DNA from: Deferribacterales bacterium Deferri_01
Lineage (GTDB): Bacteria > Chrysiogenota > Deferribacteres > Deferribacterales > Geovibrionaceae
Reading direction: 5' to 3'
NCBI GenBank assembly: GCA_001603805.1
Contig: LUZY01000003.1
Location: forward strand, 62,001 to 126,000
Length of the DNA: 64,000 bases
Made by a program: the position numbers and the translations under genes. Below are positions 1-64,000 of the stretch, one piece after another. Within the stretch, counting starts at the first letter, position 1. Each line of letters begins with the position of its first letter. The notes below the pieces were generated by a model. The model was given only the letters and a program-made list of their open reading frames with translations. It was not told the DNA's origin and searched no databases.

Positions 1-1323
1 AAGGAGAAGAGCATAAAAAGGAACTTTTGCAAGGCAGTTCATATAAGGCACTGTCAGAATAGTGGCAAGCCTTGCCCTGTCATCGGCTATTCCTTTTGTT
101 GCCATTATGCCGGGAACGGCGCAGCCTCCGATAAACGCTCCTCCGAGGACAAGGGGCAGGGTGGACTGACCGTGCAGCCCGAAACGTTTGAACAGTCTAT
201 CCAGAATGAATGCTATGCGGGGCATATAGCCTATATCTTCTATTATCGCAATTAGAGCGAACAGTATAAGGAATATGGGAACGTAGTTCAGCAGCGCAAG
301 GGCACTGTTGGTCATCCAAATACCGAAATCAGTAAGCATAGGCACATCAATGAACTGCGGTTCAGGCAGAATTGAGATTATAAAATTTTTGACCATAGCA
401 AGATAAGGCCATGTGTAATTTGTCAGTTTGTAACCCAGAACTATTGAAAGCTGATAAACCAGATAAATTACACCGGCAAGAAAAGGGAACGCCAGCCAGC
501 GGTTAAGGATTATCTTATCTGCCTTGGAGGTGAGTGTTTCCTTCTTTTCCGATGCTTCCTTAACAGATTTATGATACAGGTAGTCTGCGCTCTGGTATCT
601 TATTGCGGCAAGGAAAGAGTCTATATCAATGTTATGCTCGGAGTGAATCTTCTTGTACTGCGCATCCATCTCCTCTTTGGGTATTCCTGCTTTGGCAAGA
701 ACCGTATCATCGGCCTCCAGTGCTTTTATGGCAAACCATCTGGGTGCGATTTCCGATTCAATGCTGATCTTTTCTGTGAAACGGGCTATGTAGGGCTCAA
801 GTTCTTCGTAGTTTATTTCAAATCCTGTTGCCTTGTGGGAGTTGGCTTCCAGAATGGATGAAAGAATATCTTTTTTGCCGATATTCCTTGAACCGACAGC
901 CTCGACCACTCTGACCTTGAGCATTTCTGAAAGCTTGCCTGCATCTATATCCAGCCCTCGTCTTTTTGCCACATCCATCATATTAAGGACTATGACGACC
1001 GGTCTGCCCAGCTCCAGAAGCTGAAAAGTGAGGTAAAGACTTCTCTTAATGTTAGAAGCGTCAATAATGTTGAGGATTACATCAGGGTTTTCGTCAATCA
1101 GATAGTTTTTTGCCACTCTTTCTTCAAGTGAAAAAGAACTGAATGAATAGGTTCCGGGCAAGTCCACAACCTCGATTTTTTCACCGCCGTGGCTGAGGTA
1201 TGCTGTTTTTTTATCAACAGTAACGCCGGGGTAGTTGGCTATGTGCTGATTAACGCCACTGAGCATTGTAAAAATAGTGGATTTACCGCAGTTTGGCTGT
1301 CCTGCCAGTGCAACTTTTATCAT
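1..1323 (-). CDS. feoB: FeoB ferrous iron transporter, first copy (C-terminus outside window)
   Basis: Inner-membrane Fe(II) uptake protein with a cytosolic G-protein domain. The 441 codons present read from an ATG at 1323 leftwards off the window. The N-terminus shows the G1 loop GQPNCGKS (residues 8-15), then ANYPGVTVDKK, DLPGTYSF (G3) and NMMD (G4), followed by the first Gate-type membrane helices. The ATG overlaps the stop of the upstream feoA by four bases (ATGA), so the two are translationally coupled. It is clearly different in sequence from the second FeoB in this window (GNPNSGKT loop), so the two are paralogues and not a recent duplication. The C-terminal half cannot be judged here. 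Confidence 0.95.
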   Translation of the reverse strand, partial: MIKVALAGQPNCGKSTIFTMLSGVNQHIANYPGVTVDKKTAYLSHGGEKIEVVDLPGTYSFSSFSLEERVAKNYLIDENPDVILNIIDASNIKRSLYLTFQLLELGRPVVIVLNMMDVAKRRGLDIDAGKLSEMLKVRVVEAVGSRNIGKKDILSSILEANSHKATGFEINYEELEPYIARFTEKISIESEIAPRWFAIKALEADDTVLAKAGIPKEEMDAQYKKIHSEHNIDIDSFLAAIRYQSADYLYHKSVKEASEKKETLTSKADKIILNRWLAFPFLAGVIYLVYQLSIVLGYKLTNYTWPYLAMVKNFIISILPEPQFIDVPMLTDFGIWMTNSALALLNYVPIFLILFALIAIIEDIGYMPRIAFILDRLFKRFGLHGQSTLPLVLGGAFIGGCAVPGIMATKGIADDRARLATILTVPYMNCLAKVPFYALLL

Positions 1324-1562
1324 ATTACTTCCACTTCGATTATTTTTGCTTCGTCTTTTCTGATTGTCACAAAATAGTTCTGAATCATAACTTCTATGGG
1401 ATCCATTAAAGGCGCTGTCCGCACCATGAGGATCTCAGAGCCCGGAACAAAGCCCATATTATACAGCTTCTGTTTCAGAAGCCCCTGAACGGAATATGTT
1501 CTGATTCGACCTTTCTGGTTGGTCTGCATCTCAGAGAGAGGCAGAATTTTCTTTTCGGACAT
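1320..1562 (-). CDS. feoA: FeoA-like protein, first copy
   Basis: Small cytosolic SH3-like partner of FeoB, 80 residues, the usual FeoA length. The family pattern is visible: a start with LSEMQTNQKGRI, the segment LYNMGFVPGSEI in the middle, and APLMDPIEV before the last strands. The ATG at 1562 is preceded on the minus strand by AGGTGG at a suitable distance. It overlaps the start of the downstream feoB by four bases and forms a feoAB operon with it. It diverges from a second feoAB pair that starts near 1859. The function is inferred from family membership. Confidence 0.93.
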   Translation of the reverse strand: MSEKKILPLSEMQTNQKGRIRTYSVQGLLKQKLYNMGFVPGSEILMVRTAPLMDPIEVMIQNYFVTIRKDEAKIIEVEVI

Positions 1563-1858
1563 GCGCCACCTGATTTCAAATTATTGTATTAGACATGTTT
1601 AATAAACTTAGCTTTTAATATATTAGTTTTTTTTATGCAATGATTTTTTTTATTTTTTTGATTATTAAGTGAGGTAACATTTTTATATAGAGCGAAAAAT
1701 GAAAACATATTAAGAACGGTAGTTAGAAAATAAATATGATATTAACTATCAATTAAACATTCCCTATTGACATGCTAGGAACATAGTTATATATCGCTAA
1801 TTAATTTTAGATTGCATAATATATATAGGTACTCTAAGTAAAATTGGAGGAGGTTAAT
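1563..1858. promoter_or_regulatory. Divergent promoter region between two feoAB operons
   Basis: Very AT-rich spacer of about 300 bp between two divergent iron-transport operons. On the plus strand TTGACA (1767-1772), a 17-nt spacer and TATATC (1790-1795) form a good sigma-70-type promoter for the right-hand operon. Long T and A runs (about 1625-1665) precede the left-hand operon, and I could not choose one promoter there. I looked for Fur-type and Fnr-type dyads and saw no convincing match. Shared control by iron or oxygen is expected from the gene content but not demonstrated by the sequence. Confidence 0.6.
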
Positions 1859-2092
1859 TTGGAAGTCTTATTAAGAAATATGAAGGTTAACCAGAAAGGC
1901 AAGGTTACCAAAATAAACTGTGAAGGCGAAGTCTGCCGCCGCATACGTGACATAGGTATTTCCGTGGGTGCTGAAATATTTGTCACAGGCAGAGCGCCTC
2001 TTTATGATCCGGTTGCTCTCAAAGTTAACGACACGGTTGTTACCCTGCGAAACAGCGAAGCAGACAACATATATGTTGAAGTGAAGGGGTGA
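1859..2092 (+). CDS. feoA: FeoA-like protein, second copy
   Basis: About 77 residues, FeoA fold: NQKGKVTKINCEGEVCRRI, then DIGISVGAEI and APLYDPVAL. I prefer the TTG at 1859, because GGAGGAGG (1846-1853) then sits 5 nt upstream. An upstream in-frame TTG at 1844 would place the Shine-Dalgarno sequence inside the gene, and the ATG at 1880 is possible but more distant. The next gene, feoB, starts 4 nt after the stop. The regulatory or stabilising role toward FeoB is taken from the family. Confidence 0.9.
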   Translation: MEVLLRNMKVNQKGKVTKINCEGEVCRRIRDIGISVGAEIFVTGRAPLYDPVALKVNDTVVTLRNSEADNIYVEVKG

Positions 2093-2096
2093 TGAT

Positions 2097-4238
2097 ATGT
2101 CAGCATTAAAAGCAGTTTTGGCAGGCAACCCCAACAGCGGTAAGACAACCCTTTTCAACCTTATCGCCGGTACTCATTACAAGGTGGCAAACTACCCCGG
2201 AGTTACGGTTGAGAAGAAAGAAGCTAAAGTTCACTACGAAGGCAACGAAATAATCCTCACTGACCTTCCCGGAACTTACTCGCTTACGGCTTATTCACTG
2301 GAAGAGGTAGTGGCGAGGGATTTCATAACAACTACAAACCCCGATATAATAGTTGACGTTGTTGATGCTTCCAACCTTGAGCGTAACCTGTATCTTGCTG
2401 TTCAGCTCATGGAGCTTGATAAGCCCCTTGTGTTGGCTCTCAACATGATCGACATGGCAGAGAAGAGAAATATCCGTGTTAACGCTGAACTTCTCTCTGA
2501 AAAACTCGGTGTTCCTGTTGTCAAAACTATAGCCAGAGACGGTGTCGGCAAAAAAGATCTTCTCGAAGGTATACTGAAATTCAAAGCTGAAGGCAGAAAA
2601 TTCAGAATCTCTTACGGAAGCGATCTTGATCCGGCTCTTGAGGAGATGGAAGAGATTATTACCGAAAATGCATTTCTCACAGAGAGCTACCCCGCAAGAT
2701 GGACCGCTCTTAAATATCTTGAGAATGATGCTGAGGTTATGAAAAAAGGCGAAGCCTTTACAGATGTTCACAGCAGGCTTTCTGCCATAGTTGAAAGAGT
2801 TGAAAAACACCTGAAAAGAACTCTTGATACATATCCGGAAACAATTATTGCAGACTACAGATACGGTTATTTGAAATCTGTTCTCAAAGACGTAGTAAAA
2901 AAAGAGAACGAAACCGAAAGGCTGTATCTTTCCGATAAAGCCGATAGACTCCTTACTAACAGAGTTCTTGGCCCTGTTATCATGATCGCTGTTCTTTATG
3001 GTCTTTATGAATTTACCTTCTGGGCGAGTGAAACACCCGTGGGCTGGCTTGAAAGCTTTTTCGGCTGGCTGGGCGGAGTGGCTGATGCTGCGCTTCCTGA
3101 AGGTCTTTTAAAATCCCTTGTGATTTCAGGTATCATTGACGGTGTGGGCGGGGTTCTTGGTTTTGCGCCCCTTATTCTGTTTATGTTCTTCATAATTGCG
3201 ATCCTTGAAGACACAGGCTATATGACAAGGATAGCGTATATGCTTGACCGCGTATTCCGTGCTTTCGGTCTTCAGGGAAGCTCTGTTGTGCCCTACATAG
3301 TCGCAGGCGGTATAGCAGGCGGATGTGCAATCCCCGGCGTTATGGCTGCGAGAACTATCAAAGGAACAAAAGAAAGACTCCTTACCATACTTACTGCTCC
3401 CTTCATGGCTTGCGGAGCGAAGCTGCCTGTTTATGCCCTTCTTATCGCCGCTTTCTGGCCGGGAAGCAAAGGCGGGCTTATGCTTGGTATCACTTTGGCT
3501 AGCTGGCTTCTTGCTCTTATAATGGCGAAACTGCTCGGCATGACCATAGTTAAGGGTGACAATTCTGTATTTATTATGGAACTTCCCCCTTACAGAATTC
3601 CCACGCTTAAAGGTCTTCTGTTCCACGCATGGGAGAAAACATGGATGTACGTAAGAAAAGCAGGTACGTTTATCCTTGCTGTTTCTGTAATTCTCTGGGC
3701 ACTTATGACATTCCCCGGAATGGGCGAAGAAAGAGCAGCCTACTATGAAGATCTGATAGCTCAGGTTGAAAGCACTGTTACTGATGAGGATGCTCAGGCA
3801 GAAGCAATTGCTGAAATTGAAAACCTTGCTGCCGCAGAAGAGCTTAGAGGCTCATATGCAGGCATGATCGGTACTTCAATGGAACCTGTCAGCAAGCTTG
3901 CAGGGTTTGACTGGAGAACAAACATTGCCGTCATAGCCGGTATTGCCGCTAAAGAGGTTGTGGTTTCAACTCTGGGAACAGCCTACTCACTCGGCGAAGT
4001 GGATGTGGAGGAGTTTGCTCCCCTTTCAGAAAGGCTGGCAAACGATCCCGATTGGTCAAAAGCCACTGCACTTGCTCTCATAGTTTTCACTATGATGTAT
4101 GCTCCCTGCTTTGTTACTATGGTTGTTATAGTAAAGGAAACAGGCAGCAGAAAATGGGGTGCATTTACCCTGTTCGGTTACACAATAATAGCATTCATAG
4201 CGGCTGCGATAACCTACAACATTGCAAGCCTCATGTAA
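2097..4238 (+). CDS. feoB: FeoB ferrous iron transporter, second copy (complete)
   Basis: Complete 713-residue Fe(II) transporter. The N-terminal G domain has GNPNSGKT (10-17, G1), DLPG (56-59, G3) and NMID (116-119, G4). The helical spacer is followed by two Gate-type hydrophobic regions, with the family segments GFAPLILFMFFIIAILEDTG, GGCAIPGV and APFMACGAKLPVY, whose Cys and Pro positions are typical of FeoB. It is the last gene of the right-hand feoAB pair and ends 12 nt before a strong terminator. Having two distinct FeoB proteins side by side suggests different affinity, metal or oxygen conditions, which is inference. Confidence 0.97.
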   Translation: MSALKAVLAGNPNSGKTTLFNLIAGTHYKVANYPGVTVEKKEAKVHYEGNEIILTDLPGTYSLTAYSLEEVVARDFITTTNPDIIVDVVDASNLERNLYLAVQLMELDKPLVLALNMIDMAEKRNIRVNAELLSEKLGVPVVKTIARDGVGKKDLLEGILKFKAEGRKFRISYGSDLDPALEEMEEIITENAFLTESYPARWTALKYLENDAEVMKKGEAFTDVHSRLSAIVERVEKHLKRTLDTYPETIIADYRYGYLKSVLKDVVKKENETERLYLSDKADRLLTNRVLGPVIMIAVLYGLYEFTFWASETPVGWLESFFGWLGGVADAALPEGLLKSLVISGIIDGVGGVLGFAPLILFMFFIIAILEDTGYMTRIAYMLDRVFRAFGLQGSSVVPYIVAGGIAGGCAIPGVMAARTIKGTKERLLTILTAPFMACGAKLPVYALLIAAFWPGSKGGLMLGITLASWLLALIMAKLLGMTIVKGDNSVFIMELPPYRIPTLKGLLFHAWEKTWMYVRKAGTFILAVSVILWALMTFPGMGEERAAYYEDLIAQVESTVTDEDAQAEAIAEIENLAAAEELRGSYAGMIGTSMEPVSKLAGFDWRTNIAVIAGIAAKEVVVSTLGTAYSLGEVDVEEFAPLSERLANDPDWSKATALALIVFTMMYAPCFVTMVVIVKETGSRKWGAFTLFGYTIIAFIAAAITYNIASLM

Positions 4239-4250
4239 GAATATACTGAA

Positions 4251-4278
4251 AAGTCCCCGGAAATCCGGGGACTTTTTT
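4251..4278. terminator. Bidirectional rho-independent terminator
   Basis: Perfect 10-bp stem (4251-4260 with 4265-4274, sequence AAGTCCCCGG and its complement), loop AAAT, then TTTTCT. It lies between the convergent feoB and oligopeptidase genes. The A-rich bases on its left side let it serve the minus strand as well. Confidence 0.9.
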
Positions 4279-6207
4279 CTATTTAATTCCTTCCAGTTCC
4301 AGCATTCCTTCAATGCCCGGTTCACGTCCGATAAAGTCTCTGTATAGTTCCATTGCTTTGCGGCTTCCGCCATTTTTCAGGATAATGTTAAAGTATCTTT
4401 CCGCAAGCTCCTGATTGAAAATGCCCTGTTTTTTGAACTCCATGAAAGCGTCAGCGCTCATTCGTTCTGCCCATTTGTAGCTGTAGTACCCTGCTGCATA
4501 TCCGCCGGAGAAAATATGGCTGAATCCGTTCTGGAATCTGTTGTAAGCCGGAGGTTTTATCAGGGACGTTTTTTCCCTGACTTTATCAAGAATCTCCTGG
4601 ACATCGGCTTCTGTGCAGAGTTTCTGATGTATCAGCATATCAAACGTTGCAAACTCAACCTGCCTGATTATGGTAAGTGCTGCATGATAGTTGCGCACCT
4701 CTTTGAGTTTGTCCACCATTTCGGCTGGAATCGTCTCTCCTGTGCGGAAATGGCGGGCAAATATGGAAAGCACATCTTCCTCATATGCGAAAAGTTCAAG
4801 GAACTGCGAGGGAAACTCCACCGCGTCCCACTCCACTCCGTTGATACCGCTTACGTCAGCCTCATCAACTTCACTGCACAGGTGGTGCAGAGCGTGCCCC
4901 ATCTCATGAAACAGGGTTACCACATCTCTGTGTCTGAGGAGTGAAGGGTGACCGTCCTTTGATGCAGGAAAGTTGGCTGCTATTATAGCCGTTGCAGGTA
5001 CAACCGTTCCGTCTTCAGTGTGCCTTGTTATCCAGTCATTCATCCAAGCGCCGTCACGCTTCTCTTTGCGGGCTTCCAGATCCATGTATATGCGGGCGAA
5101 TTCTTTCCCGTTTCTGGATATATCGTACACAGCCACACTTTCGTGCCAAGCCGGTTCGTTTTTCTTTACAAATTCAAGGGAAAACATGCGCCCAAGGAAT
5201 CGTATCATTCCGTCAGTTACGTTGTTTTTTTCAAAATAGGGTCTGTAAAGCTCTTCATCAAAGCCGAAAAGGTGTTTTTTGTACTGCTCTGAGGCGAACA
5301 TAAAGTCATGGGCTTCAAGCTCCTGACCAAAGAAGTTTTTGAGTTCTTCAATCTCTTTTTCAGCATGACCTTTAACTCTCTCAAGAAGGGTATTCAGCAG
5401 ATTAAGCACATCCGCCGGACTATCAGCATCTTTTGATGCCAGCGAGTATTCTGCGTAGTTATTAAAGCCTGTAAGCTGTGCCAGCTCATGGCGCAGGCGC
5501 ATGGTGTTTTCGATAACCTGACCGTTTTCAGGCGCTCTTGTGCAGTATGCTTTGTAGAGCGTCTCTCTGATCTCTCTGTTTCTGCCGTGTGTCATATAGG
5601 CTATGTAGACGGGCATTTGGAGAGTAAGCTTCCAGCCTTTTTCTGTTTTGATTCCCGCAAGATCACTCTCAGGCATTCCTTCAACATCGGCAGGATCGGT
5701 TATCTCAAGTTCAAAAGCGGCTGTGGCATTAAGAAGATTCTGAAAGAATGCGTTGCCAAGCTCACTTAATGCGAGTGATATTTCCTTTACACGCTGTTTT
5801 TTATCTTCAGGAAGATCAACGCCTCCCAGTCTGAAACTGCGGAGAGTGTCTTCAACAGATTTACGCCTCGAAGGAGTGAGGTCTTCTCTCTCTGCTATTT
5901 TTTTCACAGCTTTCATAATTTCAGCATTCTGGCTGAACCATGTTGAATAGTCGCTCAGTATTGGAATGCAGGCAGCGTATAAATCCTGTGTTTCTTTACT
6001 GTTGCAGACGCTGTTTAAGTGACCCACGGGAAAAAAAAGCTTTGATATTTCTGCTCCCGCTTTTTCCAGAGGCTTCATAAAACTGTCGTAATCAGGACTT
6101 TCCAGACGGCAGAGTTCGTTTGCAAGCCTCTTAGTGTTTTCAATGGCTTCTTTTATCTCATTTTCTTTGTTCTTCAGGATATCAACGGAGTATTGAGCGA
6201 ACATCAT
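4279..6207 (-). CDS. prlC: Oligopeptidase A-type M3 zinc metallopeptidase
   Basis: Cytosolic zinc oligopeptidase that degrades short peptides. The 642 residues are close to the usual length of oligopeptidase A. The catalytic motif HEMGH is at residues 434-438 in the context TLFHEMGHALHHL, followed by the conserved SGINGVEWDAVEFPSQFLE segment that carries the third zinc ligand. The C-terminal Tyr/Gly-rich stretch FSGGYAAGYYSYKW is also a family hallmark. The first two codons are both ATG and either may be used. It stands alone, with a terminator at its 3' end. The choice of PrlC/OpdA over PepF rests on the VEWDAVE segment. Confidence 0.93.
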   Translation of the reverse strand: MMFAQYSVDILKNKENEIKEAIENTKRLANELCRLESPDYDSFMKPLEKAGAEISKLFFPVGHLNSVCNSKETQDLYAACIPILSDYSTWFSQNAEIMKAVKKIAEREDLTPSRRKSVEDTLRSFRLGGVDLPEDKKQRVKEISLALSELGNAFFQNLLNATAAFELEITDPADVEGMPESDLAGIKTEKGWKLTLQMPVYIAYMTHGRNREIRETLYKAYCTRAPENGQVIENTMRLRHELAQLTGFNNYAEYSLASKDADSPADVLNLLNTLLERVKGHAEKEIEELKNFFGQELEAHDFMFASEQYKKHLFGFDEELYRPYFEKNNVTDGMIRFLGRMFSLEFVKKNEPAWHESVAVYDISRNGKEFARIYMDLEARKEKRDGAWMNDWITRHTEDGTVVPATAIIAANFPASKDGHPSLLRHRDVVTLFHEMGHALHHLCSEVDEADVSGINGVEWDAVEFPSQFLELFAYEEDVLSIFARHFRTGETIPAEMVDKLKEVRNYHAALTIIRQVEFATFDMLIHQKLCTEADVQEILDKVREKTSLIKPPAYNRFQNGFSHIFSGGYAAGYYSYKWAERMSADAFMEFKKQGIFNQELAERYFNIILKNGGSRKAMELYRDFIGREPGIEGMLELEGIK

Positions 6208-6284
6208 AACCTCTTTAACTTATTTTGAATTACTGATAATATATCATCCCTGAAATCAGATACAAGGGGTCAGGTTTTAAAAAG

Positions 6285-6470
6285 ATGAAAAGGATAAACT
6301 GCTACAAGTGCGAAGGCTACTATGTGACATGGGAAGAAAATATGCCCCACGGGTGCAGAATACTGGGGTTTAAGTCGAAACTTATGCCGTCTCTTTCGGT
6401 GTTCCGCTCCTCCGGTATGCCCTGCCAGTATTTCACGGAAAAGTCTAATAAGGGTGGCAAGGCTCCCTGA
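6285..6470 (+). CDS. Small Cys-rich conserved protein, possible zinc binder
   Basis: 61 residues with four cysteines, CYKC at 6-9, C24 and C47, in a pattern CxxC-x14-C-x22-C that suggests a metal knuckle. Recognisable segments are YYVTWEENMPHGCRI, GFKSKLMPS and RSSGMPCQYF. From memory, short proteins of this form are found in several anaerobic phyla, sometimes mislabelled as uracil-DNA glycosylase, but no glycosylase domain is present. The 3' end overlaps the convergent Crp/Fnr gene by 26 bp. The function is unknown. Confidence 0.75.
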   Translation: MKRINCYKCEGYYVTWEENMPHGCRILGFKSKLMPSLSVFRSSGMPCQYFTEKSNKGGKAP

Positions 6471-7110
6471 GATAGAGGTTGTCGCCTTTTATTTTGATAT
6501 GCCCTTCAAGGTTAAGTATTTTCATACATTTGGTGACAGATTCTCTGGATGCTCCGATCATTGAACTTATTTCCTGATGAGTAAGCTTTTTTATTCTTGT
6601 ATAGTTTCCGTTTTTGTCGCCGTTTTCCTTTGCTATGTCAAAAAGCTGTTTCAGTATCCTTTCTTTGACATTAAGAAACGCCAGTGATTCTATAAGTTCG
6701 TCCGATTTTCTGAGCCTTCCCACAAGTATCTGGAGCATTGTGATGGCAACTTCCGGTTCTTCTCTCATAAGTCGGAGAAAGGGTTCTCTTCCTATTTTAC
6801 AGAGGCTTGATTCCTCGTCTGCTATGATTGTTCCCGCACGTTCTTTCTGGTCGATGAGGCTGAATTCTCCGAAAATGTCATATTTTCCGAAACGGTGCAG
6901 AAGGATCTCGTCTCCGTCTTCGTCAATGAGGACTGCGCGGAAAGAACCGGAGAGAACAATGCAGAGTTCTGTGCCTGCGTCGCCTCTGTGGAGAACTGTT
7001 TCTTCCTTTTCAAACTTTTTGGTTTTCATTGTCTGCGAAATTTTTTCAAGTCTGGATATTTCCACCCTCGAAAAAAGTTCAACATTTTTCAGTTCCTCTG
7101 CAAGACTCAT
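6445..7110 (-). CDS. Crp/Fnr-family transcriptional regulator
   Basis: 221 residues: an N-terminal cyclic-nucleotide-binding-type beta roll (about 10-125), a long dimer helix, and a C-terminal winged helix with LTHQEISSMIGASRESVTK as the DNA-recognition part. The phosphate-binding cassette reads GEFSLIDQKERAG. The Glu and Arg used by Crp are kept, but the Ser after Arg is Ala, so cAMP binding is uncertain. No N-terminal Cys cluster of the Fnr type is present. It is monocistronic and divergent from the gene at 7343. Its ligand and targets are unknown. Confidence 0.9.
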   Translation of the reverse strand: MSLAEELKNVELFSRVEISRLEKISQTMKTKKFEKEETVLHRGDAGTELCIVLSGSFRAVLIDEDGDEILLHRFGKYDIFGEFSLIDQKERAGTIIADEESSLCKIGREPFLRLMREEPEVAITMLQILVGRLRKSDELIESLAFLNVKERILKQLFDIAKENGDKNGNYTRIKKLTHQEISSMIGASRESVTKCMKILNLEGHIKIKGDNLYLREPCHPY

Positions 7111-7240
7111 GACACCCCTCCATGCCTTTTCCCACCATATAATTTTTAGCAGTTGTTTTCAACAGCCTTTACAAATTATTTGCACATAACCCTTTTAAAA
7201 GCTCTTGTGTTATTTTTAACGAATGATCGTAAATTATTCT

Positions 7241-7268
7241 TAAAGATCAGGATTATGATCGCCGATTG
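7241..7268 (+). promoter_or_regulatory. Sigma-28 (FliA)-like flagellar promoter
   Basis: TAAAGATC at 7241-7248 and GCCGATTG at 7261-7268 resemble the FliA consensus TAAAGTTT and GCCGATAA. The 12-nt gap is one base longer than the 11 nt of enterobacterial promoters. It lies 74 nt upstream of the gene at 7343 and points toward it. The match is by eye only. Confidence 0.5.
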
Positions 7269-7274
7269 GATCGA

Positions 7275-7313
7275 TCCTGGAAGGTGATTTCGGCGCAACC
7301 TTCCCTTCCGGGA
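7275..7313 (+). promoter_or_regulatory. Leader with two mutually exclusive hairpins
   Basis: The segment GGAAGG (7279-7284) can pair in two ways. One is with ACCTTCC at 7298-7304 (7-bp stem including the next T). The other is with CCTTCCGGGA at 7304-7313 (10-bp stem from 7275, one G-T pair). Transcription from the sigma-28-like promoter would start at about 7275, so this fold would be at the very 5' end of the mRNA. It could be a stabilising 5' hairpin or a switch. Neither is shown. Confidence 0.4.
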
Positions 7314-7342
7314 TATTTCAGGACAGTATTTAGAGGTGAAAA

Positions 7343-7849
7343 ATGGACATACGGCTGAATCAGGCTGTGAAAGGTCTGAATCAGGACAAGCAGAGTAATG
7401 CTCCGCAAAAAGAAACTAAAGCGGAAGGTCTTGATTTTGAAGAGATACTGCTGGAAAAAGCAGGGAACGGGCTTAAAGAGGCTCAGAATGCTGTTATAGC
7501 AGGAGCCGCAAGGCTCTTTGATGAAATGGCAGAAACGTGGTTTGCTTATGAGGATCTGCTTTCCGGCGGAAATGACAGCTATTTTGAAGATGAATATGGC
7601 TTTGGCGGGAATAATGAAGAGCTTGAACGGCTTGAGGACCTTGTACGGGGCAGAGGCTACTACAGTGTCGATTCTGTAGCCGGAAGGCTGGCTGCCATGG
7701 TGAAGGACGCATCAGGAGGCGTAAACGTTTCACCGCTTGCAGACGCCCTTGCATCAGCTCTAAAAGAAACGGAGAAAAATTCCGGTGAACTGCCGGAGGC
7801 TCTTTATGAGGCTCTGGAAGCAGCTTCTTACAGGCTCCGCAGGGGTTAA
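7343..7849 (+). CDS. Hypothetical protein behind a flagellar-type promoter
   Basis: 168 residues with no recognised domain, signal peptide or membrane segment. It is acidic, with a charged N-terminal third (KETKAEGLDFEEILLEKAG), a Tyr/Gly/Glu-rich middle (about 70-95) and an Ala-rich helical C-terminus that ends in arginines. GAGGTGA precedes the ATG. The sigma-28-like promoter upstream makes a role in motility or chemotaxis possible. It does not look like FlgM, which is shorter. The stop codon overlaps the convergent GGDEF/EAL gene by four bases. Confidence 0.75.
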   Translation: MDIRLNQAVKGLNQDKQSNAPQKETKAEGLDFEEILLEKAGNGLKEAQNAVIAGAARLFDEMAETWFAYEDLLSGGNDSYFEDEYGFGGNNEELERLEDLVRGRGYYSVDSVAGRLAAMVKDASGGVNVSPLADALASALKETEKNSGELPEALYEALEAASYRLRRG

Positions 7850-10401
7850 AAGCTTTTAAGAGTATTGTTTTCAAGAAGAGCAGGCGCTGGTTTATCGATA
7901 AAATAGCCCTGAGCATAATCCACGCCCAGCTCCTTGAGAGAATTCAGAACTTCGCCATTTTCAACAAATTCCGCCACTGTACGGATTTTCAGTTCGGCGG
8001 CGAGGGTCAGCGCACTTTTAACGAATGCCTTGTCCACATCATCATTGAGTATATTTCGGATGAAGTCGCCTTCTATCTTGATGAAATCAATGGGGAAACT
8101 CTTGATGTACTGAAAGGAAGAGAAGCCTGAACCGAAATCATCTATGGCGAAAAGGAATCCTTCTTCCTTGAGTTTTGTTATAAAATGGGCAAGGAGGGAG
8201 ATATTCTTAACTGTTTCTCTTTCCGTTATTTCAAATACGATGCGGGTTTTATCCACTCCATACTTCTCTACAAGCCCAAGGATTTGTGATGCGAACTCCT
8301 CCATCATCAATGATTTCGGGGAGAGGTTGACGAAAAGCCACCCCTCATAGCCTGCCTGCTTAATTTCTGCAAAAGCTTTCTCCATAAGCATAAGATCCAT
8401 TCTGTGCATAACACCCATTAACTCGGCATCATCAATAAATTCCGCAGCAGGCATTATCCTGCCGTTCACAGGTATGCGCATAAGAAGTTCATGAACGGCA
8501 ACTTTATTGTCAGAAAGAGACATGATCGGCTGAAAATAGGGGATAAGGCTTTTGTTTTCTATGGCGTTGAGTATTATCTGGTTTTTTACACCTATCTCTT
8601 TGAGACTGTTGATAATATCCTCACCCGTGGGAGCGCATATACGGTTTTTGCCTTCTCTTTTCGCCTTGTACATCATGTTGCTGGCGACAAGGAAAAGTTT
8701 TTTGTCCTCATCAGCGTGAAATGGATAGCTGGCTATGCCTATTGATGTGGTTGCTTTTATGTTTTTTCCGTCCGGTGCAAGTACGTTTACTGCATCCAGA
8801 CTCGTTTTGATGCGCTGGACAACTGCGTATGCGTTTTCCTCGTCCGCTTCCGGCAGAATTATTGTAAATTCATCCCCGCCGTAGCGTGCCACTATGTCTT
8901 CTTCCCGCCCGGTGGTTTTCAGTTTTTCAGCGAATCTCTGCAGCAGTTTGTCGCCGAATGCGTGACCGTAGACGTCATTTATAAGCTTGAAGTTGTCAAA
9001 GTCCAACACCACCAGAGAGAACCATGATTTGTGCCTTTCCGCTCTTTTTGTTTCAGCCTTAAGCAGATCCCAAAACATGCGTTGGTTGTGCAGGTTTGTG
9101 AGAGGATCTCTGGTTGCAAAAAACTCAACATCCTTGGTGTAAAGGTGGATTGCTTTTACCGAACCAACAACATTCATCAGCGTGGTCAGGATGCTGTCCA
9201 CAACTATTGACTGTGACCTGTCCTCGTTAAACGGTGTCTGAATGCCTATTCCGGTGATGTTTCCGATACGTCTTTCCGGAAAGGTTATATTTTTAAGCTG
9301 CGCTTCGATCTCTTCCTTGCGCATTTTCACCAGATCTTTGCCCACTTCCGCCACGTAGTGCTTTATTGAGGGTGGGCTGTCGTTGAAGATGCTTTTGAGC
9401 ATGGGTATGTCAAAAACTGCTTCCTCAAAAGCCATCTTAGTTTCGGTATCCGGATTATGATTCCAGAAGATAAACAGCTCATAGGTATTATCTGTTTTAA
9501 AAACAGCAAACAACGCCTGACAGTAAACAACGGAGTTTACACTGCGAAGAAGCTTTTTGGTGTAGTCCACCCAGTCTGTTATGGCTTCAGCGGTTATTAC
9601 AAGACGTTCCATGAGTCTTATCTGAAACTGAAGGGTATCATTGTCTGTGGCTATGCTTCGCAGCCTTCCCGCAAGTTCTTCAATTTCTTCGTTTATTGCT
9701 GCAACCTCAGTGAGATGAAAATCACTTCTCTGCATGCTCATGGAGCTTAGATCTTCAACCGAGTTTATGTTGCTTATGCTTGTATGGAGCTTATCCAGCA
9801 TCTGTTTGAGTCTGCGTGAGACAAAAAAGGATATTACAACACCTATAAGAAGAGGGACAGGAAGGATAACAGTGAGAAGAAGGCGGATGTTCCGTGCAGT
9901 TTTATCCTGAAGGAAGAAAAAGTTCTGTGTTGTTCTTATTACTCCCATGATATCGCCTTCAATGACGTTGTTATGGCATTCGAGACAGGGTTTTTCCGCG
10001 ATAACAGGCATCACTTCTGTAAGCGAATCGCTGGAATGCACAGTGTGCATGCTGCCTGTGCGGAAAGCCTCCTTAACAAGATCGTCCGGCTCGTGTTCTC
10101 TGATATATCCGAACATTTCGCTTACGGCGTAGCCTCTGTAAAGCTCTATGGACATATCACTGTTGTCAAATGATTTTGTGATATTTTCCATTATGTATTC
10201 AAGTTCTTCTCTGGATGCACCCCGTTCCATAGCGATGTAGAGGGTGTCAAACGTTTGCTCAAGCATTATGCGTGCTGTTTTATCCGCATAACCCAGAAGA
10301 AGCTTATTATAGGAATATGAGCTGATTGTATAAACGCCTGCGAAAACCAGAAACGCAGTCAGAAGTGTTGAGGCGAGTATGTAATGTTTTATACTTTTCA
10401 T
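7846..10401 (-). CDS. Membrane c-type-haem sensor with GGDEF and EAL domains
   Basis: Bifunctional cyclic-di-GMP enzyme of 851 residues. Membrane helix at about 7-27, a periplasmic domain with a single haem c motif CLECH (139-143), a second helix at about 173-194 and a linker. The GGDEF domain has an intact active site (GGDEF 508-512) and an intact inhibitory RxxD site (R499, D502). The EAL domain carries ELL at 638-640, then FEITERE and IDDFGSG, so phosphodiesterase residues appear largely present. The periplasmic part resembles the DUF3365/Tll0287-like haem domains, so redox or gas sensing is likely. A chemoreceptor at 24865 uses the same kind of input. Confidence 0.92.
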   Translation of the reverse strand: MKSIKHYILASTLLTAFLVFAGVYTISSYSYNKLLLGYADKTARIMLEQTFDTLYIAMERGASREELEYIMENITKSFDNSDMSIELYRGYAVSEMFGYIREHEPDDLVKEAFRTGSMHTVHSSDSLTEVMPVIAEKPCLECHNNVIEGDIMGVIRTTQNFFFLQDKTARNIRLLLTVILPVPLLIGVVISFFVSRRLKQMLDKLHTSISNINSVEDLSSMSMQRSDFHLTEVAAINEEIEELAGRLRSIATDNDTLQFQIRLMERLVITAEAITDWVDYTKKLLRSVNSVVYCQALFAVFKTDNTYELFIFWNHNPDTETKMAFEEAVFDIPMLKSIFNDSPPSIKHYVAEVGKDLVKMRKEEIEAQLKNITFPERRIGNITGIGIQTPFNEDRSQSIVVDSILTTLMNVVGSVKAIHLYTKDVEFFATRDPLTNLHNQRMFWDLLKAETKRAERHKSWFSLVVLDFDNFKLINDVYGHAFGDKLLQRFAEKLKTTGREEDIVARYGGDEFTIILPEADEENAYAVVQRIKTSLDAVNVLAPDGKNIKATTSIGIASYPFHADEDKKLFLVASNMMYKAKREGKNRICAPTGEDIINSLKEIGVKNQIILNAIENKSLIPYFQPIMSLSDNKVAVHELLMRIPVNGRIMPAAEFIDDAELMGVMHRMDLMLMEKAFAEIKQAGYEGWLFVNLSPKSLMMEEFASQILGLVEKYGVDKTRIVFEITERETVKNISLLAHFITKLKEEGFLFAIDDFGSGFSSFQYIKSFPIDFIKIEGDFIRNILNDDVDKAFVKSALTLAAELKIRTVAEFVENGEVLNSLKELGVDYAQGYFIDKPAPALLENNTLKSF

Positions 10402-10577
10402 AAATGTCTTTCAGCCATATCCTGTCTGTTAATTAATAATATTATAACTATATATAATTATTTTTATGAGAAAAAGCAAAGAACGCTTAAGAGATATGCA
10501 AATAAACGGCAAGAACCTCTCGGTAAAATATATTGCTTCTGCTCAATGGTTATGTCGGGATAATGAATCTCAACAAA

Positions 10578-11636
10578 CTATTTTACACCGTCTTCACGCA
10601 AAATGCTAAGAAGTTCGGGTAAAAGATTTTTTTCATCAACTTTTTTTACAATTTCTCCTTTTTTAAAAAGAAGTCCCTGTCCTCTGCCTCCGGCTATGCC
10701 GTAATCGGCTTCTCTGGCTTCACCCGGACCATTGACCGGACAGCCCATAACAGCTATGTGCAGAGGAGTTTTAAATGCGGCGAGGGCTTTTTCAGTTTCC
10801 TCCGCCAGATTTATGAGATCAATTTCTGCTCTGCCGCAGGTCGGGCAGGAAATAACCTGAACTCCTCTCTGCCTGAGTTCAAGTGATTTCAGTATTTCCC
10901 AAGCCACTCTGACTTCCTGAACAGGATCCCCCGTGAGAGAAACACGGATTGTGTCTCCTATCCCTCTGGAAAGAACGGCTCCAATGCCTGCTGCGGATTT
11001 TACCGTTCCGGTAAAAACCGTTCCTGCCTCTGTTATACCCACATGCAGCGGGTAGGGGAACTCTTCCGCAAAGCGGGTGTAGGCAGCTATGGAGAGATTA
11101 ACGCTGCTTGCTTTAAGCGAAACCTTGAAATCAGTGAATGAATGTTTCTCAAAGAGCCTTACGTGTCCGGCTGCGGAGCGAACAATAGCTTCCGCACTGA
11201 CACCGTACTGTTTTTTGATTTCTTTTTCAATTGAACCGGAGTTCACCCCGATGCGTATGGATTTTCCATTGGCTTTCGCAGCGTGGATCACCCTGACACA
11301 TTTATCTTCCCCGCCAATATTTCCGGGGTTGATTCTTATGCAGTCTGCTCCGTTTTCAAAGCTTGCCAAAGCGAGCCTGTGGTCAAAATGTATATCTGCT
11401 ATGAGCGGTATTTTTATCTGTTTTTTAATTGTTTTGATGGCGTCCGCCGCCTGAGCGTCCACCACGGCGACACGGACGATCTCACAGCCGGCTTCCTCCA
11501 GACGCTTTATCTGGGCGACAGTTGCTTCGATATCTCTGGTGTCTGTATTTGTCATGGATTGAACGGAGACAGGCGCACCGCCGCCTATTTTTATACTGCC
11601 GACAGAAATCTGTTTTGTATCAGTTCTATAAAACAA
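10578..11636 (-). CDS. ispG: 4-hydroxy-3-methylbut-2-en-1-yl diphosphate synthase
   Basis: Cytosolic [4Fe-4S] enzyme of the MEP isoprenoid pathway that converts MEcPP to HMBPP. The 352 residues match the short two-domain bacterial form. The N-terminal TIM-barrel part has VQSMTNTDTRD, and the cluster ligands C264, C267 (SCPTCGR) and C299 (MGCPVNGPGE) are visible with the following Glu. Its start lies inside the end of the phosphohexomutase gene (11-bp overlap), so the two are co-transcribed. The assignment is secure. Confidence 0.97.
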   Translation of the reverse strand: MFYRTDTKQISVGSIKIGGGAPVSVQSMTNTDTRDIEATVAQIKRLEEAGCEIVRVAVVDAQAADAIKTIKKQIKIPLIADIHFDHRLALASFENGADCIRINPGNIGGEDKCVRVIHAAKANGKSIRIGVNSGSIEKEIKKQYGVSAEAIVRSAAGHVRLFEKHSFTDFKVSLKASSVNLSIAAYTRFAEEFPYPLHVGITEAGTVFTGTVKSAAGIGAVLSRGIGDTIRVSLTGDPVQEVRVAWEILKSLELRQRGVQVISCPTCGRAEIDLINLAEETEKALAAFKTPLHIAVMGCPVNGPGEAREADYGIAGGRGQGLLFKKGEIVKKVDEKNLLPELLSILREDGVK

Positions 11637-13050
11637 TTTTCATCCCCGTAATTTTCTCCAGCAGAAGAATATAGCTCTCCATGGCTTCTTTGTCCAGTGC
11701 TTCAAAGCGTAAAACCACAGCCGGTTGAGTGTTGCTTGCACGCAACAATGCCCAGCCTTTTTCAAATGTTATTCTAACGCCGTCTATGCTGTTTATATCT
11801 TTAATTAAGTCGGACTTTTTACGCATATTCTCAAATTCTCTTTTGACTTTTTCCACAAAAGAAAATTTTTCAGCATCTGAAAAATCCAGCCGTATTTCAG
11901 GAGTATTAATATATTCAGGAAAGTTTTCCACCAGTCCGTCAGCGTTTTTTATTTCACCCGCCAGAAGCCTGTCTGTATATATCTCAAAGAAGCGAAGTGA
12001 AGCGTAAATACCGTCATCAAAGCCGAAAAAACGGTCATTGAAGAAAATATGTGCGCTGGTTTCCCCTGCAAGCGGAGCATTCAGTTCAAGCATTCTGTCT
12101 TTTATCATAGAGTGCCCCGCCTTCCACATGACAGCTTCTGCGCCGCACTTTTCCAGAATATCATAAAGCGCCTGCGATGCTTTTACATCACCGATAACCA
12201 CAGGGTTTTTCTCACGGCGGCATAAATCTTCAGCGAAAACGGCAAGGAGCATATCGCCCCTGATTATATGTCCTGAGCATGTTACGGCTACTATTCTGTC
12301 TGCATCGCCATCATAGGCTGCTGCGAAATCCGCTCCATGTTCACTTATTGCGTCTATTGCATCTTTAAGGTTTTTGTCCACTGTGGGGTCGGGGTGATGG
12401 TTGGGGAATGTGCCGTCTTCTTCACAAAAAAGTGGAATTACCTCCGCTCCGAGCTTTTCAAAAAGCAGAGGAGCAATCCGTGATGCCACGCCGTTTCCGC
12501 AGTCGATTACAATTTTCGGTTTTTTGGGCAGGCGGCTGATTTTTTCCTTCAGCGTGACAAAGTGATTCAGTGTCCACTCAATATATTCAGCAGTCATATC
12601 TTTTGATGAAAATGAGCCCTTTGCGTCTTTTTTGATATAACCTCGTTCAAGTATGCTGCGGTATATTTCCTGAATCATGTGAGAATGATAAACCTTTACA
12701 TCGCTTCCGAACTTCATTCCGTTATATTCCGGCGGGTTGTGGCTGCCTGTGATCATTATATATCCGTCGGCGTCAGTTGTTTTGGAGGTGAAGTAAAGAA
12801 CAGGTGACGGGCATATACCTGCGTCCAGAACATCTGCTCCGGCGTCAATGAGCCCCTGAACGGTGTGTCGGAATAGTTCTTCCGATGAAGGGCGGACATC
12901 TCTGCCCACTGCAACTTTACATTTTCGTCCCTTTTCTTTAAAAAGTTTTCCGGCAAACGCATTTGCCACCAGTGCCGCTGCATCGTATGAAAGTTTATCA
13001 GGCACTGTGCCCCTGACATCGTAATCCCTGAAAATTGAAGCTTCGATCAA
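11626..13050 (-). CDS. Phosphomannomutase/phosphoglucomutase
   Basis: Alpha-D-phosphohexomutase of the AlgC/ManB type, 474 residues, which interconverts hexose 1- and 6-phosphates for envelope sugars. The phosphoserine loop TGSHNP is at 101-106 (Ser103), the metal loop DGDADR at about 246-251, the sugar-specificity segment GETSAH in domain 3, and RASNTQPAVVLRFEA in domain 4 for phosphate binding. The start is a TTG at 13050 with CGGAG seven bases upstream. It is the first gene of a two-gene unit with ispG. The substrate preference cannot be fixed from sequence. Confidence 0.93.
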   Translation of the reverse strand: MIEASIFRDYDVRGTVPDKLSYDAAALVANAFAGKLFKEKGRKCKVAVGRDVRPSSEELFRHTVQGLIDAGADVLDAGICPSPVLYFTSKTTDADGYIMITGSHNPPEYNGMKFGSDVKVYHSHMIQEIYRSILERGYIKKDAKGSFSSKDMTAEYIEWTLNHFVTLKEKISRLPKKPKIVIDCGNGVASRIAPLLFEKLGAEVIPLFCEEDGTFPNHHPDPTVDKNLKDAIDAISEHGADFAAAYDGDADRIVAVTCSGHIIRGDMLLAVFAEDLCRREKNPVVIGDVKASQALYDILEKCGAEAVMWKAGHSMIKDRMLELNAPLAGETSAHIFFNDRFFGFDDGIYASLRFFEIYTDRLLAGEIKNADGLVENFPEYINTPEIRLDFSDAEKFSFVEKVKREFENMRKKSDLIKDINSIDGVRITFEKGWALLRASNTQPAVVLRFEALDKEAMESYILLLEKITGMKIVL

Positions 13051-13104
13051 GGCATGCTCCGTTATGCTTTGTAACTATTATTGTATTTATTTTTGAAAAA
13101 ACTG

Positions 13105-13113
13105 TGCTATAAT
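13105..13113 (+). promoter_or_regulatory. Extended -10 promoter abutting a start codon
   Basis: TGCTATAAT: an extended TGn element and a perfect TATAAT (13108-13113), with only 6 nt (CTTTTC) before the ATG at 13120. No Shine-Dalgarno sequence is visible. Transcription should begin at or next to the A of the ATG, giving a leaderless mRNA. Confidence 0.6.
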
Positions 13114-13119
13114 CTTTTC

Positions 13120-13926
13120 ATGAAGAAAATAGCCTGTTTTATCAATGATGACAGTTTCTTAGAGCGGCTTATGGATTTTTGTGCGGCCGAACGGTTCGCC
13201 CTCGTTAATTTTAATGAGGAAAAATGCGAACTTGATGTTTCTGTCATTGTATTCATAACGGATTGTTTCGAGACGGTAAAGGCTTTTCGTGAGGATATTC
13301 CGCTCTGTTTTATTGGTAAAAGAGGCGATCTTCCCGAAGGTGTTTTAGCCGTTGATGAATACTTTGACCATGTTCAGCTTAGGTATCTTGTTGATGCTGT
13401 TTGCCATAACGGAAATATGGAAAACAGTATAGCCTCTGTCCGCCCGGTTTCGGTTGGAAAAACCTTCACAGTCGCCAACGATATTTTTAATGTTGAACGC
13501 ATCGTATATATACTGACAAAAGAATTTATCTACTTCCTTGACTTTAATTCTCTGGAGAAAATCCGTATAGGTCTTGCTGAAATGATAACCAATGCCATTG
13601 AACACGGCAACCTTTCAATTTCCGGTGATCAGAAATTGGAAGCAACAGAAAACGGAACCTATTACTCTCTTATTGAAGAAAGACTCAAGGATGAAAAATA
13701 CAAGGATAAAAGGGTAACTTTCACTTACTTTATTGACAGTTCCGAAGTAAGAATTTCAATTGAGGATCAGGGCAGGGGGTTCAAAGTTGATGATATCCCC
13801 GATCCAACCATGCAGGAAGGGCTTTTCAAACTCCATGGTCGTGGTATCCTTATTACAAGAATGTATTTTGACGATGTCCTTTATAATGACATCGGAAACA
13901 GGGTTGAACTTGTAAAGAGGTTCTAA
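13120..13926 (+). CDS. Anti-sigma-type ATPase (HATPase_c) with N-terminal receiver-like region
   Basis: 268 residues. The first 100 or so resemble a degenerate response-regulator receiver (MKKIACFINDD, then CFIGKR). The C-terminal part is a GHKL ATPase of the RsbW/SpoIIAB kind, with N box EMITNAIEHGN, G1 box DQGRGF and G2 box HGRGILI. It probably phosphorylates or binds a regulator by ATP-dependent partner switching; no anti-anti-sigma partner is adjacent. I start it at the ATG at 13120, because the extra 13 upstream residues (TTG at 13081) would include the promoter. The stop overlaps the next gene by one base (TAATG). Confidence 0.85.
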   Translation: MKKIACFINDDSFLERLMDFCAAERFALVNFNEEKCELDVSVIVFITDCFETVKAFREDIPLCFIGKRGDLPEGVLAVDEYFDHVQLRYLVDAVCHNGNMENSIASVRPVSVGKTFTVANDIFNVERIVYILTKEFIYFLDFNSLEKIRIGLAEMITNAIEHGNLSISGDQKLEATENGTYYSLIEERLKDEKYKDKRVTFTYFIDSSEVRISIEDQGRGFKVDDIPDPTMQEGLFKLHGRGILITRMYFDDVLYNDIGNRVELVKRF

Positions 13927-14738
13927 TGATTCGCTTTCTCGGAACTCGAGGTACTATTTCTGTATCAGGTGCTGATTTTGCCAAATACGGCGGCAACACT
14001 GCCTGTCTGATGATTCCTGTGGACGACAAAAGATGTATCGTGCTGGACGGCGGCACAGGTATATATAACCTCAACAACATGGGAAACTTTGAAGAATATC
14101 ACATTTTCCTTACACATCTTCACTGGGATCACATATGCGGTCTGCCGCTCTTCAGACCATTTTACACGCCCGGCAAGCATATATTCCTGTATCTTGAGGA
14201 TAAAAGCTCTCTTACATCTAAAGATTTTCTGAAAGTTCTGTTTAATCCGCCTTTTTTCCCAATTCCCCGGACAATGCTGAAGTCAAATATTCGTTTTAAC
14301 CTAATCAGAGGCGGTCAGCATTTTGTCTTCGGTGCTATTACTGTTTTTGCTGCGGAGGGCAATCATCCCGACGGCGCTCTGATGTATAAAATTCAGGATG
14401 GGAACACCACAACCCTTTTCGCAACAGATTTTGAACACGGAACAGAGCGTGATGACTTCCTGATAGAGTTCGGGCACGGGTGTGATTACCTTGTTTTTGA
14501 TACCACGTATACTCCCGAAGAGTATGAAGGAAAAAACGGACGCACACCAAAGATCGGGTGGGGACACTCAACATATGAAAAAGGCGCAGAGCTGGCGCTT
14601 AAGGGGAATATGAAAAACCTTGTTCTGTATCATCATAATCCCGACTATACGGACAAGGATCTTGACGCTATGTTTGAAGCGGCAAAAAAAGTGTTTCCAT
14701 CAACAATATGTGCCTATGACGGCTTCGAGATAAAATAA
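13926..14738 (+). CDS. MBL-fold metal-dependent hydrolase
   Basis: Metallo-beta-lactamase fold protein of 270 residues. It starts with FLGTRGTISVSG and GGNTAC, as in the group that includes class III-type cyclic nucleotide phosphodiesterases. The metal motif THLHWDH is clear, with later metal and active-site positions in GNHPDGA, TDFEHG and YHHNPDYTD. It is translationally coupled to the upstream ATPase gene. Hydrolysis of a cyclic nucleotide is a guess from family resemblance. No signal peptide, so it is cytosolic. Confidence 0.88.
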   Translation: MIRFLGTRGTISVSGADFAKYGGNTACLMIPVDDKRCIVLDGGTGIYNLNNMGNFEEYHIFLTHLHWDHICGLPLFRPFYTPGKHIFLYLEDKSSLTSKDFLKVLFNPPFFPIPRTMLKSNIRFNLIRGGQHFVFGAITVFAAEGNHPDGALMYKIQDGNTTTLFATDFEHGTERDDFLIEFGHGCDYLVFDTTYTPEEYEGKNGRTPKIGWGHSTYEKGAELALKGNMKNLVLYHHNPDYTDKDLDAMFEAAKKVFPSTICAYDGFEIK

Positions 14739-14739
14739 G

Positions 14740-15927
14740 CTAGCCGATTACCCTGTTTTTACCGAACCGCTTTCCGTTATACAAGTTCTTGTCAGCACGC
14801 TCAAGGAGCGACTCCACGCTTTCGCCTTCCATATATTGAGCCACACCTATAGTTACTGTTATCACAAAGCTTTTTTCCTTCAGGGTGAAGTTTGTTGTCT
14901 CCACCTTTGCTCTTATCTGTTCGGCTATGCGGACGGCATTTTCAATGTCGGTATTAAGGAGAAGCACAAGGAACTCCTCTCCGCCGTATCTGAATGAAAA
15001 ATCTGATTTACGTACATGAAATCTGACAACCTCGGCAAGATGCTTGATGACCTGATCACCAACTATATGTCCGTAAATGTCGTTGATATTTTTGAAATTA
15101 TCTATATCCATAAGGAGAATGCAGAAAGGCTGTCCGTGTCTTCCGAACCGGACTATCTCCTCAGCCAGTTTAATGTCCATATATTTTCTGTTGTTGAGTC
15201 CGGTGAGGTGGTCTGTGATTGTTTCCTGACGGTATTTGCGTATATTTTCATTAAGCTGGGCGACTTCCTTTTTGTATTCCGTAAGTTCGCTCTCTATTTT
15301 GGAGTAGCTTTCGGTCATGCTGCCCAGCCTGTCTTTTTTGCCGGCAATTTTTGAGTCAAAGGCTTCCATAAACTTATTAAAAGGCTTACCCGGGAAAACT
15401 ATTCCTTCCTCACGGAGTATCTGTTCAATCTCCTCTGCGTTGCCCATCAGTTCCTGATCCTGACTAATATCCTCTTCAACAAAACGGATGTTGTCTTCAA
15501 GGTTGTCGGACATTTTGTCCTGTGTTGTGAGGACTTTTTTAAAGAGAGACTCCACAAACTCAGTAAGGGTCGAGAGGCGTTTATCGCTTTTAATAAGCTG
15601 TCCTGACACTGCACCCAGAATGGTATCTATTACATCTTCAAGATCGGAGCCATTGTTAATCATTAAGAATACTTCTGCCAGATCCTTGTCACTGACGTAA
15701 CCCTTGAGCATATCAATATATGGAAGTATTCTGTTTGTTACTGATGTTTTGTAAACGGGCGTGCATGTCGCCTGAAAAAGTCTGTTAAAGTCCTCATCCG
15801 CTGTGAGCGCTTCGTTTAGTGATTTATCAGTGAGGTTGATTTTTTTTTCAGACATTTTTTTCAGTATGCCGCGTATGATCGGACTTAAACTTTCGGAATA
15901 ATATTCAATGGTTTTGTCTGCCATCAT
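14740..15927 (-). CDS. Diguanylate cyclase (GGDEF)
   Basis: 395-residue soluble protein that makes cyclic-di-GMP. The N-terminal 230 residues are helical with no recognised sensor and end in a coiled coil (about 205-235) that should set the dimer. The cyclase starts at TDHLTGLNNRKYMD; the active site is GGEEF (315-319) and the inhibitory site RKSD (306-309, an intact RxxD). Two ATGs open the frame, and the second (15924) has better spacing from AAGGG. It is convergent with the MBL gene and probably monocistronic. Confidence 0.93.
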   Translation of the reverse strand: MMADKTIEYYSESLSPIIRGILKKMSEKKINLTDKSLNEALTADEDFNRLFQATCTPVYKTSVTNRILPYIDMLKGYVSDKDLAEVFLMINNGSDLEDVIDTILGAVSGQLIKSDKRLSTLTEFVESLFKKVLTTQDKMSDNLEDNIRFVEEDISQDQELMGNAEEIEQILREEGIVFPGKPFNKFMEAFDSKIAGKKDRLGSMTESYSKIESELTEYKKEVAQLNENIRKYRQETITDHLTGLNNRKYMDIKLAEEIVRFGRHGQPFCILLMDIDNFKNINDIYGHIVGDQVIKHLAEVVRFHVRKSDFSFRYGGEEFLVLLLNTDIENAVRIAEQIRAKVETTNFTLKEKSFVITVTIGVAQYMEGESVESLLERADKNLYNGKRFGKNRVIG

Positions 15928-16376
15928 CCACCCTTATGAAATAATGATTTATTATAATGCATAATGATGTATTAATAAAGCTGATTTAGTGCAGCATAAA
16001 AACTGACTGCTTGATTTAAAATGTTAAAAAGTGTAAAAACATTTTCATAAAGGCGCATGTGTTGCATGTGTGTAAAATGAGGGCAGAACGCTGTATTAAT
16101 GCGTAATAAATTGTATTGACAAGGGAAACAAGTTTTGATAACTTCCTTCCTGACTGTACACTGTATACAGTTCTGAATGTACTGCGTTCCGCTTCATACA
16201 AAGGTTTTAGCCAAACTTAAACCGGTTTTGGCCGGCTGTTTTACCGGTCAGACATGTTAGTTATGACGCCCTTACGGGGTTTCCGTTAAAGGACTGCCAT
16301 TTTTTGGCTGTCTGTTATTTTGAAACTCCGGAGGAATCGTAACGCAGCAGTCTTTAATCACAAGCAGAGGTCATTA
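15928..16376 (+). promoter_or_regulatory. Non-coding region with promoter, palindrome and leader of the atp operon
   Basis: 449 nt without a convincing gene. TTGACA at 16116-16121 with a weak -10 (TAACTT, 16139-16144, 17-nt gap) may drive the operon. Just downstream is a perfect 12-bp palindrome ACTGTATACAGT (16160-16171), well placed for a repressor. The rest would be a leader of about 230 nt with GC-rich pairing segments, including GACTGCCA and TGGCTGTC (about 16291-16312). I recognised no known riboswitch. Confidence 0.4.
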
Positions 16377-16799
16377 ATGGTATACGTTGACTTTACTATC
16401 GTTATTCAGATCATTCAGTTTCTCCTTATCATCTTTATCAGCAAAAAACTGATTCTTGACCCGACGCTCAAAACCATGCAGGCGAGAGATTCCCGTATCA
16501 AGTCCCTTACGGACGAGGCGGAAGGCTTACGCGCAGAGGTAGAGGCGGGCAGAAAAAGTTACGAAGAAAAGATGAACGCAATGAGAGCCGAAATGGCTGA
16601 GTATCAGAGAAAAATCAGAGAGGAAGCCTCTAAGGAAGCAGCAGTTAAGGTTGCTCAGTCCAAAGCAGAGGTGGACGCAAAGGTTGAAGCAGCGCTGCTT
16701 AAACTCGAAAATGAGAAAGAAGTGGCAGCTAAAAACATGGACGCAATGGTCGGCGAACTTTCCGATCTGATAGTTCAGAAAATTCTTAAGTCTGCGTAG
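16377..16799 (+). CDS. atpF': ATP synthase subunit b' (second b-type stator)
   Basis: About 140 residues. One N-terminal membrane helix (IVIQIIQFLLIIFI, about residues 7-20) is followed by a long charged coiled coil, as in b-type peripheral stalks. AGAGG lies a few bases before the ATG at 16377; a longer reading from 16320 would add a non-conserved basic stretch. The following gene is a second b-type subunit, so the stalk is probably a b/b' heterodimer, as in many deep-branching bacteria and photosynthetic organisms. First gene of the atp operon. Confidence 0.9.
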   Translation: MVYVDFTIVIQIIQFLLIIFISKKLILDPTLKTMQARDSRIKSLTDEAEGLRAEVEAGRKSYEEKMNAMRAEMAEYQRKIREEASKEAAVKVAQSKAEVDAKVEAALLKLENEKEVAAKNMDAMVGELSDLIVQKILKSA

Positions 16800-16810
16800 G
16801 GGGAGTGGCA

Positions 16811-17380
16811 GTGAAAAAACTTGTTTTAACATTGATCCTTGCGGCAGTTTCTGTCAGCGCTTTCGCAGCCGGTGACGGTCACGGAACAGTTGACATGGGC
16901 GCTATGCTCAAAAACTTTGGCTACAGGGTACTTGTTTTCGTTCTTTTTGTAATCATTCTCTTCAAGCTTCTTAAAAAGCCCCTTCTTGAGTTCCTTGACA
17001 AAAGAGCTAAGGATATTGAAAAGTCAATCCAGACGGCTAAAGAAGCCAATGAAACAGCTAAGACAGAGATCGAAAGCTACAAACTGAAAATGAAAGGATT
17101 CGAGAAAGACCTCGAAACCATGAAACAGAGAGCCCTTGAAGCTGCTGAAAATGAGAAAAAAGCGATCATTGAAGACGCCGAAAAGCAGATCGAAAAACTC
17201 GGTCGTCTCGCTGAAAGCAGAATTCAGGCTGATTACAAAAAAGCCTCCGAAGAACTCAAAAAACATGCTGTTGCTTCCGCTCTTGAGGCGGCTCAGGCTA
17301 AACTGGGGCAGGAACTTACTCCTGAAAAACAGAATGAGATCCTCGGCAATTACATAAAGAAATTAGGAGTGATCAGGTGA
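16811..17380 (+). CDS. atpF: ATP synthase subunit b
   Basis: About 189 residues. The N-terminus looks like a cleavable signal (KKLVLTLILAAVSVSAFAA), followed by a membrane helix (VLVFVLFVIILFKLL) and the coiled-coil stalk that contacts delta. GGGGAG at about 16800-16805 fits the GTG at 16811 better than the GTG at 16805. The stop overlaps the start of atpH by four bases. A signal peptide ahead of the b-subunit anchor is known in related ATP synthases and moves the N-terminus to the periplasm. Confidence 0.92.
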   Translation: MKKLVLTLILAAVSVSAFAAGDGHGTVDMGAMLKNFGYRVLVFVLFVIILFKLLKKPLLEFLDKRAKDIEKSIQTAKEANETAKTEIESYKLKMKGFEKDLETMKQRALEAAENEKKAIIEDAEKQIEKLGRLAESRIQADYKKASEELKKHAVASALEAAQAKLGQELTPEKQNEILGNYIKKLGVIR

Positions 17381-17916
17381 GAACACAGGTAGCAGCGAGA
17401 CGCTACGCCACAGCCCTTTATGAAGAGGCAAGGGCGGCAGGCAGCCTTTCATCCGTTATTGAAAAGCTGGATTCTGTTGCAGCACTGGCAGATACTTCAA
17501 AGGACTTCGGCGTTTTTGTCAAAAACCCCGTTATCTCAAAGGAAGACAAAGCGGCTGTTATCAGCAGCCTTAACGATAAAGGCATGCTGGACGGTTTTAC
17601 CTGTTCTTTCCTTGTAATGCTTGCCATGAAAAACAGGCTTGAGCTTCTTGACGAAATTACAGGTTATCTTAAAACACTCGCTATGGAAGAAAAAGGCGAA
17701 GCAGTGGCTGAAGTTACCTCTGCTTCTGAACTCAGTGCGGATGCAGTTAAGAAACTTGAGGAAGCACTCAGTGGCATCACCGGAAAGAAAATCACAGTGG
17801 TTGTAACTGTTGATAAAAATATTCTTGGCGGTGTTGTGGCGAAAGTTGGCAGCACACTTTATGATGCCAGCATTCAGGGACAGATTAATAAAATCAGAGA
17901 TCGTCTGATCTCATAA
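17377..17916 (+). CDS. atpH: ATP synthase F1 subunit delta
   Basis: 179 residues, typical OSCP/delta length. It starts with RRYATALYEEA, has a helical N-terminal domain that docks on the alpha subunits and ends with the conserved segment ILGGVVAKVGSTLYDASIQGQINKIR. The start is GTG at 17377, with AGGAG 8 nt upstream, overlapping the atpF stop. It joins the b/b' stalk to the F1 head. Confidence 0.95.
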   Translation: MRTQVAARRYATALYEEARAAGSLSSVIEKLDSVAALADTSKDFGVFVKNPVISKEDKAAVISSLNDKGMLDGFTCSFLVMLAMKNRLELLDEITGYLKTLAMEEKGEAVAEVTSASELSADAVKKLEEALSGITGKKITVVVTVDKNILGGVVAKVGSTLYDASIQGQINKIRDRLIS

Positions 17917-17948
17917 GAATACAAGAACAATAATAAGGAGTTTGGCTG

Positions 17949-19460
17949 ATGCAGATCAAAGCTGAAGAGATAAGCCAGATCATCAGAGACCAGATTAAAA
18001 ACTTTGACCAGAAAGTAGAAATGCAGGAGGTCGGTACTGTAATCACCGCAGGTGACGGTATCGCAAAAGTTTACGGTCTTGATAAGGCTATGGCGGGAGA
18101 GCTTGTTGAGTTTCCCGGCGGAGTATACGGTATTGTTTTCAACCTTGAGGAAGACAATGTCGGTATCGTTATCATGGGTGAATACTCACACATCCGTGAA
18201 GGAGATACAGTTAAAAGAACAGGACAGATCGCATCTGTTCCCGTGGGCAGAGCTCTTGTAGGAAGGGTTGTTAACCCCCTTGGTCAGCCCATTGACGGCA
18301 AAGGTCCCATCGAAACCACTGAGATGGACGTTATCGAAAAGATTGCCCCCGGTATCGTTGACAGACAGTCTGTTCACGAACCCCTTCAGACAGGTATCAA
18401 GGCTATTGACGCTATGATCCCTATCGGACGCGGACAGAGGGAGCTTATCATCGGTGACCGTCAGACAGGTAAAACTGCGGTTGCTATAGATACTATCATC
18501 AACCAGAAAGGTCAGAACGTTATCTGTGTTTACGTTGCAATCGGTCAGAAACGTTCAACTGTTGCAAGAGTTGTTGACACCCTTGAAAAACACGGTGCTA
18601 TGGATTACACCATAGTTGTTGCTGCAACAGCTTCAGACCCCGCTCCCCTTCAGTACATTGCTCCTCTTGCAGGAACAACAATGGGAGAATATTTCAGAGA
18701 CAGAGGCGAACATGCGCTTCTTATATATGATGACCTGTCAAAACAGGCGACAGCCTACAGACAGATGTCGCTTCTTCTCAGACGTCCTCCCGGACGTGAG
18801 GCTTATCCCGGTGACGTTTTCTACCTTCACTCAAGACTTCTTGAAAGGGCAGCAAAATTCAGCGCGGAAAAAGGCGCAGGTTCTCTTACAGCTCTTCCCA
18901 TAATTGAAACTCAGGCGGGCGACGTTTCGGCGTACATTCCCACTAACGTTATTTCAATTACGGACGGACAGATATACCTTGAAACAAACCTCTTCTACTC
19001 AGGTATCAGACCTGCGGTTAACGTTGGTCTTTCAGTTTCAAGGGTTGGCGGTTCAGCGCAGATTAAGGCTATGAAACAGGTTGCAGGACGTCTCAGACTT
19101 GATCTTGCACAGTTCCGTGAGCTTGCTGCTTTCGCTCAGTTCGGCTCAGACCTTGATGCAGCCACTCAGGCGCAGCTTAAAAGAGGTGAAAAGCTTGTTG
19201 AAATCCTTAAACAGGCTCAGTATGTACCCTTTCCCGTTGAGGAACAGGTTGCAATCATCTTCTGCGGTGTTAACGGTCTGCTTGACGATGTACCTACTGC
19301 CGCTCTCGGCAAATTTGAGAAAGAGTTCATCTCTTACCTCAAAAACAGCAAAGGCGACATACTTAACAGCATAAGAACAGAAAAGGCTCTTTCAAATGAG
19401 CTTACTGATAAACTTAAAGGCGCAGTTGAAGAATTTAAAAAGATGTTCGCCGCTGGCTAA
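17949..19460 (+). CDS. atpA: ATP synthase F1 subunit alpha
   Basis: 503 residues, full length. The Walker A loop GDRQTGKT is at about 169-176, with the beta-barrel start [11 protein letters not shown] and the alpha-type segment [26 protein letters not shown]. It is a non-catalytic nucleotide-binding subunit of F1. AAGGAG lies upstream of the ATG. It is 32 nt after atpH and 11 nt before atpG, in the usual order. Confidence 0.98.
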
Positions 19461-19471
19461 GGAGCTTTTAG

Positions 19472-20329
19472 ATGGCCGGAACCAGTGATATAAAACGTAA
19501 AATTGCATCCGTAAAGAACACGCAGAAAATTACGAAAGCCATGAAAATGGTTTCCGCTGCGAAAATGCGCCGTGCGCAGGACGCTATGACTGCCGCTAGA
19601 CCATTCGCCCACAAGATTACGGAGATGGTTCATGATGTAGCTCAGAGAGCTAATCCTGAACTTCACCCTTTTCTTTCAGGCAATGAGAACACCGACACCA
19701 TAGGTCTTGTAGTTGTTACGAGTGACAGAGGGCTTTGCGGAGCTTTCAACAACAATATTCTGAAAGCTGTGTCCAGATTCGCTTCCGAGCATCAGGGCAA
19801 AAAGGTTAAGCTTGTCTGCATCGGCAAGAAAGCCTATGAGTTTTTCAGAAAGAGAGACTATGAAATAATTGAAAAATATGCCGATTTCGCAGGCAAAGTG
19901 CTTTTCAGCGATGCTGTAGGCATAGCCGATGTTGTTGTGGAGCAGTTTCTTAATAACGGAATAGGCGATGTTTATGTTCTCTATAATGAGTTCAAATCCA
20001 CCGCCTCACAAACTCCTGTTACAGAAAAAATTCTTCCTCTTAAGGTTGAAGATGCAGGTGAGCAGCTTGTGGAATATATCTATGAGCCCAAACCTGAAAT
20101 GCTCCTCAATGAGCTTATGCCCAGATACATCCGCTACAAAGTTTTTCAGGCACTGCTTGAATCAACAGCGGGTGAGCATGGTGCAAGGATGATGGCTATG
20201 GATAACGCATCCAGAAACGCATCCGATATGATCGGTAAGCTCACTCTGACTTACAACAAAGTTCGTCAGGCTGCTATTACCAACGAGATTCTTGACATCG
20301 TAAACGGTGCCGAGGCTCTTAACGGATAA
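19472..20329 (+). CDS. atpG: ATP synthase F1 subunit gamma
   Basis: 285 residues, the central rotor shaft. The N-terminal helix contains IKRKIASVKNTQKITKAMKMV, and the C-terminal helix contains ARMMAMDNASRNASDMI; both are diagnostic. The segment TSDRGLCGAFN is also conserved. No extra insertion is visible. The gap to atpD is 92 nt, the largest in the operon, and I see no terminator in it. Confidence 0.97.
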   Translation: MAGTSDIKRKIASVKNTQKITKAMKMVSAAKMRRAQDAMTAARPFAHKITEMVHDVAQRANPELHPFLSGNENTDTIGLVVVTSDRGLCGAFNNNILKAVSRFASEHQGKKVKLVCIGKKAYEFFRKRDYEIIEKYADFAGKVLFSDAVGIADVVVEQFLNNGIGDVYVLYNEFKSTASQTPVTEKILPLKVEDAGEQLVEYIYEPKPEMLLNELMPRYIRYKVFQALLESTAGEHGARMMAMDNASRNASDMIGKLTLTYNKVRQAAITNEILDIVNGAEALNG

Positions 20330-20400
20330 TAACTACAGCCGTGTGCAGGACGTTGTTTTTGCGTCGGTAGTAAAAAAATAGGGCTGTCAAAGGCTCATAA

Positions 20401-21828
<1,428 letters not shown>

Positions 21829-21830
21829 TC

Positions 21831-22247
21831 ATGGCTGATATGATAAAGCTTGAGCTGGTTACTCCTGAGCGTTTGCTTCTCAGCGAAGATGTGGAAGAAG
21901 TTATAGTTCCGGGAGTTGAGGGCGACCTCGGCGTGCTTCCCGGTCACACTCCGCTTCTTTCTGCTTTGCGTGTGGGCGAAATGACGTACAGGAAAGGCGG
22001 CAAAAACGAATATGTCGCTATTGAAGGAGGCGGTCTCATTGAGATCAGCTCCGACAAGGTTATTGTTCTCGCCGATGCCGCTGAGCTTGGTCGTGAAATT
22101 AACCTTCAGGAAGCCATCGAACGCAAGCTTCAGGCTGAAAGCGTTCTTAAAAATGAGCGCCAGCAGGATGCACAGAATTTCAGAAACATGGAAGCGAGAC
22201 TCAAGGTTGAGCTTACTAAAATTAATATTGCAGAAAAATATAAGTAA
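21831..22247 (+). CDS. atpC: ATP synthase F1 subunit epsilon
   Basis: 138 residues with the N-terminal beta-sandwich (ELVTPERLLLSEDVEEVIVPG, GDLGVLPGHTPLL) and a short C-terminal helical hairpin. It is the last gene of the cluster and is followed by a strong terminator. The a and c subunit genes (atpB, atpE) are not in this window, so the Fo motor genes must sit elsewhere. Confidence 0.96.
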   Translation: MADMIKLELVTPERLLLSEDVEEVIVPGVEGDLGVLPGHTPLLSALRVGEMTYRKGGKNEYVAIEGGGLIEISSDKVIVLADAAELGREINLQEAIERKLQAESVLKNERQQDAQNFRNMEARLKVELTKINIAEKYK

Positions 22248-22254
22248 TAGAGAG

Positions 22255-22282
22255 AGGGGCGGCGCAAACCGCCCCTTTTTTT
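22255..22282 (+). terminator. Terminator of the atp operon
   Basis: 8-bp GC-rich stem (AGGGGCGG at 22255-22262 with CCGCCCCT at 22269-22276), 6-nt loop, then seven T. The next gene begins within about 10 nt of the T run. Confidence 0.92.
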
Positions 22283-22292
22283 GAGTTTAAGT

Positions 22293-22736
22293 TTGAAAAT
22301 AATTAAGGTTCAGGAAAACAAAAAAAAGTATATTGATCTTCTTCTCCTTGCCGACCCTCAGGAGGATATGATTGACAGATACCTTGATTCATCGGATCTC
22401 TTTGCGCTTTATGACAATGGTTTAAAAGGGATCTGCGCTGTTTGCGGAGTCGGGGCTGAAGAGTGTGAAATAAAGAACCTTGCTGTTTATGAACAGTTCC
22501 ATAGACAAGGATACGGGAAAGCTCTTCTAGACTATGTTTCATACTATTATAAAGGAAAATGTTCATCACTTATTTTAGGTACAGGCGAGGTACCTTCTAT
22601 TTTGACTTTTTATAGTAAATGCGGTTTTGAAATCTATAATCGTATCCCTAATTTTTTTACAGATAACTATGATGAGCCTATATATGAAGAGGGTATTTTA
22701 CTTAAAGATATGATTTATCTGAGAAAAAATCTGTAA
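22293..22736 (+). CDS. GNAT-family N-acetyltransferase
   Basis: 147 residues. The acetyl-CoA-binding motif A is visible as EIKNLAVYEQFHRQGYGKAL (Q/RxxGxG/A), with a typical beta strand before it and YSKCGFEIYNRIPNFF near the end. The start is a TTG at 22293 or 22281; neither has a good Shine-Dalgarno sequence, and the atp terminator is immediately upstream. The substrate is unknown. Read-through from the atp operon or a weak promoter hidden in the AT-rich start is needed for expression. Confidence 0.8.
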   Translation: MKIIKVQENKKKYIDLLLLADPQEDMIDRYLDSSDLFALYDNGLKGICAVCGVGAEECEIKNLAVYEQFHRQGYGKALLDYVSYYYKGKCSSLILGTGEVPSILTFYSKCGFEIYNRIPNFFTDNYDEPIYEEGILLKDMIYLRKNL

Positions 22737-22772
22737 CATAACAAAATCATTTCGTAATTGAATAATTTACTT

Positions 22773-22778
22773 TAAAAT
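22773..22778 (+). promoter_or_regulatory. -10 hexamer directly before a start codon
   Basis: TAAAAT ends 6 nt before the ATG at 22785 (ACATCT between). There is no Shine-Dalgarno sequence and no clear -35. The same geometry is found at 13108 and 48500. Confidence 0.4.
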
Positions 22779-22784
22779 ACATCT

Positions 22785-23495
22785 ATGAATAAAACCTATG
22801 ATTCCATTGTCCGTAAGGACATTGTTATATGTCAGCCGGAGGATGGATTTCGCTTTTCAGTGGATGCAGTTATGCTGGCTGATTTTGTGAAACCTTCTGC
22901 AAAATCAAAAACCATAGATATAGGCAGCGGCAGCGGTGTTATAGCTGCATTAATTGCAAAAATTAAAGGTTATCAGGATATAGATGCTCTTGAGTTACAG
23001 GAAAACATGTTTTCCTGCCTGACAGAAACAGTAAAAATTAACGGTCTTGAGGATATGGTGAAACCTGTTCTCGGAGACCTGCGAACATACAGACCGGATT
23101 TTCATTACGATGCAGCAGTCAGTAATCCGCCTTACAGAAAAGAGAGCTCAGGCAAAATTCCGCCAACGCTGACAGAAAGGACAGCGAGGTTCAATGAAAC
23201 CATGAACCTTGATGATCTTTTCGGGTTTTGTAAAAGCTTTCTTAAGTCAGGAGGCAGCCTGTCAATTTGTATCGACAGTGATCTGCTTGCGGATGTCTTT
23301 GTAATTGCAAGAAAAAACAGACTAGAACCGAAGAGGATGCGTCTTGTGCATCCTGATGCGGGAACAGCGGCACGAACGGCGCTTATTGAATTCAGACGTG
23401 ACGGTAAAGCGGAACTGCTGATTGAACCACCACTTATAATGCGACTGAACGGCGAATATACAGAAGAGATGAGGAGAATAACAGGTGCGCTTTGA
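22785..23495 (+). CDS. trmN6: tRNA1(Val) A37 N6-methyltransferase-like protein
   Basis: 236-residue SAM-dependent methyltransferase. The N-terminus DSIVRKDIVICQPEDGFRF and the SAM loop DIGSGSG (45-51) match the YfiC/TrmN6 group, and NPPY (114-117) is the adenine-N6 catalytic motif. The predicted product is m6A at position 37 of tRNA-Val. RNA substrates in this family can differ, so the exact target is not proven. It lacks a Shine-Dalgarno sequence. The 3' end overlaps the next methyltransferase gene by 11 bp. Confidence 0.87.
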   Translation: MNKTYDSIVRKDIVICQPEDGFRFSVDAVMLADFVKPSAKSKTIDIGSGSGVIAALIAKIKGYQDIDALELQENMFSCLTETVKINGLEDMVKPVLGDLRTYRPDFHYDAAVSNPPYRKESSGKIPPTLTERTARFNETMNLDDLFGFCKSFLKSGGSLSICIDSDLLADVFVIARKNRLEPKRMRLVHPDAGTAARTALIEFRRDGKAELLIEPPLIMRLNGEYTEEMRRITGAL

Positions 23496-24654
23496 AACAG
23501 AAATAAGAGACACAGCATACGGCGGGTACGGAGTAGGGACTTTCACGGACGGAAGAACCGCTTTTATACCTTTTACAGTTGAAGGGGATAAAGTTATCGC
23601 CGAAATGACTGAAGATAAAAAAAGCTTTATTTACGCAGACCTTGTGGAAGTGGTGAAACCTTCTGAAAAGAGAGGGGAAAAATACTGTCCGCTTATAGGT
23701 GTATGCGGAGGATGCTCTTTCGGGCATATAAATTACGAAGCGCAAAAAGAGATTAAAGTCAAAATAGTACGTCAGGCATTCAGAAACATAAAATTTGAAG
23801 TGCCTTCGGAAGTGGTATCAGCAGAATCTCTGCGCTACAGGAACAGAGCAACGTTTAAGGTTAAAGAAGGGAAACTAGGTTTTTATGCATTTAAAAGCCG
23901 TGACTTTATCGAAATTGCAGACTGTCCGCTCATAAGCGAAACACTCATTGAAAAATGCAGGGCGTTTGCTGTTGAGAACATTTCAGATGAAATCTACGAG
24001 CTTTACGCCGTGGAAAACGGTAAAGGCGGCTTTCTGGCTTCAGTAAAAGGGCTGGATGCGAACGATATAAAATTTGTAGCATTTGACGGAATTGCAGGAA
24101 AGGACTTTGTTCTCGGTGAAGAGGACATGGAACTTGATACTCCTTTGGGGGCTATGCTCATCAGCGGAGACAGCTTTTTGCAGAGTAACAGATTTCTCAT
24201 GGGCGAACTCCAGCAGCGTGCTGTAACTGCATCAGGCGTTAATGCCCTTGAGTTATACTGCGGCAGCGGCTTTTTTACACTTGGTCTGGCTGAAAAATTC
24301 CGTTCAGTAACCGCTGTGGAGATATCCAAAGAAGCAGTGAGACTGGGGCGGAAGCTTGAACTTGGCAATGTAAGATGGGTTGCCGGAGATGTGGCAAAAT
24401 TTCTGAAGAGCGATAAGGGCAGATTCGATCATCTATTTGTTGACCCACCCCGTACCGGTCTTGAAAAAAGTGTGATTAATTTTATAAAAGATAAGAAGCC
24501 GTCTTCTGTAACTTATGTTTCTTGCAATCCTACAACTCTTGCGAGGGATATAACCAGACTGGAAAGCATTTACGCTGTTAAGTCACTCACTATTATGGAT
24601 ATGTTCCCCGGAACTCATCATGTTGAATGCGTGGCAGTTCTTGGATTTAAGTAA
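23485..24654 (+). CDS. RNA m5U methyltransferase of the TrmA/RlmD family
   Basis: 389 residues. An N-terminal TRAM-like region, an iron-sulphur ligand set (C68, C74, C77 in CPLIGVCGGC, probably with the Cys in ADCPL), a SAM-binding domain (ELYCGSGFFTLGLAE), VDPPRTGL, and the catalytic Cys in VSCNPTTLARD. This family makes 5-methyluridine in 23S rRNA or tRNA. The Fe-S cysteines favour the RlmD/RlmCD side, but the substrate is not decided. The start is GTG at 23485, inside the end of trmN6. Confidence 0.92.
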   Translation: MRFETEIRDTAYGGYGVGTFTDGRTAFIPFTVEGDKVIAEMTEDKKSFIYADLVEVVKPSEKRGEKYCPLIGVCGGCSFGHINYEAQKEIKVKIVRQAFRNIKFEVPSEVVSAESLRYRNRATFKVKEGKLGFYAFKSRDFIEIADCPLISETLIEKCRAFAVENISDEIYELYAVENGKGGFLASVKGLDANDIKFVAFDGIAGKDFVLGEEDMELDTPLGAMLISGDSFLQSNRFLMGELQQRAVTASGVNALELYCGSGFFTLGLAEKFRSVTAVEISKEAVRLGRKLELGNVRWVAGDVAKFLKSDKGRFDHLFVDPPRTGLEKSVINFIKDKKPSSVTYVSCNPTTLARDITRLESIYAVKSLTIMDMFPGTHHVECVAVLGFK

Positions 24655-24864
24655 CAAAACTTCCAGCATGAAAATAAAAAATTGAGAGCATGCGGGAAAC
24701 TGACGATATAATAAAAAAAGATAGATCAACTGATGCTTATTTCATAAAGTGTTTGCGGATTAAAATAGGGTATTTTAAGGGATAGTTATTGTACTTATGC
24801 TTTTAAAGAGTTAAGATGCTCTATTTACAGGGTTTGTTAGTTAAAACCCTGAAGGAAGATATGA

Positions 24865-26577
24865 ATGAAAATTAGCCAGAAGCTGTCATTAATCATTTTT
24901 CTGATTGTGTTTTTCGGAATGAGTGCGCTTTTTTACGGAAGCTACGTTAAACAGAAGAATGACTGGATCAATTTTGAGGTTTCAAAAGCCAGAGCGCTTG
25001 TGCTTGAAGCAGAGGCTGTCCGTGAAGCTATTTCAGAAGCCGGCAGGGCTGGTGTCTATGACTATGATGCCGCTAAAACCAGCATTGAGAAGTTTCTTCA
25101 TACTGTGCCCATAGCTGTTGCTATGAATGTTCTTAAAGCAAAAGCTGATGAAATAGGCGTTCAGATGAAAGTTCCGAAGGTGTCGCCTAGGAATCCTGTT
25201 AATCAGCCTGATAAAACAGATCTTGAAGTTCTAGATATGTTTACCCGTATTGACAAAGGTTCGGGAAGCACTCCTGAGCATTTTGTAATAGACAAAGAGC
25301 ATGACAGAATCCGCTATTATAAGGCTGTGCGTCTTACAAAAGAGTGTGAAAACTGTCATGGAGATCCTGCAACTTCTCTGGAACTGTGGGGCAACGATCA
25401 GGGGCTTGATCCCACCGGCGTCAAAATGGAAAACTGGCGTGCTGGTGAGATACACGGCGCTTTTGAAATTATGATACCCCTTTCACCCATAATCCACGGG
25501 GCAAGGCTTGATGCTTTCCGCAATTACCTTGCCCTGATTGTGGTAATAGGAATACTTCTTGTTCTTGTGATAATGGTGAACAGGCTTTTGATATTCCTTC
25601 CGCTTAAGGATGTTAACAGGCGTCTTACAGTAATCGCCGCTGGAGATTTCAGCAGCATGCCTGAAACCAAACGCAAAGATGAAATAGGCGAGGTTTATAC
25701 TTCGCTCAATAAAATGACAAATTCCGTGCGGAATATCCTCGATACGGTAATGGAATCTGTCAATAATCTCGCTTCCACATCCGCAGAGCTTTCAAGCACT
25801 TCTGAGCATATTGCTCAGGGTGCGCTTTCGCAGGCTGAGGAGGCGGCAGCCACTGCTTCTGCTGTGGAAGAAGTGAATGCCACTGTTCTTGAGGTTTCCC
25901 AGAACACTAAAAATGTTGCCGGAAGTGCCGAAAATGCCAGACACTCTGTTGAAGAAAGTCATAAAATAGTCCGCCAGACAAAAATTATGATGGAAAAAAT
26001 AGCTGAAGCTGTTATGCAGACAGAGGCGACAGTGAGAGAGCTTGGCAACTCCAGCGAGCAGATCGGCCTTATAGTTCAGGTAATTGATGAAATTGCCGAC
26101 CAGACAAACCTTCTTGCTCTTAACGCTGCTATTGAAGCTGCCAGAGCTGGTGAACACGGAAGAGGCTTTGCGGTTGTTGCTGATGAAGTTCGTAAGCTTG
26201 CTGAAAAGACCACAACAGCCACCAAACAGATTGCAGAAATGATTCAGCATATCCAGGCGGACACCGGCGGTGCTGTGGCTGGAATGAGAGAGGGTGTTGA
26301 AAAGGTTGAGGAAGGCAAGGAAAAAGCCGAAAAGGCTTCCGAATCACTTGATAAGACCCTCCATGAAGTCGAGAATGTTTCTAACGAGGTTAAACTCATA
26401 GCCCGTGCGACAGACGAACAGGCTACTGCAATGGATATGATGACTCAGAGTATTGAGAATATTTCCAATGTTACTAAGGATAACTCCGTTGCTGCTTCCG
26501 AATCGGCAGAGGCTGTGGAGCAGCTCAGTCGTCTTGCGGCTGATTTGCAGTCACTTGTGAATAAATTCAGAATATAA
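24865..26577 (+). CDS. Methyl-accepting chemotaxis protein with periplasmic c-type haem
   Basis: 570 residues. Membrane helix at about 7-27; a periplasmic DUF3365/Tll0287-like domain with the segment [18 protein letters not shown] and one haem motif CENCH (161-165); second helix at about 221-239; HAMP (about 240-292). The cytoplasmic signalling coil has the conserved tip [20 protein letters not shown] and no C-terminal CheR pentapeptide. The likely job is aerotaxis or redox taxis. A hairpin CAGGGTTT/AAACCCTG (24828-24851) sits just before the ribosome-binding site. Its input domain is of the same kind as that of the GGDEF/EAL protein at 7846. Confidence 0.94.
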
Positions 26578-26582
26578 TATTC

Positions 26583-26615
26583 AAACGGGGGCATAATGAA
26601 CTGCCCCCGTTTTCT
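26583..26615 (+). terminator. Terminator of the haem chemoreceptor gene
   Basis: Perfect 11-bp stem, AAACGGGGGCA (26583-26593) with its complement at 26602-26612, 8-nt loop, and a T-rich tail. It lies between convergent genes. Confidence 0.9.
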
Positions 26616-26623
26616 ATTTTTGT

Positions 26624-26962
26624 CTAGTTTACTGTTTCTTTCTGATTCAGAAAAATTCCTGCCCAACTGTTTATGCTGTCCATGATTTTTGCCAGTTCAA
26701 ATCCCTGCTCGGTGAGTGAATATTCAACTGAAGGCGGTACTGTCGGAAAAACTGTGCGGTTGATTATGCCGCTCTGCTCAAAGACCTTAAGATTGTCAGT
26801 CAGAACTTTGGAACTTACGCCATCCAGTTCTTTTTTAAGCTCTGAAAAGCGCTTAGGGTTCTGACTCAGCGACAGGATTATCCCCGTTCTCCATTTGCCT
26901 TTGATTATTTCCGTAAAACAGTTGAAAGGGCATTCAAACTCTTTGAAATTAAATATAAACAT
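26624..26962 (-). CDS. HxlR-family winged-helix regulator
   Basis: 112 residues, the usual size. The pattern ECPFNCFTEIIKGKWRTGII at the N-terminus and FSELKKELDGVSSKVLTDNL for the recognition part is diagnostic. C11 and C15 could make it redox or electrophile responsive, as in YodB/HypR-type members. It is divergent from the NAD(P)-binding gene at 27129, with a dyad between them, so that gene is its likely target. Confidence 0.92.
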   Translation of the reverse strand: MFIFNFKEFECPFNCFTEIIKGKWRTGIILSLSQNPKRFSELKKELDGVSSKVLTDNLKVFEQSGIINRTVFPTVPPSVEYSLTEQGFELAKIMDSINSWAGIFLNQKETVN

Positions 26963-27030
26963 CAGGCTGTACCTCTTTATCTGTTCATATAAAAATTATG
27001 ATATTTAAACACTGCAAGTCAACAGCCAAT

Positions 27031-27052
27031 GTAAAAGTTACTTTTATGTAAC
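27031..27052. promoter_or_regulatory. Candidate HxlR operator (nested dyads)
   Basis: Two overlapping inverted repeats: TAAAAG-TTA-CTTTTA (27032-27046) and GTTAC-6 nt-GTAAC (27037-27052). They lie midway between the divergent regulator and NAD(P)-binding genes, where an autoregulatory operator is expected. Confidence 0.45.
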
Positions 27053-27128
27053 CAGATAACAAAAATGTGCGGTCTTTTATTCTTTTTAACTGTGCATATA
27101 TTGATTGAAAAGATGAGGAGGATGCCAT

Positions 27129-27752
27129 ATGAAAATTGCAGTAATAGGCGCAGCCGGCAAAGCCGGTTCAAAGATCGCCGCTGAAGCCCACGGAAGAGGT
27201 CATGAAGTTACGGCTGTTGTACGTAATAAGGCAAAGCTGGGGGACAAACCGTATGACATTATTGAAAAAGACCTGTTTAACCTTACCGCAGAAGAGGTGG
27301 GCAGTTTTGATGCCGTTGTCAATGCGTTTGCTGATTTTGTAACGGAGGAGAATCTTTTCCTTAAATCTGCGGAGTATCTGATTGAAAAGGCAAAACTCAG
27401 CGGAAAATTACCCTATGTTTTCTTTGTGGGAGGCGCAGGTACTCTGTATGTGAACGGGCAGGAGATTTACACCATGCCGGATTTTCCTGCTGCATATTAT
27501 CCTGTTGCGGCAAAAATGGCGAAGGCGCTGGAATATATCAGAACAGTTGATGACGTGAACTGGATTTTCCTCAGCCCTTCAGCGGAATTTATAGACGGTG
27601 AAAAGAAAGGCGGTTTCAGACTTGGGCTTGAAGAACTTCTTGTGGACAAGGACGGAAACAGCAGCATAACCACAGGCGACTATGCTGTTGCCGTTCTTGA
27701 TGAACTTGAAAATCCGAAACATCTCAGAAAACGTTTCACAGTCGGCTATTAG
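27129..27752 (+). CDS. NAD(P)-binding Rossmann protein (NmrA/YwnB-like)
   Basis: 207 residues. An N-terminal dinucleotide-binding loop GAAGKAGSKI follows the first strand, then VTAVVRNKAKL for NADP-type ribose-phosphate contact. Atypical short-chain reductase group; the family includes putative quinone or flavin reductases. GAGGAGG lies upstream of the ATG. Its pairing with an HxlR regulator is common and suggests a response to quinone or aldehyde stress, which is inference. Confidence 0.85.
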   Translation: MKIAVIGAAGKAGSKIAAEAHGRGHEVTAVVRNKAKLGDKPYDIIEKDLFNLTAEEVGSFDAVVNAFADFVTEENLFLKSAEYLIEKAKLSGKLPYVFFVGGAGTLYVNGQEIYTMPDFPAAYYPVAAKMAKALEYIRTVDDVNWIFLSPSAEFIDGEKKGGFRLGLEELLVDKDGNSSITTGDYAVAVLDELENPKHLRKRFTVGY

Positions 27753-27763
27753 ATAATCACTCA

Positions 27764-27792
27764 AGGCAGACGAAGTGCGTCTGCCTTTTTTC
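27764..27792 (+). terminator. Terminator between convergent genes
   Basis: 10-bp stem AAGGCAGACG (27764-27773) with its complement at 27779-27788, 5-nt loop, six T. The T run overlaps the end of the opposite gene. Confidence 0.88.
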
Positions 27793-28762
27793 ATTCAGGA
27801 ACGCAGACTTTTCCCTCAACTGCTGCGGTTATTGTTTTATATATAACCATGAGTATCACCGCAGATGTCATGCTTAGAAATATCACAGACAATCCCTTGA
27901 ACAGAACGTATCCGGTCAGTTTATACATAAGAAGCGTTGAAATTGTTAAAGCATCCATAGGAAAAGTATATGCCCACCATGATACAAAAAACGGCACTTT
28001 CCTGAAATGTCTGAACATGCTGAACAGCATGAAGGCTGTAAAAAGTCCGAAGTAATAGAGAACACGGGCAAACGAATCAAGCCCTCCGGTGAGTTTAACA
28101 TATGCAAGGAATCCTATTGCCGGCGGAGCTATAAGTATGAACAGAGTCGGAAGAAACTTTGCCATAAGCTGCTCGTGGAAAATGAGTCTGTAGAACACTA
28201 TGGCAAAAAGAACAATCCATAAAATTATTCCGACAGAGAAGAAAAACCAGCTTATTTCAGCGTTTGCATGTGTAACTCCCGCCACAGGAACAAGAATGTT
28301 CCCGACAACGGGAATAAACCATGCGGGGTTTTTTGTCTGGACCTTAAAGTCGTTAAAAAACCAGATATTCAGTATAACGAAGGTGAAGCTTATGTGAACA
28401 ATAGCGCCGATGTGCCACAATGCAGAGGAGAGGGGCTGATAAATGCCGTCATATCCTATGCTTAAGAGAAGCATGGAGATTGAGATAGTGGGGAAGAAGT
28501 TTATCCTCACCGGGTGTCTGAACTCCTCTTTAACCTCTTCAGGGTAGCGAATCAGCTTGTTGATATACATAAAAAGAACAAAGACAAACCAAGCTGTCAC
28601 TCCGAAAAGGATAAACTGACCTGCGTATGTGTGAGTATGCATAATATGGTCAAAGCGCATAAAGGCTATGGAAAGACCGGTAAGCCCCATAACTGTGGCA
28701 AAAAGGGTTATAGGTAGGTATTTCAGCCTGCTGCCTGAAACTGCATGAACTGCTTCTGACAT
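27791..28762 (-). CDS. TDT/SLAC1-family transporter (TehA-like)
   Basis: Membrane protein of about 323 residues with about ten hydrophobic helices. The N-terminal segment LKYLPITLFATVMGLTGLSIA and the Phe-rich helices match the tellurite-resistance/dicarboxylate transporter and SLAC1 anion channel family. I start at 28762, which has GGAG six bases upstream; a first ATG at 28774 lacks one. The substrate is unknown: an anion such as sulphite, nitrate, tellurite or malate. It stands alone between a terminator and a divergent kinase gene. Confidence 0.88.
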   Translation of the reverse strand: MSEAVHAVSGSRLKYLPITLFATVMGLTGLSIAFMRFDHIMHTHTYAGQFILFGVTAWFVFVLFMYINKLIRYPEEVKEEFRHPVRINFFPTISISMLLLSIGYDGIYQPLSSALWHIGAIVHISFTFVILNIWFFNDFKVQTKNPAWFIPVVGNILVPVAGVTHANAEISWFFFSVGIILWIVLFAIVFYRLIFHEQLMAKFLPTLFILIAPPAIGFLAYVKLTGGLDSFARVLYYFGLFTAFMLFSMFRHFRKVPFFVSWWAYTFPMDALTISTLLMYKLTGYVLFKGLSVIFLSMTSAVILMVIYKTITAAVEGKVCVPE

Positions 28763-28946
28763 TTCTATCTCCATGAAACTATATATTCAGAAAATAGAAT
28801 ATAGACCCTATGTCTTAAAATGTCACTTTAAATTTTATCCGGAATTAAAGATTAATGTATTATCTTAGAACGTCTATTACATTTAAGTTTTGTATTATAA
28901 GCAATTATGTGTATTATTTATAATCAGACTTTTTTGAGGTTTGCAT

Positions 28947-30998
28947 ATGCCCTTTGAGAGGCTTTCGGCTTTTTCCGGTGAAATTTTTTATGAAACCGAC
29001 CTTCAGCGCCGTATTTTGAAGGTTACGGGCGGAACAGAACGTGTTTTGGAATATTCCGCAGATGAACTCATCGGCAGAAATATTGACAGCATATACAAGT
29101 ATCCGACGGCAAGGACCGCAGTGGAGGATTCCCTGCTGCGCGAAGGTTTGGCGGAGGATATCTCCGTAACTCTTGTTTCTAAAAAAGGGCTTGAGGTCAA
29201 TGCAACGGAGAGTGTTTTCATTATAAGGGATTCTCTTGGCAAAGTATCCGGCTTTGAAGGGATTATAAGCAAGGTGAACTGTCCTGACTACACCTCTTTT
29301 TCAGGCGGAAGCGGCTATCAGAAGGTTCTTCAGAATGTTATTGACAGTCTTCCCGCAGCAGTGTGCTGGAAAGATAAAGACCTCCGCTACACAGGATGCA
29401 ACCGCAGCTTCCTTGACCTTGCCGGAGTTCTTGGCAGCGAAATGATAATCGGCAGAACGGACGAGCATCTTTTCAGGGATGAGGAGCTTGACAGATTCTC
29501 CAAAGGCGACCGTGAGATAGCCGCAGGCAGATGCTCCAGCTATAACTATGTTGAAACAGTATATGTGAAGAATACCGGCGAGTTTCGCTGGTTTGATATC
29601 ACAAAAACAGTTGTAAGAAACGATAAGGGCTTTTTTGCAGGAGTTGTCTCGATACATGATGACATTACCACATGGGTAAATGCAGAGCTTGGTATCCAGA
29701 ACCGGCTTTGGTTTGAGCAGCAGATAATGGAGATTTCCGCCGGATTTATCAATCTTTCAGCGGAAGAGGTTGATTCCGGTATAAACAGCGCCCTTGAAAA
29801 AATAGGCACTTTTGTTGATGCTGAAAGGTGCTGTGTTTTCAGCACTGATAAAGATAATATGAGAGCCTCCATAACCCATGAATGGACTGCGGCAGGTGTT
29901 CCAAGCCTTATGAAAAGGATGAGGTCTGTCTCGATGCTTGAAATGTCCCTTTTAAGGGATAAGCTCGCAGGAAGAGAGATCATTAATATAACCTCTTTAA
30001 GCGGCTACAGAAAATGTTCCGAATGCGAACGTGATCTGCTTAACTCGCTTGGCGTTAAGTCTCTCATTCTCATACCCATGATAAAAGAGGGAAAATCTAT
30101 AGGCTTTATGTCGTTCTCTTCATTGGGAAGTGAGCGTGAGTGGGATGACGATATAGTTTCCCTGCTTACAATCGTCAGCGAGATTCTGGTGAATGTGCTG
30201 GACAGAAAATACATGCAGGAAGAGTTAATGGAACTTTATGCACTGATGGAGGACAAGGTCAGGCATGAGGTTGAAAGGAATATGGAGAACAAAAAACTGC
30301 TTATTCAGCAGTCTAAACTTGCCGCCATGGGCGAAATGCTCGGCAACATAGCCCACCAGTGGCGCCAGCCTCTTAATGCGCTTAATCTGTCATTCTTTGA
30401 GCTGAAATACATAAAAGACTCCGGTGAGCTTACTGATGATAAGCTCAAGGATATTCTGGACAGAGTGAATGCCCTGATACAGCAAATGTCCGCCACTGTC
30501 GATGATTTCCGTAACTTCTTCAAGGAGAACAAAGAGCAGACAGAGTTTCTGCTTTCTGACTGTGTAAAAAAAGCCCTGTATCTTGTGCAGGCTTTTTTTG
30601 AAGAACACAGGATAAAGGTTGACCTTCGGGTGGACAGCGAACTGATAGTTATGGGGTATCCCAATGAATTGGCTCAGGTTTTCCTCAATATTCTCAATAA
30701 TGCAAAAGATGCTCTGAGCGAACAGAACACCACTGAACCGAGGGTCACGGTGCATATATTTTATGAAAACGGGAAAGCTGTAGCAGAGATTGAAGATAAC
30801 GCAGGGGGCATAAAAGAAGATCTTCTTGAGAGAATATTTGAACCCTACTTCACAACAAAACCGGAAGGAAAAGGCACGGGAATAGGTCTCTACATGTCTA
30901 AAATGATAGTGGAAAACAGCATGACCGGCAAGCTCACTGTAAGAAATACGGACAAAGGTGCATGCTTCCGTATTGAACTGCCGAGTATTCAGCAGTAA
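28947..30998 (+). CDS. PAS-PAS-GAF sensor histidine kinase
   Basis: 683 residues, no membrane segment seen, so cytosolic. PAS domains at about 10-110 and 120-245, a GAF-like domain at about 265-420, a short coiled coil, then a dimerisation/phosphotransfer helix with His470 in GNIAHQWRQPLNAL, and an ATPase domain with NILNNAKDAL (N box), DNAGGI and GKGTGIGLYMSK. The HQWRQPLN form marks the NtrB-like HPK4 group. The ATG at 28947 has GAGG 7 nt upstream. No response regulator is adjacent; the following gene encodes an HDOD protein. Confidence 0.93.
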   Translation: MPFERLSAFSGEIFYETDLQRRILKVTGGTERVLEYSADELIGRNIDSIYKYPTARTAVEDSLLREGLAEDISVTLVSKKGLEVNATESVFIIRDSLGKVSGFEGIISKVNCPDYTSFSGGSGYQKVLQNVIDSLPAAVCWKDKDLRYTGCNRSFLDLAGVLGSEMIIGRTDEHLFRDEELDRFSKGDREIAAGRCSSYNYVETVYVKNTGEFRWFDITKTVVRNDKGFFAGVVSIHDDITTWVNAELGIQNRLWFEQQIMEISAGFINLSAEEVDSGINSALEKIGTFVDAERCCVFSTDKDNMRASITHEWTAAGVPSLMKRMRSVSMLEMSLLRDKLAGREIINITSLSGYRKCSECERDLLNSLGVKSLILIPMIKEGKSIGFMSFSSLGSEREWDDDIVSLLTIVSEILVNVLDRKYMQEELMELYALMEDKVRHEVERNMENKKLLIQQSKLAAMGEMLGNIAHQWRQPLNALNLSFFELKYIKDSGELTDDKLKDILDRVNALIQQMSATVDDFRNFFKENKEQTEFLLSDCVKKALYLVQAFFEEHRIKVDLRVDSELIVMGYPNELAQVFLNILNNAKDALSEQNTTEPRVTVHIFYENGKAVAEIEDNAGGIKEDLLERIFEPYFTTKPEGKGTGIGLYMSKMIVENSMTGKLTVRNTDKGACFRIELPSIQQ

Positions 30999-31018
30999 TT
31001 ATTGAACGAAGGGAAGAA

Positions 31019-32233
31019 ATGGCGGATACGATACTGATTTGCTCTGAACGAAAGATTTTAAACTATTACAGCTCAATGCTTGAGATACTCGGGGTTGAAC
31101 ACGAGGCTTTCTCCTTTTTTACCCGTGGTTTTCGCAGACTCCTTGAAACAAGGGGTTTCCGCAATGTTTTTATAGTTCTTCTTGATAAAAACGAGTTCAT
31201 AAGCTTTTCAAAACTTCAGGATCACATAAAGGATTCCACCCAGAGTATCTTCATGATTCTTGCAGATAAAGAGCTTGATAAATACTTCATGCATAAAAAC
31301 TATGAGATTATTTACCATAATCAGGTCATGCGTCCGTTTGAACAGATTCTTGTTGCCGGTAAGGTGTGCAAGCCCATTGAGGCCGCAGCGTCACAGAAGA
31401 ATAAGGAAGGAATCTTTGACTATATCAAAAGGATTCTGGACAAGGGTGATGTTATCCTCCCGATGAAAAAAGACGTGGCTTTTCAGATGCTGCCCGTTCT
31501 TGAATCGGATGATGTTTCCATTCAGGAAATTGCAATAATGTCCAGGACAGATCCGGGAATACACGCTGGTTTGATTAAACTTGCCAATTCAGTACATTAC
31601 AGCGGTCTTTTTACTGATATCAAAGATATAGAAAGCGCTATAGTCCGAATAGGCACAATGAATATAAAAATGTTTCTTATCAATTATATAAATGCTGCTT
31701 TGGCTTCAAATAAAGAACTTATTTTTCATAAAGATATAAGTGAAGCGGTGGAAGAAAGCATAAGAGTGGGATGTATCGCACATGTTCTTGCGGATGTCCT
31801 TAAATTCTCAGGTAAAAAGATAGTTTTTTCCATAGGAATGATCCACCGCATAGGTTATATCTTTCTTCTTGCTGTTTTGTCTGATTATCTCGAAGGGGAG
31901 AACCTTGAACCCAAGGACAGTGAGAATTACAAACGCCTTGCGGAACATAATTCCATTAATGCGGGTATTGCTCTTCTTATGAAATGGAAGTTTAAACCTG
32001 AATTTTATATGCCTGTTCAGTTTCAGGATGAGCCCTTTAAATGCAAGTTTCAAAACGAAGCGAAGATTCTGAAGATGTCAAAAATTCTCTATAATTATTT
32101 CCGCATAGGGGATGCCAGTGCTGCTTCGGCTTACCTTATGAAGAACAGAATAAACCTGACAAAGAACCAGCTTGACAAGATCAGAGACGGTGCTGATGAT
32201 TTTTACTTACAGACAAAAATGATCTTTGATTAA
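31019..32233 (+). CDS. HDOD-domain signalling protein
   Basis: 404 residues. The N-terminal 125 or so form an unassigned alpha/beta region (ILICSERKILNYYSSMLEILG) that may be a degenerate receiver. An HDOD domain follows, with LPVLESDDVSIQEIAIMSR, DPGIHAGLIKLANS and IVRIGTMNIKMFLINYI. HDOD proteins act in regulation without the metal site of HD phosphohydrolases. It is 20 nt after the histidine kinase gene and probably in the same operon, so it may be the kinase's effector or partner. Confidence 0.88.
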   Translation: MADTILICSERKILNYYSSMLEILGVEHEAFSFFTRGFRRLLETRGFRNVFIVLLDKNEFISFSKLQDHIKDSTQSIFMILADKELDKYFMHKNYEIIYHNQVMRPFEQILVAGKVCKPIEAAASQKNKEGIFDYIKRILDKGDVILPMKKDVAFQMLPVLESDDVSIQEIAIMSRTDPGIHAGLIKLANSVHYSGLFTDIKDIESAIVRIGTMNIKMFLINYINAALASNKELIFHKDISEAVEESIRVGCIAHVLADVLKFSGKKIVFSIGMIHRIGYIFLLAVLSDYLEGENLEPKDSENYKRLAEHNSINAGIALLMKWKFKPEFYMPVQFQDEPFKCKFQNEAKILKMSKILYNYFRIGDASAASAYLMKNRINLTKNQLDKIRDGADDFYLQTKMIFD

Positions 32234-32451
32234 TTTTTTTTAAACCTTGTTTATCCCCGTACTGCCTGCTTTGTCTTTTCATTTTAAAACACATGGTATT
32301 GTTTTGTTTATTTTCAAGTATTTGGTAATAAATGTTAAAATTCTGATTGTAATAAACCTGACAATGGTTTTGCGTGTTTAGATAACTTTATAATTGTTTT
32401 TAAATATTATTTTAACATCCCTTATGGGTGTTTAACCTTTGTTTCTAATTA
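32234..32451. other. AT-rich spacer without recognised features
   Basis: About 220 nt between the HDOD gene and the glutamate synthase promoter. It contains poly-T stretches but no clear terminator, dyad or open frame that I can support. Confidence 0.5.
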
Positions 32452-32480
32452 TTGACATCTCTTTTATCTCATATTATAAG
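32452..32480 (+). promoter_or_regulatory. Strong sigma-70 promoter of the glutamate synthase operon
   Basis: Perfect TTGACA (32452-32457), 17-nt spacer, TATAAG (32475-32480). Transcription should begin near 32487, well upstream of the first start codon at 32766. Confidence 0.75.
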
Positions 32481-32486
32481 TTCTAT

Positions 32487-32765
32487 TGACGGTAAAACAC
32501 GAAGGGGAGATTTACCGCATTTTCCAAAGCGGATCTCATCCGCAGCGATACATAAAAACGCAGTTTATTAGGGGCAACGCTTTACATAGCAGAACCCTGA
32601 AAAAAACAGGAAAACCTCTCTTTCGGAAAATTGTTCCGGAGCAGTTACAGTTCCCGAAATTCTTCCGCTGCCTCCGTTCGTTGGTTAGTTATTTATTTTT
32701 ATAAGGCTGAACGGTCATTTTAACTTAGAATGCAATGCAAGTTGCTTTCATACAGGAGGCAGGAT
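32487..32765 (+). promoter_or_regulatory. Long structured 5' leader of the glutamate synthase operon
   Basis: About 280 nt untranslated. Visible pairings near its 5' end are CGGTAAA with TTTACCG (roughly 32490-32520) and GCGGAT-CTC-ATCCGC just after. Further down is a run of C/T-rich and purine-rich segments that could pair. There is no intrinsic terminator before the AGGAGG at the start codon. I recognise no known riboswitch. A 72-codon frame (32486-32704) crosses it but lacks a ribosome-binding site and protein-like composition. Confidence 0.45.
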
Positions 32766-33872
32766 ATGTGCAGAATAGGCGCAATAAAATCCACAGACTA
32801 CTTCCACCCTTCTAAAGCCTTGCTCCTTATGCGTTCCCAGCAGAAGGGGCATGATAATTCAGGTTTTGCAATGATTATGCAGGATTTGGGCGGCAGATTC
32901 GCAGATTATAAAGATCTTCCGGTTCTTTCTATGGCGTGTACGGATAAGGGTATGGCGATAGCGGAAGACATTCTTCATAAGGAAGGCTTTGTAAGGGTTA
33001 TGCAGTGGTCGCCGGAGATAAACTTCCGTGACGAGCTGGATATACAGCCAATGCCTAACTATGTTTTTCAGGTTTTTCAATATCCAAGAAGCTTTAAATA
33101 CGCTCCGCAGGAGGAAAAAGAGGAACTCCTTGTGGACATGCGTCTTAAACTCAGAAAAATTCTTGAGGAAAAAGATGACGGCTATGTATATTCATTCTGG
33201 CCGGATGTTATCACTCTGAAAGAGATAGGCGACCCTACTGATATAGGCACATATTTCGGTCTGTGGCATGAAGACAGAGACTTCATGGCAAAAGTGATTA
33301 CTGCACAATGCCGTCAGAACACAAACTACGACATTGTGCGTTATGCAGCTCACCCCTTTTTCCTTCAGGGGTACACAGCACTCGCCAACGGCGAAAACAC
33401 TTTTTATGAAAAAAACAAAAACTTCCAGAAAGGGCTTTACAAAGGCTATATAGGCTTTGAGTCCGATTCACAGTGCTTTCTGTACACACTTCACTACATA
33501 CATAAAATCCTTAAATGGCCTCTGGAATACTATAAACACACCATAACTCCGCTCCCTTTTGATGAAATGGCTAAAAGAGATGACGGACAGGCGCTTAACT
33601 ACATGCGTTCCTCGCTTTCAAACCTTGAGATCAACGGACCGAACACTATCATCGGTGTTCTGCCTGACGGGACACTGTTCAACACATGTGATGCTAAGAA
33701 GCTCCGCCCAACTGTGATAGGCAAACATAATGGAACTGTGGTTATAACTTCAGAGGTTTCCGGCATAAATGAGGTTCTTCCCGATAGAAACTGGGAAGAG
33801 GATATATACACCAATGAAAGAGAGACAGTTGTTATCACAAACAACCTTGAGGTGCAGAGATGGCAACAATGA
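32766..33872 (+). CDS. Glutamate synthase glutaminase subunit (class II amidotransferase)
   Basis: 368 residues. It begins MCRIGAIKS, so Cys2 becomes the N-terminal nucleophile after Met removal, as in class II glutamine amidotransferases. AGGAGG is 5 nt upstream of the ATG, and this start is required by the Cys. Other matches are KGHDNSGFA and the later NGPNTIIG and EVSG segments. It releases ammonia from glutamine for the FMN subunit encoded next. It corresponds to domain 1 of large-chain GltB, here a separate gene, as in archaeal-type split enzymes. Confidence 0.9.
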   Translation: MCRIGAIKSTDYFHPSKALLLMRSQQKGHDNSGFAMIMQDLGGRFADYKDLPVLSMACTDKGMAIAEDILHKEGFVRVMQWSPEINFRDELDIQPMPNYVFQVFQYPRSFKYAPQEEKEELLVDMRLKLRKILEEKDDGYVYSFWPDVITLKEIGDPTDIGTYFGLWHEDRDFMAKVITAQCRQNTNYDIVRYAAHPFFLQGYTALANGENTFYEKNKNFQKGLYKGYIGFESDSQCFLYTLHYIHKILKWPLEYYKHTITPLPFDEMAKRDDGQALNYMRSSLSNLEINGPNTIIGVLPDGTLFNTCDAKKLRPTVIGKHNGTVVITSEVSGINEVLPDRNWEEDIYTNERETVVITNNLEVQRWQQ

Positions 33873-35503
33873 GAGTAAACGAAATATCAAGGGATGACCT
33901 CGACTGGCAGATAAATTACTCCAGCGACAGATGCACAATGTGCGGAAGCTGTGTTGCGGCGTGTCCGTTTGAGGCTATAGAAGCCGGAATGGAGAAACGC
34001 AGAAAAGTTGTGAGCGATTATCTTACCCCTGAACCGAAGGTTGAGTTTAAGGCCGTACCTGTGATCAAGCAGAAGGTAGACGTTTATAAATTCTGCCGAG
34101 GCTGCGGAGTATGCGAGAGGGTTTGCCCCAATACGGCGATCAAACCCGTGCGCAATGAAGACAGCAGATTCACCATAAAATACAGAGGCACTCTGGCAGA
34201 CCCTTACAAAAGAGGCGGCAGGGCAAACCTTTCCACAGGTGTTCGCACTCTGGATAAAATAAGGGTAGGGCGTATCAGCCAGATGACTGACCCCTCACTG
34301 GACGCATCCAGACACACCTTTGACATGCTTGCTCCGTTCGGCAGGGTTCTGCCCGCTGAGGAGCTGCCTTTCATGCTCGAAAACGGCAGGCTGAAAATAG
34401 ATTCCGGCGCTCTGCCTCCTATGAACTGGATTTATCCTGTCATCATAGGGGATATGTCCATAGGCGCTCTTTCATGGAGAATGTGGGAGGCTATGGCGAT
34501 TGCCACGGCTTATCTCAATGAGGAATGCGGACTTCCCGTGCGTATGTGCAGCGGTGAAGGCGGCGTGCCGATCAGGCTTCTTAAGTCCAGATTCCTGAAA
34601 TATACCATATTGCAGATTGCTTCCGGTCACTTCGGCTGGAACAGAATAATAAATTCCATGCCCTATATGCAGGAGCTTCCCGGCGGAATTCTGATCAAGA
34701 TCGGTCAGGGTGCAAAACCCGGTGACGGCGGTCTGCTTCAGGCTAAGAAAGTGGCAAGCCACATTCAGGAGATCAGAGGCGTTCCGAAAACGGATCTTCT
34801 CAGTCCTCCCAACCATCAGGGGCTTTACTCCATTGAAGAGAGCGTGCAGAAAATGTTTCTCACGTTCAACTCCGCATTCAAGTTCAAGGTTCCAGTGGCA
34901 ATAAAGGTTGCGGCAAGTTCCACGAGCGTATCGGTTTATAACAACCTGCTGCGTGACCCTTACAACATAGTGGGCGGTTTTTTCCTTGACGGTATCCTCG
35001 GCGGAACAGGAGCAGCCAACGAAGTGTCCCTTGACCATACCGGACACCCCATAGTCTCCAAGCTTCGTGACTGTTATCTTGCTGCCACTCATCAGGGCAA
35101 ACAGTCCCAGATACCTCTCTGGGGCGCAGGCGGTCTGGGGCAGACAGGAAACCTCGCTGCGGATGCTTTCAAGATGATAGCCCTCGGCGCAAACGGAGTA
35201 TTCACAGGCAAGCTCATGCTCCAGCTTGCAGGCTGTGTGGGCAATGACCACGGAAAATGCAACGCCTGCAATACAGGACTCTGCCCTGTGGGAATCACAA
35301 CTCAGAACCCGACACTCGTAAAGAGGCTGGATATAGATAAAGTCGCCGAGAACATCGTCAACTACTTCCTCTCTGTTGACAGCGAGCTTAAAAAGCTTCT
35401 CGCTCCCATCGGCAACAGTTCGCTCCCCGTGGGCAGGTCAGACTGCCTGATCAGCGAGGACAAGGCTGTGGCGGACAGACTTCAGATCCAGTACGCATGC
35501 TAG
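33860..35503 (+). CDS. Glutamate synthase FMN/Fe-S synthase subunit with N-terminal ferredoxin domain
   Basis: 547 residues. An N-terminal ferredoxin region has CTMCGSCVAACPFEA and CRGCGVCERVCPNTA (about residues 25-95). The FMN-binding synthase domain follows, with GEGGVP, KIGQGAKPGDGG, LDGILGGTGAANEV and the cluster loop CNACNTGLCPVGI. It makes glutamate from 2-oxoglutarate and channelled ammonia. The start at 33860 overlaps the upstream gene by 13 nt and has GAGG 7 nt before it; an ATG at 33869 is the alternative. The fused ferredoxin domain suggests ferredoxin or an internal electron relay as donor. Confidence 0.92.
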   Translation: MATMRVNEISRDDLDWQINYSSDRCTMCGSCVAACPFEAIEAGMEKRRKVVSDYLTPEPKVEFKAVPVIKQKVDVYKFCRGCGVCERVCPNTAIKPVRNEDSRFTIKYRGTLADPYKRGGRANLSTGVRTLDKIRVGRISQMTDPSLDASRHTFDMLAPFGRVLPAEELPFMLENGRLKIDSGALPPMNWIYPVIIGDMSIGALSWRMWEAMAIATAYLNEECGLPVRMCSGEGGVPIRLLKSRFLKYTILQIASGHFGWNRIINSMPYMQELPGGILIKIGQGAKPGDGGLLQAKKVASHIQEIRGVPKTDLLSPPNHQGLYSIEESVQKMFLTFNSAFKFKVPVAIKVAASSTSVSVYNNLLRDPYNIVGGFFLDGILGGTGAANEVSLDHTGHPIVSKLRDCYLAATHQGKQSQIPLWGAGGLGQTGNLAADAFKMIALGANGVFTGKLMLQLAGCVGNDHGKCNACNTGLCPVGITTQNPTLVKRLDIDKVAENIVNYFLSVDSELKKLLAPIGNSSLPVGRSDCLISEDKAVADRLQIQYAC

Positions 35504-35514
35504 GGGGTGGAAAA

Positions 35515-37842
35515 ATGAGCGGAAAAGTGCATATCAAAGGCGTAATAAACGACAAGAGGGTCTCAACCCAGAGCCTTCTCAAAGAAATATATAAAGACCT
35601 TGACGCAGGCGTTCGTGAGTTTGAGGTTGATGCATCCGGTCAGCACAACATCGGCGGCGCTTTATGGTCTGACAACGGCGAACATCTCACTTTTAAGGTC
35701 AAGAACCCCGGTCAGAGGGTCGGTTCAATGGGTATGCCCGGAACCACTGTGGTTGTGGAAGGCTCTGCCCCTGCTGATGTGGGCTGGCTCAACGCCGGAG
35801 CGGAAATCATTGTAAAGGGTGACGGCGGTGACACCACTGCTCACTGCGCCGCATCGGGGAAAATATACGTTGCGGGCAAAACCGGAACACGTTCCGGCGC
35901 ACTGATGAAATATGACCCACGCTATACCGCTCCTGAGTTCTGGGTGCTGAAAAGAGTAGGCTCTTTCAGCTTCGAGTTTATGGGCGGCGGTTTTGCCATA
36001 ATCTGCGGATACGGTGTTCCCGAAGGGGAATCTGTCCTTGGTGACAGAAGCTGTGTCGGCATGGTAGGTGGAACTGTTTATGTGAGAGGTCATGTCGGCG
36101 GTCTGTCTGATGAAGTATGGATGCTTGAGCTTGATGAGGCGGATAAAGAGTTCCTCACACATGGGCTTGGTGTCTTCCTTGAAAAAATAGAGAAACCGGA
36201 GCTTTACGGCGAGCTTTCCGATATGGGGCAGTGGCATAAAATAGTCGCAAAAACCCATGAGGAAAGACACGTTGCAAAATACATGTCTGCAAGGGATTTC
36301 CGCCTGAAAAAATGGGTGGAAGGCGGCATCTTCGGTGATCTTGTACAGGAAGATTTCAAAGTGACCGACTATGTTGAAACAGGCGCAAGCAGACTCCGTA
36401 TTCCTGAATGGATGAATGCAAAATACTCCGCCCCCTGCGAATATAACTGTCCTGTTTTTATACCGACCCAGAAGAGAATTGCTCTTCTCCGCCAGAATAA
36501 GGTTCAGGAAGCCCTTGAGCTTGTGCTTGAGCATAGTCCTTTTCCCGCTTCTGTATGCGGTCAGGTTTGCCCTAATCTCTGTCAGGATGAATGCAGCAGG
36601 CTTCATGTGGATGTTCCTGTGAAAATAAAAGAGATGGGCATGCTCAGTAAGGATGTAGCACTTCCTGCCGCTGCGGCTGATAACGGCTGTAAAGTTGCCG
36701 TGATAGGTGCCGGGGCTGCCGGTCTCACTGCGGGTTTCCACCTGAAAAGGATGGGATACGCAGTGGATATTCTTGAGGCAGACAGTGTAATCGGCGGTAA
36801 GCTGATGCAGGTTATCCCTGAAGACAGGCTGGCAAGGGATGTTCTCAACGCTGAAATAAAGAGAATACTGGATACAGGTGTAAACGTAAAAACGGATACC
36901 CTTGTTGATAAGGATATATTTGCCGAACTCTGCAAAAAATATGATGCAGTGGTAGTTGCCGTGGGCGCGCACAACCCTGTTGTTATCCCTTTTGAAGGGC
37001 ATGAAAGGCTTGTTAAAGGGCTTGATTTCCTCAAGGCTGTCAACAGGGGCGAGAAACCAGCAGTAGGAAAAAAAGTTGTGGTGATAGGTGCGGGCAACGC
37101 CGCTATGGATGTTGTTATAGGCGCTTATCAGATGGGTGCTGAGGAAGTTACCGCAGTGGATATTCAGAAACCCGCCGCATTTGAAAAAGAGATTGAACAC
37201 GCTGAGAAACTCGGCGCAAAAATACTTTGGCCTGTGTTCACAGAAAAAGTGACTGAAAAAGGTGTTCACTTCAAGGACGGCTCATTCATAGAGGCGGACA
37301 CGGTGATAATCTCCATCGGTGACAGACCCGATGTGTCATTCCTCGGCAGGGAATACCTCAACGAAAGGGGCATGACCCTTGTGAATGAGTTTATGCAGTC
37401 TCCTGCCAATGAAAAGGTTTTCATCACCGGAGACACTATCAAGCAGGGACTCTTCACTCACGCTCTGGGTGACGGACGCAAGGCGGCAATCAATATCGAC
37501 AGACTGCTGAAAGGCAGACCTCTGGATGCTTTCAAGAAAGCTCCGATGATTCCGCAGGATAAGGTTAAGGATGAATTTTATCATCCGATGAACTCAGCAA
37601 AACTTGAGGAGATGCCGGCGGAAGATGAAACAAAGCGCTGCATGAGCTGCGGTTTCTGCCGTGACTGCGGTTTCTGCCGTGATATTTGCCCCCAGCAGGC
37701 GATAACAAGGGTGGAGACTGACGGTAAGTTTGAGTATGTGTCAAACGCTTCCAAGTGTATCGGCTGCGGTATCTGCGCAGGTGTATGCCCTTGCGGTGTA
37801 TGGACAATGACTGATAATTTAATCAAATTTATGGAAAGCTGA
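35515..37842 (+). CDS. Fusion: glutamate synthase GXGXG domain + GltD-like oxidoreductase + ferredoxin
   Basis: 775 residues in three parts. Residues about 1-250 are the GltB domain 3 beta-helix (HNIGGALW, GQRVGSMG, GMVGGTVYVRG). About 275-650 is a GltD-type NAD(P)H:acceptor module with N-terminal Fe-S cysteines (CEYNCPVFIPTQ, CGQVCPNLCQDECSR), a FAD loop GAGAAGLTAG and an NAD(P) loop GAGNAAMDV. The C-terminus is a ferredoxin with CMSCGFCRDCGFCRDICP and CIGCGICAGVCP. The start at 35515 follows GGGGGTGG. It completes the preceding two subunits and supplies electrons. Such a domain order joins pieces that are separate or differently fused in classical GltBD. Confidence 0.9.
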   Translation: MSGKVHIKGVINDKRVSTQSLLKEIYKDLDAGVREFEVDASGQHNIGGALWSDNGEHLTFKVKNPGQRVGSMGMPGTTVVVEGSAPADVGWLNAGAEIIVKGDGGDTTAHCAASGKIYVAGKTGTRSGALMKYDPRYTAPEFWVLKRVGSFSFEFMGGGFAIICGYGVPEGESVLGDRSCVGMVGGTVYVRGHVGGLSDEVWMLELDEADKEFLTHGLGVFLEKIEKPELYGELSDMGQWHKIVAKTHEERHVAKYMSARDFRLKKWVEGGIFGDLVQEDFKVTDYVETGASRLRIPEWMNAKYSAPCEYNCPVFIPTQKRIALLRQNKVQEALELVLEHSPFPASVCGQVCPNLCQDECSRLHVDVPVKIKEMGMLSKDVALPAAAADNGCKVAVIGAGAAGLTAGFHLKRMGYAVDILEADSVIGGKLMQVIPEDRLARDVLNAEIKRILDTGVNVKTDTLVDKDIFAELCKKYDAVVVAVGAHNPVVIPFEGHERLVKGLDFLKAVNRGEKPAVGKKVVVIGAGNAAMDVVIGAYQMGAEEVTAVDIQKPAAFEKEIEHAEKLGAKILWPVFTEKVTEKGVHFKDGSFIEADTVIISIGDRPDVSFLGREYLNERGMTLVNEFMQSPANEKVFITGDTIKQGLFTHALGDGRKAAINIDRLLKGRPLDAFKKAPMIPQDKVKDEFYHPMNSAKLEEMPAEDETKRCMSCGFCRDCGFCRDICPQQAITRVETDGKFEYVSNASKCIGCGICAGVCPCGVWTMTDNLIKFMES

Positions 37843-37846
37843 TAAA

Positions 37847-37884
37847 AAAAGCGGGGTGCATGAACTGTACCCCGCTTTTGTTTT
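37847..37884. terminator. Terminator of the glutamate synthase operon
   Basis: 11-bp stem AAAAGCGGGGT (37847-37857) with its complement (37869-37879), 11-nt loop, T-rich on the right and A-rich on the left. It can serve the convergent lipoprotein gene too. Confidence 0.9.
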
Positions 37885-40279
37885 AGATTATAGAATCAAA
37901 CAAAAGATACATATTACCGGACGAGTCCGCTATTATCTTACCGATATATTTAGAGTTCCCCGGAATATAAAGAGTCTGAATCTCTGCTGATTCACCGGTT
38001 ATTTCAATGAGGAATGCAGTACTGTCTGCGGAGCTGTCAGGTTTATAATACCCCCCAACATATATCTTCCCTTCAGCATTGACAGCAACGGCAAAAGCTT
38101 CAGAATTGTCGGCGGTTGTAATTTCCTCCGGCAGGCTTATTGACTCAGCTGTTGTTCCGCTTTCGCTGACTTTAACTAAAAATGCCTTATTAACGCTGCC
38201 GTCATTATAGTTTCCTGCTGCATACACATTGCCGTCGCTTCCGGTAGTAACGGCATAGATGTAAGAATCGCCATTTGCGGTAATTACATCTGGCAGTTCA
38301 ATGAGTTGCGCTATTCCACTTCCATCGACTTTAACAAGGAATGCCTTGTTGATGCCGTCATTGTAGTATCCAGCCATGTAAACATTGCCGTCTCTGTCTA
38401 TTTTGACAGGGCGTGCGTGAGATTCTTCAGGGATTAAGCTGTTGATGTCAACAAGCAGCTGCACTGTTCCGTTTATGTCAACCTTAATGAGGAATGCCCT
38501 TAAGTCTGCCGGATTGTTAATATCACTATACTCTCCTGTGACATATGCATTTCCGCTGTTGTCTGTTGTGATATCGAATAAGGACGTTATTACAGCTCCG
38601 CTGATTATGTTGCTAGTATCAATAAGCTGCGGTGTTCCGCTTCCATCGACCTTAACGAGGAGTGGCTTTCTCGTGCCGTCTTCATAGTTTCCTGCCAGAT
38701 ACACATTTCCTCTGCTGTCCGCAGATACCGAGTATACGCTAGAATAGCTGGCAGGGGTGATTAGACTGTGGAGGTCAATAAACTCAATATTTCCTTTTTT
38801 TGTTTTCTTGATTAAAACCGCATGTGAGTTTTCGGCTCCTGCTATGTAGAGCGTTCCGTCCGTTGCTGTTTCAACAGAATATGCACGCGGACTAATCAAG
38901 CAGTATTCAGGAATCTCTACCGGAATTCTTTCTTCCAATGATGTTCCGCTGTATGTGATAAGGAGAGGCTTGTCATCGTCTGAACCGCTGATATAAATCA
39001 AGCTGTTTGCGGCTATGAGGGAATTTACCGAATCACCGGGGAGAACAGCGGAGGAAGCTAAACTCATTGTGCTTAAGTTAATTGCTGTTAGAAATCCTTC
39101 TACGTTATCTGCTGAGTCTGCTTTATCGCCTGTCATATAAGCAAAAATACCGTTGTCATCTATTGCTATTGAGTTTATGCTTGATCTTGATGGAGAGTCG
39201 GGCAGCATACTGTGGATATCAGTAAACTGCGGTGCTGCTATGCCGTCACTCTTAACAAGGAATGCCTTGGTGCTGACACCGTCATAATATCCTCCTGCCG
39301 TATACACATTGCCGTTACTGTCTATTGCGACAGCGTTTGCGGAAGATGTGATAGCACCTGTGATTACGCTGTGAATATCAATAGACTGCGGTGCTGCTAT
39401 GCCGTCACTCTTAACAAGGAATGCTTTGTTGTTGCCGCCGTCATAATAGATTCCTGCCGTATACACATTGCCGTTACTGTCTATTGCGACAGCGTTTACG
39501 GAAGATGCGATAGCCCCTGTGATTACGCTGTTAATATCAATAAACTGCGGTGCTGTTATACCGTCACTCTTAACAAGGAATACTTTGGTGTTACCGCCTT
39601 CATAATATTCTCCTACCGCATACACATTGCCGTTACTGTCTATTGCGACGGCGTTTACGGAAGATGTCATAGCCCCTGTGATTACACTGTGAATATCAAT
39701 AGGCTGAATTGTTCCGCTTACATTGACCTTAACAAGTAATGCCTTGCTGATACCGTCATAATAGCCGCCTGCTACGTACACATTGCCTTCACTGTCTGCT
39801 GTGACAGTAAATACGTAAGATGTTATAGCCCCGGTGATTGCGCTGTGAATGTCAATAAAGTTACGCTCCGCACCGTTTATTTCAATGAGGAATGCTTCAG
39901 CGTCAGAGTCTCCCGCTACATATACCTTGCCGTCGTTTGCCGTAATAGAAGTGAAATAATAATCTTCACTCCGCTGATCCATCATGGCGGTGATGCTTTC
40001 GTCAGTTTCTCCGTTAATCCAGAGAATTGTTCGGCCAATAGAGTACACATCACTGCCTGATACGGCAGAGCCCAGTATTGCAGAATGGCTGTAAGTATTG
40101 CTGACCAATATTTCCGATTTATCATTAGTCCATAGTCTGATGCCCTTAAATATCGTGTCAATTGAATACTTTGCCGGTACGCTGCTGCCGTTGTCGGAGC
40201 TGCCGGATGAACTGCCTCCGCAGCCGAACACAGTCAGTGATAAAATAAACACTAATGCTAATAATAGTTTTTTCCCCAT
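37883..40279 (-). CDS. Repeat-rich lipoprotein, beta-propeller-like
   Basis: 798 residues. The N-terminus is a lipoprotein signal: charged MGKK, hydrophobic core and lipobox VFGC with Cys20, followed by a Gly/Ser linker. The rest is a string of short repeats with the core SVNAVAIDSNGNVYTAG, a two-residue gap and KAFLVKSDG, resembling NHL/SBBP-type blade repeats. Four central repeats are nearly identical at protein and DNA level. It should be anchored to the inner or outer membrane facing the periplasm or surface. The function is unknown; such propellers usually bind proteins or sugars. Confidence 0.85.
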   Translation of the reverse strand: MGKKLLLALVFILSLTVFGCGGSSSGSSDNGSSVPAKYSIDTIFKGIRLWTNDKSEILVSNTYSHSAILGSAVSGSDVYSIGRTILWINGETDESITAMMDQRSEDYYFTSITANDGKVYVAGDSDAEAFLIEINGAERNFIDIHSAITGAITSYVFTVTADSEGNVYVAGGYYDGISKALLVKVNVSGTIQPIDIHSVITGAMTSSVNAVAIDSNGNVYAVGEYYEGGNTKVFLVKSDGITAPQFIDINSVITGAIASSVNAVAIDSNGNVYTAGIYYDGGNNKAFLVKSDGIAAPQSIDIHSVITGAITSSANAVAIDSNGNVYTAGGYYDGVSTKAFLVKSDGIAAPQFTDIHSMLPDSPSRSSINSIAIDDNGIFAYMTGDKADSADNVEGFLTAINLSTMSLASSAVLPGDSVNSLIAANSLIYISGSDDDKPLLITYSGTSLEERIPVEIPEYCLISPRAYSVETATDGTLYIAGAENSHAVLIKKTKKGNIEFIDLHSLITPASYSSVYSVSADSRGNVYLAGNYEDGTRKPLLVKVDGSGTPQLIDTSNIISGAVITSLFDITTDNSGNAYVTGEYSDINNPADLRAFLIKVDINGTVQLLVDINSLIPEESHARPVKIDRDGNVYMAGYYNDGINKAFLVKVDGSGIAQLIELPDVITANGDSYIYAVTTGSDGNVYAAGNYNDGSVNKAFLVKVSESGTTAESISLPEEITTADNSEAFAVAVNAEGKIYVGGYYKPDSSADSTAFLIEITGESAEIQTLYIPGNSKYIGKIIADSSGNMYLLFDSII
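39210..39880. repeat. Tandem DNA repeats of 159 bp inside the lipoprotein gene
   Basis: The landmark ACACATTGCCGTTACTGTC recurs at 39304, 39463 and 39622, exactly 159 bp (53 codons) apart, and a diverged copy begins at 39778 (156 bp). Flanking segments repeat with the same period. The spacing keeps frame, so copy number can change by recombination without breaking the protein. Confidence 0.9.
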
Positions 40280-40576
40280 TATAATCTCCTTTTTACTGGC
40301 TCAATCTTATTCAATTCGCAAATAGACAATTTTGTTGTTAAATATAATTTACTCTTATTTTTTTCTGTTTAATAGGTAGAAATGCCAGAAAAGCCTTTAA
40401 TTGATTTTCAACATCATAACATAACCCTATGTGAGCGGTCTTTTGTGTTTTAAAATAACAAATTGAAAAAGATAGTCATTTGCGAACTATACTTTTTATT
40501 GTACATGCTATCAATCAAAGGTTGCAGTTTTATTGTCAATCAGGTGCGGGCATGCCTTTTAGTATGTTTAACTTTT

Positions 40577-40599
40577 TTCTGACATTTCCGTAATCAGAA
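40577..40599 (+). promoter_or_regulatory. Dyad upstream of pstS, possible phosphate-control site
   Basis: TTCTGA (40577-40582), 11-nt gap, TCAGAA (40594-40599). It lies about 60 nt before the pstS start. It contains CTGACA, reminiscent of a Pho-box half site, but the full direct-repeat Pho box is not present. The remaining spacer (40280-40576) is AT-rich and I saw no gene in it. Confidence 0.35.
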
Positions 40600-40626
40600 C
40601 CTCACAAAAATGATTTTTTATATACC

Positions 40627-40647
40627 TGACTTCAAGAAGTCATTTTT
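40627..40647 (+). promoter_or_regulatory. Hairpin plus T run in the pstS leader (attenuator-like)
   Basis: TGACTT-CAAG-AAGTCA (40627-40642 with the adjoining bases) followed by five T, ending just before the CGGAGG ribosome-binding site. It is short for a full terminator, but its placement could affect read-through or mRNA stability. Confidence 0.4.
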
Positions 40648-40659
40648 CGGAGGTAGGAA

Positions 40660-41673
40660 ATGAAAAGAACTATGAAGCTCATCGCAGTTGCCCTTCTTAT
40701 GACGGCTCTTACTGCGGGTTTCGCTTTCGCACGCGATCAGATCAGAATTGTAGGCTCTTCCACAGTATTCCCTTTTTCAAGCTATGTTGCTGAAGAATTC
40801 GGAGCAACCACAAAGAACCCCACTCCCGTTGTTGAATCTGTTGGTTCAGGCGGCGGTCACAAACTTTTCGCTGCCGGAGTAGGCACTGACACTCCCGACA
40901 TCACAAACTCTTCACGCAGAATTAAGAAAAGTGAGCTTGAAGCAGATTTCGCAGCAGGTATCAAACAGGTAATTGAAATTAAAATCGGTTACGACGGAAT
41001 CGCCATAGCCCATAACAAAAACTCTGCTGATTTCAACCTTACCCTCGCACAGCTTACACTTGCTGTTGCTGATGAGATTCCCGTTGACGGCAAGCTTGTT
41101 AAAAACACTTACAAAAAATGGTCTGACATAGACAAAAGCCTCCCCAACGCTGATATCCTTGTGTATGGTCCTCCCACATCTTCCGGTACTCGTGACGCTT
41201 TTGAAGAACTTGTAATGGAAAAAGCTGCGGGCAAAATTGCAGGTTATCCCAAAGGATACAAGAAAATCCGTCAGGACGGCGTATATGTTCCCTCAGGCGA
41301 GAACGACAACCTTATCGTTCAGAGACTTGTTAAGGACAAAAACGCTATAGGTATATTCGGTTACAGCTTCCTTCAGGAAAATGCAGACAGAATCAAAGGC
41401 GTGAGCATAGAAAATGTTCTTCCCTCTCCCGAACATGTTCTCAACGGCTCATACCCCATATCAAGAAGCCTTTTCTTTTATGTAAAAGGCGACCACCTCA
41501 GCACAATCAAAGGTCTTGAGCAGTATGTTGACCTCTTCCTTACCGACAAAATGATCGGTGAAGGCGGTTTCCTCACTGAAATAGGTCTTATACCTCTTTC
41601 AAAAGCAGAAAGAGAAAAAGTAAGAGCAGACTGGAAAGCCCGCAAAGCTCTCACGCTTAACGACGTGAAATAA
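40660..41673 (+). CDS. pstS: Phosphate ABC transporter substrate-binding protein
   Basis: 337 residues with a Sec signal peptide (MKRTMKLIAVALLMTALTAG, cleavage near AFA). The mature part begins DQIRIVGSSTVFPFSSYVAEEFG; the phosphate-binding segments GSSTVFP, SSRRIKKSE and TSSGTRDAF are as expected for PstS. Periplasmic high-affinity phosphate binding. First gene of pstSCAB-phoU, followed by an intercistronic hairpin that probably keeps pstS mRNA more abundant than the rest. Confidence 0.96.
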   Translation: MKRTMKLIAVALLMTALTAGFAFARDQIRIVGSSTVFPFSSYVAEEFGATTKNPTPVVESVGSGGGHKLFAAGVGTDTPDITNSSRRIKKSELEADFAAGIKQVIEIKIGYDGIAIAHNKNSADFNLTLAQLTLAVADEIPVDGKLVKNTYKKWSDIDKSLPNADILVYGPPTSSGTRDAFEELVMEKAAGKIAGYPKGYKKIRQDGVYVPSGENDNLIVQRLVKDKNAIGIFGYSFLQENADRIKGVSIENVLPSPEHVLNGSYPISRSLFFYVKGDHLSTIKGLEQYVDLFLTDKMIGEGGFLTEIGLIPLSKAEREKVRADWKARKALTLNDVK

Positions 41674-41694
41674 TAGATATTTAACATGGCAGAT

Positions 41695-41726
41695 AAAGCG
41701 GGTCGGAATACAAGCCGATCCGCTTT
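41695..41726 (+). promoter_or_regulatory. Intercistronic hairpin between pstS and pstC
   Basis: 12-bp stem, AAAGCGGGTCGG (41695-41706) with CCGATCCGCTTT (41715-41726), one G-T pair, 8-nt loop and no T run. It is more likely an mRNA-stabilising element or weak processing site than a terminator. Confidence 0.65.
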
Positions 41727-41765
41727 GCTGTGTAATAACATAATGTACATCGGAGCGCATTGCTG

Positions 41766-42995
41766 ATGCTGATTACAATAATTATAATACTTGCGGTGCT
41801 GTCTGGCTTATCTTTTTCATACGGAGCTTACAGAGCGAAAGTATGGGAAGATACTAAACAGCGGCTTAGTTCAAGACCCGGTCACTACGCATGGTATGCT
41901 GTGATAAAGTTTACGCTGCCTGCATGGCTGCTTTTCGTTGCGGCACTCTTATTGAAAACAACAAAGATTGGAACAGTTCCGCCTGTTTTCCTGCTTGTAT
42001 GCTGTTTCATTCTCGTTACAGCGGGTTTTATAATTTCTTCCAAAAAGTTTTCGCCTTTTTTAAATGCCAGAGTTGTGGTGGAGAAACACATCAGATATCT
42101 GCTGATAACCGCTTCTCTCGTTTCAATTCTCACAACCGTGGGCATAGTATTTTCAATCCTTTTTGAGGCACTCTTCTTTTTTAAGCATGTAAATATAATA
42201 GACTTCCTCACCGGAACCTCATGGAACCCTGATACGGCCTTCCTTGAAGGAGCGGGAAGAAGCACTGAGCATGCGGCAAAGCCCGAATTCGGTTCAGCTC
42301 CCATATTTGCCGGAACATTCATGATAACAATCATCGCTCTGTCTGTTTCTGTGCCTGTGGGGTTGTTTGCCGCCATATTCCTTTCTGAATACGCTTCAAA
42401 CAGATTCAGAAAGATTTTCAAACCTGTTTTGGAAATTCTCGCCGGTATTCCTACTGTTGTTTACGGTTTCTTCGCCGCACTGACAGTAAGCCCTTTTGTG
42501 GTCAAGCTTGCCGGTTTTTTCGGTCTGAATGCAGACTATACAAATGCATTGGCTCCGGGGCTTGTTATGGGGATCATGATTATCCCCTTCATATCGTCCC
42601 TGTCCGATGACGTTATCAATGCCGTTCCCCAGAGTTTGAGGGAAGGCGGTCTGGCTCTCGGAACAACAAAGTCCGAGACGATAAAACAGATAATACTTCC
42701 CGCTGCTATGCCGGGGATAGTTTCAGCCATACTCCTTGCCGTGTCCCGTGCGGTGGGTGAGACAATGATAGTGGTGATGGCGGCTGGTCTGCGCCCGAAC
42801 CTTACGTGGAACCCGCTTGAAGGTATGACAACGGTTACGGTGCAGATTGTGGACGCACTCACCGGAGATCAGGCTTTCGATAGTCTGGCGACTCTTTCTG
42901 CATTCGGACTGGGGCTTGTTCTTCTTATATTCACGCTGATTATAAATCTTGTCTCCACGTACATAATCCGCAGATACCGCAAGATATACGAATAG
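41766..42995 (+). CDS. pstC: Phosphate ABC transporter permease PstC
   Basis: About 409 residues, longer than classic PstC because of two or three extra N-terminal helices before the core. The permease signature EGGLALGTTKSETIKQIILPAA is clear, with the usual six helices and a periplasmic loop with FLTGTSWNPD. I start at the ATG at 41766; a TTG at 41760 is the alternative, since GGAG sits at 41752-41755. Pairs with PstA in the membrane. Confidence 0.93.
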   Translation: MLITIIIILAVLSGLSFSYGAYRAKVWEDTKQRLSSRPGHYAWYAVIKFTLPAWLLFVAALLLKTTKIGTVPPVFLLVCCFILVTAGFIISSKKFSPFLNARVVVEKHIRYLLITASLVSILTTVGIVFSILFEALFFFKHVNIIDFLTGTSWNPDTAFLEGAGRSTEHAAKPEFGSAPIFAGTFMITIIALSVSVPVGLFAAIFLSEYASNRFRKIFKPVLEILAGIPTVVYGFFAALTVSPFVVKLAGFFGLNADYTNALAPGLVMGIMIIPFISSLSDDVINAVPQSLREGGLALGTTKSETIKQIILPAAMPGIVSAILLAVSRAVGETMIVVMAAGLRPNLTWNPLEGMTTVTVQIVDALTGDQAFDSLATLSAFGLGLVLLIFTLIINLVSTYIIRRYRKIYE

Positions 42996-43005
42996 GGAGG
43001 CGCTG

Positions 43006-44169
43006 ATGGCTTATTCAAAAGAACACGACAGAAAATTAAGGAAAAGATACGCCGCAGAAAAGCGCTTTCAGCTCTACGGCAAGATGGCTCTTCTGCTTGC
43101 TACGGCGTTTCTTGTATTTTTCTTTTACGATATTATCAAAACAGGCTACACAGCCTTCAGCCAGGCAGAAGTAAGGGCAGAGGTCACTTTCAGTGAGGAA
43201 ACCCTTCAGATGCCCAGTAAAGCAGTGTCCAGAGAAAACAGAGATGTTATATCAAGGGGTTTCCTCCGTATTCTTCCGCAGGTTGTGGAACAGCACCCTG
43301 AATTCATGAACACCACACAGACTATGTGGGTTGTTGCGAAGGGTGATGTTGACCAGTATCTGAAAAGCAAACCCAACAGGCTTAATGAACGTGAGACAGA
43401 GTATGTGGAAAAGCTGAAAAAGGCTGATAAGATACGTCTTGCGTTCAACAGCGGATTCTTTACTCTGGGTGATTCAAAAATGCCCGAAATAGCAGGGATA
43501 TTTTCCGCAGCTATAGGAACGCTGTATGTACTGATTATTACGATGGTGCTGAGTGTTCCCCTTGGAGTAATGACTGCAATTTACCTTGAGGAGTTTGCGC
43601 CGGATAACAAGTTTACCCAGCTTATTGAAGTAAACATCAACAACCTTGCGGCGATTCCGTCGATTATCTTCGGTCTTCTGGGGCTTGCCATATTTATAAA
43701 TTTCTTCAATGTCCCCCGCTCCTCGGCTCTTGTGGGAGGGTTTACTCTGGCGCTTATGACTTTGCCTGTGATCATAATAAGCACAAGGGCAGCCCTGCGT
43801 GCTGTTCCTGAATCAATACGCCACGGTGCTTACGGAGTGGGCGCCTCCCCGTGGCAGGTGGTCTGGCATCATGTTCTGCCTGTTTCCATGCCCGGAATCC
43901 TCACCGGTTCAATCATCGGACTTGCGCAGGCAATGGGAGAGACAGCTCCGCTTCTCATTGTGGGTATGATGGCTTACATCCCTGATGCACCCACAGGTAT
44001 CACAAGTGCCACAACTGTTCTGCCGGCGCAGATCTACACATGGTCGGCAACAAGTCTCCGCCCCTATGTGGAAAGAACTGCGGCGGGCATCATTGTGCTG
44101 CTGACTGTTCTGCTTGCGCTGAACTTCACTGCTATATGGCTTAGAAACAAATATGAACGTAAATGGTAA
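43006..44169 (+). CDS. pstA: Phosphate ABC transporter permease PstA
   Basis: 387 residues. One N-terminal helix, a periplasmic loop of over 100 residues (about 45-145), then the permease core with the cytoplasmic loop ESIRHGAYGVGASPWQVVW that contacts PstB. The loop is larger than in the E. coli protein. GGGAGG precedes the ATG, and the gene is 10 nt after pstC. Confidence 0.94.
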   Translation: MAYSKEHDRKLRKRYAAEKRFQLYGKMALLLATAFLVFFFYDIIKTGYTAFSQAEVRAEVTFSEETLQMPSKAVSRENRDVISRGFLRILPQVVEQHPEFMNTTQTMWVVAKGDVDQYLKSKPNRLNERETEYVEKLKKADKIRLAFNSGFFTLGDSKMPEIAGIFSAAIGTLYVLIITMVLSVPLGVMTAIYLEEFAPDNKFTQLIEVNINNLAAIPSIIFGLLGLAIFINFFNVPRSSALVGGFTLALMTLPVIIISTRAALRAVPESIRHGAYGVGASPWQVVWHHVLPVSMPGILTGSIIGLAQAMGETAPLLIVGMMAYIPDAPTGITSATTVLPAQIYTWSATSLRPYVERTAAGIIVLLTVLLALNFTAIWLRNKYERKW

Positions 44170-44187
44170 TTCCGGAGGTTTAACCCT

Positions 44188-44994
44188 ATGAGCATACAGG
44201 CGGCTCCCGCTGAAAAAATCAAACAGATGAAAGACCTTAAAATGAAAATGTCCGTGCGTGATCTTGATTTTTATTACGGTGATTTCCACGCACTTAAAAA
44301 CATTAATATCGATTTTCCCGAAAAGCATGTTGTGGCTATGATCGGGCCCTCCGGATGCGGTAAATCAACTCTTCTGCGTTGTCTGAACCGCATGAACGAT
44401 CTTGTTCCGGCGATCAGGGTTGACGGACAGATACTTCTTGATGATACAGATATTTACAGCAGTGCAATAGATGTTGTTGATATACGCACAAAGGTCGGCA
44501 TGGTTTTTCAGAAGCCTAATCCGTTTCCAAAAAGCATTTATGACAATATAGCCTATGCTCCCAAGATACATGGCAGAGTAAGAAAAGGGCGTGATATGGA
44601 CGACCTTGTGGAGAATGCACTCAGAAAAGCAGGGCTCTGGAATGAGGTTTCAGACCGTTTGGAAAATATGGCAACTACTCTTTCCGGCGGTCAGCAGCAG
44701 AGGCTCTGCATCGCCAGAGCAATAGCTATGGAGCCTGATGTTCTTCTCATGGATGAGCCCGCATCAGCCCTTGACCCCATCGCCACAGCAAAAATAGAAG
44801 AGCTTATCTTCGAGCTTAAGGAAAAATACACCATAATCATCGTTACCCACAGCATGCAGCAGGCTGCGAGGATCTCCGAATACACATCATTTTTCTACAT
44901 GGGAGAGATGGTGGAGTACAACACCACTGAAAAGATATTTACCAACCCTGACAAACAGCAGACTCAGGATTACGTAACCGGAAGATTCGGTTAA
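44188..44994 (+). CDS. pstB: Phosphate ABC transporter ATPase PstB
   Basis: 268 residues, complete ABC ATPase. Walker [10 protein letters not shown] (53-61), signature LSGGQQQR, Walker B VLLMDEP, and the PstB-typical [19 protein letters not shown]. It powers phosphate import through PstCA and, with PhoU, reports phosphate status to the Pho kinase in other bacteria. GGAGG precedes the ATG. Confidence 0.97.
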
Positions 44995-45006
44995 GGAGGA
45001 TGCGGA

Positions 45007-45681
45007 ATGAATAACGCTGAAATTCAGTACATTGCCCTGAAAGATAACTTAAACAGGCTGACAAAGCTTGTTTCAGGTATAGTTGAGGATGTGAGTGTTC
45101 TCTTAAACGGATATGACGAGGAGCTGGCGCAGAAAATTGTTACTGACGGCAAATCAGCATTGAGGCTGGAAGGAGAGACAAGCAAAGTGTGCATATCTCT
45201 GCTTGGTTTATTTGAACCCAAGGCTAATGACCTGCGGTATGTAATTTCCTCTCTGAACATAGTAGGTGAGCTGGAGTCAATAGCCGGTTACAGCACAGAT
45301 ATAGCAAAAGAAGTTATGCGTGCAGGCGGACCATTGTATGAGTTTGATCTCAAACGCTTTCCCAAGATGGTAAAGGAAACGGCAACTATGATCAAGGACA
45401 GCATAGATGCTTTTTACAAATGTGATTCCGAACTCGCCCTGCAAATAATTGAAAGGGATGACAGGGTTGACAGACTCCACAGGAAAATACTTAAAAAGGC
45501 CGTTGAAAATATGGCAGTGTTCGGTGACAGGGCTGACAAAACAGTATCTTTCATTTTCATCACCAGATGTCTGGAAAGAGCAGCAGACCATGCCGTAAGC
45601 ATTGCAGAGCATTCGTATTACTGCGCTACAGGTAAGGTTATCAAAAACGTGCCCGACGGCGAAATAAAATCAGATAAATAA
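45007..45681 (+). CDS. phoU: Phosphate signalling protein PhoU
   Basis: 224 residues, two three-helix bundles. The metal-coordinating patterns (E/DxxxD) of PhoU are visible, for example ERDDRVDRLHRKI and FITRCLERAADHAVSIAEHSYY near the end. Last gene of the pst operon. No phoR/phoB pair is in the window. The region after it (45682-45862) starts with a run of eight C and is AT-rich; no clear terminator is seen. Confidence 0.95.
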   Translation: MNNAEIQYIALKDNLNRLTKLVSGIVEDVSVLLNGYDEELAQKIVTDGKSALRLEGETSKVCISLLGLFEPKANDLRYVISSLNIVGELESIAGYSTDIAKEVMRAGGPLYEFDLKRFPKMVKETATMIKDSIDAFYKCDSELALQIIERDDRVDRLHRKILKKAVENMAVFGDRADKTVSFIFITRCLERAADHAVSIAEHSYYCATGKVIKNVPDGEIKSDK

Positions 45682-45862
45682 CACACCCATACCCCCCCCG
45701 ACAATATAGTAAGGCGGTGCAGAAATGCCCGTCTTTCTTTTTTATTAAATACTAAATATGTCTTAATTATCAATATTTTGCATTTATACGACATTTCTCT
45801 GATATGTTTCGATCCCGTCTATAACATTGTAATAACAAATGCTTTTACGGGAAGGAATATAC

Positions 45863-48022
45863 ATGAAAAATGGGATAATCAGAAACCTGAGTCTGAAGGT
45901 TAAAATCAGTGCTATGCTTGTCTGCTCTCTTTTGCTGATTACATTTGTTTCATCTGCCGTGCTGATTCAGAAGGGGAAACGGGAGCTTACAAACAGCAGG
46001 ATGGATCAATCAGAGATTCTTAAAAAAGTTATGTCTGAGCGTTTTACAAATTATCTCGGTTCTGTGGAAGGATTCCTGACAGGGTTTGTTAAAAACGGAT
46101 ATGCCACAGAAGGTTTTTACAGTGTGGCATCAGCGTATTATAAACTTTCCAGACGTCCATCCCTAGATACTGACGTAATGGCGTCCGGTCTGCGTTCTTT
46201 TTACGAGAAGACACATGACAACCTTATGCTGAATTGGATGAACAAGGCAGACTTCTCAAATAAAGATGATTTCAGACAGCTTGTTCTGCAATATACAAAC
46301 ATAGCCGGGCTGAACGAAATGGAGAAGGCTCAGTTTCCCGTTGAGTTTAATTTCGTTCATTCTATGTATTATGACAGCTTCAGACTTCTTACAGAGCCTT
46401 ATCATATTTACTCAATGTACATAGTTGACAGTGAAGGGGTTATTGTATTTTCAACAGATAAAAACCGTGCGTTTGCAACAAACCTTATCAGCGGAGTTCA
46501 TAAAAACAGTTTTTTGGCAAAGACTTTCCGGAAAGCCCTTGAAACCCCTGTGACTGAAACCATTCTCACCGACTTTGAACAGTCCGAAATTGACGGCGGC
46601 AAGCCTGTGGCGTATATGGCGAGGCATATAAACGCTGATGATATACGCACAGGTGTTGTGATTGTGACATTAAGCAGGGATACGGTAATGTCCCTCCTGC
46701 CGGAGAAAATAGACGAACATACGTACCTTCGTCTCATTGATAAGTCAGGTCTTGTCATGAATATGCCTGCGGGGAGCGGTGATCCGGATTCTGTTAAGTT
46801 TGCATCCCGTCCTGAAGATTCGGCCACGGATGAGATAACAGGCATAGGCAGAAACGGGTTTATCTTTTCCAAAGAGCGCACGGACTTTCTGGGAAAAAGC
46901 TTTGATGTGGTTATTAAGATGGACAGAAGCCAGATGCTTGCGCAGATACACAGTCTCATCGGCGGTGTGCTGTTTTATGCGGGGCTGACATTTATCGTTA
47001 TCCTCACTGCTCTGTATTTTATGTTTGACCGCATAGCGTTTAAGCGGCTGAATTTTATAGGAAAAGAGATTAACTCCATAGGCAGTGACCTCTCCAAAAG
47101 GATTCCGGTCTTCTATAAAGATGAAATAGCCAATATCTCAAACCATATGAACAGCTTTCTGGAAAGGTTGGATGAACTTGTGAAGAAAATATATGAGATA
47201 TCCGTACATACAGAAGAGGATTTCAGGCAGTTTGACCGTAAGAAGACAGAGCTTATCGGTGTTCTGGAAAGGCAGGAGGATAACCTTTCTCTTTTGCTTA
47301 AAGAGATGGACAGAGTAAAAACCGCAGGGCTTGAAATGCATGAAAACCTTGACAGAACAAGAAGAGTTACGCAGGAAACTGAGAGCAGGACATCCAACGG
47401 ACGTGAGAATATGAATATACTTTCAAGCCAGATGGAAGGAATCGGCAGTTCTGTTGAGCATCTGGGCGGAAAACTGCTGCGCTTCGGCGAATCATCCAGA
47501 GAGGTGGGGAGCATTCTAAGCGTTATTGATGACATTACGGACCAGATAAACCTTCTGGCGCTCAATGCGGCTATAGAAGCAGCAAGAGCAGGGGAACACG
47601 GCAGAGGCTTTGCAGTTGTTGCTGATGAGGTGCGCAAGCTTGCAGAAAAAACAAGGAACGCAACAAAAAATATAGGAGATATTATCGGAGGCTTCAACGC
47701 AGACATCACCGGAATTCTGGGTGATATGCGAACCACCGAGGACAAAGTGGCGGAAGGAGCCGAGATAATGTCGAAAACAAGGGAAGTTTTTGAAGGAATA
47801 GTGAAGTCCGGCGAATCTCTTAATGTAACATTTCTTGCTATGCAGCAGACACTTAATGAAAGAGACAGGGCTATCGGAGGAGTGAACGAAATGGTCCAAA
47901 GCTCCGGTGCAATGGTCAGCCAGAGTACCGCCACTGTGAATGATCTTCTTTCTATTTTTACTGAAATGAAAACCTCAATGGACAGGCTTCATGAGTCGGT
48001 GGAAGTATTTATCAGGAAATAA
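45863..48022 (+). CDS. Methyl-accepting chemotaxis protein with large periplasmic dCache-like domain
   Basis: About 719 residues. Helix near residues 12-30, a periplasmic region of roughly 320 residues (Cache-type; [20 protein letters not shown]), a second helix near 370-395, a cytoplasmic coil and the conserved tip [20 protein letters not shown]. No full HAMP match was obvious. The ATG at 45863 has GGAAGGAA upstream; the earlier in-frame ATG at 45839 does not. The ligand is unknown. Monocistronic. Confidence 0.92.
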
Positions 48023-48083
48023 GTGCTTACCGGAGGAGACTTTTCTTCATCTTAAACGGAAAGTTTCCTCTGTATCCCGTTTT

Positions 48084-48383
48084 CTACCAGAAATAATGCA
48101 GAACCCAGTCAAGCCTGCCACGTTTGATGTGCCAGATACCGCTGAATTTCATTACTTCACGTATTTTTTGGCGCATTTCAGGCTTGTAGCAGTGGATTTT
48201 ACAGTCTTTGCACTTGGGCTTAGGGTCAAGGGGGCATTTTTCATTGCGTCTCATTGCATAAGCAAGCAGTTCAGCACATCCGGGGCAAAGCTGATCCGTC
48301 CTTCCGTGGTTTTCACGGCAGAAAATCCATATGAAACGCCGTAATATCTTTTCATCCTTGATTATCCGCTTTTCTTTCTTCAT
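48084..48383 (-). CDS. YgbA-like Cys-rich protein (nitrosative-stress family)
   Basis: 99 residues with seven cysteines: C22, CPGC at 33-36, C50, and CKDCKIHC at 58-65. The layout, with basic N-terminus, CRENHGRTDQLCPGC, CPLDPKPKCKDC and the C-terminal MKFSGIW, matches the family named nitrous oxide-stimulated promoter (YgbA), whose E. coli member is under nitric-oxide control. A metal or Fe-S cluster is likely. It is convergent with the chemoreceptor gene. The family is assigned from memory of the pattern. Confidence 0.8.
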   Translation of the reverse strand: MKKEKRIIKDEKILRRFIWIFCRENHGRTDQLCPGCAELLAYAMRRNEKCPLDPKPKCKDCKIHCYKPEMRQKIREVMKFSGIWHIKRGRLDWVLHYFW

Positions 48384-48496
48384 ACCCGGATGATACTACA
48401 TTTCCATACAAAAGAACATTGAGCAGAATCAATTTTTTAAACTGTTATTTTTAATTGTCCATTAATATTTTCCCCGTTTTCAAAATGAACCTCTCC

Positions 48497-48505
48497 TGAT
48501 ATAAT
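48497..48505 (+). promoter_or_regulatory. Extended -10 promoter abutting a start codon
   Basis: TGATATAAT with TATAAT at 48500-48505, a weak -35 TTTTCA at 48477-48482 (17-nt gap) and only 6 nt (ACGCTT) before the ATG at 48512. No Shine-Dalgarno sequence. Predicts a leaderless mRNA. Confidence 0.6.
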
Positions 48506-48511
48506 ACGCTT

Positions 48512-49123
48512 ATGACAATACCTTATATTCTCGACATGATAGGGACAGTAGCCTTCGCCGTCAGCGGTGCGCTGGTGGGAGTGCGTAAAGAAATGGACTT
48601 TTACGGGGTTACATTCCTTGCTCTTATGACCGCCGTGGGCGGCGGAACAACCCGTGATATAATGGTGGGAAAGATTCCTCCAATTATCTTTGCTGATTAT
48701 AATTATCTGATAGTTTCTGTGATAGTTTCATTTGCAGTGTTTTTTTACCACAGGCATTTTGAAAGCAAGATGCACCTCTTTCTCACTATGGATGCTCTGG
48801 GACTCGGCGTGTTCACTGTTACGGGAGCTTCGGTGGGGCTTGCTTATGATGTGGGCTGGGCGGGAGCTGTTATGCTTGCTGTGATTACAGGTACTTTCGG
48901 CGGCATGTTCCGTGATATACTGGCAAAGGAGATACCTCTTGTTCTTCAAAAGGAAATATACGCCAGCGCAGCCATGTTGGGCGGAATAATATACTGCCTC
49001 TGCCACTACGCAGGAGTTAATAAAAGCGTTAACTTTATTCTGGTTACATCATTTGTCTTCAGCCTGAGAATGATTTCTCTGCGGAGAAAATGGGGATTGC
49101 CTGTTGTAAAGATTAAACAATAA
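48512..49123 (+). CDS. TRIC-type membrane protein (UPF0126/YadS family)
   Basis: 203 residues with about seven helices in two similar halves. Hallmarks are DMIGTVAFAVSGAL at the N-terminus and GGGTTRDIMVGKIPP and GGMFRDILAKEIPLVL, the repeated gating loops of prokaryotic TRIC cation channels and putative glycine transporters. Inner membrane. It is apparently transcribed from a promoter immediately before its start. The substrate is unresolved: potassium, glycine or another solute. Confidence 0.92.
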   Translation: MTIPYILDMIGTVAFAVSGALVGVRKEMDFYGVTFLALMTAVGGGTTRDIMVGKIPPIIFADYNYLIVSVIVSFAVFFYHRHFESKMHLFLTMDALGLGVFTVTGASVGLAYDVGWAGAVMLAVITGTFGGMFRDILAKEIPLVLQKEIYASAAMLGGIIYCLCHYAGVNKSVNFILVTSFVFSLRMISLRRKWGLPVVKIKQ

Positions 49124-49132
49124 GTTTTATGT

Positions 49133-49182
49133 TATAATATCCAATGGATATTAAAATCAATTCACCAAAGGAGAGGTCATGA
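49133..49182 (+). promoter_or_regulatory. korA promoter -10 and possible 12-codon leader frame
   Basis: TATAAT at 49133-49138 is followed 5 nt later by ATG (49144). That frame runs 12 codons and ends in a TGA at 49180-49182 overlapping the korA ATG (ATGA). The korA ribosome-binding site GGAG lies inside it. It could be a coupling leader peptide or simply chance. Confidence 0.3.
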
Positions 49183-50867
49183 GTTCTGTTTACGTCTGGA
49201 AAATCGGCGGTCCCGCCGGATTCGGCATTATGACCACCGGACCAATGTTCGCCAAAGTTCTCAAGGCGAGCGGATACCATGTTCATGGTTACCCCGAATA
49301 CCCTTCACTGGTTAGAGGCGGCTACAACTGTTACCAGATAGCCTTCGGCGACACTGAAGTTACCGCACCTTACAAAAAGATTGACATGTACGTCGCGCTT
49401 TCCGAAGAATGTTTTAACCGAGAAAAATTTGAGGAAGGTACTTATGTTATAGGCGATTTCGCCAATCTGAAAAACGCCGGAGACATCAAGGCCAAAAAGA
49501 TAGATGTTCCTTTCATGGACATCGTAAAGGAGCTTGACGGACCTGACATCATGAGAAACTCTGTTGCTCTTGGTGCTGCCGCTGCTCTTCTGGGGCTTGA
49601 TTTTGCTCTTCTTGAGAAGAACCTCATGGCAGCGTACAAGGAAAAGATTGCAAAAATCAATGTTGATGCAGCTAAAAAAGGCTACGACTCTGTTAAGGAA
49701 CGCTACGCTGTGGTCTGTAAACCTGCACCGGATAAGTGCGCTCCCGCTGTGTATGTCACAGGGAACGAAGCAACTGCAATCGGCGCCATCGCAGGGGGAT
49801 TAACCTTCTTCAGCACATACCCCATGACACCCGCTTCATCCATCCTGCATTACCTTGCAAAAAGCACAAGAGAACAAGGACTTGTGGTTAAACACACCGA
49901 AGATGAGATCGCAGGCATCAATATGGCGGTAGGGGCTTCCTTTGCCGGCGCAAGAGCAATGACAGGAACTGCCGGCGGCGGCTTCAGCCTTATGAACGAA
50001 GGACTTGGGCTTGCGGCTATCACAGAAGTTCCCATAGTTCTGGCTGTTTCACAGAGACCGGGTCCCGCTACGGGCATGGCGACATGGACTGAGCAGGGCG
50101 ACCTTAAATATGTAGTTAATGCGTCTCAGGGCGAATTTATAAGAGCAGTATATTCTCCGGGCAGTGTTGAGGAGTGTTATAAGTTTACATTTGATGCCCT
50201 CAATCTTGCCGATAAATATCATATTCCTGTTTTCGTACTTCTGGATAAATTCCTTTCTGAATCTCATTTCATGGCTGAAAAAATGCCTGAAACCGGCGAG
50301 GTCAACAGAGGATATATCTTTGAAGGCAATGAAGAAGAGCCTATGGCTTACTTCAACCGTTTTGCAGAGAAAAAAGACGGTGTGGGAGTCAGGGTAATCC
50401 CCGGCACTAAGGGCGGACTTTACATAGCAAGCAGTAATGAACACACTGACGAAGGCTTTGTCAGCGACAAGGCGGATGTCCGCAAATATCAGGTTGAAAG
50501 GCGTTATAAAAAGCTGAAACCCCTCATCGAAGATATGCCTCATCCCGAACTCATCGGCAAAAAAGACGCTCCGGTGACCTTTGTTTGTTTCGGTTCTGTA
50601 AAAATGATGCTTCTTGAGGCTATGAAACACACGGACAAGTTTAATGTCATTTACTTCCCTGCCGTAAATCCTCTTAACTGGGACAAGGTTAAAGAAATGC
50701 TTAAGGGTAAAAACCTCTGTGTTGTTGAAAACAACTATACAGCTCAGCTCAGAGGCATAATAGCCGAGAATACGGGCATAGTTATTGAAAAAACATTCCT
50801 CAAGTATGACGGCAGACCGTTTTTCAATGAAGAGATTGTCAGCTTTGCAGAGGAGGCGGCGAAATGA
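49179..50867 (+). CDS. korA: 2-oxoacid:ferredoxin oxidoreductase subunit alpha (gamma-alpha fusion)
   Basis: 562 residues. The N-terminal gamma domain (GGPAGFGIMTTGPMFAK, PEYPSLVRGGYN) is fused to the alpha (pyrimidine-binding) domain (FFSTYPMTPASSILHYLAK, EDEIAGINMAVGASFAGARA). It forms the thiamine-diphosphate enzyme that oxidises, or in reverse makes, a 2-oxoacid with CoA and ferredoxin. Two-subunit KorAB members commonly use 2-oxoglutarate, but the substrate is not fixed by sequence. AAAGGAG precedes the ATG. The stop overlaps korB by four bases. Confidence 0.93.
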   Translation: MSSVYVWKIGGPAGFGIMTTGPMFAKVLKASGYHVHGYPEYPSLVRGGYNCYQIAFGDTEVTAPYKKIDMYVALSEECFNREKFEEGTYVIGDFANLKNAGDIKAKKIDVPFMDIVKELDGPDIMRNSVALGAAAALLGLDFALLEKNLMAAYKEKIAKINVDAAKKGYDSVKERYAVVCKPAPDKCAPAVYVTGNEATAIGAIAGGLTFFSTYPMTPASSILHYLAKSTREQGLVVKHTEDEIAGINMAVGASFAGARAMTGTAGGGFSLMNEGLGLAAITEVPIVLAVSQRPGPATGMATWTEQGDLKYVVNASQGEFIRAVYSPGSVEECYKFTFDALNLADKYHIPVFVLLDKFLSESHFMAEKMPETGEVNRGYIFEGNEEEPMAYFNRFAEKKDGVGVRVIPGTKGGLYIASSNEHTDEGFVSDKADVRKYQVERRYKKLKPLIEDMPHPELIGKKDAPVTFVCFGSVKMMLLEAMKHTDKFNVIYFPAVNPLNWDKVKEMLKGKNLCVVENNYTAQLRGIIAENTGIVIEKTFLKYDGRPFFNEEIVSFAEEAAK

Positions 50868-51697
50868 AAGCACTTGACTATAACACAGGACAAAAACCGG
50901 TATGGTGTCCGGGCTGCGGAAACTTCGCCATCTGGAACTCAATAAAAAAAGCCCTCGCAGAAGCAGGGGTGGAGCCGCATAAGCTCGCTCTTGTTTCCGG
51001 AATAGGCTGTTCAGGCAAAATGATAAACCATATACGCGCATATGGCTTTCATGGACTGCACGGAAGGACAATGCCTGTGGCGACAGGGATCAGGCTTGCC
51101 AATCCTGATATGAAAGTGGTTGTAAACGGTGGTGACGGCGATGGCTACGGAATGGGTGTCGGGCACTTTGTCCATGCGATGCGCCGTAATGTTGATCTCA
51201 CGTATATTGTTCATAATAACAAAGTTTACGGGCTTACCACAGGTCAGGCATCACCTACGAATGATATAGGTTCACCCAGCAAATCCACCCCTTTCGGTGT
51301 TGTAGATGAACCTTTGAACCCCATAGCTGTTGCTATTGAAGCAGGTGCCACATATATCGCAAGGGGATTTTCAGGAGATTCTGAACAGCTTGCAGAGCTT
51401 ATTCTTGGAGCTTTGAACCACAACGGATTTGCCCTGATAGATGTTTTTCAGCCCTGTGTTACTTTCGGCGGAAAATATCAGTATGAATATTATCAGGAAA
51501 GGGTCTTCAGGATAGAAAACCACGATGTTTCAGATGCAGATGCTGCTCTCAAACTTTCCAAAATGAAGGATAAACTTCCTATCGGGCTTTTTTATAAGGC
51601 GGAGGGACGTCCGGCTTATAATGAAATGCACCCCGAAATCGAAAAAGCGCAGGTGCGTAAAAGAGATGTAAGCAAGCTCCTTGAAGAGCTTGTATAA
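50864..51697 (+). CDS. korB: 2-oxoacid:ferredoxin oxidoreductase subunit beta
   Basis: 277 residues. The thiamine-diphosphate and metal loop GDGDGYGMGVGHFVHA and the N-terminal WCPGCGNFAIW (Cys pair toward the Fe-S centre) are diagnostic. NNKVYGLTTGQASPT is conserved too. It partners with korA upstream. No separate delta/ferredoxin subunit gene is next to it, so the electron acceptor is encoded elsewhere. Confidence 0.95.
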   Translation: MKALDYNTGQKPVWCPGCGNFAIWNSIKKALAEAGVEPHKLALVSGIGCSGKMINHIRAYGFHGLHGRTMPVATGIRLANPDMKVVVNGGDGDGYGMGVGHFVHAMRRNVDLTYIVHNNKVYGLTTGQASPTNDIGSPSKSTPFGVVDEPLNPIAVAIEAGATYIARGFSGDSEQLAELILGALNHNGFALIDVFQPCVTFGGKYQYEYYQERVFRIENHDVSDADAALKLSKMKDKLPIGLFYKAEGRPAYNEMHPEIEKAQVRKRDVSKLLEELV

Positions 51698-51711
51698 AAA
51701 AATAACATATT

Positions 51712-51739
51712 GGCGGAGCTTTCGGGCTCCGCCTTTTTT
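51712..51739 (+). terminator. Terminator of korAB
   Basis: 8-bp stem GGCGGAGC (51712-51719) with GCTCCGCC (51726-51733), 6-nt loop, six T. Confidence 0.92.
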
Positions 51740-51744
51740 AATTG

Positions 51745-51773
51745 TTGACACACCAAAAATGGAATAGTATAGT
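51745..51773 (+). promoter_or_regulatory. Promoter of the tRNA-Pro gene
   Basis: Perfect TTGACA (51745-51750), 17-nt spacer, TATAGT (51768-51773). The predicted start is about 25 nt before the tRNA. Confidence 0.8.
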
Positions 51774-51805
51774 TCTCTTCCCTTAACTTAAAGGGACTGA
51801 ATAAT

Positions 51806-51879
51806 CGGGGAATAGCGCAGTTTGGTAGCGTACCTGTCTTGGGCACAGGGGGTCGCAGGTTCAAATCCTGTTTCCCCGA
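51806..51879 (+). tRNA. tRNA-Pro (anticodon TGG)
   Basis: Full cloverleaf. Acceptor arm CGGGGAA (51806-51812) pairs with TTCCCCG (51872-51878), discriminator A at 51879; D arm GCGCAGTTTGGTAGCGT; anticodon stem CCTGT/ACAGG with loop CTTGGGC giving TGG; T arm GCAGG-TTCAAAT-CCTGT with one G-T pair. CCA is not encoded. An AT-rich island begins directly at its 3' end, a classic integration position, although I found no second copy of the 3' end downstream. Confidence 0.97.
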
Positions 51880-51880
51880 T

Positions 51881-52085
51881 TTATTTTCTTTTATATAACA
51901 ATTGCTTAGTAAACTGATTTTCTTTTTTGTGCAATATCACTTGGCAATCATTTCTAATATTCTGTGCTCCCGCATAGACTTCATCCAATTAAAGCAATTA
52001 TTCTTTTAGGATTTGCCCCCAGATCAATAGTCAAATCAGGGAAGCGTTTATAAGCATTCTTGAGTTGAATCTTTTTTCTTCTCAT
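51881..52085 (-). pseudogene. Remnant of a P-loop (AAA/ABC-type) ATPase gene
   Basis: Reading from the ATG at 52085, 34 codons give a start with RRKKIQLKNAYKRFPDLTID, then LGANPKRIIALIG, followed by TGA at 51983-51981. This is how defence-type and Rad50/AAA_21-like ATPases begin, just up to the Walker A loop, which is missing. In another frame the DNA continues open (DEVYAGAQNIRNDCQVIL) to TAA at 51883-51881, two bases from the tRNA. I read it as the truncated, frameshifted relic of an ATPase that was once part of this island. Confidence 0.45.
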
Positions 52086-52193
52086 AAATCACCATATATA
52101 TTCAATTTATATGCTTAAGTATCATTTCTTTAATGTATTAAATTCTTATATAAACATATTGACAATAGTTCAGCAAGCTATAATAATACTTCA
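52086..52193. other. AT-rich spacer with promoter-like signal
   Basis: About 110 nt, very AT-rich. It contains TTGACA (52159-52164) with AATAAT (52182-52187) after 17 nt, which would start RNA near 52194. No reading frame can be supported. Confidence 0.4.
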
Positions 52194-52345
52194 ACTTTCT
52201 TAGAGAAAGAACGGTTGCCCTTTTAGTTATGGCTTATGCTATAATAAAAGTAGAGTAATATGCATCAGCGTATTGTTCAAATGATAACTTACTTTTACAA
52301 TGGGTTTCAACCGTGTAAAGCTCAGGTTTCCTGAGCTTTATGTTT
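52194..52345 (+). ncRNA. Candidate non-coding RNA upstream of the reverse transcriptase
   Basis: The stretch is free of convincing frames and rich in hairpins. CTTTCT-TAG-AGAAAG (52195-52209) comes first. Next is TTTACA paired with TGTAAA enclosing GG and CC (about 52293-52320). Last is a perfect 11-bp hairpin TAAAGCTCAGG-TTT-CCTGAGCTTTA (52316-52340); these last two compete for TAAAG. Two promoter candidates exist: TTGACA/AATAAT at 52159/52182 and an extended -10 TGCTATAAT at 52237-52245. Many defence reverse transcriptases are preceded by a template or scaffold RNA, hence this call. The boundaries are guesses. Confidence 0.35.
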
Positions 52346-52527
52346 AATTAGAGAAGATTTCAGGTTCAGCAGTGCGCATTTTGTTAACTGAAGAATCAAC
52401 ACCAAGCTTTTTGATATAAATGTATAGTCTTTTTATATGATAACTCAAAACTAAGTTCATAAGATTAGCATTAGCCACTTAAATTATTCAAAGAATGTGA
52501 GTTAAGAAAGGGCATTTTGGTTGAAAT

Positions 52528-54030
52528 ATGGATCTTGAAAAAAAACTACACAATATAATTGAAGATGAGTGCAATAAACTCATTAAAAGATTTCAAAACT
52601 ATCATAATAAATTACATGCTGATCATGAAAGAAACAAAAAAAGAATTACCTTTCCACCTAAAAAGCAAATAAAAAAACCTGATTATTGGGAAAGGGATAA
52701 AAAATTTAATCCTTTTTATGTAAAGAGACGAATAAAAGCGATAACACGTTCAATTGTAAAGAAAATAACTAGTTCAACATACAAACCATTTCCTCCCTGT
52801 ATCAAAGAAATCCCAAAAATAGGCGGAGGAACAAGAAAAATAGCAGTATATCAGATACCAGATGCAAGTGTTTCTAAGTTGTTTTATAGGCTTTTATTAT
52901 CAAAAAACAAACATAGATTTAGTTCCTTTTCGTATGCCTATAGAGACGATAGGAATGTTCATTTTGCAATACAAGATATTTTTCTGGATATATATAAAGA
53001 ACCAAGAACGTTTGTTGCTGAGTTTGATTTTTCAGATTTTTTTGGTTCTATTTCGCATAATTATCTATTTGATCAATTTGAACGTAATGGTTTTGCTATC
53101 AATGATGTTGAAAAAAGTATAATTAAATCATTCCTCTCTGAAGGAGATAAAGGCATTCCTCAAGGAACAAGTATATCTTTATTCCTTGCTAATCTTGCTT
53201 GTTGGGAATTAGATAAAAATCTTGAAAGAGAAGGTTTGAGATTTGCACGATATGCAGATGATACTATAATTTGGAGTAAAGATTATGGGCAGATATGTTT
53301 AGCTTATAAAATAGTGAATGATTTCTCTGAAAAAGTTGGTGTTAAAATAAATCTGAAAAAATCCGATGGAATAAGTTTGTTATTGTTAAAGGGGAGCCCT
53401 GTTGAATTAAATAACTTTAAAGAATCTATTGATTTTCTAGGTTATTCAATCTCACCAAACTGTATCTCTATAAGAAGTAAAGCAATACAAAAAATGAAAC
53501 GGCAAATATCATATTTGCTCTATAGAAATTTAATTCAACCATTAAACAAAGATGAACTGAGAGCAGTAACGATTCCTGCAAATAATAATGATGAACATTT
53601 TTTAACAGCTATTATGCAGATACGTAGATATATGTATGGAGGAATGAAAGAGATTCAATTGATTCGATATATTAATGGACAAAGCAAAAGAATCTATTTC
53701 AAAGGAGTAATGAGCTTTTATCCCCTTGTTTCAAATATAGAACAGTTACAAAAACTTGATGGTTGGTTAATTGCAACTATATATCGTTCTCTATCATTAC
53801 GATCTAAACTTTTAGAAAAATGGAATTATGATAGAAGTTATGAATTTCCATTTAATTGTCCTCAGTCTGATTTAGTAAGAGAGTGTAAATCAAAAAGAAT
53901 ATACAAAAAAAACTTGCTCACTATTCCAAGCTTTACTCTTATTCAAAAAGCCTTAGAGAAGGGCGTCAAAGAAAGAGGTCTCGTGAGCGTAATGAATCCA
54001 AAATCAAATCAGTATGATTATCAAGAATGA
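52528..54030 (+). CDS. Stand-alone reverse transcriptase, UG/DRT-like (probable defence gene)
   Basis: 500 residues. Basic N-terminal 90, then RT motifs: GGGTRKIAVYQIPD (about 99-112), FSSFSYAYR, motif A VAEFDFSDFF with D167, GIPQGTSIS (209-217), and motif C RYADD with catalytic D244 and D245. A C-terminal 170-residue helical, basic region has no known endonuclease or maturase domain. It is not a group II intron protein (no X/En parts, no intron), lacks the retron VTG motif and the DGR SQ motif. The composition is far more AT-rich than the flanks. It lies about 180 nt after a hairpin-rich region. I think it belongs to the unknown-group or defence-associated RTs; the exact class is not decided. 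Confidence 0.85.
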   Translation: MDLEKKLHNIIEDECNKLIKRFQNYHNKLHADHERNKKRITFPPKKQIKKPDYWERDKKFNPFYVKRRIKAITRSIVKKITSSTYKPFPPCIKEIPKIGGGTRKIAVYQIPDASVSKLFYRLLLSKNKHRFSSFSYAYRDDRNVHFAIQDIFLDIYKEPRTFVAEFDFSDFFGSISHNYLFDQFERNGFAINDVEKSIIKSFLSEGDKGIPQGTSISLFLANLACWELDKNLEREGLRFARYADDTIIWSKDYGQICLAYKIVNDFSEKVGVKINLKKSDGISLLLLKGSPVELNNFKESIDFLGYSISPNCISIRSKAIQKMKRQISYLLYRNLIQPLNKDELRAVTIPANNNDEHFLTAIMQIRRYMYGGMKEIQLIRYINGQSKRIYFKGVMSFYPLVSNIEQLQKLDGWLIATIYRSLSLRSKLLEKWNYDRSYEFPFNCPQSDLVRECKSKRIYKKNLLTIPSFTLIQKALEKGVKERGLVSVMNPKSNQYDYQE

Positions 54031-54044
54031 TTATTTGACACTCA

Positions 54045-54720
54045 TTGTATTGTATGGTTATAGATATAAGCAGAACTGTTTACCATTATCAGCTAGATAC
54101 AGAAAAAGACAAGCCAGTAATAGCTGTACTACTTGAATTCAGTGAACGCTATCCCCGCTATGGATTTGGTAAACTTTTTCAGATTATCCGCCGGCACGGC
54201 TTTAAATGGAATCATAAGCGTGTTCACAGGGCTTAACCTGAGGCTCAATATGCGCCGTAAATGCAAGAGAGGCTTCCTAATCGTAATCCTGCTCCTATTG
54301 CCGTTCCTGAATCTATCAGTCAGCGCTGGAGTATAGATTTTATGAGCGGCAGTCTTTATTCCGATTGAAGATTTAGAACATTCAACGTAGTTGACGATTT
54401 TAACAGATAAGTTCCGGCTATTAAGATAGACCTTAGCTTACCAGCAGAGTGAATCATAAGGGTGTTTGACCGCATCGCACTTTGGCGTGGTTACCCGCTC
54501 AAGAACAGGATGGATAATGGTTCAGAATTTATATCACTGAAACTGGCTGACTGGGCAGAAGAGCATGACGTTGAGCTTGAATTCATTCAGCCAAGCAAAC
54601 CATTTCAAAACTCATACATTGAGAGGTTTAACAAGACATTTAGAAACGAATATAATAATGAAAGACCCACATGAATCATTAGGCAACTTGAAGCCTATGG
54701 AGCATGCTGCAAATATGTGA
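54045..54720 (+). pseudogene. Decayed IS3-family transposase (OrfB)
   Basis: Fragments of an IS3-type DDE transposase can be read across frames: RTVYHYQLDTEKDKPVI and GFKWNHKRVHR, then LRLNMRRKCKRG, SQRWSIDFMSG with the first Asp, RMDNGSEFISL with the second Asp, SYIERFNKTFRNEY with the Glu, and finally HESLGNLKPMEHAANM. In-frame stops occur at 54366, 54408 and 54450, and frameshifts near 54235, 54290 and 54667. The OrfA part and the left end are missing, so the element is truncated next to the reverse transcriptase gene. Inactive. Confidence 0.88.
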
Positions 54721-54808
54721 AAAACCTAAGAGTGAAATGGCACTAAACTAGGTACGGTTACATAGCAGCTCTGTAGAGCGAACGTCATTTGTTGTTCTTG
54801 TTAAAGAT

Positions 54809-54845
54809 AAAAGCCGATCGGAAACTATCCGGCCGGCTTTTTCGT
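54809..54845. terminator. Bidirectional terminator at the right edge of the island
   Basis: Stem AAAAGCCG...CGG (54809-54821) with CCG...CGGCTTTT (54829-54841), one mismatch and one G-T pair, 7-nt loop; T-rich on both strands. It ends the leftward unit 56239-54846. Confidence 0.8.
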
Positions 54846-55667
54846 TTACTTTTTGCCCAGATCATCAAGCCATTTTTTGAATCTGTTAAATTCTTTTTCC
54901 GCAAACTGTTTAAAGAAAGTGGACATGAACTGTGCAGCAATATCCGTTGCCTGCCCTACAAGGGTAGGGTAAATCGCCAGAGCGAGGGTGTTGTTTATCT
55001 CAAAAACCACTCTGTCATATGAGATTTTAAGGTCAACTTTTTTGATGCCGCCGCATATAGTTCTTACATCAACTGTTTTCATATCAAGCTGGGCACGGTA
55101 TATGGTGAGTGTTGATGCTTTGTCGTATGAGCGTATCAGCGTAAGAAACTGAAGATTGTTCTCTTTTGTGGAGGAGTTCAGGGCATCTCCGCCGGAATTT
55201 TTCAGTGCCTGAATAAATGCATTTTTTATATCTTCCGGTGCTTTGGCATCAATGCAGGTTGAAATCAGATCAGCATTTACAGAAAGAGTGAAGTCATTTT
55301 CGGAAAACTTCTTGCTTTCCCTAAGCTGAAAGTTGAAGAGAAGGGGATAGCGGGCAAAAAACTGTATCCACACTTCGCTGTCGTGTGTGAAGTCCTGCCC
55401 TGCGGTGACAAGCTGGTTTGTTCCCTGCTGCTGTACCACCTGCATGATAAAGCGAAGCTTTGATTCATCAGACGCAGAAACCTCATTAGGGTTTTTGTTG
55501 TAGTCAAACTGAAGCTGGGCGTCATGGGTGGCTGTTGCAAAGTCTGTGTCTGATTTTTCCCATGATTCGACGCCGGTTTTTTCTCTTGCTTTTACCTGAG
55601 GTTGTTTTGCCCTTGCTTCGCTGAATGCTGCACTAAGTGTTTTTTCCTGTTCCGCAGTGAGTTTCAT
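54846..55667 (-). CDS. Hypothetical protein, partner of a putative papain-fold protein
   Basis: 273 residues, no signal peptide or membrane helix. I do not recognise the family. The N-terminal 60 are charged and helical (MKLTAEQEKTLSAAFSEARA), the middle alternates strands and helices (FTLSVNADLISTCIDAKAPE, LQFLTLIRSYDKASTLTIYR), and the C-terminus is a long amphipathic helix ending FNRFKKWLDDLGKK. It lies 11 nt after the gene at 56239-55679, so both are one operon. A substrate, inhibitor or immunity role toward that partner is possible but unproven. Confidence 0.75.
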   Translation of the reverse strand: MKLTAEQEKTLSAAFSEARAKQPQVKAREKTGVESWEKSDTDFATATHDAQLQFDYNKNPNEVSASDESKLRFIMQVVQQQGTNQLVTAGQDFTHDSEVWIQFFARYPLLFNFQLRESKKFSENDFTLSVNADLISTCIDAKAPEDIKNAFIQALKNSGGDALNSSTKENNLQFLTLIRSYDKASTLTIYRAQLDMKTVDVRTICGGIKKVDLKISYDRVVFEINNTLALAIYPTLVGQATDIAAQFMSTFFKQFAEKEFNRFKKWLDDLGKK

Positions 55668-55678
55668 CTCTGTCCTCC

Positions 55679-56239
55679 TTAGACACGCTTTATGAAGGCT
55701 GCAACAGTGCCGACCGCCATGAAGTCATGATTATTGACTCCATCGAATCTGACGGCGACCTCGTCACCTGTATCCGCTTTAATGAGCTGCGCTGTGACTG
55801 CCGTATCTGGGCTTATATAATCTTCCTCTATCAGTTTTGATGTAAGATAGTGGGTGTAGCCTTTCTGGCTTTTGAGAATAATTGTGGCGTGTCCGACACC
55901 GATGATTACTCCCTCATATTCATTAAGCAGATTGTTCGCCTGATCCAGAGTTGCCTGGGAATCATCAGCGGGTCTGAATACTGTCCATGTGAAGCCCTCC
56001 ATGGGTGTCTTATCGAGAAAAATTTCAATTTCTTCTGTAAGTACACCCATTTCATCAAGGGATTTGCCTGTTGATTCCTGCTGAAATGTGTTCCACATGG
56101 TTTCAAATTCATCTGATGGTGCAAACCTGCTTTTATCCAGATTACGCAGTATCATATGAAGGGAACAAGGGAAGCATGAGTTTTGAAAAATCATATTCTT
56201 AACACTTATGCCGTATTGCGGGAAATCCTGCCATGCCAT
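55679..56239 (-). CDS. Putative papain-fold (C39-like) cysteine peptidase
   Basis: 186 residues from the ATG at 56239, which has AGAGGTG 6 nt upstream; a longer reading to 56368 adds an unlikely hydrophobic tail coded in AT-rich DNA. The segment NSCFPCSLHMILRNL looks like the catalytic-Cys helix, and GVGHATIILKSQKGYTHYL like the catalytic-His strand of C39-like peptidases. The third residue could be the Asp or Asn in a later strand. No signal peptide, so it is cytosolic or exported by another route. It is first in an operon with an unknown 273-residue protein. The enzyme call is tentative. Confidence 0.65.
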   Translation of the reverse strand: MAWQDFPQYGISVKNMIFQNSCFPCSLHMILRNLDKSRFAPSDEFETMWNTFQQESTGKSLDEMGVLTEEIEIFLDKTPMEGFTWTVFRPADDSQATLDQANNLLNEYEGVIIGVGHATIILKSQKGYTHYLTSKLIEEDYISPDTAVTAQLIKADTGDEVAVRFDGVNNHDFMAVGTVAAFIKRV

Positions 56240-56431
56240 GAGACACCTCTTTAAATTCCGATAATGAAAAATAAAGGGTATACGGAAGGAAAGCAATATA
56301 ATGTATATGATATGAAAAATAACTATACAATATGGAAATAAAATCATAAATTGTGATGGATATATCAATATTTGGAGTATCAGAACAGTGCTGTATGCCG
56401 TCAGGATAAGAGTTTATTGTTTTTTTAGGTT
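56240..56431. other. AT-rich spacer, no gene seen
   Basis: 192 nt between two leftward genes. It should hold the promoter of the 56239 operon; several AT-rich -10-like sequences are present and I cannot choose one. No terminator for the lpxR-like gene is obvious. Confidence 0.4.
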
Positions 56432-57439
56432 TTAGAACTGGATAGAGATGCTCAGTGCGCCGAAATCCTGTTTATCGGAAGACTGCCTCTTAAATTCTCT
56501 GGTACGAAGCACTTTGGTGTATGCGAGGCGTATATTTTTCTTTGAGAGAACAACACCCATTTGGAGATCCCCGACAAATTCTTCCTTGTCCACACTTCTG
56601 CTTTCGCTAAAGGTGTTTCCGTCGAGGAATATATTTCGTATTACATATCTTCCTTCCAGACCGGCGAACAGATACCAGCTGAAGTTTTTCTGCTGTATGA
56701 AAAACCCTGAACCGGGCAAACTGGGCTGGATTCTGGGAGGACCGTAGTCAACGGGGAGTCCTTTTCCGTAGCGGAGTGTTGCGCCTGTGTTTGCGTAAGT
56801 GAATACATTTCCCAGCGCAAATCCGGCGTGGGGGGTGATGTCGTATTCAAATCCAAGGAACGATCTTGAGACGTAACTTCTCCAGCTTCTTTGGTAAGTG
56901 AGAACAAATCCCGGTTCATTATCAAGCTGTGTGTCCCAACCTTGTGGAATATCAAGACCTCTGACCTTGTGGACAAATTTCTGTGTTTGTTCTGCCATTG
57001 AAGCAGGACCGACAATGCCCAATGTAAATTCTATCTGGTCAAGCTGCTTGCCGTTTTCGGCGATTAATCCCACAGAGCCGTAGAGCCAGCCTGCGTAGGG
57101 ATGATCATCGGTGGAGGGGTTTTTAAGCTCGGTTTCTTTAGGTGTGTACATATTCTGCCCGAAAGCATAGTTTGTCCGCACAGAGGCATTGTCAGGGAAA
57201 AAAGGGAGCAGCCGGGCGGCTTTGTATGCCCATTCCGGTCTTTTATCGGCTGCTGTGGTCCATGAGGCACGAACTCCGTTGGTGTAGTAACGGTCGCTGT
57301 AGAACATGTCATTTTCTATAACGAAGCTCAATGTTCCGTTGGGTCCGTCGTCTGATGCGAATATTTTCAGCGGAATAAACGTAAGAAGCAGCGAGGTCAG
57401 ACAAACTGCATTAATGAGATTTCTTACTGTTTTTTCCAT
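56432..57439 (-). CDS. LpxR-like outer-membrane lipid A 3'-O-deacylase
   Basis: 335 residues with a signal peptide (AVCLTSLLLTFIPLKIFA) and an alternating outer-membrane barrel ending in a C-terminal Phe (LSISIQF). The first strand FVIENDMFYSDRYYTNGVRASW carries the Asn-Asp and Thr residues of the LpxR active site, and HPYAGWLYGSVG carries the His. LpxR removes the 3'-acyloxyacyl chain of lipid A in a calcium-dependent manner. The ATG at 57439 has AGGTG upstream; a GTG nine bases earlier is the alternative. Monocistronic. Confidence 0.88.
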   Translation of the reverse strand: MEKTVRNLINAVCLTSLLLTFIPLKIFASDDGPNGTLSFVIENDMFYSDRYYTNGVRASWTTAADKRPEWAYKAARLLPFFPDNASVRTNYAFGQNMYTPKETELKNPSTDDHPYAGWLYGSVGLIAENGKQLDQIEFTLGIVGPASMAEQTQKFVHKVRGLDIPQGWDTQLDNEPGFVLTYQRSWRSYVSRSFLGFEYDITPHAGFALGNVFTYANTGATLRYGKGLPVDYGPPRIQPSLPGSGFFIQQKNFSWYLFAGLEGRYVIRNIFLDGNTFSESRSVDKEEFVGDLQMGVVLSKKNIRLAYTKVLRTREFKRQSSDKQDFGALSISIQF

Positions 57440-57514
57440 ACTTTGCACCTGATAACCGGATAGTAAAAGTAACTATAACCTTTCGTCTGTCCGGTTATCA
57501 AGGAGTAAATATTT

Positions 57515-59902
57515 CTATATCTTTTTGATAAGCCTCATTCCGTTTAATGTAACAAGTATTGAAGCGCCGGTGTCGGCAAGTACCGCAAGCCAGAGATTCA
57601 CGAATCCGAAGAATGTGCCCGCAATGAACAGCACTTTCACTGCTATGGAAAATGTTATGTTCTGCTTAATTACGGCAAGTGTCTTGCGGCTGAGTCTTAT
57701 TACATAGGGCAGTTTACTCAAGTCATCAGCCATGAGAGCTATATCGGCGGTTTCCAGAGCAGTGTCTGAACCTGCGACACCCATAGCAATACCAACATCT
57801 GCCAGTGCGAGGGCAGGTGTATCATTAACACCGTCTCCTATCATGGCAACACTCCCGTAGCTGGCTTTGAGTTTCTTAACAGCATCTGCTTTGTCTTCAG
57901 GCAGCAGATCACTGTAAACTCCGTCGATGTTTAAGCTGGAAGACACAGCGGAAGCTGCTCTGCCGTTGTCTCCGGTGAGCATTGCGATATGGCTTACCCC
58001 TGCTTTTTTCAGTGCTTCAACCGCTTGTTTGCTGTTGTCTCTCAATGTATCCGCAACAGCGACTATACCGTAAATTTCGGTTTCGGTTCCTATGAAGATT
58101 ACTGTCTTACCCTGCTGCTCAAGGGTGCTGACAGTCTGTTCATATTTTTCTGTATTAATTCCCGCTTCCCTGAACAGACGTGCATTTCCCACGTAAACAA
58201 CAGCACCTTCCAGATTTGCCATTGCCCCTTTACCGGGTATCGCTTTGAAGCCTGTGACAGCAGGAATACCGTATTTTGATGCCTTTTCTGTAACAGCCTT
58301 TGCTATAGGGTGTTCAGACCACTTTTCAACAGCGGCGGCATGTATAAGAAGCTTTTCTTCTGTTACGGAAGCAAAAGGAATAACATCCGTAACATGGGGT
58401 TTTCCGTAAGTGAGAGTTCCGGTTTTATCGAAGGCAAATGCCTTTATTCCGCCCAGTTTTTCCATGTAGGCTCCGCCTTTTATAAGAACTCCGTTGCGTG
58501 ATGAGTTGCCTATGGCGGAAACTATGGATACCGGAGTGGATATAACCAGAGCGCAGGGGCATGAAATAACAAGAAGAACAAGGGCACGGTAAAACCATAC
58601 ACTAAAATCTGCTCCGAAAAACAGGGGGGGGAACACTGCTATTGCTGCTGCCCCGAGTATTACAGCGGGAGTATAATATCTGGCAAAAATATCCACAAAC
58701 TGCTGCATGGGAGCTTTCTGCGCCTGTGCTTCTTCCACTGCGTGCATTATTTTAGCCAGAGTTGAGTCTTCTGCTTTGCGGGTGACGGTTATTTCGAGAG
58801 CCCCGTGGGTATTCACAGTTCCTGCGTAAACCTGATCTCCTGTTTTTTTATCCACAGGCATTGATTCACCCGTTATTGCAGACTGATTAACAGAGGATGA
58901 GCCGTTTGATACTATTCCGTCAACGGCGATTCTTTCTCCGGGTTTTACTATTACAAGATCTCCGGTGAGAATCTCCTCAACCTTCATGCGGGTTTCCTTA
59001 CCGTTTCTGCGTACGAGGGCTTCTGGTGGGGCAAGCTCCATGAGTGATCTTATGGAGTTGCGGGTCTTGTCCATTGTGTATGCCTGTAATGCATTGCCGA
59101 ATGAAAAAAGAAAGACAACTGTTGCTCCTTCGCTCCATTCACCGATAGCCGCCGCTCCTGCTGCCGCTGTTATCATAAGGAAGTTCATGTCCAGAGTGAG
59201 GCTTCTAAGGGCAAAAAAGCCGCTTTTTGCCACATGAAACCCACCAAGGAGCATAGCAAGAGCATATAAAGGAACTGCGTTCAGACCTGCCTTATCCGCA
59301 ATCATAGAAACAGCCAGAACTATTCCTGATGCGGCAACGGCAAGCATTCTCGGCTGCTTCCACCATGGAGTGAATACTGCCTTGTCCCCGTGTTTTACAG
59401 CCTGATAGCCAGCCTGTTCCACAGCGTTAATTATATCGGTGTCATTCAGGGAGTGGTTTATGGTCATTTTTGATGCTGAGAAGTTGACTTTAGCTGAACT
59501 TACACCCTTCATGGATGAAAGACGCTTTTCCAGTTTTGCTGCACAGTCGGCACAGTCCAGACCGTTAAGCCTGAATATTGATGTCACTGCGTTTTCCGCT
59601 TTTTCAAATGCTCTGTAACCGAAGCCTGCGACAGTTTTTATGATTTGTTCAATATCTGTGGCTGTCTCGTCGAATACAACCTTGAGCTTTGCCGCAGTGA
59701 AATTTATTTTAGCTTCCGCTACCCCTGCCATTTTTTTTACGGCGGATTCCAGTTTTGCTGCGCAATCGGCACAGTCCATGCCTTCCACATGAAGTGATAC
59801 TGTCCGGCATTTTTCCTGTTTTGCCTCTTCGGCTTCGTGGATGCTTATTCCTGAGCAGCAAGCGTCAGTGCATTTATTATTCAGATTTTTAAATTTTATC
59901 AT
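57515..59902 (-). CDS. cadA: Zn/Cd/Pb-type P1B ATPase with two metal-binding domains
   Basis: 795 residues. N-terminal CCSG, then two HMA domains with GMDCADC (41-47) and GLDCADC (114-120), eight membrane helices, phosphatase loop TGES (344-347), transmembrane metal motif CPC (448-450), phosphorylation site DKTGTLT (492-498), TGDN and GDGVNDTPALA in the ATP domain. The aspartate that follows CxxC (DCADC) and the CadC-type regulator next door favour Zn/Cd/Pb over copper. It pumps metal out across the inner membrane. Starts 1 nt after the regulator gene and forms an operon with it. Confidence 0.95.
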   Translation of the reverse strand: MIKFKNLNNKCTDACCSGISIHEAEEAKQEKCRTVSLHVEGMDCADCAAKLESAVKKMAGVAEAKINFTAAKLKVVFDETATDIEQIIKTVAGFGYRAFEKAENAVTSIFRLNGLDCADCAAKLEKRLSSMKGVSSAKVNFSASKMTINHSLNDTDIINAVEQAGYQAVKHGDKAVFTPWWKQPRMLAVAASGIVLAVSMIADKAGLNAVPLYALAMLLGGFHVAKSGFFALRSLTLDMNFLMITAAAGAAAIGEWSEGATVVFLFSFGNALQAYTMDKTRNSIRSLMELAPPEALVRRNGKETRMKVEEILTGDLVIVKPGERIAVDGIVSNGSSSVNQSAITGESMPVDKKTGDQVYAGTVNTHGALEITVTRKAEDSTLAKIMHAVEEAQAQKAPMQQFVDIFARYYTPAVILGAAAIAVFPPLFFGADFSVWFYRALVLLVISCPCALVISTPVSIVSAIGNSSRNGVLIKGGAYMEKLGGIKAFAFDKTGTLTYGKPHVTDVIPFASVTEEKLLIHAAAVEKWSEHPIAKAVTEKASKYGIPAVTGFKAIPGKGAMANLEGAVVYVGNARLFREAGINTEKYEQTVSTLEQQGKTVIFIGTETEIYGIVAVADTLRDNSKQAVEALKKAGVSHIAMLTGDNGRAASAVSSSLNIDGVYSDLLPEDKADAVKKLKASYGSVAMIGDGVNDTPALALADVGIAMGVAGSDTALETADIALMADDLSKLPYVIRLSRKTLAVIKQNITFSIAVKVLFIAGTFFGFVNLWLAVLADTGASILVTLNGMRLIKKI

Positions 59903-59903
59903 T

Positions 59904-60278
59904 TTATTTCTCTTTAAGGTGCGAAATATGTTCTATACCTTGGCACATAAGGGTTACGACATGATCATCATCCAAAGAGTACCAGGCTTCCTTTCCTTCT
60001 TTGCGGAATTTGACAAGCCTTGCACTGCGTAAAACTCTCAGCTGGTGCGACACAGCCGACTGGTTCATTCCCAGCGCTTCCGCAAGGTCGCATACGCAAA
60101 GCTCACGCCTTGACAGTGCATGGAGTATTTTTATCCTTGAAGGTTCGCTTATAGCCTTGAACATTTCAGAGAGGTCATACACCATGCTTTCATCAAGCAT
60201 GTTTTGCTTTATAAAACATATGGATTGCGGGTGTATACACTTCTCATCGCAAAGGTCTTTTTCTATTTCCTTAACCAT
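59904..60278 (-). CDS. cadC: ArsR/SmtB-family metal repressor, CadC-like
   Basis: 124 residues. Winged helix with ISEPSRIKILHAL, the recognition part MNQSAVSHQLRVLRSARLV and the wing EGKEAWYSL. The alpha-3 motif ELCVCDLA (C61, C63) and N-terminal C10 and C14 form the CadC-type thiol site for Cd, Pb or Zn. The operator lies 20 nt before its start and overlaps the -10 of its own promoter, so it should repress cadC-cadA until metal binds. Confidence 0.93.
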   Translation of the reverse strand: MVKEIEKDLCDEKCIHPQSICFIKQNMLDESMVYDLSEMFKAISEPSRIKILHALSRRELCVCDLAEALGMNQSAVSHQLRVLRSARLVKFRKEGKEAWYSLDDDHVVTLMCQGIEHISHLKEK

Positions 60279-60297
60279 TTCTGACTCCGAATACGTG

Positions 60298-60327
60298 ATA
60301 ACATATGCTTATATGTTCATATGTTAT
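60298..60327. promoter_or_regulatory. CadC operator
   Basis: Perfect inverted repeat ATAACATATG (60298-60307), 10-nt spacer, CATATGTTAT (60318-60327). On the minus strand the core reads TATGAACATATAAGCATATG, close to known SmtB/CadC sites of the ATATGAACATAT type. It overlaps the -10 box of the cadC promoter. Confidence 0.75.
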
Positions 60328-60353
60328 GATAACAGCGTAATAGTAAAAGTCAA
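60326..60353 (-). promoter_or_regulatory. cadC-cadA promoter
   Basis: On the minus strand TTGACT (60353-60348), 16-nt spacer, TATCAT (60331-60326). The start site would fall inside the operator. Confidence 0.7.
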
Positions 60354-60391
60354 GAATGAAAAGACAGGTTACGGAAAATTGTTTGATGATC

Positions 60392-60433
60392 AAAATAGAA
60401 AAAGCCCCTGAACTTGTTGTTTCAGGGGCTTTT
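60392..60433 (-). terminator. Terminator of the chemoreceptor gene 60445-62469
   Basis: 13-bp perfect stem (60400-60412 with 60421-60433, AAAAGCCCCTGAA and its complement), 8-nt loop, T-rich tail on the minus strand. Confidence 0.9.
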
Positions 60434-60444
60434 ATGGCTGATGA

Positions 60445-62469
60445 TTAATTTTTGAGTCTGAATCTGCTCATAAGCTGGCGCAGGTTATCTGAAATATGTT
60501 CCAGACCGGATGCGCTTTCCGCCAGATGGTCAGAAGTGGTTTTAACTTCGTTTGATACAGATGAGATGGAGCTTATATCCTGCTGAATCTGTGAGCTTGT
60601 GGAAGCCATTTCTTGTGTGGCGCTGGAGATATTTTCAACCATCGACTGAAGCATGGCTACCCCTTGTTGAATCTCTTCAAGGACAGCGCTGATCAGGCGG
60701 GATGATTCCACACCCTGATGAACCTGCGATGTAACTCCTTCCATTGAGACAATAACATTGTTCATTTCTGTCTGAGTTCCCTGAACTAATGCCGAGATCT
60801 CTGTTGTTGCTTTCTGGGTGCGTTCGGCAAGTTTGCGAACCTCATCAGCAACCACTGCAAAGCCTCTTCCTGCTTCACCGGCTCTTGCTGCCTCGATTGC
60901 CGCATTAAGCGCCAGAAGGTTTGTCTGGTCTGCTATATCACTGATTACGTTGACGATATCTTTTATCTCTTGTGATTTTTCACCGAGGGAATGCACAAGC
61001 ACTGCGGACTGATCCACAGTATCTTTAATTTTTTCCACCGCACGTAAGGAATTATTAACAACTTTGTCTCCGTTTACGGCTTTTTCAGTTGTCTGCTGTG
61101 CGAAGGATGTTATTTCGGTGAGGTCCTGCGCTATGGTTCCCGTGGTCGAGTTCATTTCACTTGAAGCGATGGTGATAAGCCCTGAACGTTCCGTCTGCTC
61201 CGTCATACCGCTGGAAAGCTGCTGGGCACCGGTAGAAAGATTACTGCTCGCCTCGCGCAGTCTGTCAGCCGCATCGGTCACATTTTTTATCATTCCGCTT
61301 AAGCCTTCAACCATCTCTTTCACAGCGTAAGTAAGGCTTGAATTGTCGTTTTTAGCTGTTTTGATATCAGCAGTAAAGTCGCCGCCTGCTATTCTATGAA
61401 CAGTTGCCACAACCTCCCGCGGTTCTCCGCCGAGCTGACGTATGAGAAAACCGACAATGACAAGTATTACAGCTATTATAACAACTACTGCGGCGATAGC
61501 CGCTACGGCTATTGTTACTGTTATTTCTTTTACAGCCTTCATTATTTCATCAACAGGCACACTTAAGCCTATGAAGTAGCTGTAGTCTGTCCCGTCGATT
61601 TCTATTGGAGAATAAAGCGTGTAGGATGTTTTTCCCGTTTGGGATGAAACAGTCTCAACAAAATATTCTTCACCGTTGTCAAGATAAGGGCTGATGGTGT
61701 CCGCAAGGCGTGCCCTGCTGCCGACAATTTCCGAAACCGGATGGACAAGAACAGTATAGTTGTGAGAAAGCATAAACGTATAGCCGGATTGATAAACGCT
61801 GACTCCGGAAAGCAGCTCATCAAAGAGTTCAACAGATATATCAACACCTGCAACACCTGCTGTTTTGCCGTTTACGGTAAACGGAACTCCTATTGACACA
61901 GATGTGACAGTTTCATCACCTATGTTACGGGTAATCGGTTCGCCTATATGTGGTTTGCCGCTTTGCAGGGGCTTCTGATACCAGTCCGATGACCAGTCGG
62001 ACTCATACATGCCGCCTGCTGCTGCAAGTCTCACAACACCGCCAAGCCTCACTGCGAAGGGGGCAAACTGACCGTTTTCGCCCGTGCCTGATGTACTGCT
62101 TCCGTCCAGCTCTTCATCCTGTCCGTCAAACATATCAGGTTCCCAGACAATCCATGCGTCAAAAAGCGTTGGGTTGTCCTCAACCGCCTTTTTAAGCATG
62201 TCTGCAACTTTTTTGCGCTCGATTGCACCGCCGTTGGCAGACATTGCCTCTGCCGATGCTGACAGAGCAAAGGAAGTGCTTAGTGCCTGTTCCACATAGC
62301 TTTTGATCAGATGACCGTATCTGTAAGTCATATTCCGCACATCGTTCTGTGCGATTATGACTGTTTCCCTGTTGACAGCCCGATAGGAGGCTATTCCTGT
62401 GAGGAGGAAAGCGATAACAACGCTCACCACCACCGGAAGCAGAATTTTCATTCTGAATGAAATTTTCAT
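60445..62469 (-). CDS. Methyl-accepting chemotaxis protein with dCache domain
   Basis: About 674 residues. Helix at about 8-28, a periplasmic dCache_1 domain (about 35-290; [38 protein letters not shown]), a second helix near 310-345 rich in Ala/Val/Ile, HAMP-like [18 protein letters not shown], and the signalling tip [19 protein letters not shown]. The dCache motif with Tyr/Trp and the distal Asp (VAGVDIS) suggests an amino-acid or organic-acid ligand. The ATG at 62469 has AGAGG at good distance, better than the ATG at 62475. Confidence 0.93.
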
Positions 62470-62733
62470 GAGCATCCTCTGTAAATAAATATTAAATAAT
62501 ATAACATTATTTGCTCTTTGTGCATATGATTATATTAATACTCATATGAAAATAATAATTCACATATAAGCAGTATGTTTTTATATTTTTATGTTTCACA
62601 TATAACTAAAATATGTTTAGAAATTGACAACTTTATTGACGAATTTATTGAAATGACATAACAAAGGTGCGATGATATAAATATTAAACAGGCATATAAT
62701 CTAATCAGATATATTAGGAAATGAGGTATATTT

Positions 62734-63915
62734 ATGAAAAAATCATTGACCATATTAATAATTCTGGCTGTTTTATGGGGATGCGGAAGCAACAAAAAAG
62801 CCGTTGAAGAAAACTTTATCCCGGTAAAAACCACAGCAGTTAATATGGTTGATGATCATCTCAGAGTCTCGGCCGGGGGCACTGTCACATCACAGGATTC
62901 TCCGTCAAAACTGTCTTTCCTTGTTGCGGGCAGAGTGGTTCGCATTGTACCTGATGAGGGCGGCTTTGTGAAAAAAGGCTCTCTCATTGCAGAGCTTGAC
63001 CCCGCTGATTATATAATAGCCGTCCGCAGATCCAAAGCACAGGCTGATATGGCAAAAGCGGCATTTGAAAAAGCCGACAGACCTGTAAGAAGTGAACAGC
63101 TTGAACAGGCTCGAATAGCATACGAACGCTCAAAGGATGAACACTCCCGAATGAAAATGCTTTATGATGCAGGGAGTCTTGCTCCAAATGATTATCTTAA
63201 GTTCAAGGCGGCGTATGAATCTGCCGAACGCCAATATGAAATGGCGCAGACAGGCGGACAGAAAGAGGATAAACAACAGGCAGCCGCTGCTTACAGACAG
63301 GCGCAGGCTGCACTGGCATATGAACAAAAAAGATTAAACGATACAAAACTTTATGCCGTAAATGACGGTTATGTGTCCAAACGCTTCATAGCAGAAGGTG
63401 AAACAGTTTCATCGGGCTATCCCGTTGTGGAGACTGTCTGCCTCGACCCTGTGGACGTGAGTTCAGGCATGCCGGAGAAGGATATACGGTTCATAAAAAC
63501 CGGGCAGAAGGCTGAAATAAGCATTTCTGCACTCCCTGATAAGGTTTTTGAGGGCAGAGTCCGTGTTGTGAATGTTTCCGCTGACCCAGCCACCAGAACT
63601 TATCTTGTAAAAATAGAAGTTTCCAATCCTGACGGGCTTCTGAAAATTGGTATGGCGGCGGATGTAGCTGTCGTGGCAGATGAAAAAACAAAGATGCTCA
63701 CAGTGCCGCTTAATTCCGTTGTCAGGGATACCCAGGGCGCCCCTGCGGTTTTTGTGTTTAAGGAAAACAGAGCCTACGCACAGAAGGTGGAGACCGGTAG
63801 ATTGTACAATACTGATATAGAGATAAAAAGCGGGCTGAAGGGTGACGAGCTTATAATAACGGCAGGTCAGGAAAGGCTGAGGGATGGAGCGGCGGTTAAG
63901 CCTGCTGCGGAGTAA
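62734..63915 (+). CDS. RND efflux periplasmic adaptor (membrane fusion protein), lipoprotein
   Basis: 393 residues. The signal ends at lipobox LWGC (Cys17), so it is lipid-anchored. It has a lipoyl half motif (SFLVAGRVVRIVPDEGGFVKKGSLIAELDPADY), an alpha-helical hairpin (about 90-190), the second lipoyl half (NDGYVSKRFIAEGETVSSG), and beta-barrel/membrane-proximal domains (VSADPATRTYLVKIEV). It connects an RND pump to an outer-membrane channel. GAGG lies 8 nt before the ATG. The pump gene follows after 4 nt. Confidence 0.93.
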   Translation: MKKSLTILIILAVLWGCGSNKKAVEENFIPVKTTAVNMVDDHLRVSAGGTVTSQDSPSKLSFLVAGRVVRIVPDEGGFVKKGSLIAELDPADYIIAVRRSKAQADMAKAAFEKADRPVRSEQLEQARIAYERSKDEHSRMKMLYDAGSLAPNDYLKFKAAYESAERQYEMAQTGGQKEDKQQAAAAYRQAQAALAYEQKRLNDTKLYAVNDGYVSKRFIAEGETVSSGYPVVETVCLDPVDVSSGMPEKDIRFIKTGQKAEISISALPDKVFEGRVRVVNVSADPATRTYLVKIEVSNPDGLLKIGMAADVAVVADEKTKMLTVPLNSVVRDTQGAPAVFVFKENRAYAQKVETGRLYNTDIEIKSGLKGDELIITAGQERLRDGAAVKPAAE

Positions 63916-63919
63916 TCTC

Positions 63920-64000
63920 ATGAAATTTATCAAAAGTTCCCTCAATCACCCCATAGTTACAGTTGTTATCACCCTTGCTGTGGTGATAGTCGGCATCCAC
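63920..64000 (+). CDS. RND efflux pump inner-membrane subunit (5' end only)
   Basis: Starts at ATG 63920, four bases after the adaptor stop. The 27 codons visible begin MKFIKSSLNHPIVTVVITLA, the typical first helix of AcrB/MexB-like transporters. It continues beyond the window. The substrate is unknown. Confidence 0.85.
   Translation, partial: MKFIKSSLNHPIVTVVITLAVVIVGIH

Follow-up and report, generated by a model that had tools for sequence, protein, structure and literature searches.

DRT9 (UG28) consists of a reverse transcriptase (RT) and a required noncoding RNA (ncRNA), which is encoded just upstream and acts as both scaffold and template (PMC12483538, PMC12489045). In the studied systems poly-dA accumulates on infection and the infection aborts, with the way in which poly-dA kills being left open (PMC12483538). 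Ten systems were tested in E. coli in that study, and just two are named there as giving defence against multiple phages.

The locus described here is located in a window of 64,000 nucleotides (the whole stretch of DNA that was analysed) from Deferribacterales bacterium Deferri_01. Its closest described counterparts are SenDRT9 of Salmonella enterica and UG28 of E. coli (PDB 9ioa, 9iob, 9nlv, 9nlx, 9vku, and 9vma). Its RT equals theirs in length and architecture (~58% identity), and its ncRNA likewise lies upstream on the same strand, with a U4 template loop, a closing stem, SL1, SL5 with the kissing-loop C and G, and a terminator hairpin. The C-terminal YxY priming tail is present, and no SLATT gene adjoins the locus. 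Unlike these systems, it has a shorter ncRNA that lacks one internal hairpin, a distance of 185 nt from ncRNA to RT (about 13 nt in theirs), lost SL4-contact residues R205/K208, and a host with no detectable ExoI. A tRNA-Pro and IS3 debris flank the locus, as opposed to tmRNA and an integrase in the known systems.

DRT9 loci of a Desulfobacteraceae MAG (L002), Domibacillus tundrae (L003), a Neisseriales MAG (L004), and a Hymenobacter plasmid (L006) also have U4-bearing upstream ncRNAs and RTs that are 50–58% identical to the one examined, but their ncRNA–RT spacing is short and their hosts and neighbours differ. DRT2 (UG2) resembles the locus in having a class 2 UG RT with an upstream ncRNA, but is distant in sequence (72 bits on the PADLOC Drt2 profile). 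DRT2 makes protein-encoding repeats, which are not joined to a protein as products (PMC12489045).

The reverse transcriptase

The RT gene (52528–54030, plus strand) is an intact ORF with an ATG start, encoding 500 amino acids. The catalytic residues listed in the preliminary description were all found as stated, that is, D167, GIPQGTSIS at positions 209–217, and YADD at 242–245 (Y242, A243, D244, and D245). Pfam assigns RVT_1 alone (E 8.5e-22, residues 95–308), with no maturase or endonuclease domain, and no other protein of the 2.85 Mb genome matched RVT_1.

The same description read the enzyme as a UG/DRT-like defence RT and proposed a search against DRT RT profiles. This search, using PADLOC, sharpened the reading to DRT9/UG28, with the Drt9 profile matching residues 4–496 at E 9e-210 and 696 bits and the runner-up family reaching 108 bits. 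As controls on the Drt9 profile, a group II intron RT scored 159 bits, a phage RT 91 bits, and the BPP-1 DGR RT 78 bits, in agreement with the earlier view that the enzyme is neither a retron nor a DGR RT. In the PDB, the DRT9 chain 9ioa matched residues 1–499 (phmmer, E 1.6e-196). The RT is 58% identical to that of E. coli DRT9 and 50–58% identical to six further DRT9 RTs, which come from the Desulfobacteraceae MAG, the Hymenobacter plasmid, Domibacillus, and the Neisseriales MAG, the last two each accompanied by another genome of the same class. An AlphaFold model built on a shallow alignment of four rows was of low confidence (pLDDT 58, TM 0.66). Used in Foldseek, this low-confidence model had chains of the six DRT9 cryo-EM entries as its best PDB matches (E 1e-39 to 2.5e-42), followed by a group II RT at 1e-11.

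Small RT trees of 16 rows did not resolve the deep nodes, also with regard to the DGR comparison, and the placement therefore rests on profiles and identity. By these, the RT is assigned to DRT9 (UG28). Two other kinds of RT were considered and rejected. As a group II intron RT, the protein reached 134.6 bits on the NCBIfam group II model, where the cut-off is 300, and lacks a maturase domain. As a retron RT, it scored 71 bits on St85 (cut-off 235) and 26 bits on Ec67 (cut-off 450).

The residues conserved in the RT alignment are Y25, K97, R103, R139, D167, D244, D245, Y496, and Y498. In detail, Y25 of the N-terminal helical extension and the lock residues K98/R104/R140 have their counterparts here in Y25, K97, R103, and R139. 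Y496 and Y498 (...MNPKSNQYDYQE; codons at 54013–54021, plus strand), the tyrosines predicted to act in protein priming, align with Y496/Y498 of E. coli DRT9, which are implicated in priming and defence (PMC12483538, PMC12489045). On the other hand, R205 and K208, which in E. coli DRT9 hold the flipped U67 of SL4 (PMC12489045), are replaced by S204 and D207, and both positions vary among the other homologues too.

The AT-rich composition of the gene, already pointed out from its contrast with the neighbours, amounts to 29.4% GC against 44.2% for the remaining window. Since the DRT9 genes of five relatives are AT-rich as well (29–33% GC), low GC is as much a trait of DRT9 in general as a sign that the gene came recently.

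The upstream ncRNA and the spacer

The RT had been regarded as an orphan and a single-gene system; this does not hold, because the upstream stretch taken as non-coding contains the required ncRNA gene, at about 52193–52342 (plus strand). A covariance model built on seven other DRT9 ncRNAs, with the window excluded, was run over 104 kb on both strands and gave a single hit, at 52193–52342 of the window (49.8 bits, E 3.7e-10). The window ncRNA keeps 26 of the 29 consensus pairs. In the model alignment, window included, 88% of the cells are paired and 24/29 pairs show changes on both sides (8–15 in slid controls); this alignment was fitted to the structure and favours it, with slid and shuffled controls being far lower. 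The fold of 52185–52350 has an MFE z-score of -5.56 relative to shuffles. RNAalifold on five ncRNAs aligned with MAFFT misaligned the window, and the covariance model was used instead. Rfam did not return a DRT9 ncRNA; its weak sub-threshold matches to the rimP leader and isrN were disregarded. Judged by model, covariation, and fold, the RNA is a member of the DRT9 ncRNA family.

The RNA is composed of the SL1 hairpin (52195–52209), a closing stem (52211–52220 with 52302–52314), one internal hairpin, SL5, the template loop, and a terminator hairpin. The U4 template (ACTTACUUUUAC) is located at 52293–52296 (plus strand), inside the conserved loop motif ACTTACTTTTAC (52287–52298), and corresponds to U124–U127 of PMC12489045. 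It is invariant in all eight aligned ncRNAs, and the 14-mer TAACTTACTTTTAC at 52285–52298 is the same in the window and in E. coli DRT9. With the E. coli numbering fixed by U4 as 124–127, the alignment places the equivalent of C94 in the SL5 loop at 52266 and that of its kissing-loop partner G114 at 52283 (both plus strand); C94–G114 is an inter-subunit pair in E. coli DRT9 (PMC12489045). The terminator-like hairpin, equivalent to SL6, is positioned at 52317–52339 (plus strand), where AAAGCTCAGG and CCTGAGCTTT form 10 perfect pairs around a TTT loop as part of the computed fold.

The length of the ncRNA is ~150 nt, as compared with 188 nt in E. coli, and its one internal hairpin stands against two, SL3 and SL4. 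The ncRNAs of the Neisseriales MAG, the Hymenobacter plasmid, and the L026 locus likewise look shortened. Because of this and of the variation of R205/K208 among homologues, the internal hairpins (SL3/SL4) and the R205/K208 contacts are a variable trait within the DRT9 family. Scrambling of SL3 had a mild effect (PMC12483538). Across the Domibacillus, Neisseriales, Hymenobacter, and L026 loci, the internal hairpins differ, with U4, the closing stem, and SL5 being retained. The compact ncRNA of the window helps to define the minimal RNA needed.

A candidate sigma-70-like promoter of the ncRNA is found at 52159–52187 on the plus strand (TTGACA, 17 nt, AATAAT; 11/12 matches in a consensus scan); promoter-like sites in the region are about as many as expected by chance, and the support for this one is its position. 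The spacer between ncRNA and RT (52343–52527, plus strand) is 185 nt, the longest among the DRT9 loci examined, since the others have roughly 10–30 nt. The consensus scan gave no promoter-like site within it, so that expression of the RT presupposes either transcription continuing from the promoter of the ncRNA or a weak promoter that the scan did not recognise. The spacer was also considered as a repeat element and rejected, having no other copy in its own genome.

Proposed function and the ExoI question

Every catalytic, priming, and U4-template feature tested is conserved, and all the family-level sequence tests made fit a full DRT9. The locus is almost certainly a two-component DRT9 (UG28) antiphage system, formed by the ncRNA at ~52193–52342 and the RT at 52528–54030. 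By analogy with the studied systems, protein-primed, U-templated poly-dA would most likely be made on phage infection, with cell death following. In detail, the RT and ncRNA would form a higher-order RNP, in which the C-terminal tyrosines Y496/Y498 would prime DNA synthesis. The U4 loop would then be copied repeatedly into kilobase poly-dA joined to the RT. On phage infection the poly-dA would build up and the cell would die or stop growing, by which the population may be protected.

There is a small chance that the locus is a DRT9 homologue that has become non-functional, with RT and ncRNA intact and their co-expression lost through the 185-nt spacer and the surrounding IS decay. The long spacer, the lost hairpin, the absence of an integrase from the island, and the IS3 debris directly downstream would agree with such a loss. 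On the contrary, the RT frame is intact and none of the catalytic and priming residues tested is missing. The ncRNA keeps its template, its kissing-loop bases, and 26/29 consensus pairs, and shows compensatory changes, consistent with functional selection. It is very improbable that the RT is DRT9-derived with another product or role (e.g., some other repeat DNA, in the manner of DRT2 or DRT10). Related class 2 DRTs do differ in product (PMC12632851, PMC12483538), but U4 and the 12 nt around it are the same as in the E. coli DRT9, which makes poly-dA, and the two RTs are 58% identical over their full length. A group II intron, retron, or DGR RT can practically be dismissed. The shared RVT_1 domain and the 134.6 bits on the NCBIfam group II model would speak for it, but this score is far under the cut-off of 300, and against it stand 696 bits for Drt9, a DRT9 ncRNA upstream, and Foldseek matches to DRT9.

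In the two-component DRT9 system, the silencing of the enzyme deserves attention. In E. coli, poly-dA is degraded by ExoI (sbcB), and transformation of an sbcB deletion mutant with SenDRT9 did not succeed (PMC12483538). A search with PF08411, the C-terminal family of ExoI, gave no match in the genome that carries the window, which is estimated to be 100% complete, nor in four of the five other DRT9 genomes searched (G051, G052, G053, and G479), some of these being MAGs or drafts; the E. coli control was positive. Another exonuclease may serve in these hosts, and the result suggests no more than that ExoI, the published silencer of DRT9, is not general. More tentatively, and with the odds rather against it, a nuclease other than ExoI might silence DRT9 both here and in most hosts outside the E. 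coli-like bacteria, so that the trigger of poly-dA build-up would differ from the T5 gp58–ExoI competition; in the present locus, the shortened ncRNA and the loss of SL4 contacts could be part of a variant assembly. No treatment of DRT9 in ExoI-less hosts was found in the literature searched, the coverage of which was incomplete. How such hosts tolerate an enzyme that constitutively makes poly-dA in vitro is a testable question.

Genomic setting and distribution

A tRNA-Pro(tgg) gene (51805–51880, plus strand; ARAGORN and Rfam) precedes the locus and is the probable integration site of a DRT9-bearing island. Two genomes of the same genus differ at this place. In the first (G022), the sequence is colinear through the tRNA and resumes at lpxR after ~0.9 kb of unrelated DNA, the respective interval in the window being ~4.5 kb. 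In the second (G021), the same tRNA-Pro is adjoined by genes for a phage integrase and an IS3-type transposase. As these intervals differ and only one of the 51 genomes of the phylum is positive for DRT9, the tRNA-Pro is considered a site of variable integration, with DRT9 as an accessory locus. The variable interval in the relatives indicates that the locus probably came by horizontal transfer at this site.

Directly downstream of the RT, a decayed IS3-family transposase fragment (54045–54690, plus strand) with several stops and frame changes shows 71% DNA identity to the intact rve transposase gene of G021. As for an attachment site, a search for direct repeats of the 3′ end of tRNA-Pro gave just a copy with three mismatches inside lpxR (56463–56479), not clearly beyond chance, and this candidate was rejected. 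Among the neighbours, PADLOC matched no further defence genes, except for an HTH repressor that fits generic regulators.

The minus strand at 51900–52100 contains what looks like a disrupted small gene (MRRKKIQLKNAYKRFPDLTIDLGANPKRIIALIG, followed by a shift of frame), which may be left over from the island. Two adjacent ORFs on the minus strand (54846–55667 and 55679–56368) have no significant Pfam or PADLOC match; they lie within the variable interval between tRNA-Pro and lpxR and are missing from the matching interval of G022. The far border of the interval is the gene of the LpxR outer membrane protein (56432–57448, minus strand; Pfam E 2e-116).

DRT9 occurs in none of the 50 other genomes of the phylum, and the locus places a full DRT9 system, including its ncRNA, in this lineage. 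The preliminary suggestion that the locus may be undescribed can hold for this host lineage only (1/51 genomes of the phylum). DRT9 itself has already been published with structures and mechanism (PMC12483538, PMC12489045).

In E. coli, too, a relative is rare, with two full copies and a truncated one among 5,426 genomes. The E. coli relative adjoins tmRNA, together with an integrase gene. The truncated copy, in strain VE-T9 (NZ_AP027963.1, 1049869–1050514), retains the first third only of the DRT9 region, at 99.7% identity. No DRT9 was found in phage records. The plasmid search gave one DRT9, that of Hymenobacter, and one distant SLATT-linked relative in Thioclava. The latter (L007, 4001–6131) is a DRT9-like RT with 31% identity and an overlapping SLATT_5 gene. 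It ends in YELQ without the second priming tyrosine, with no match to the DRT9 ncRNA model, and possibly belongs to UG28b or another subtype.
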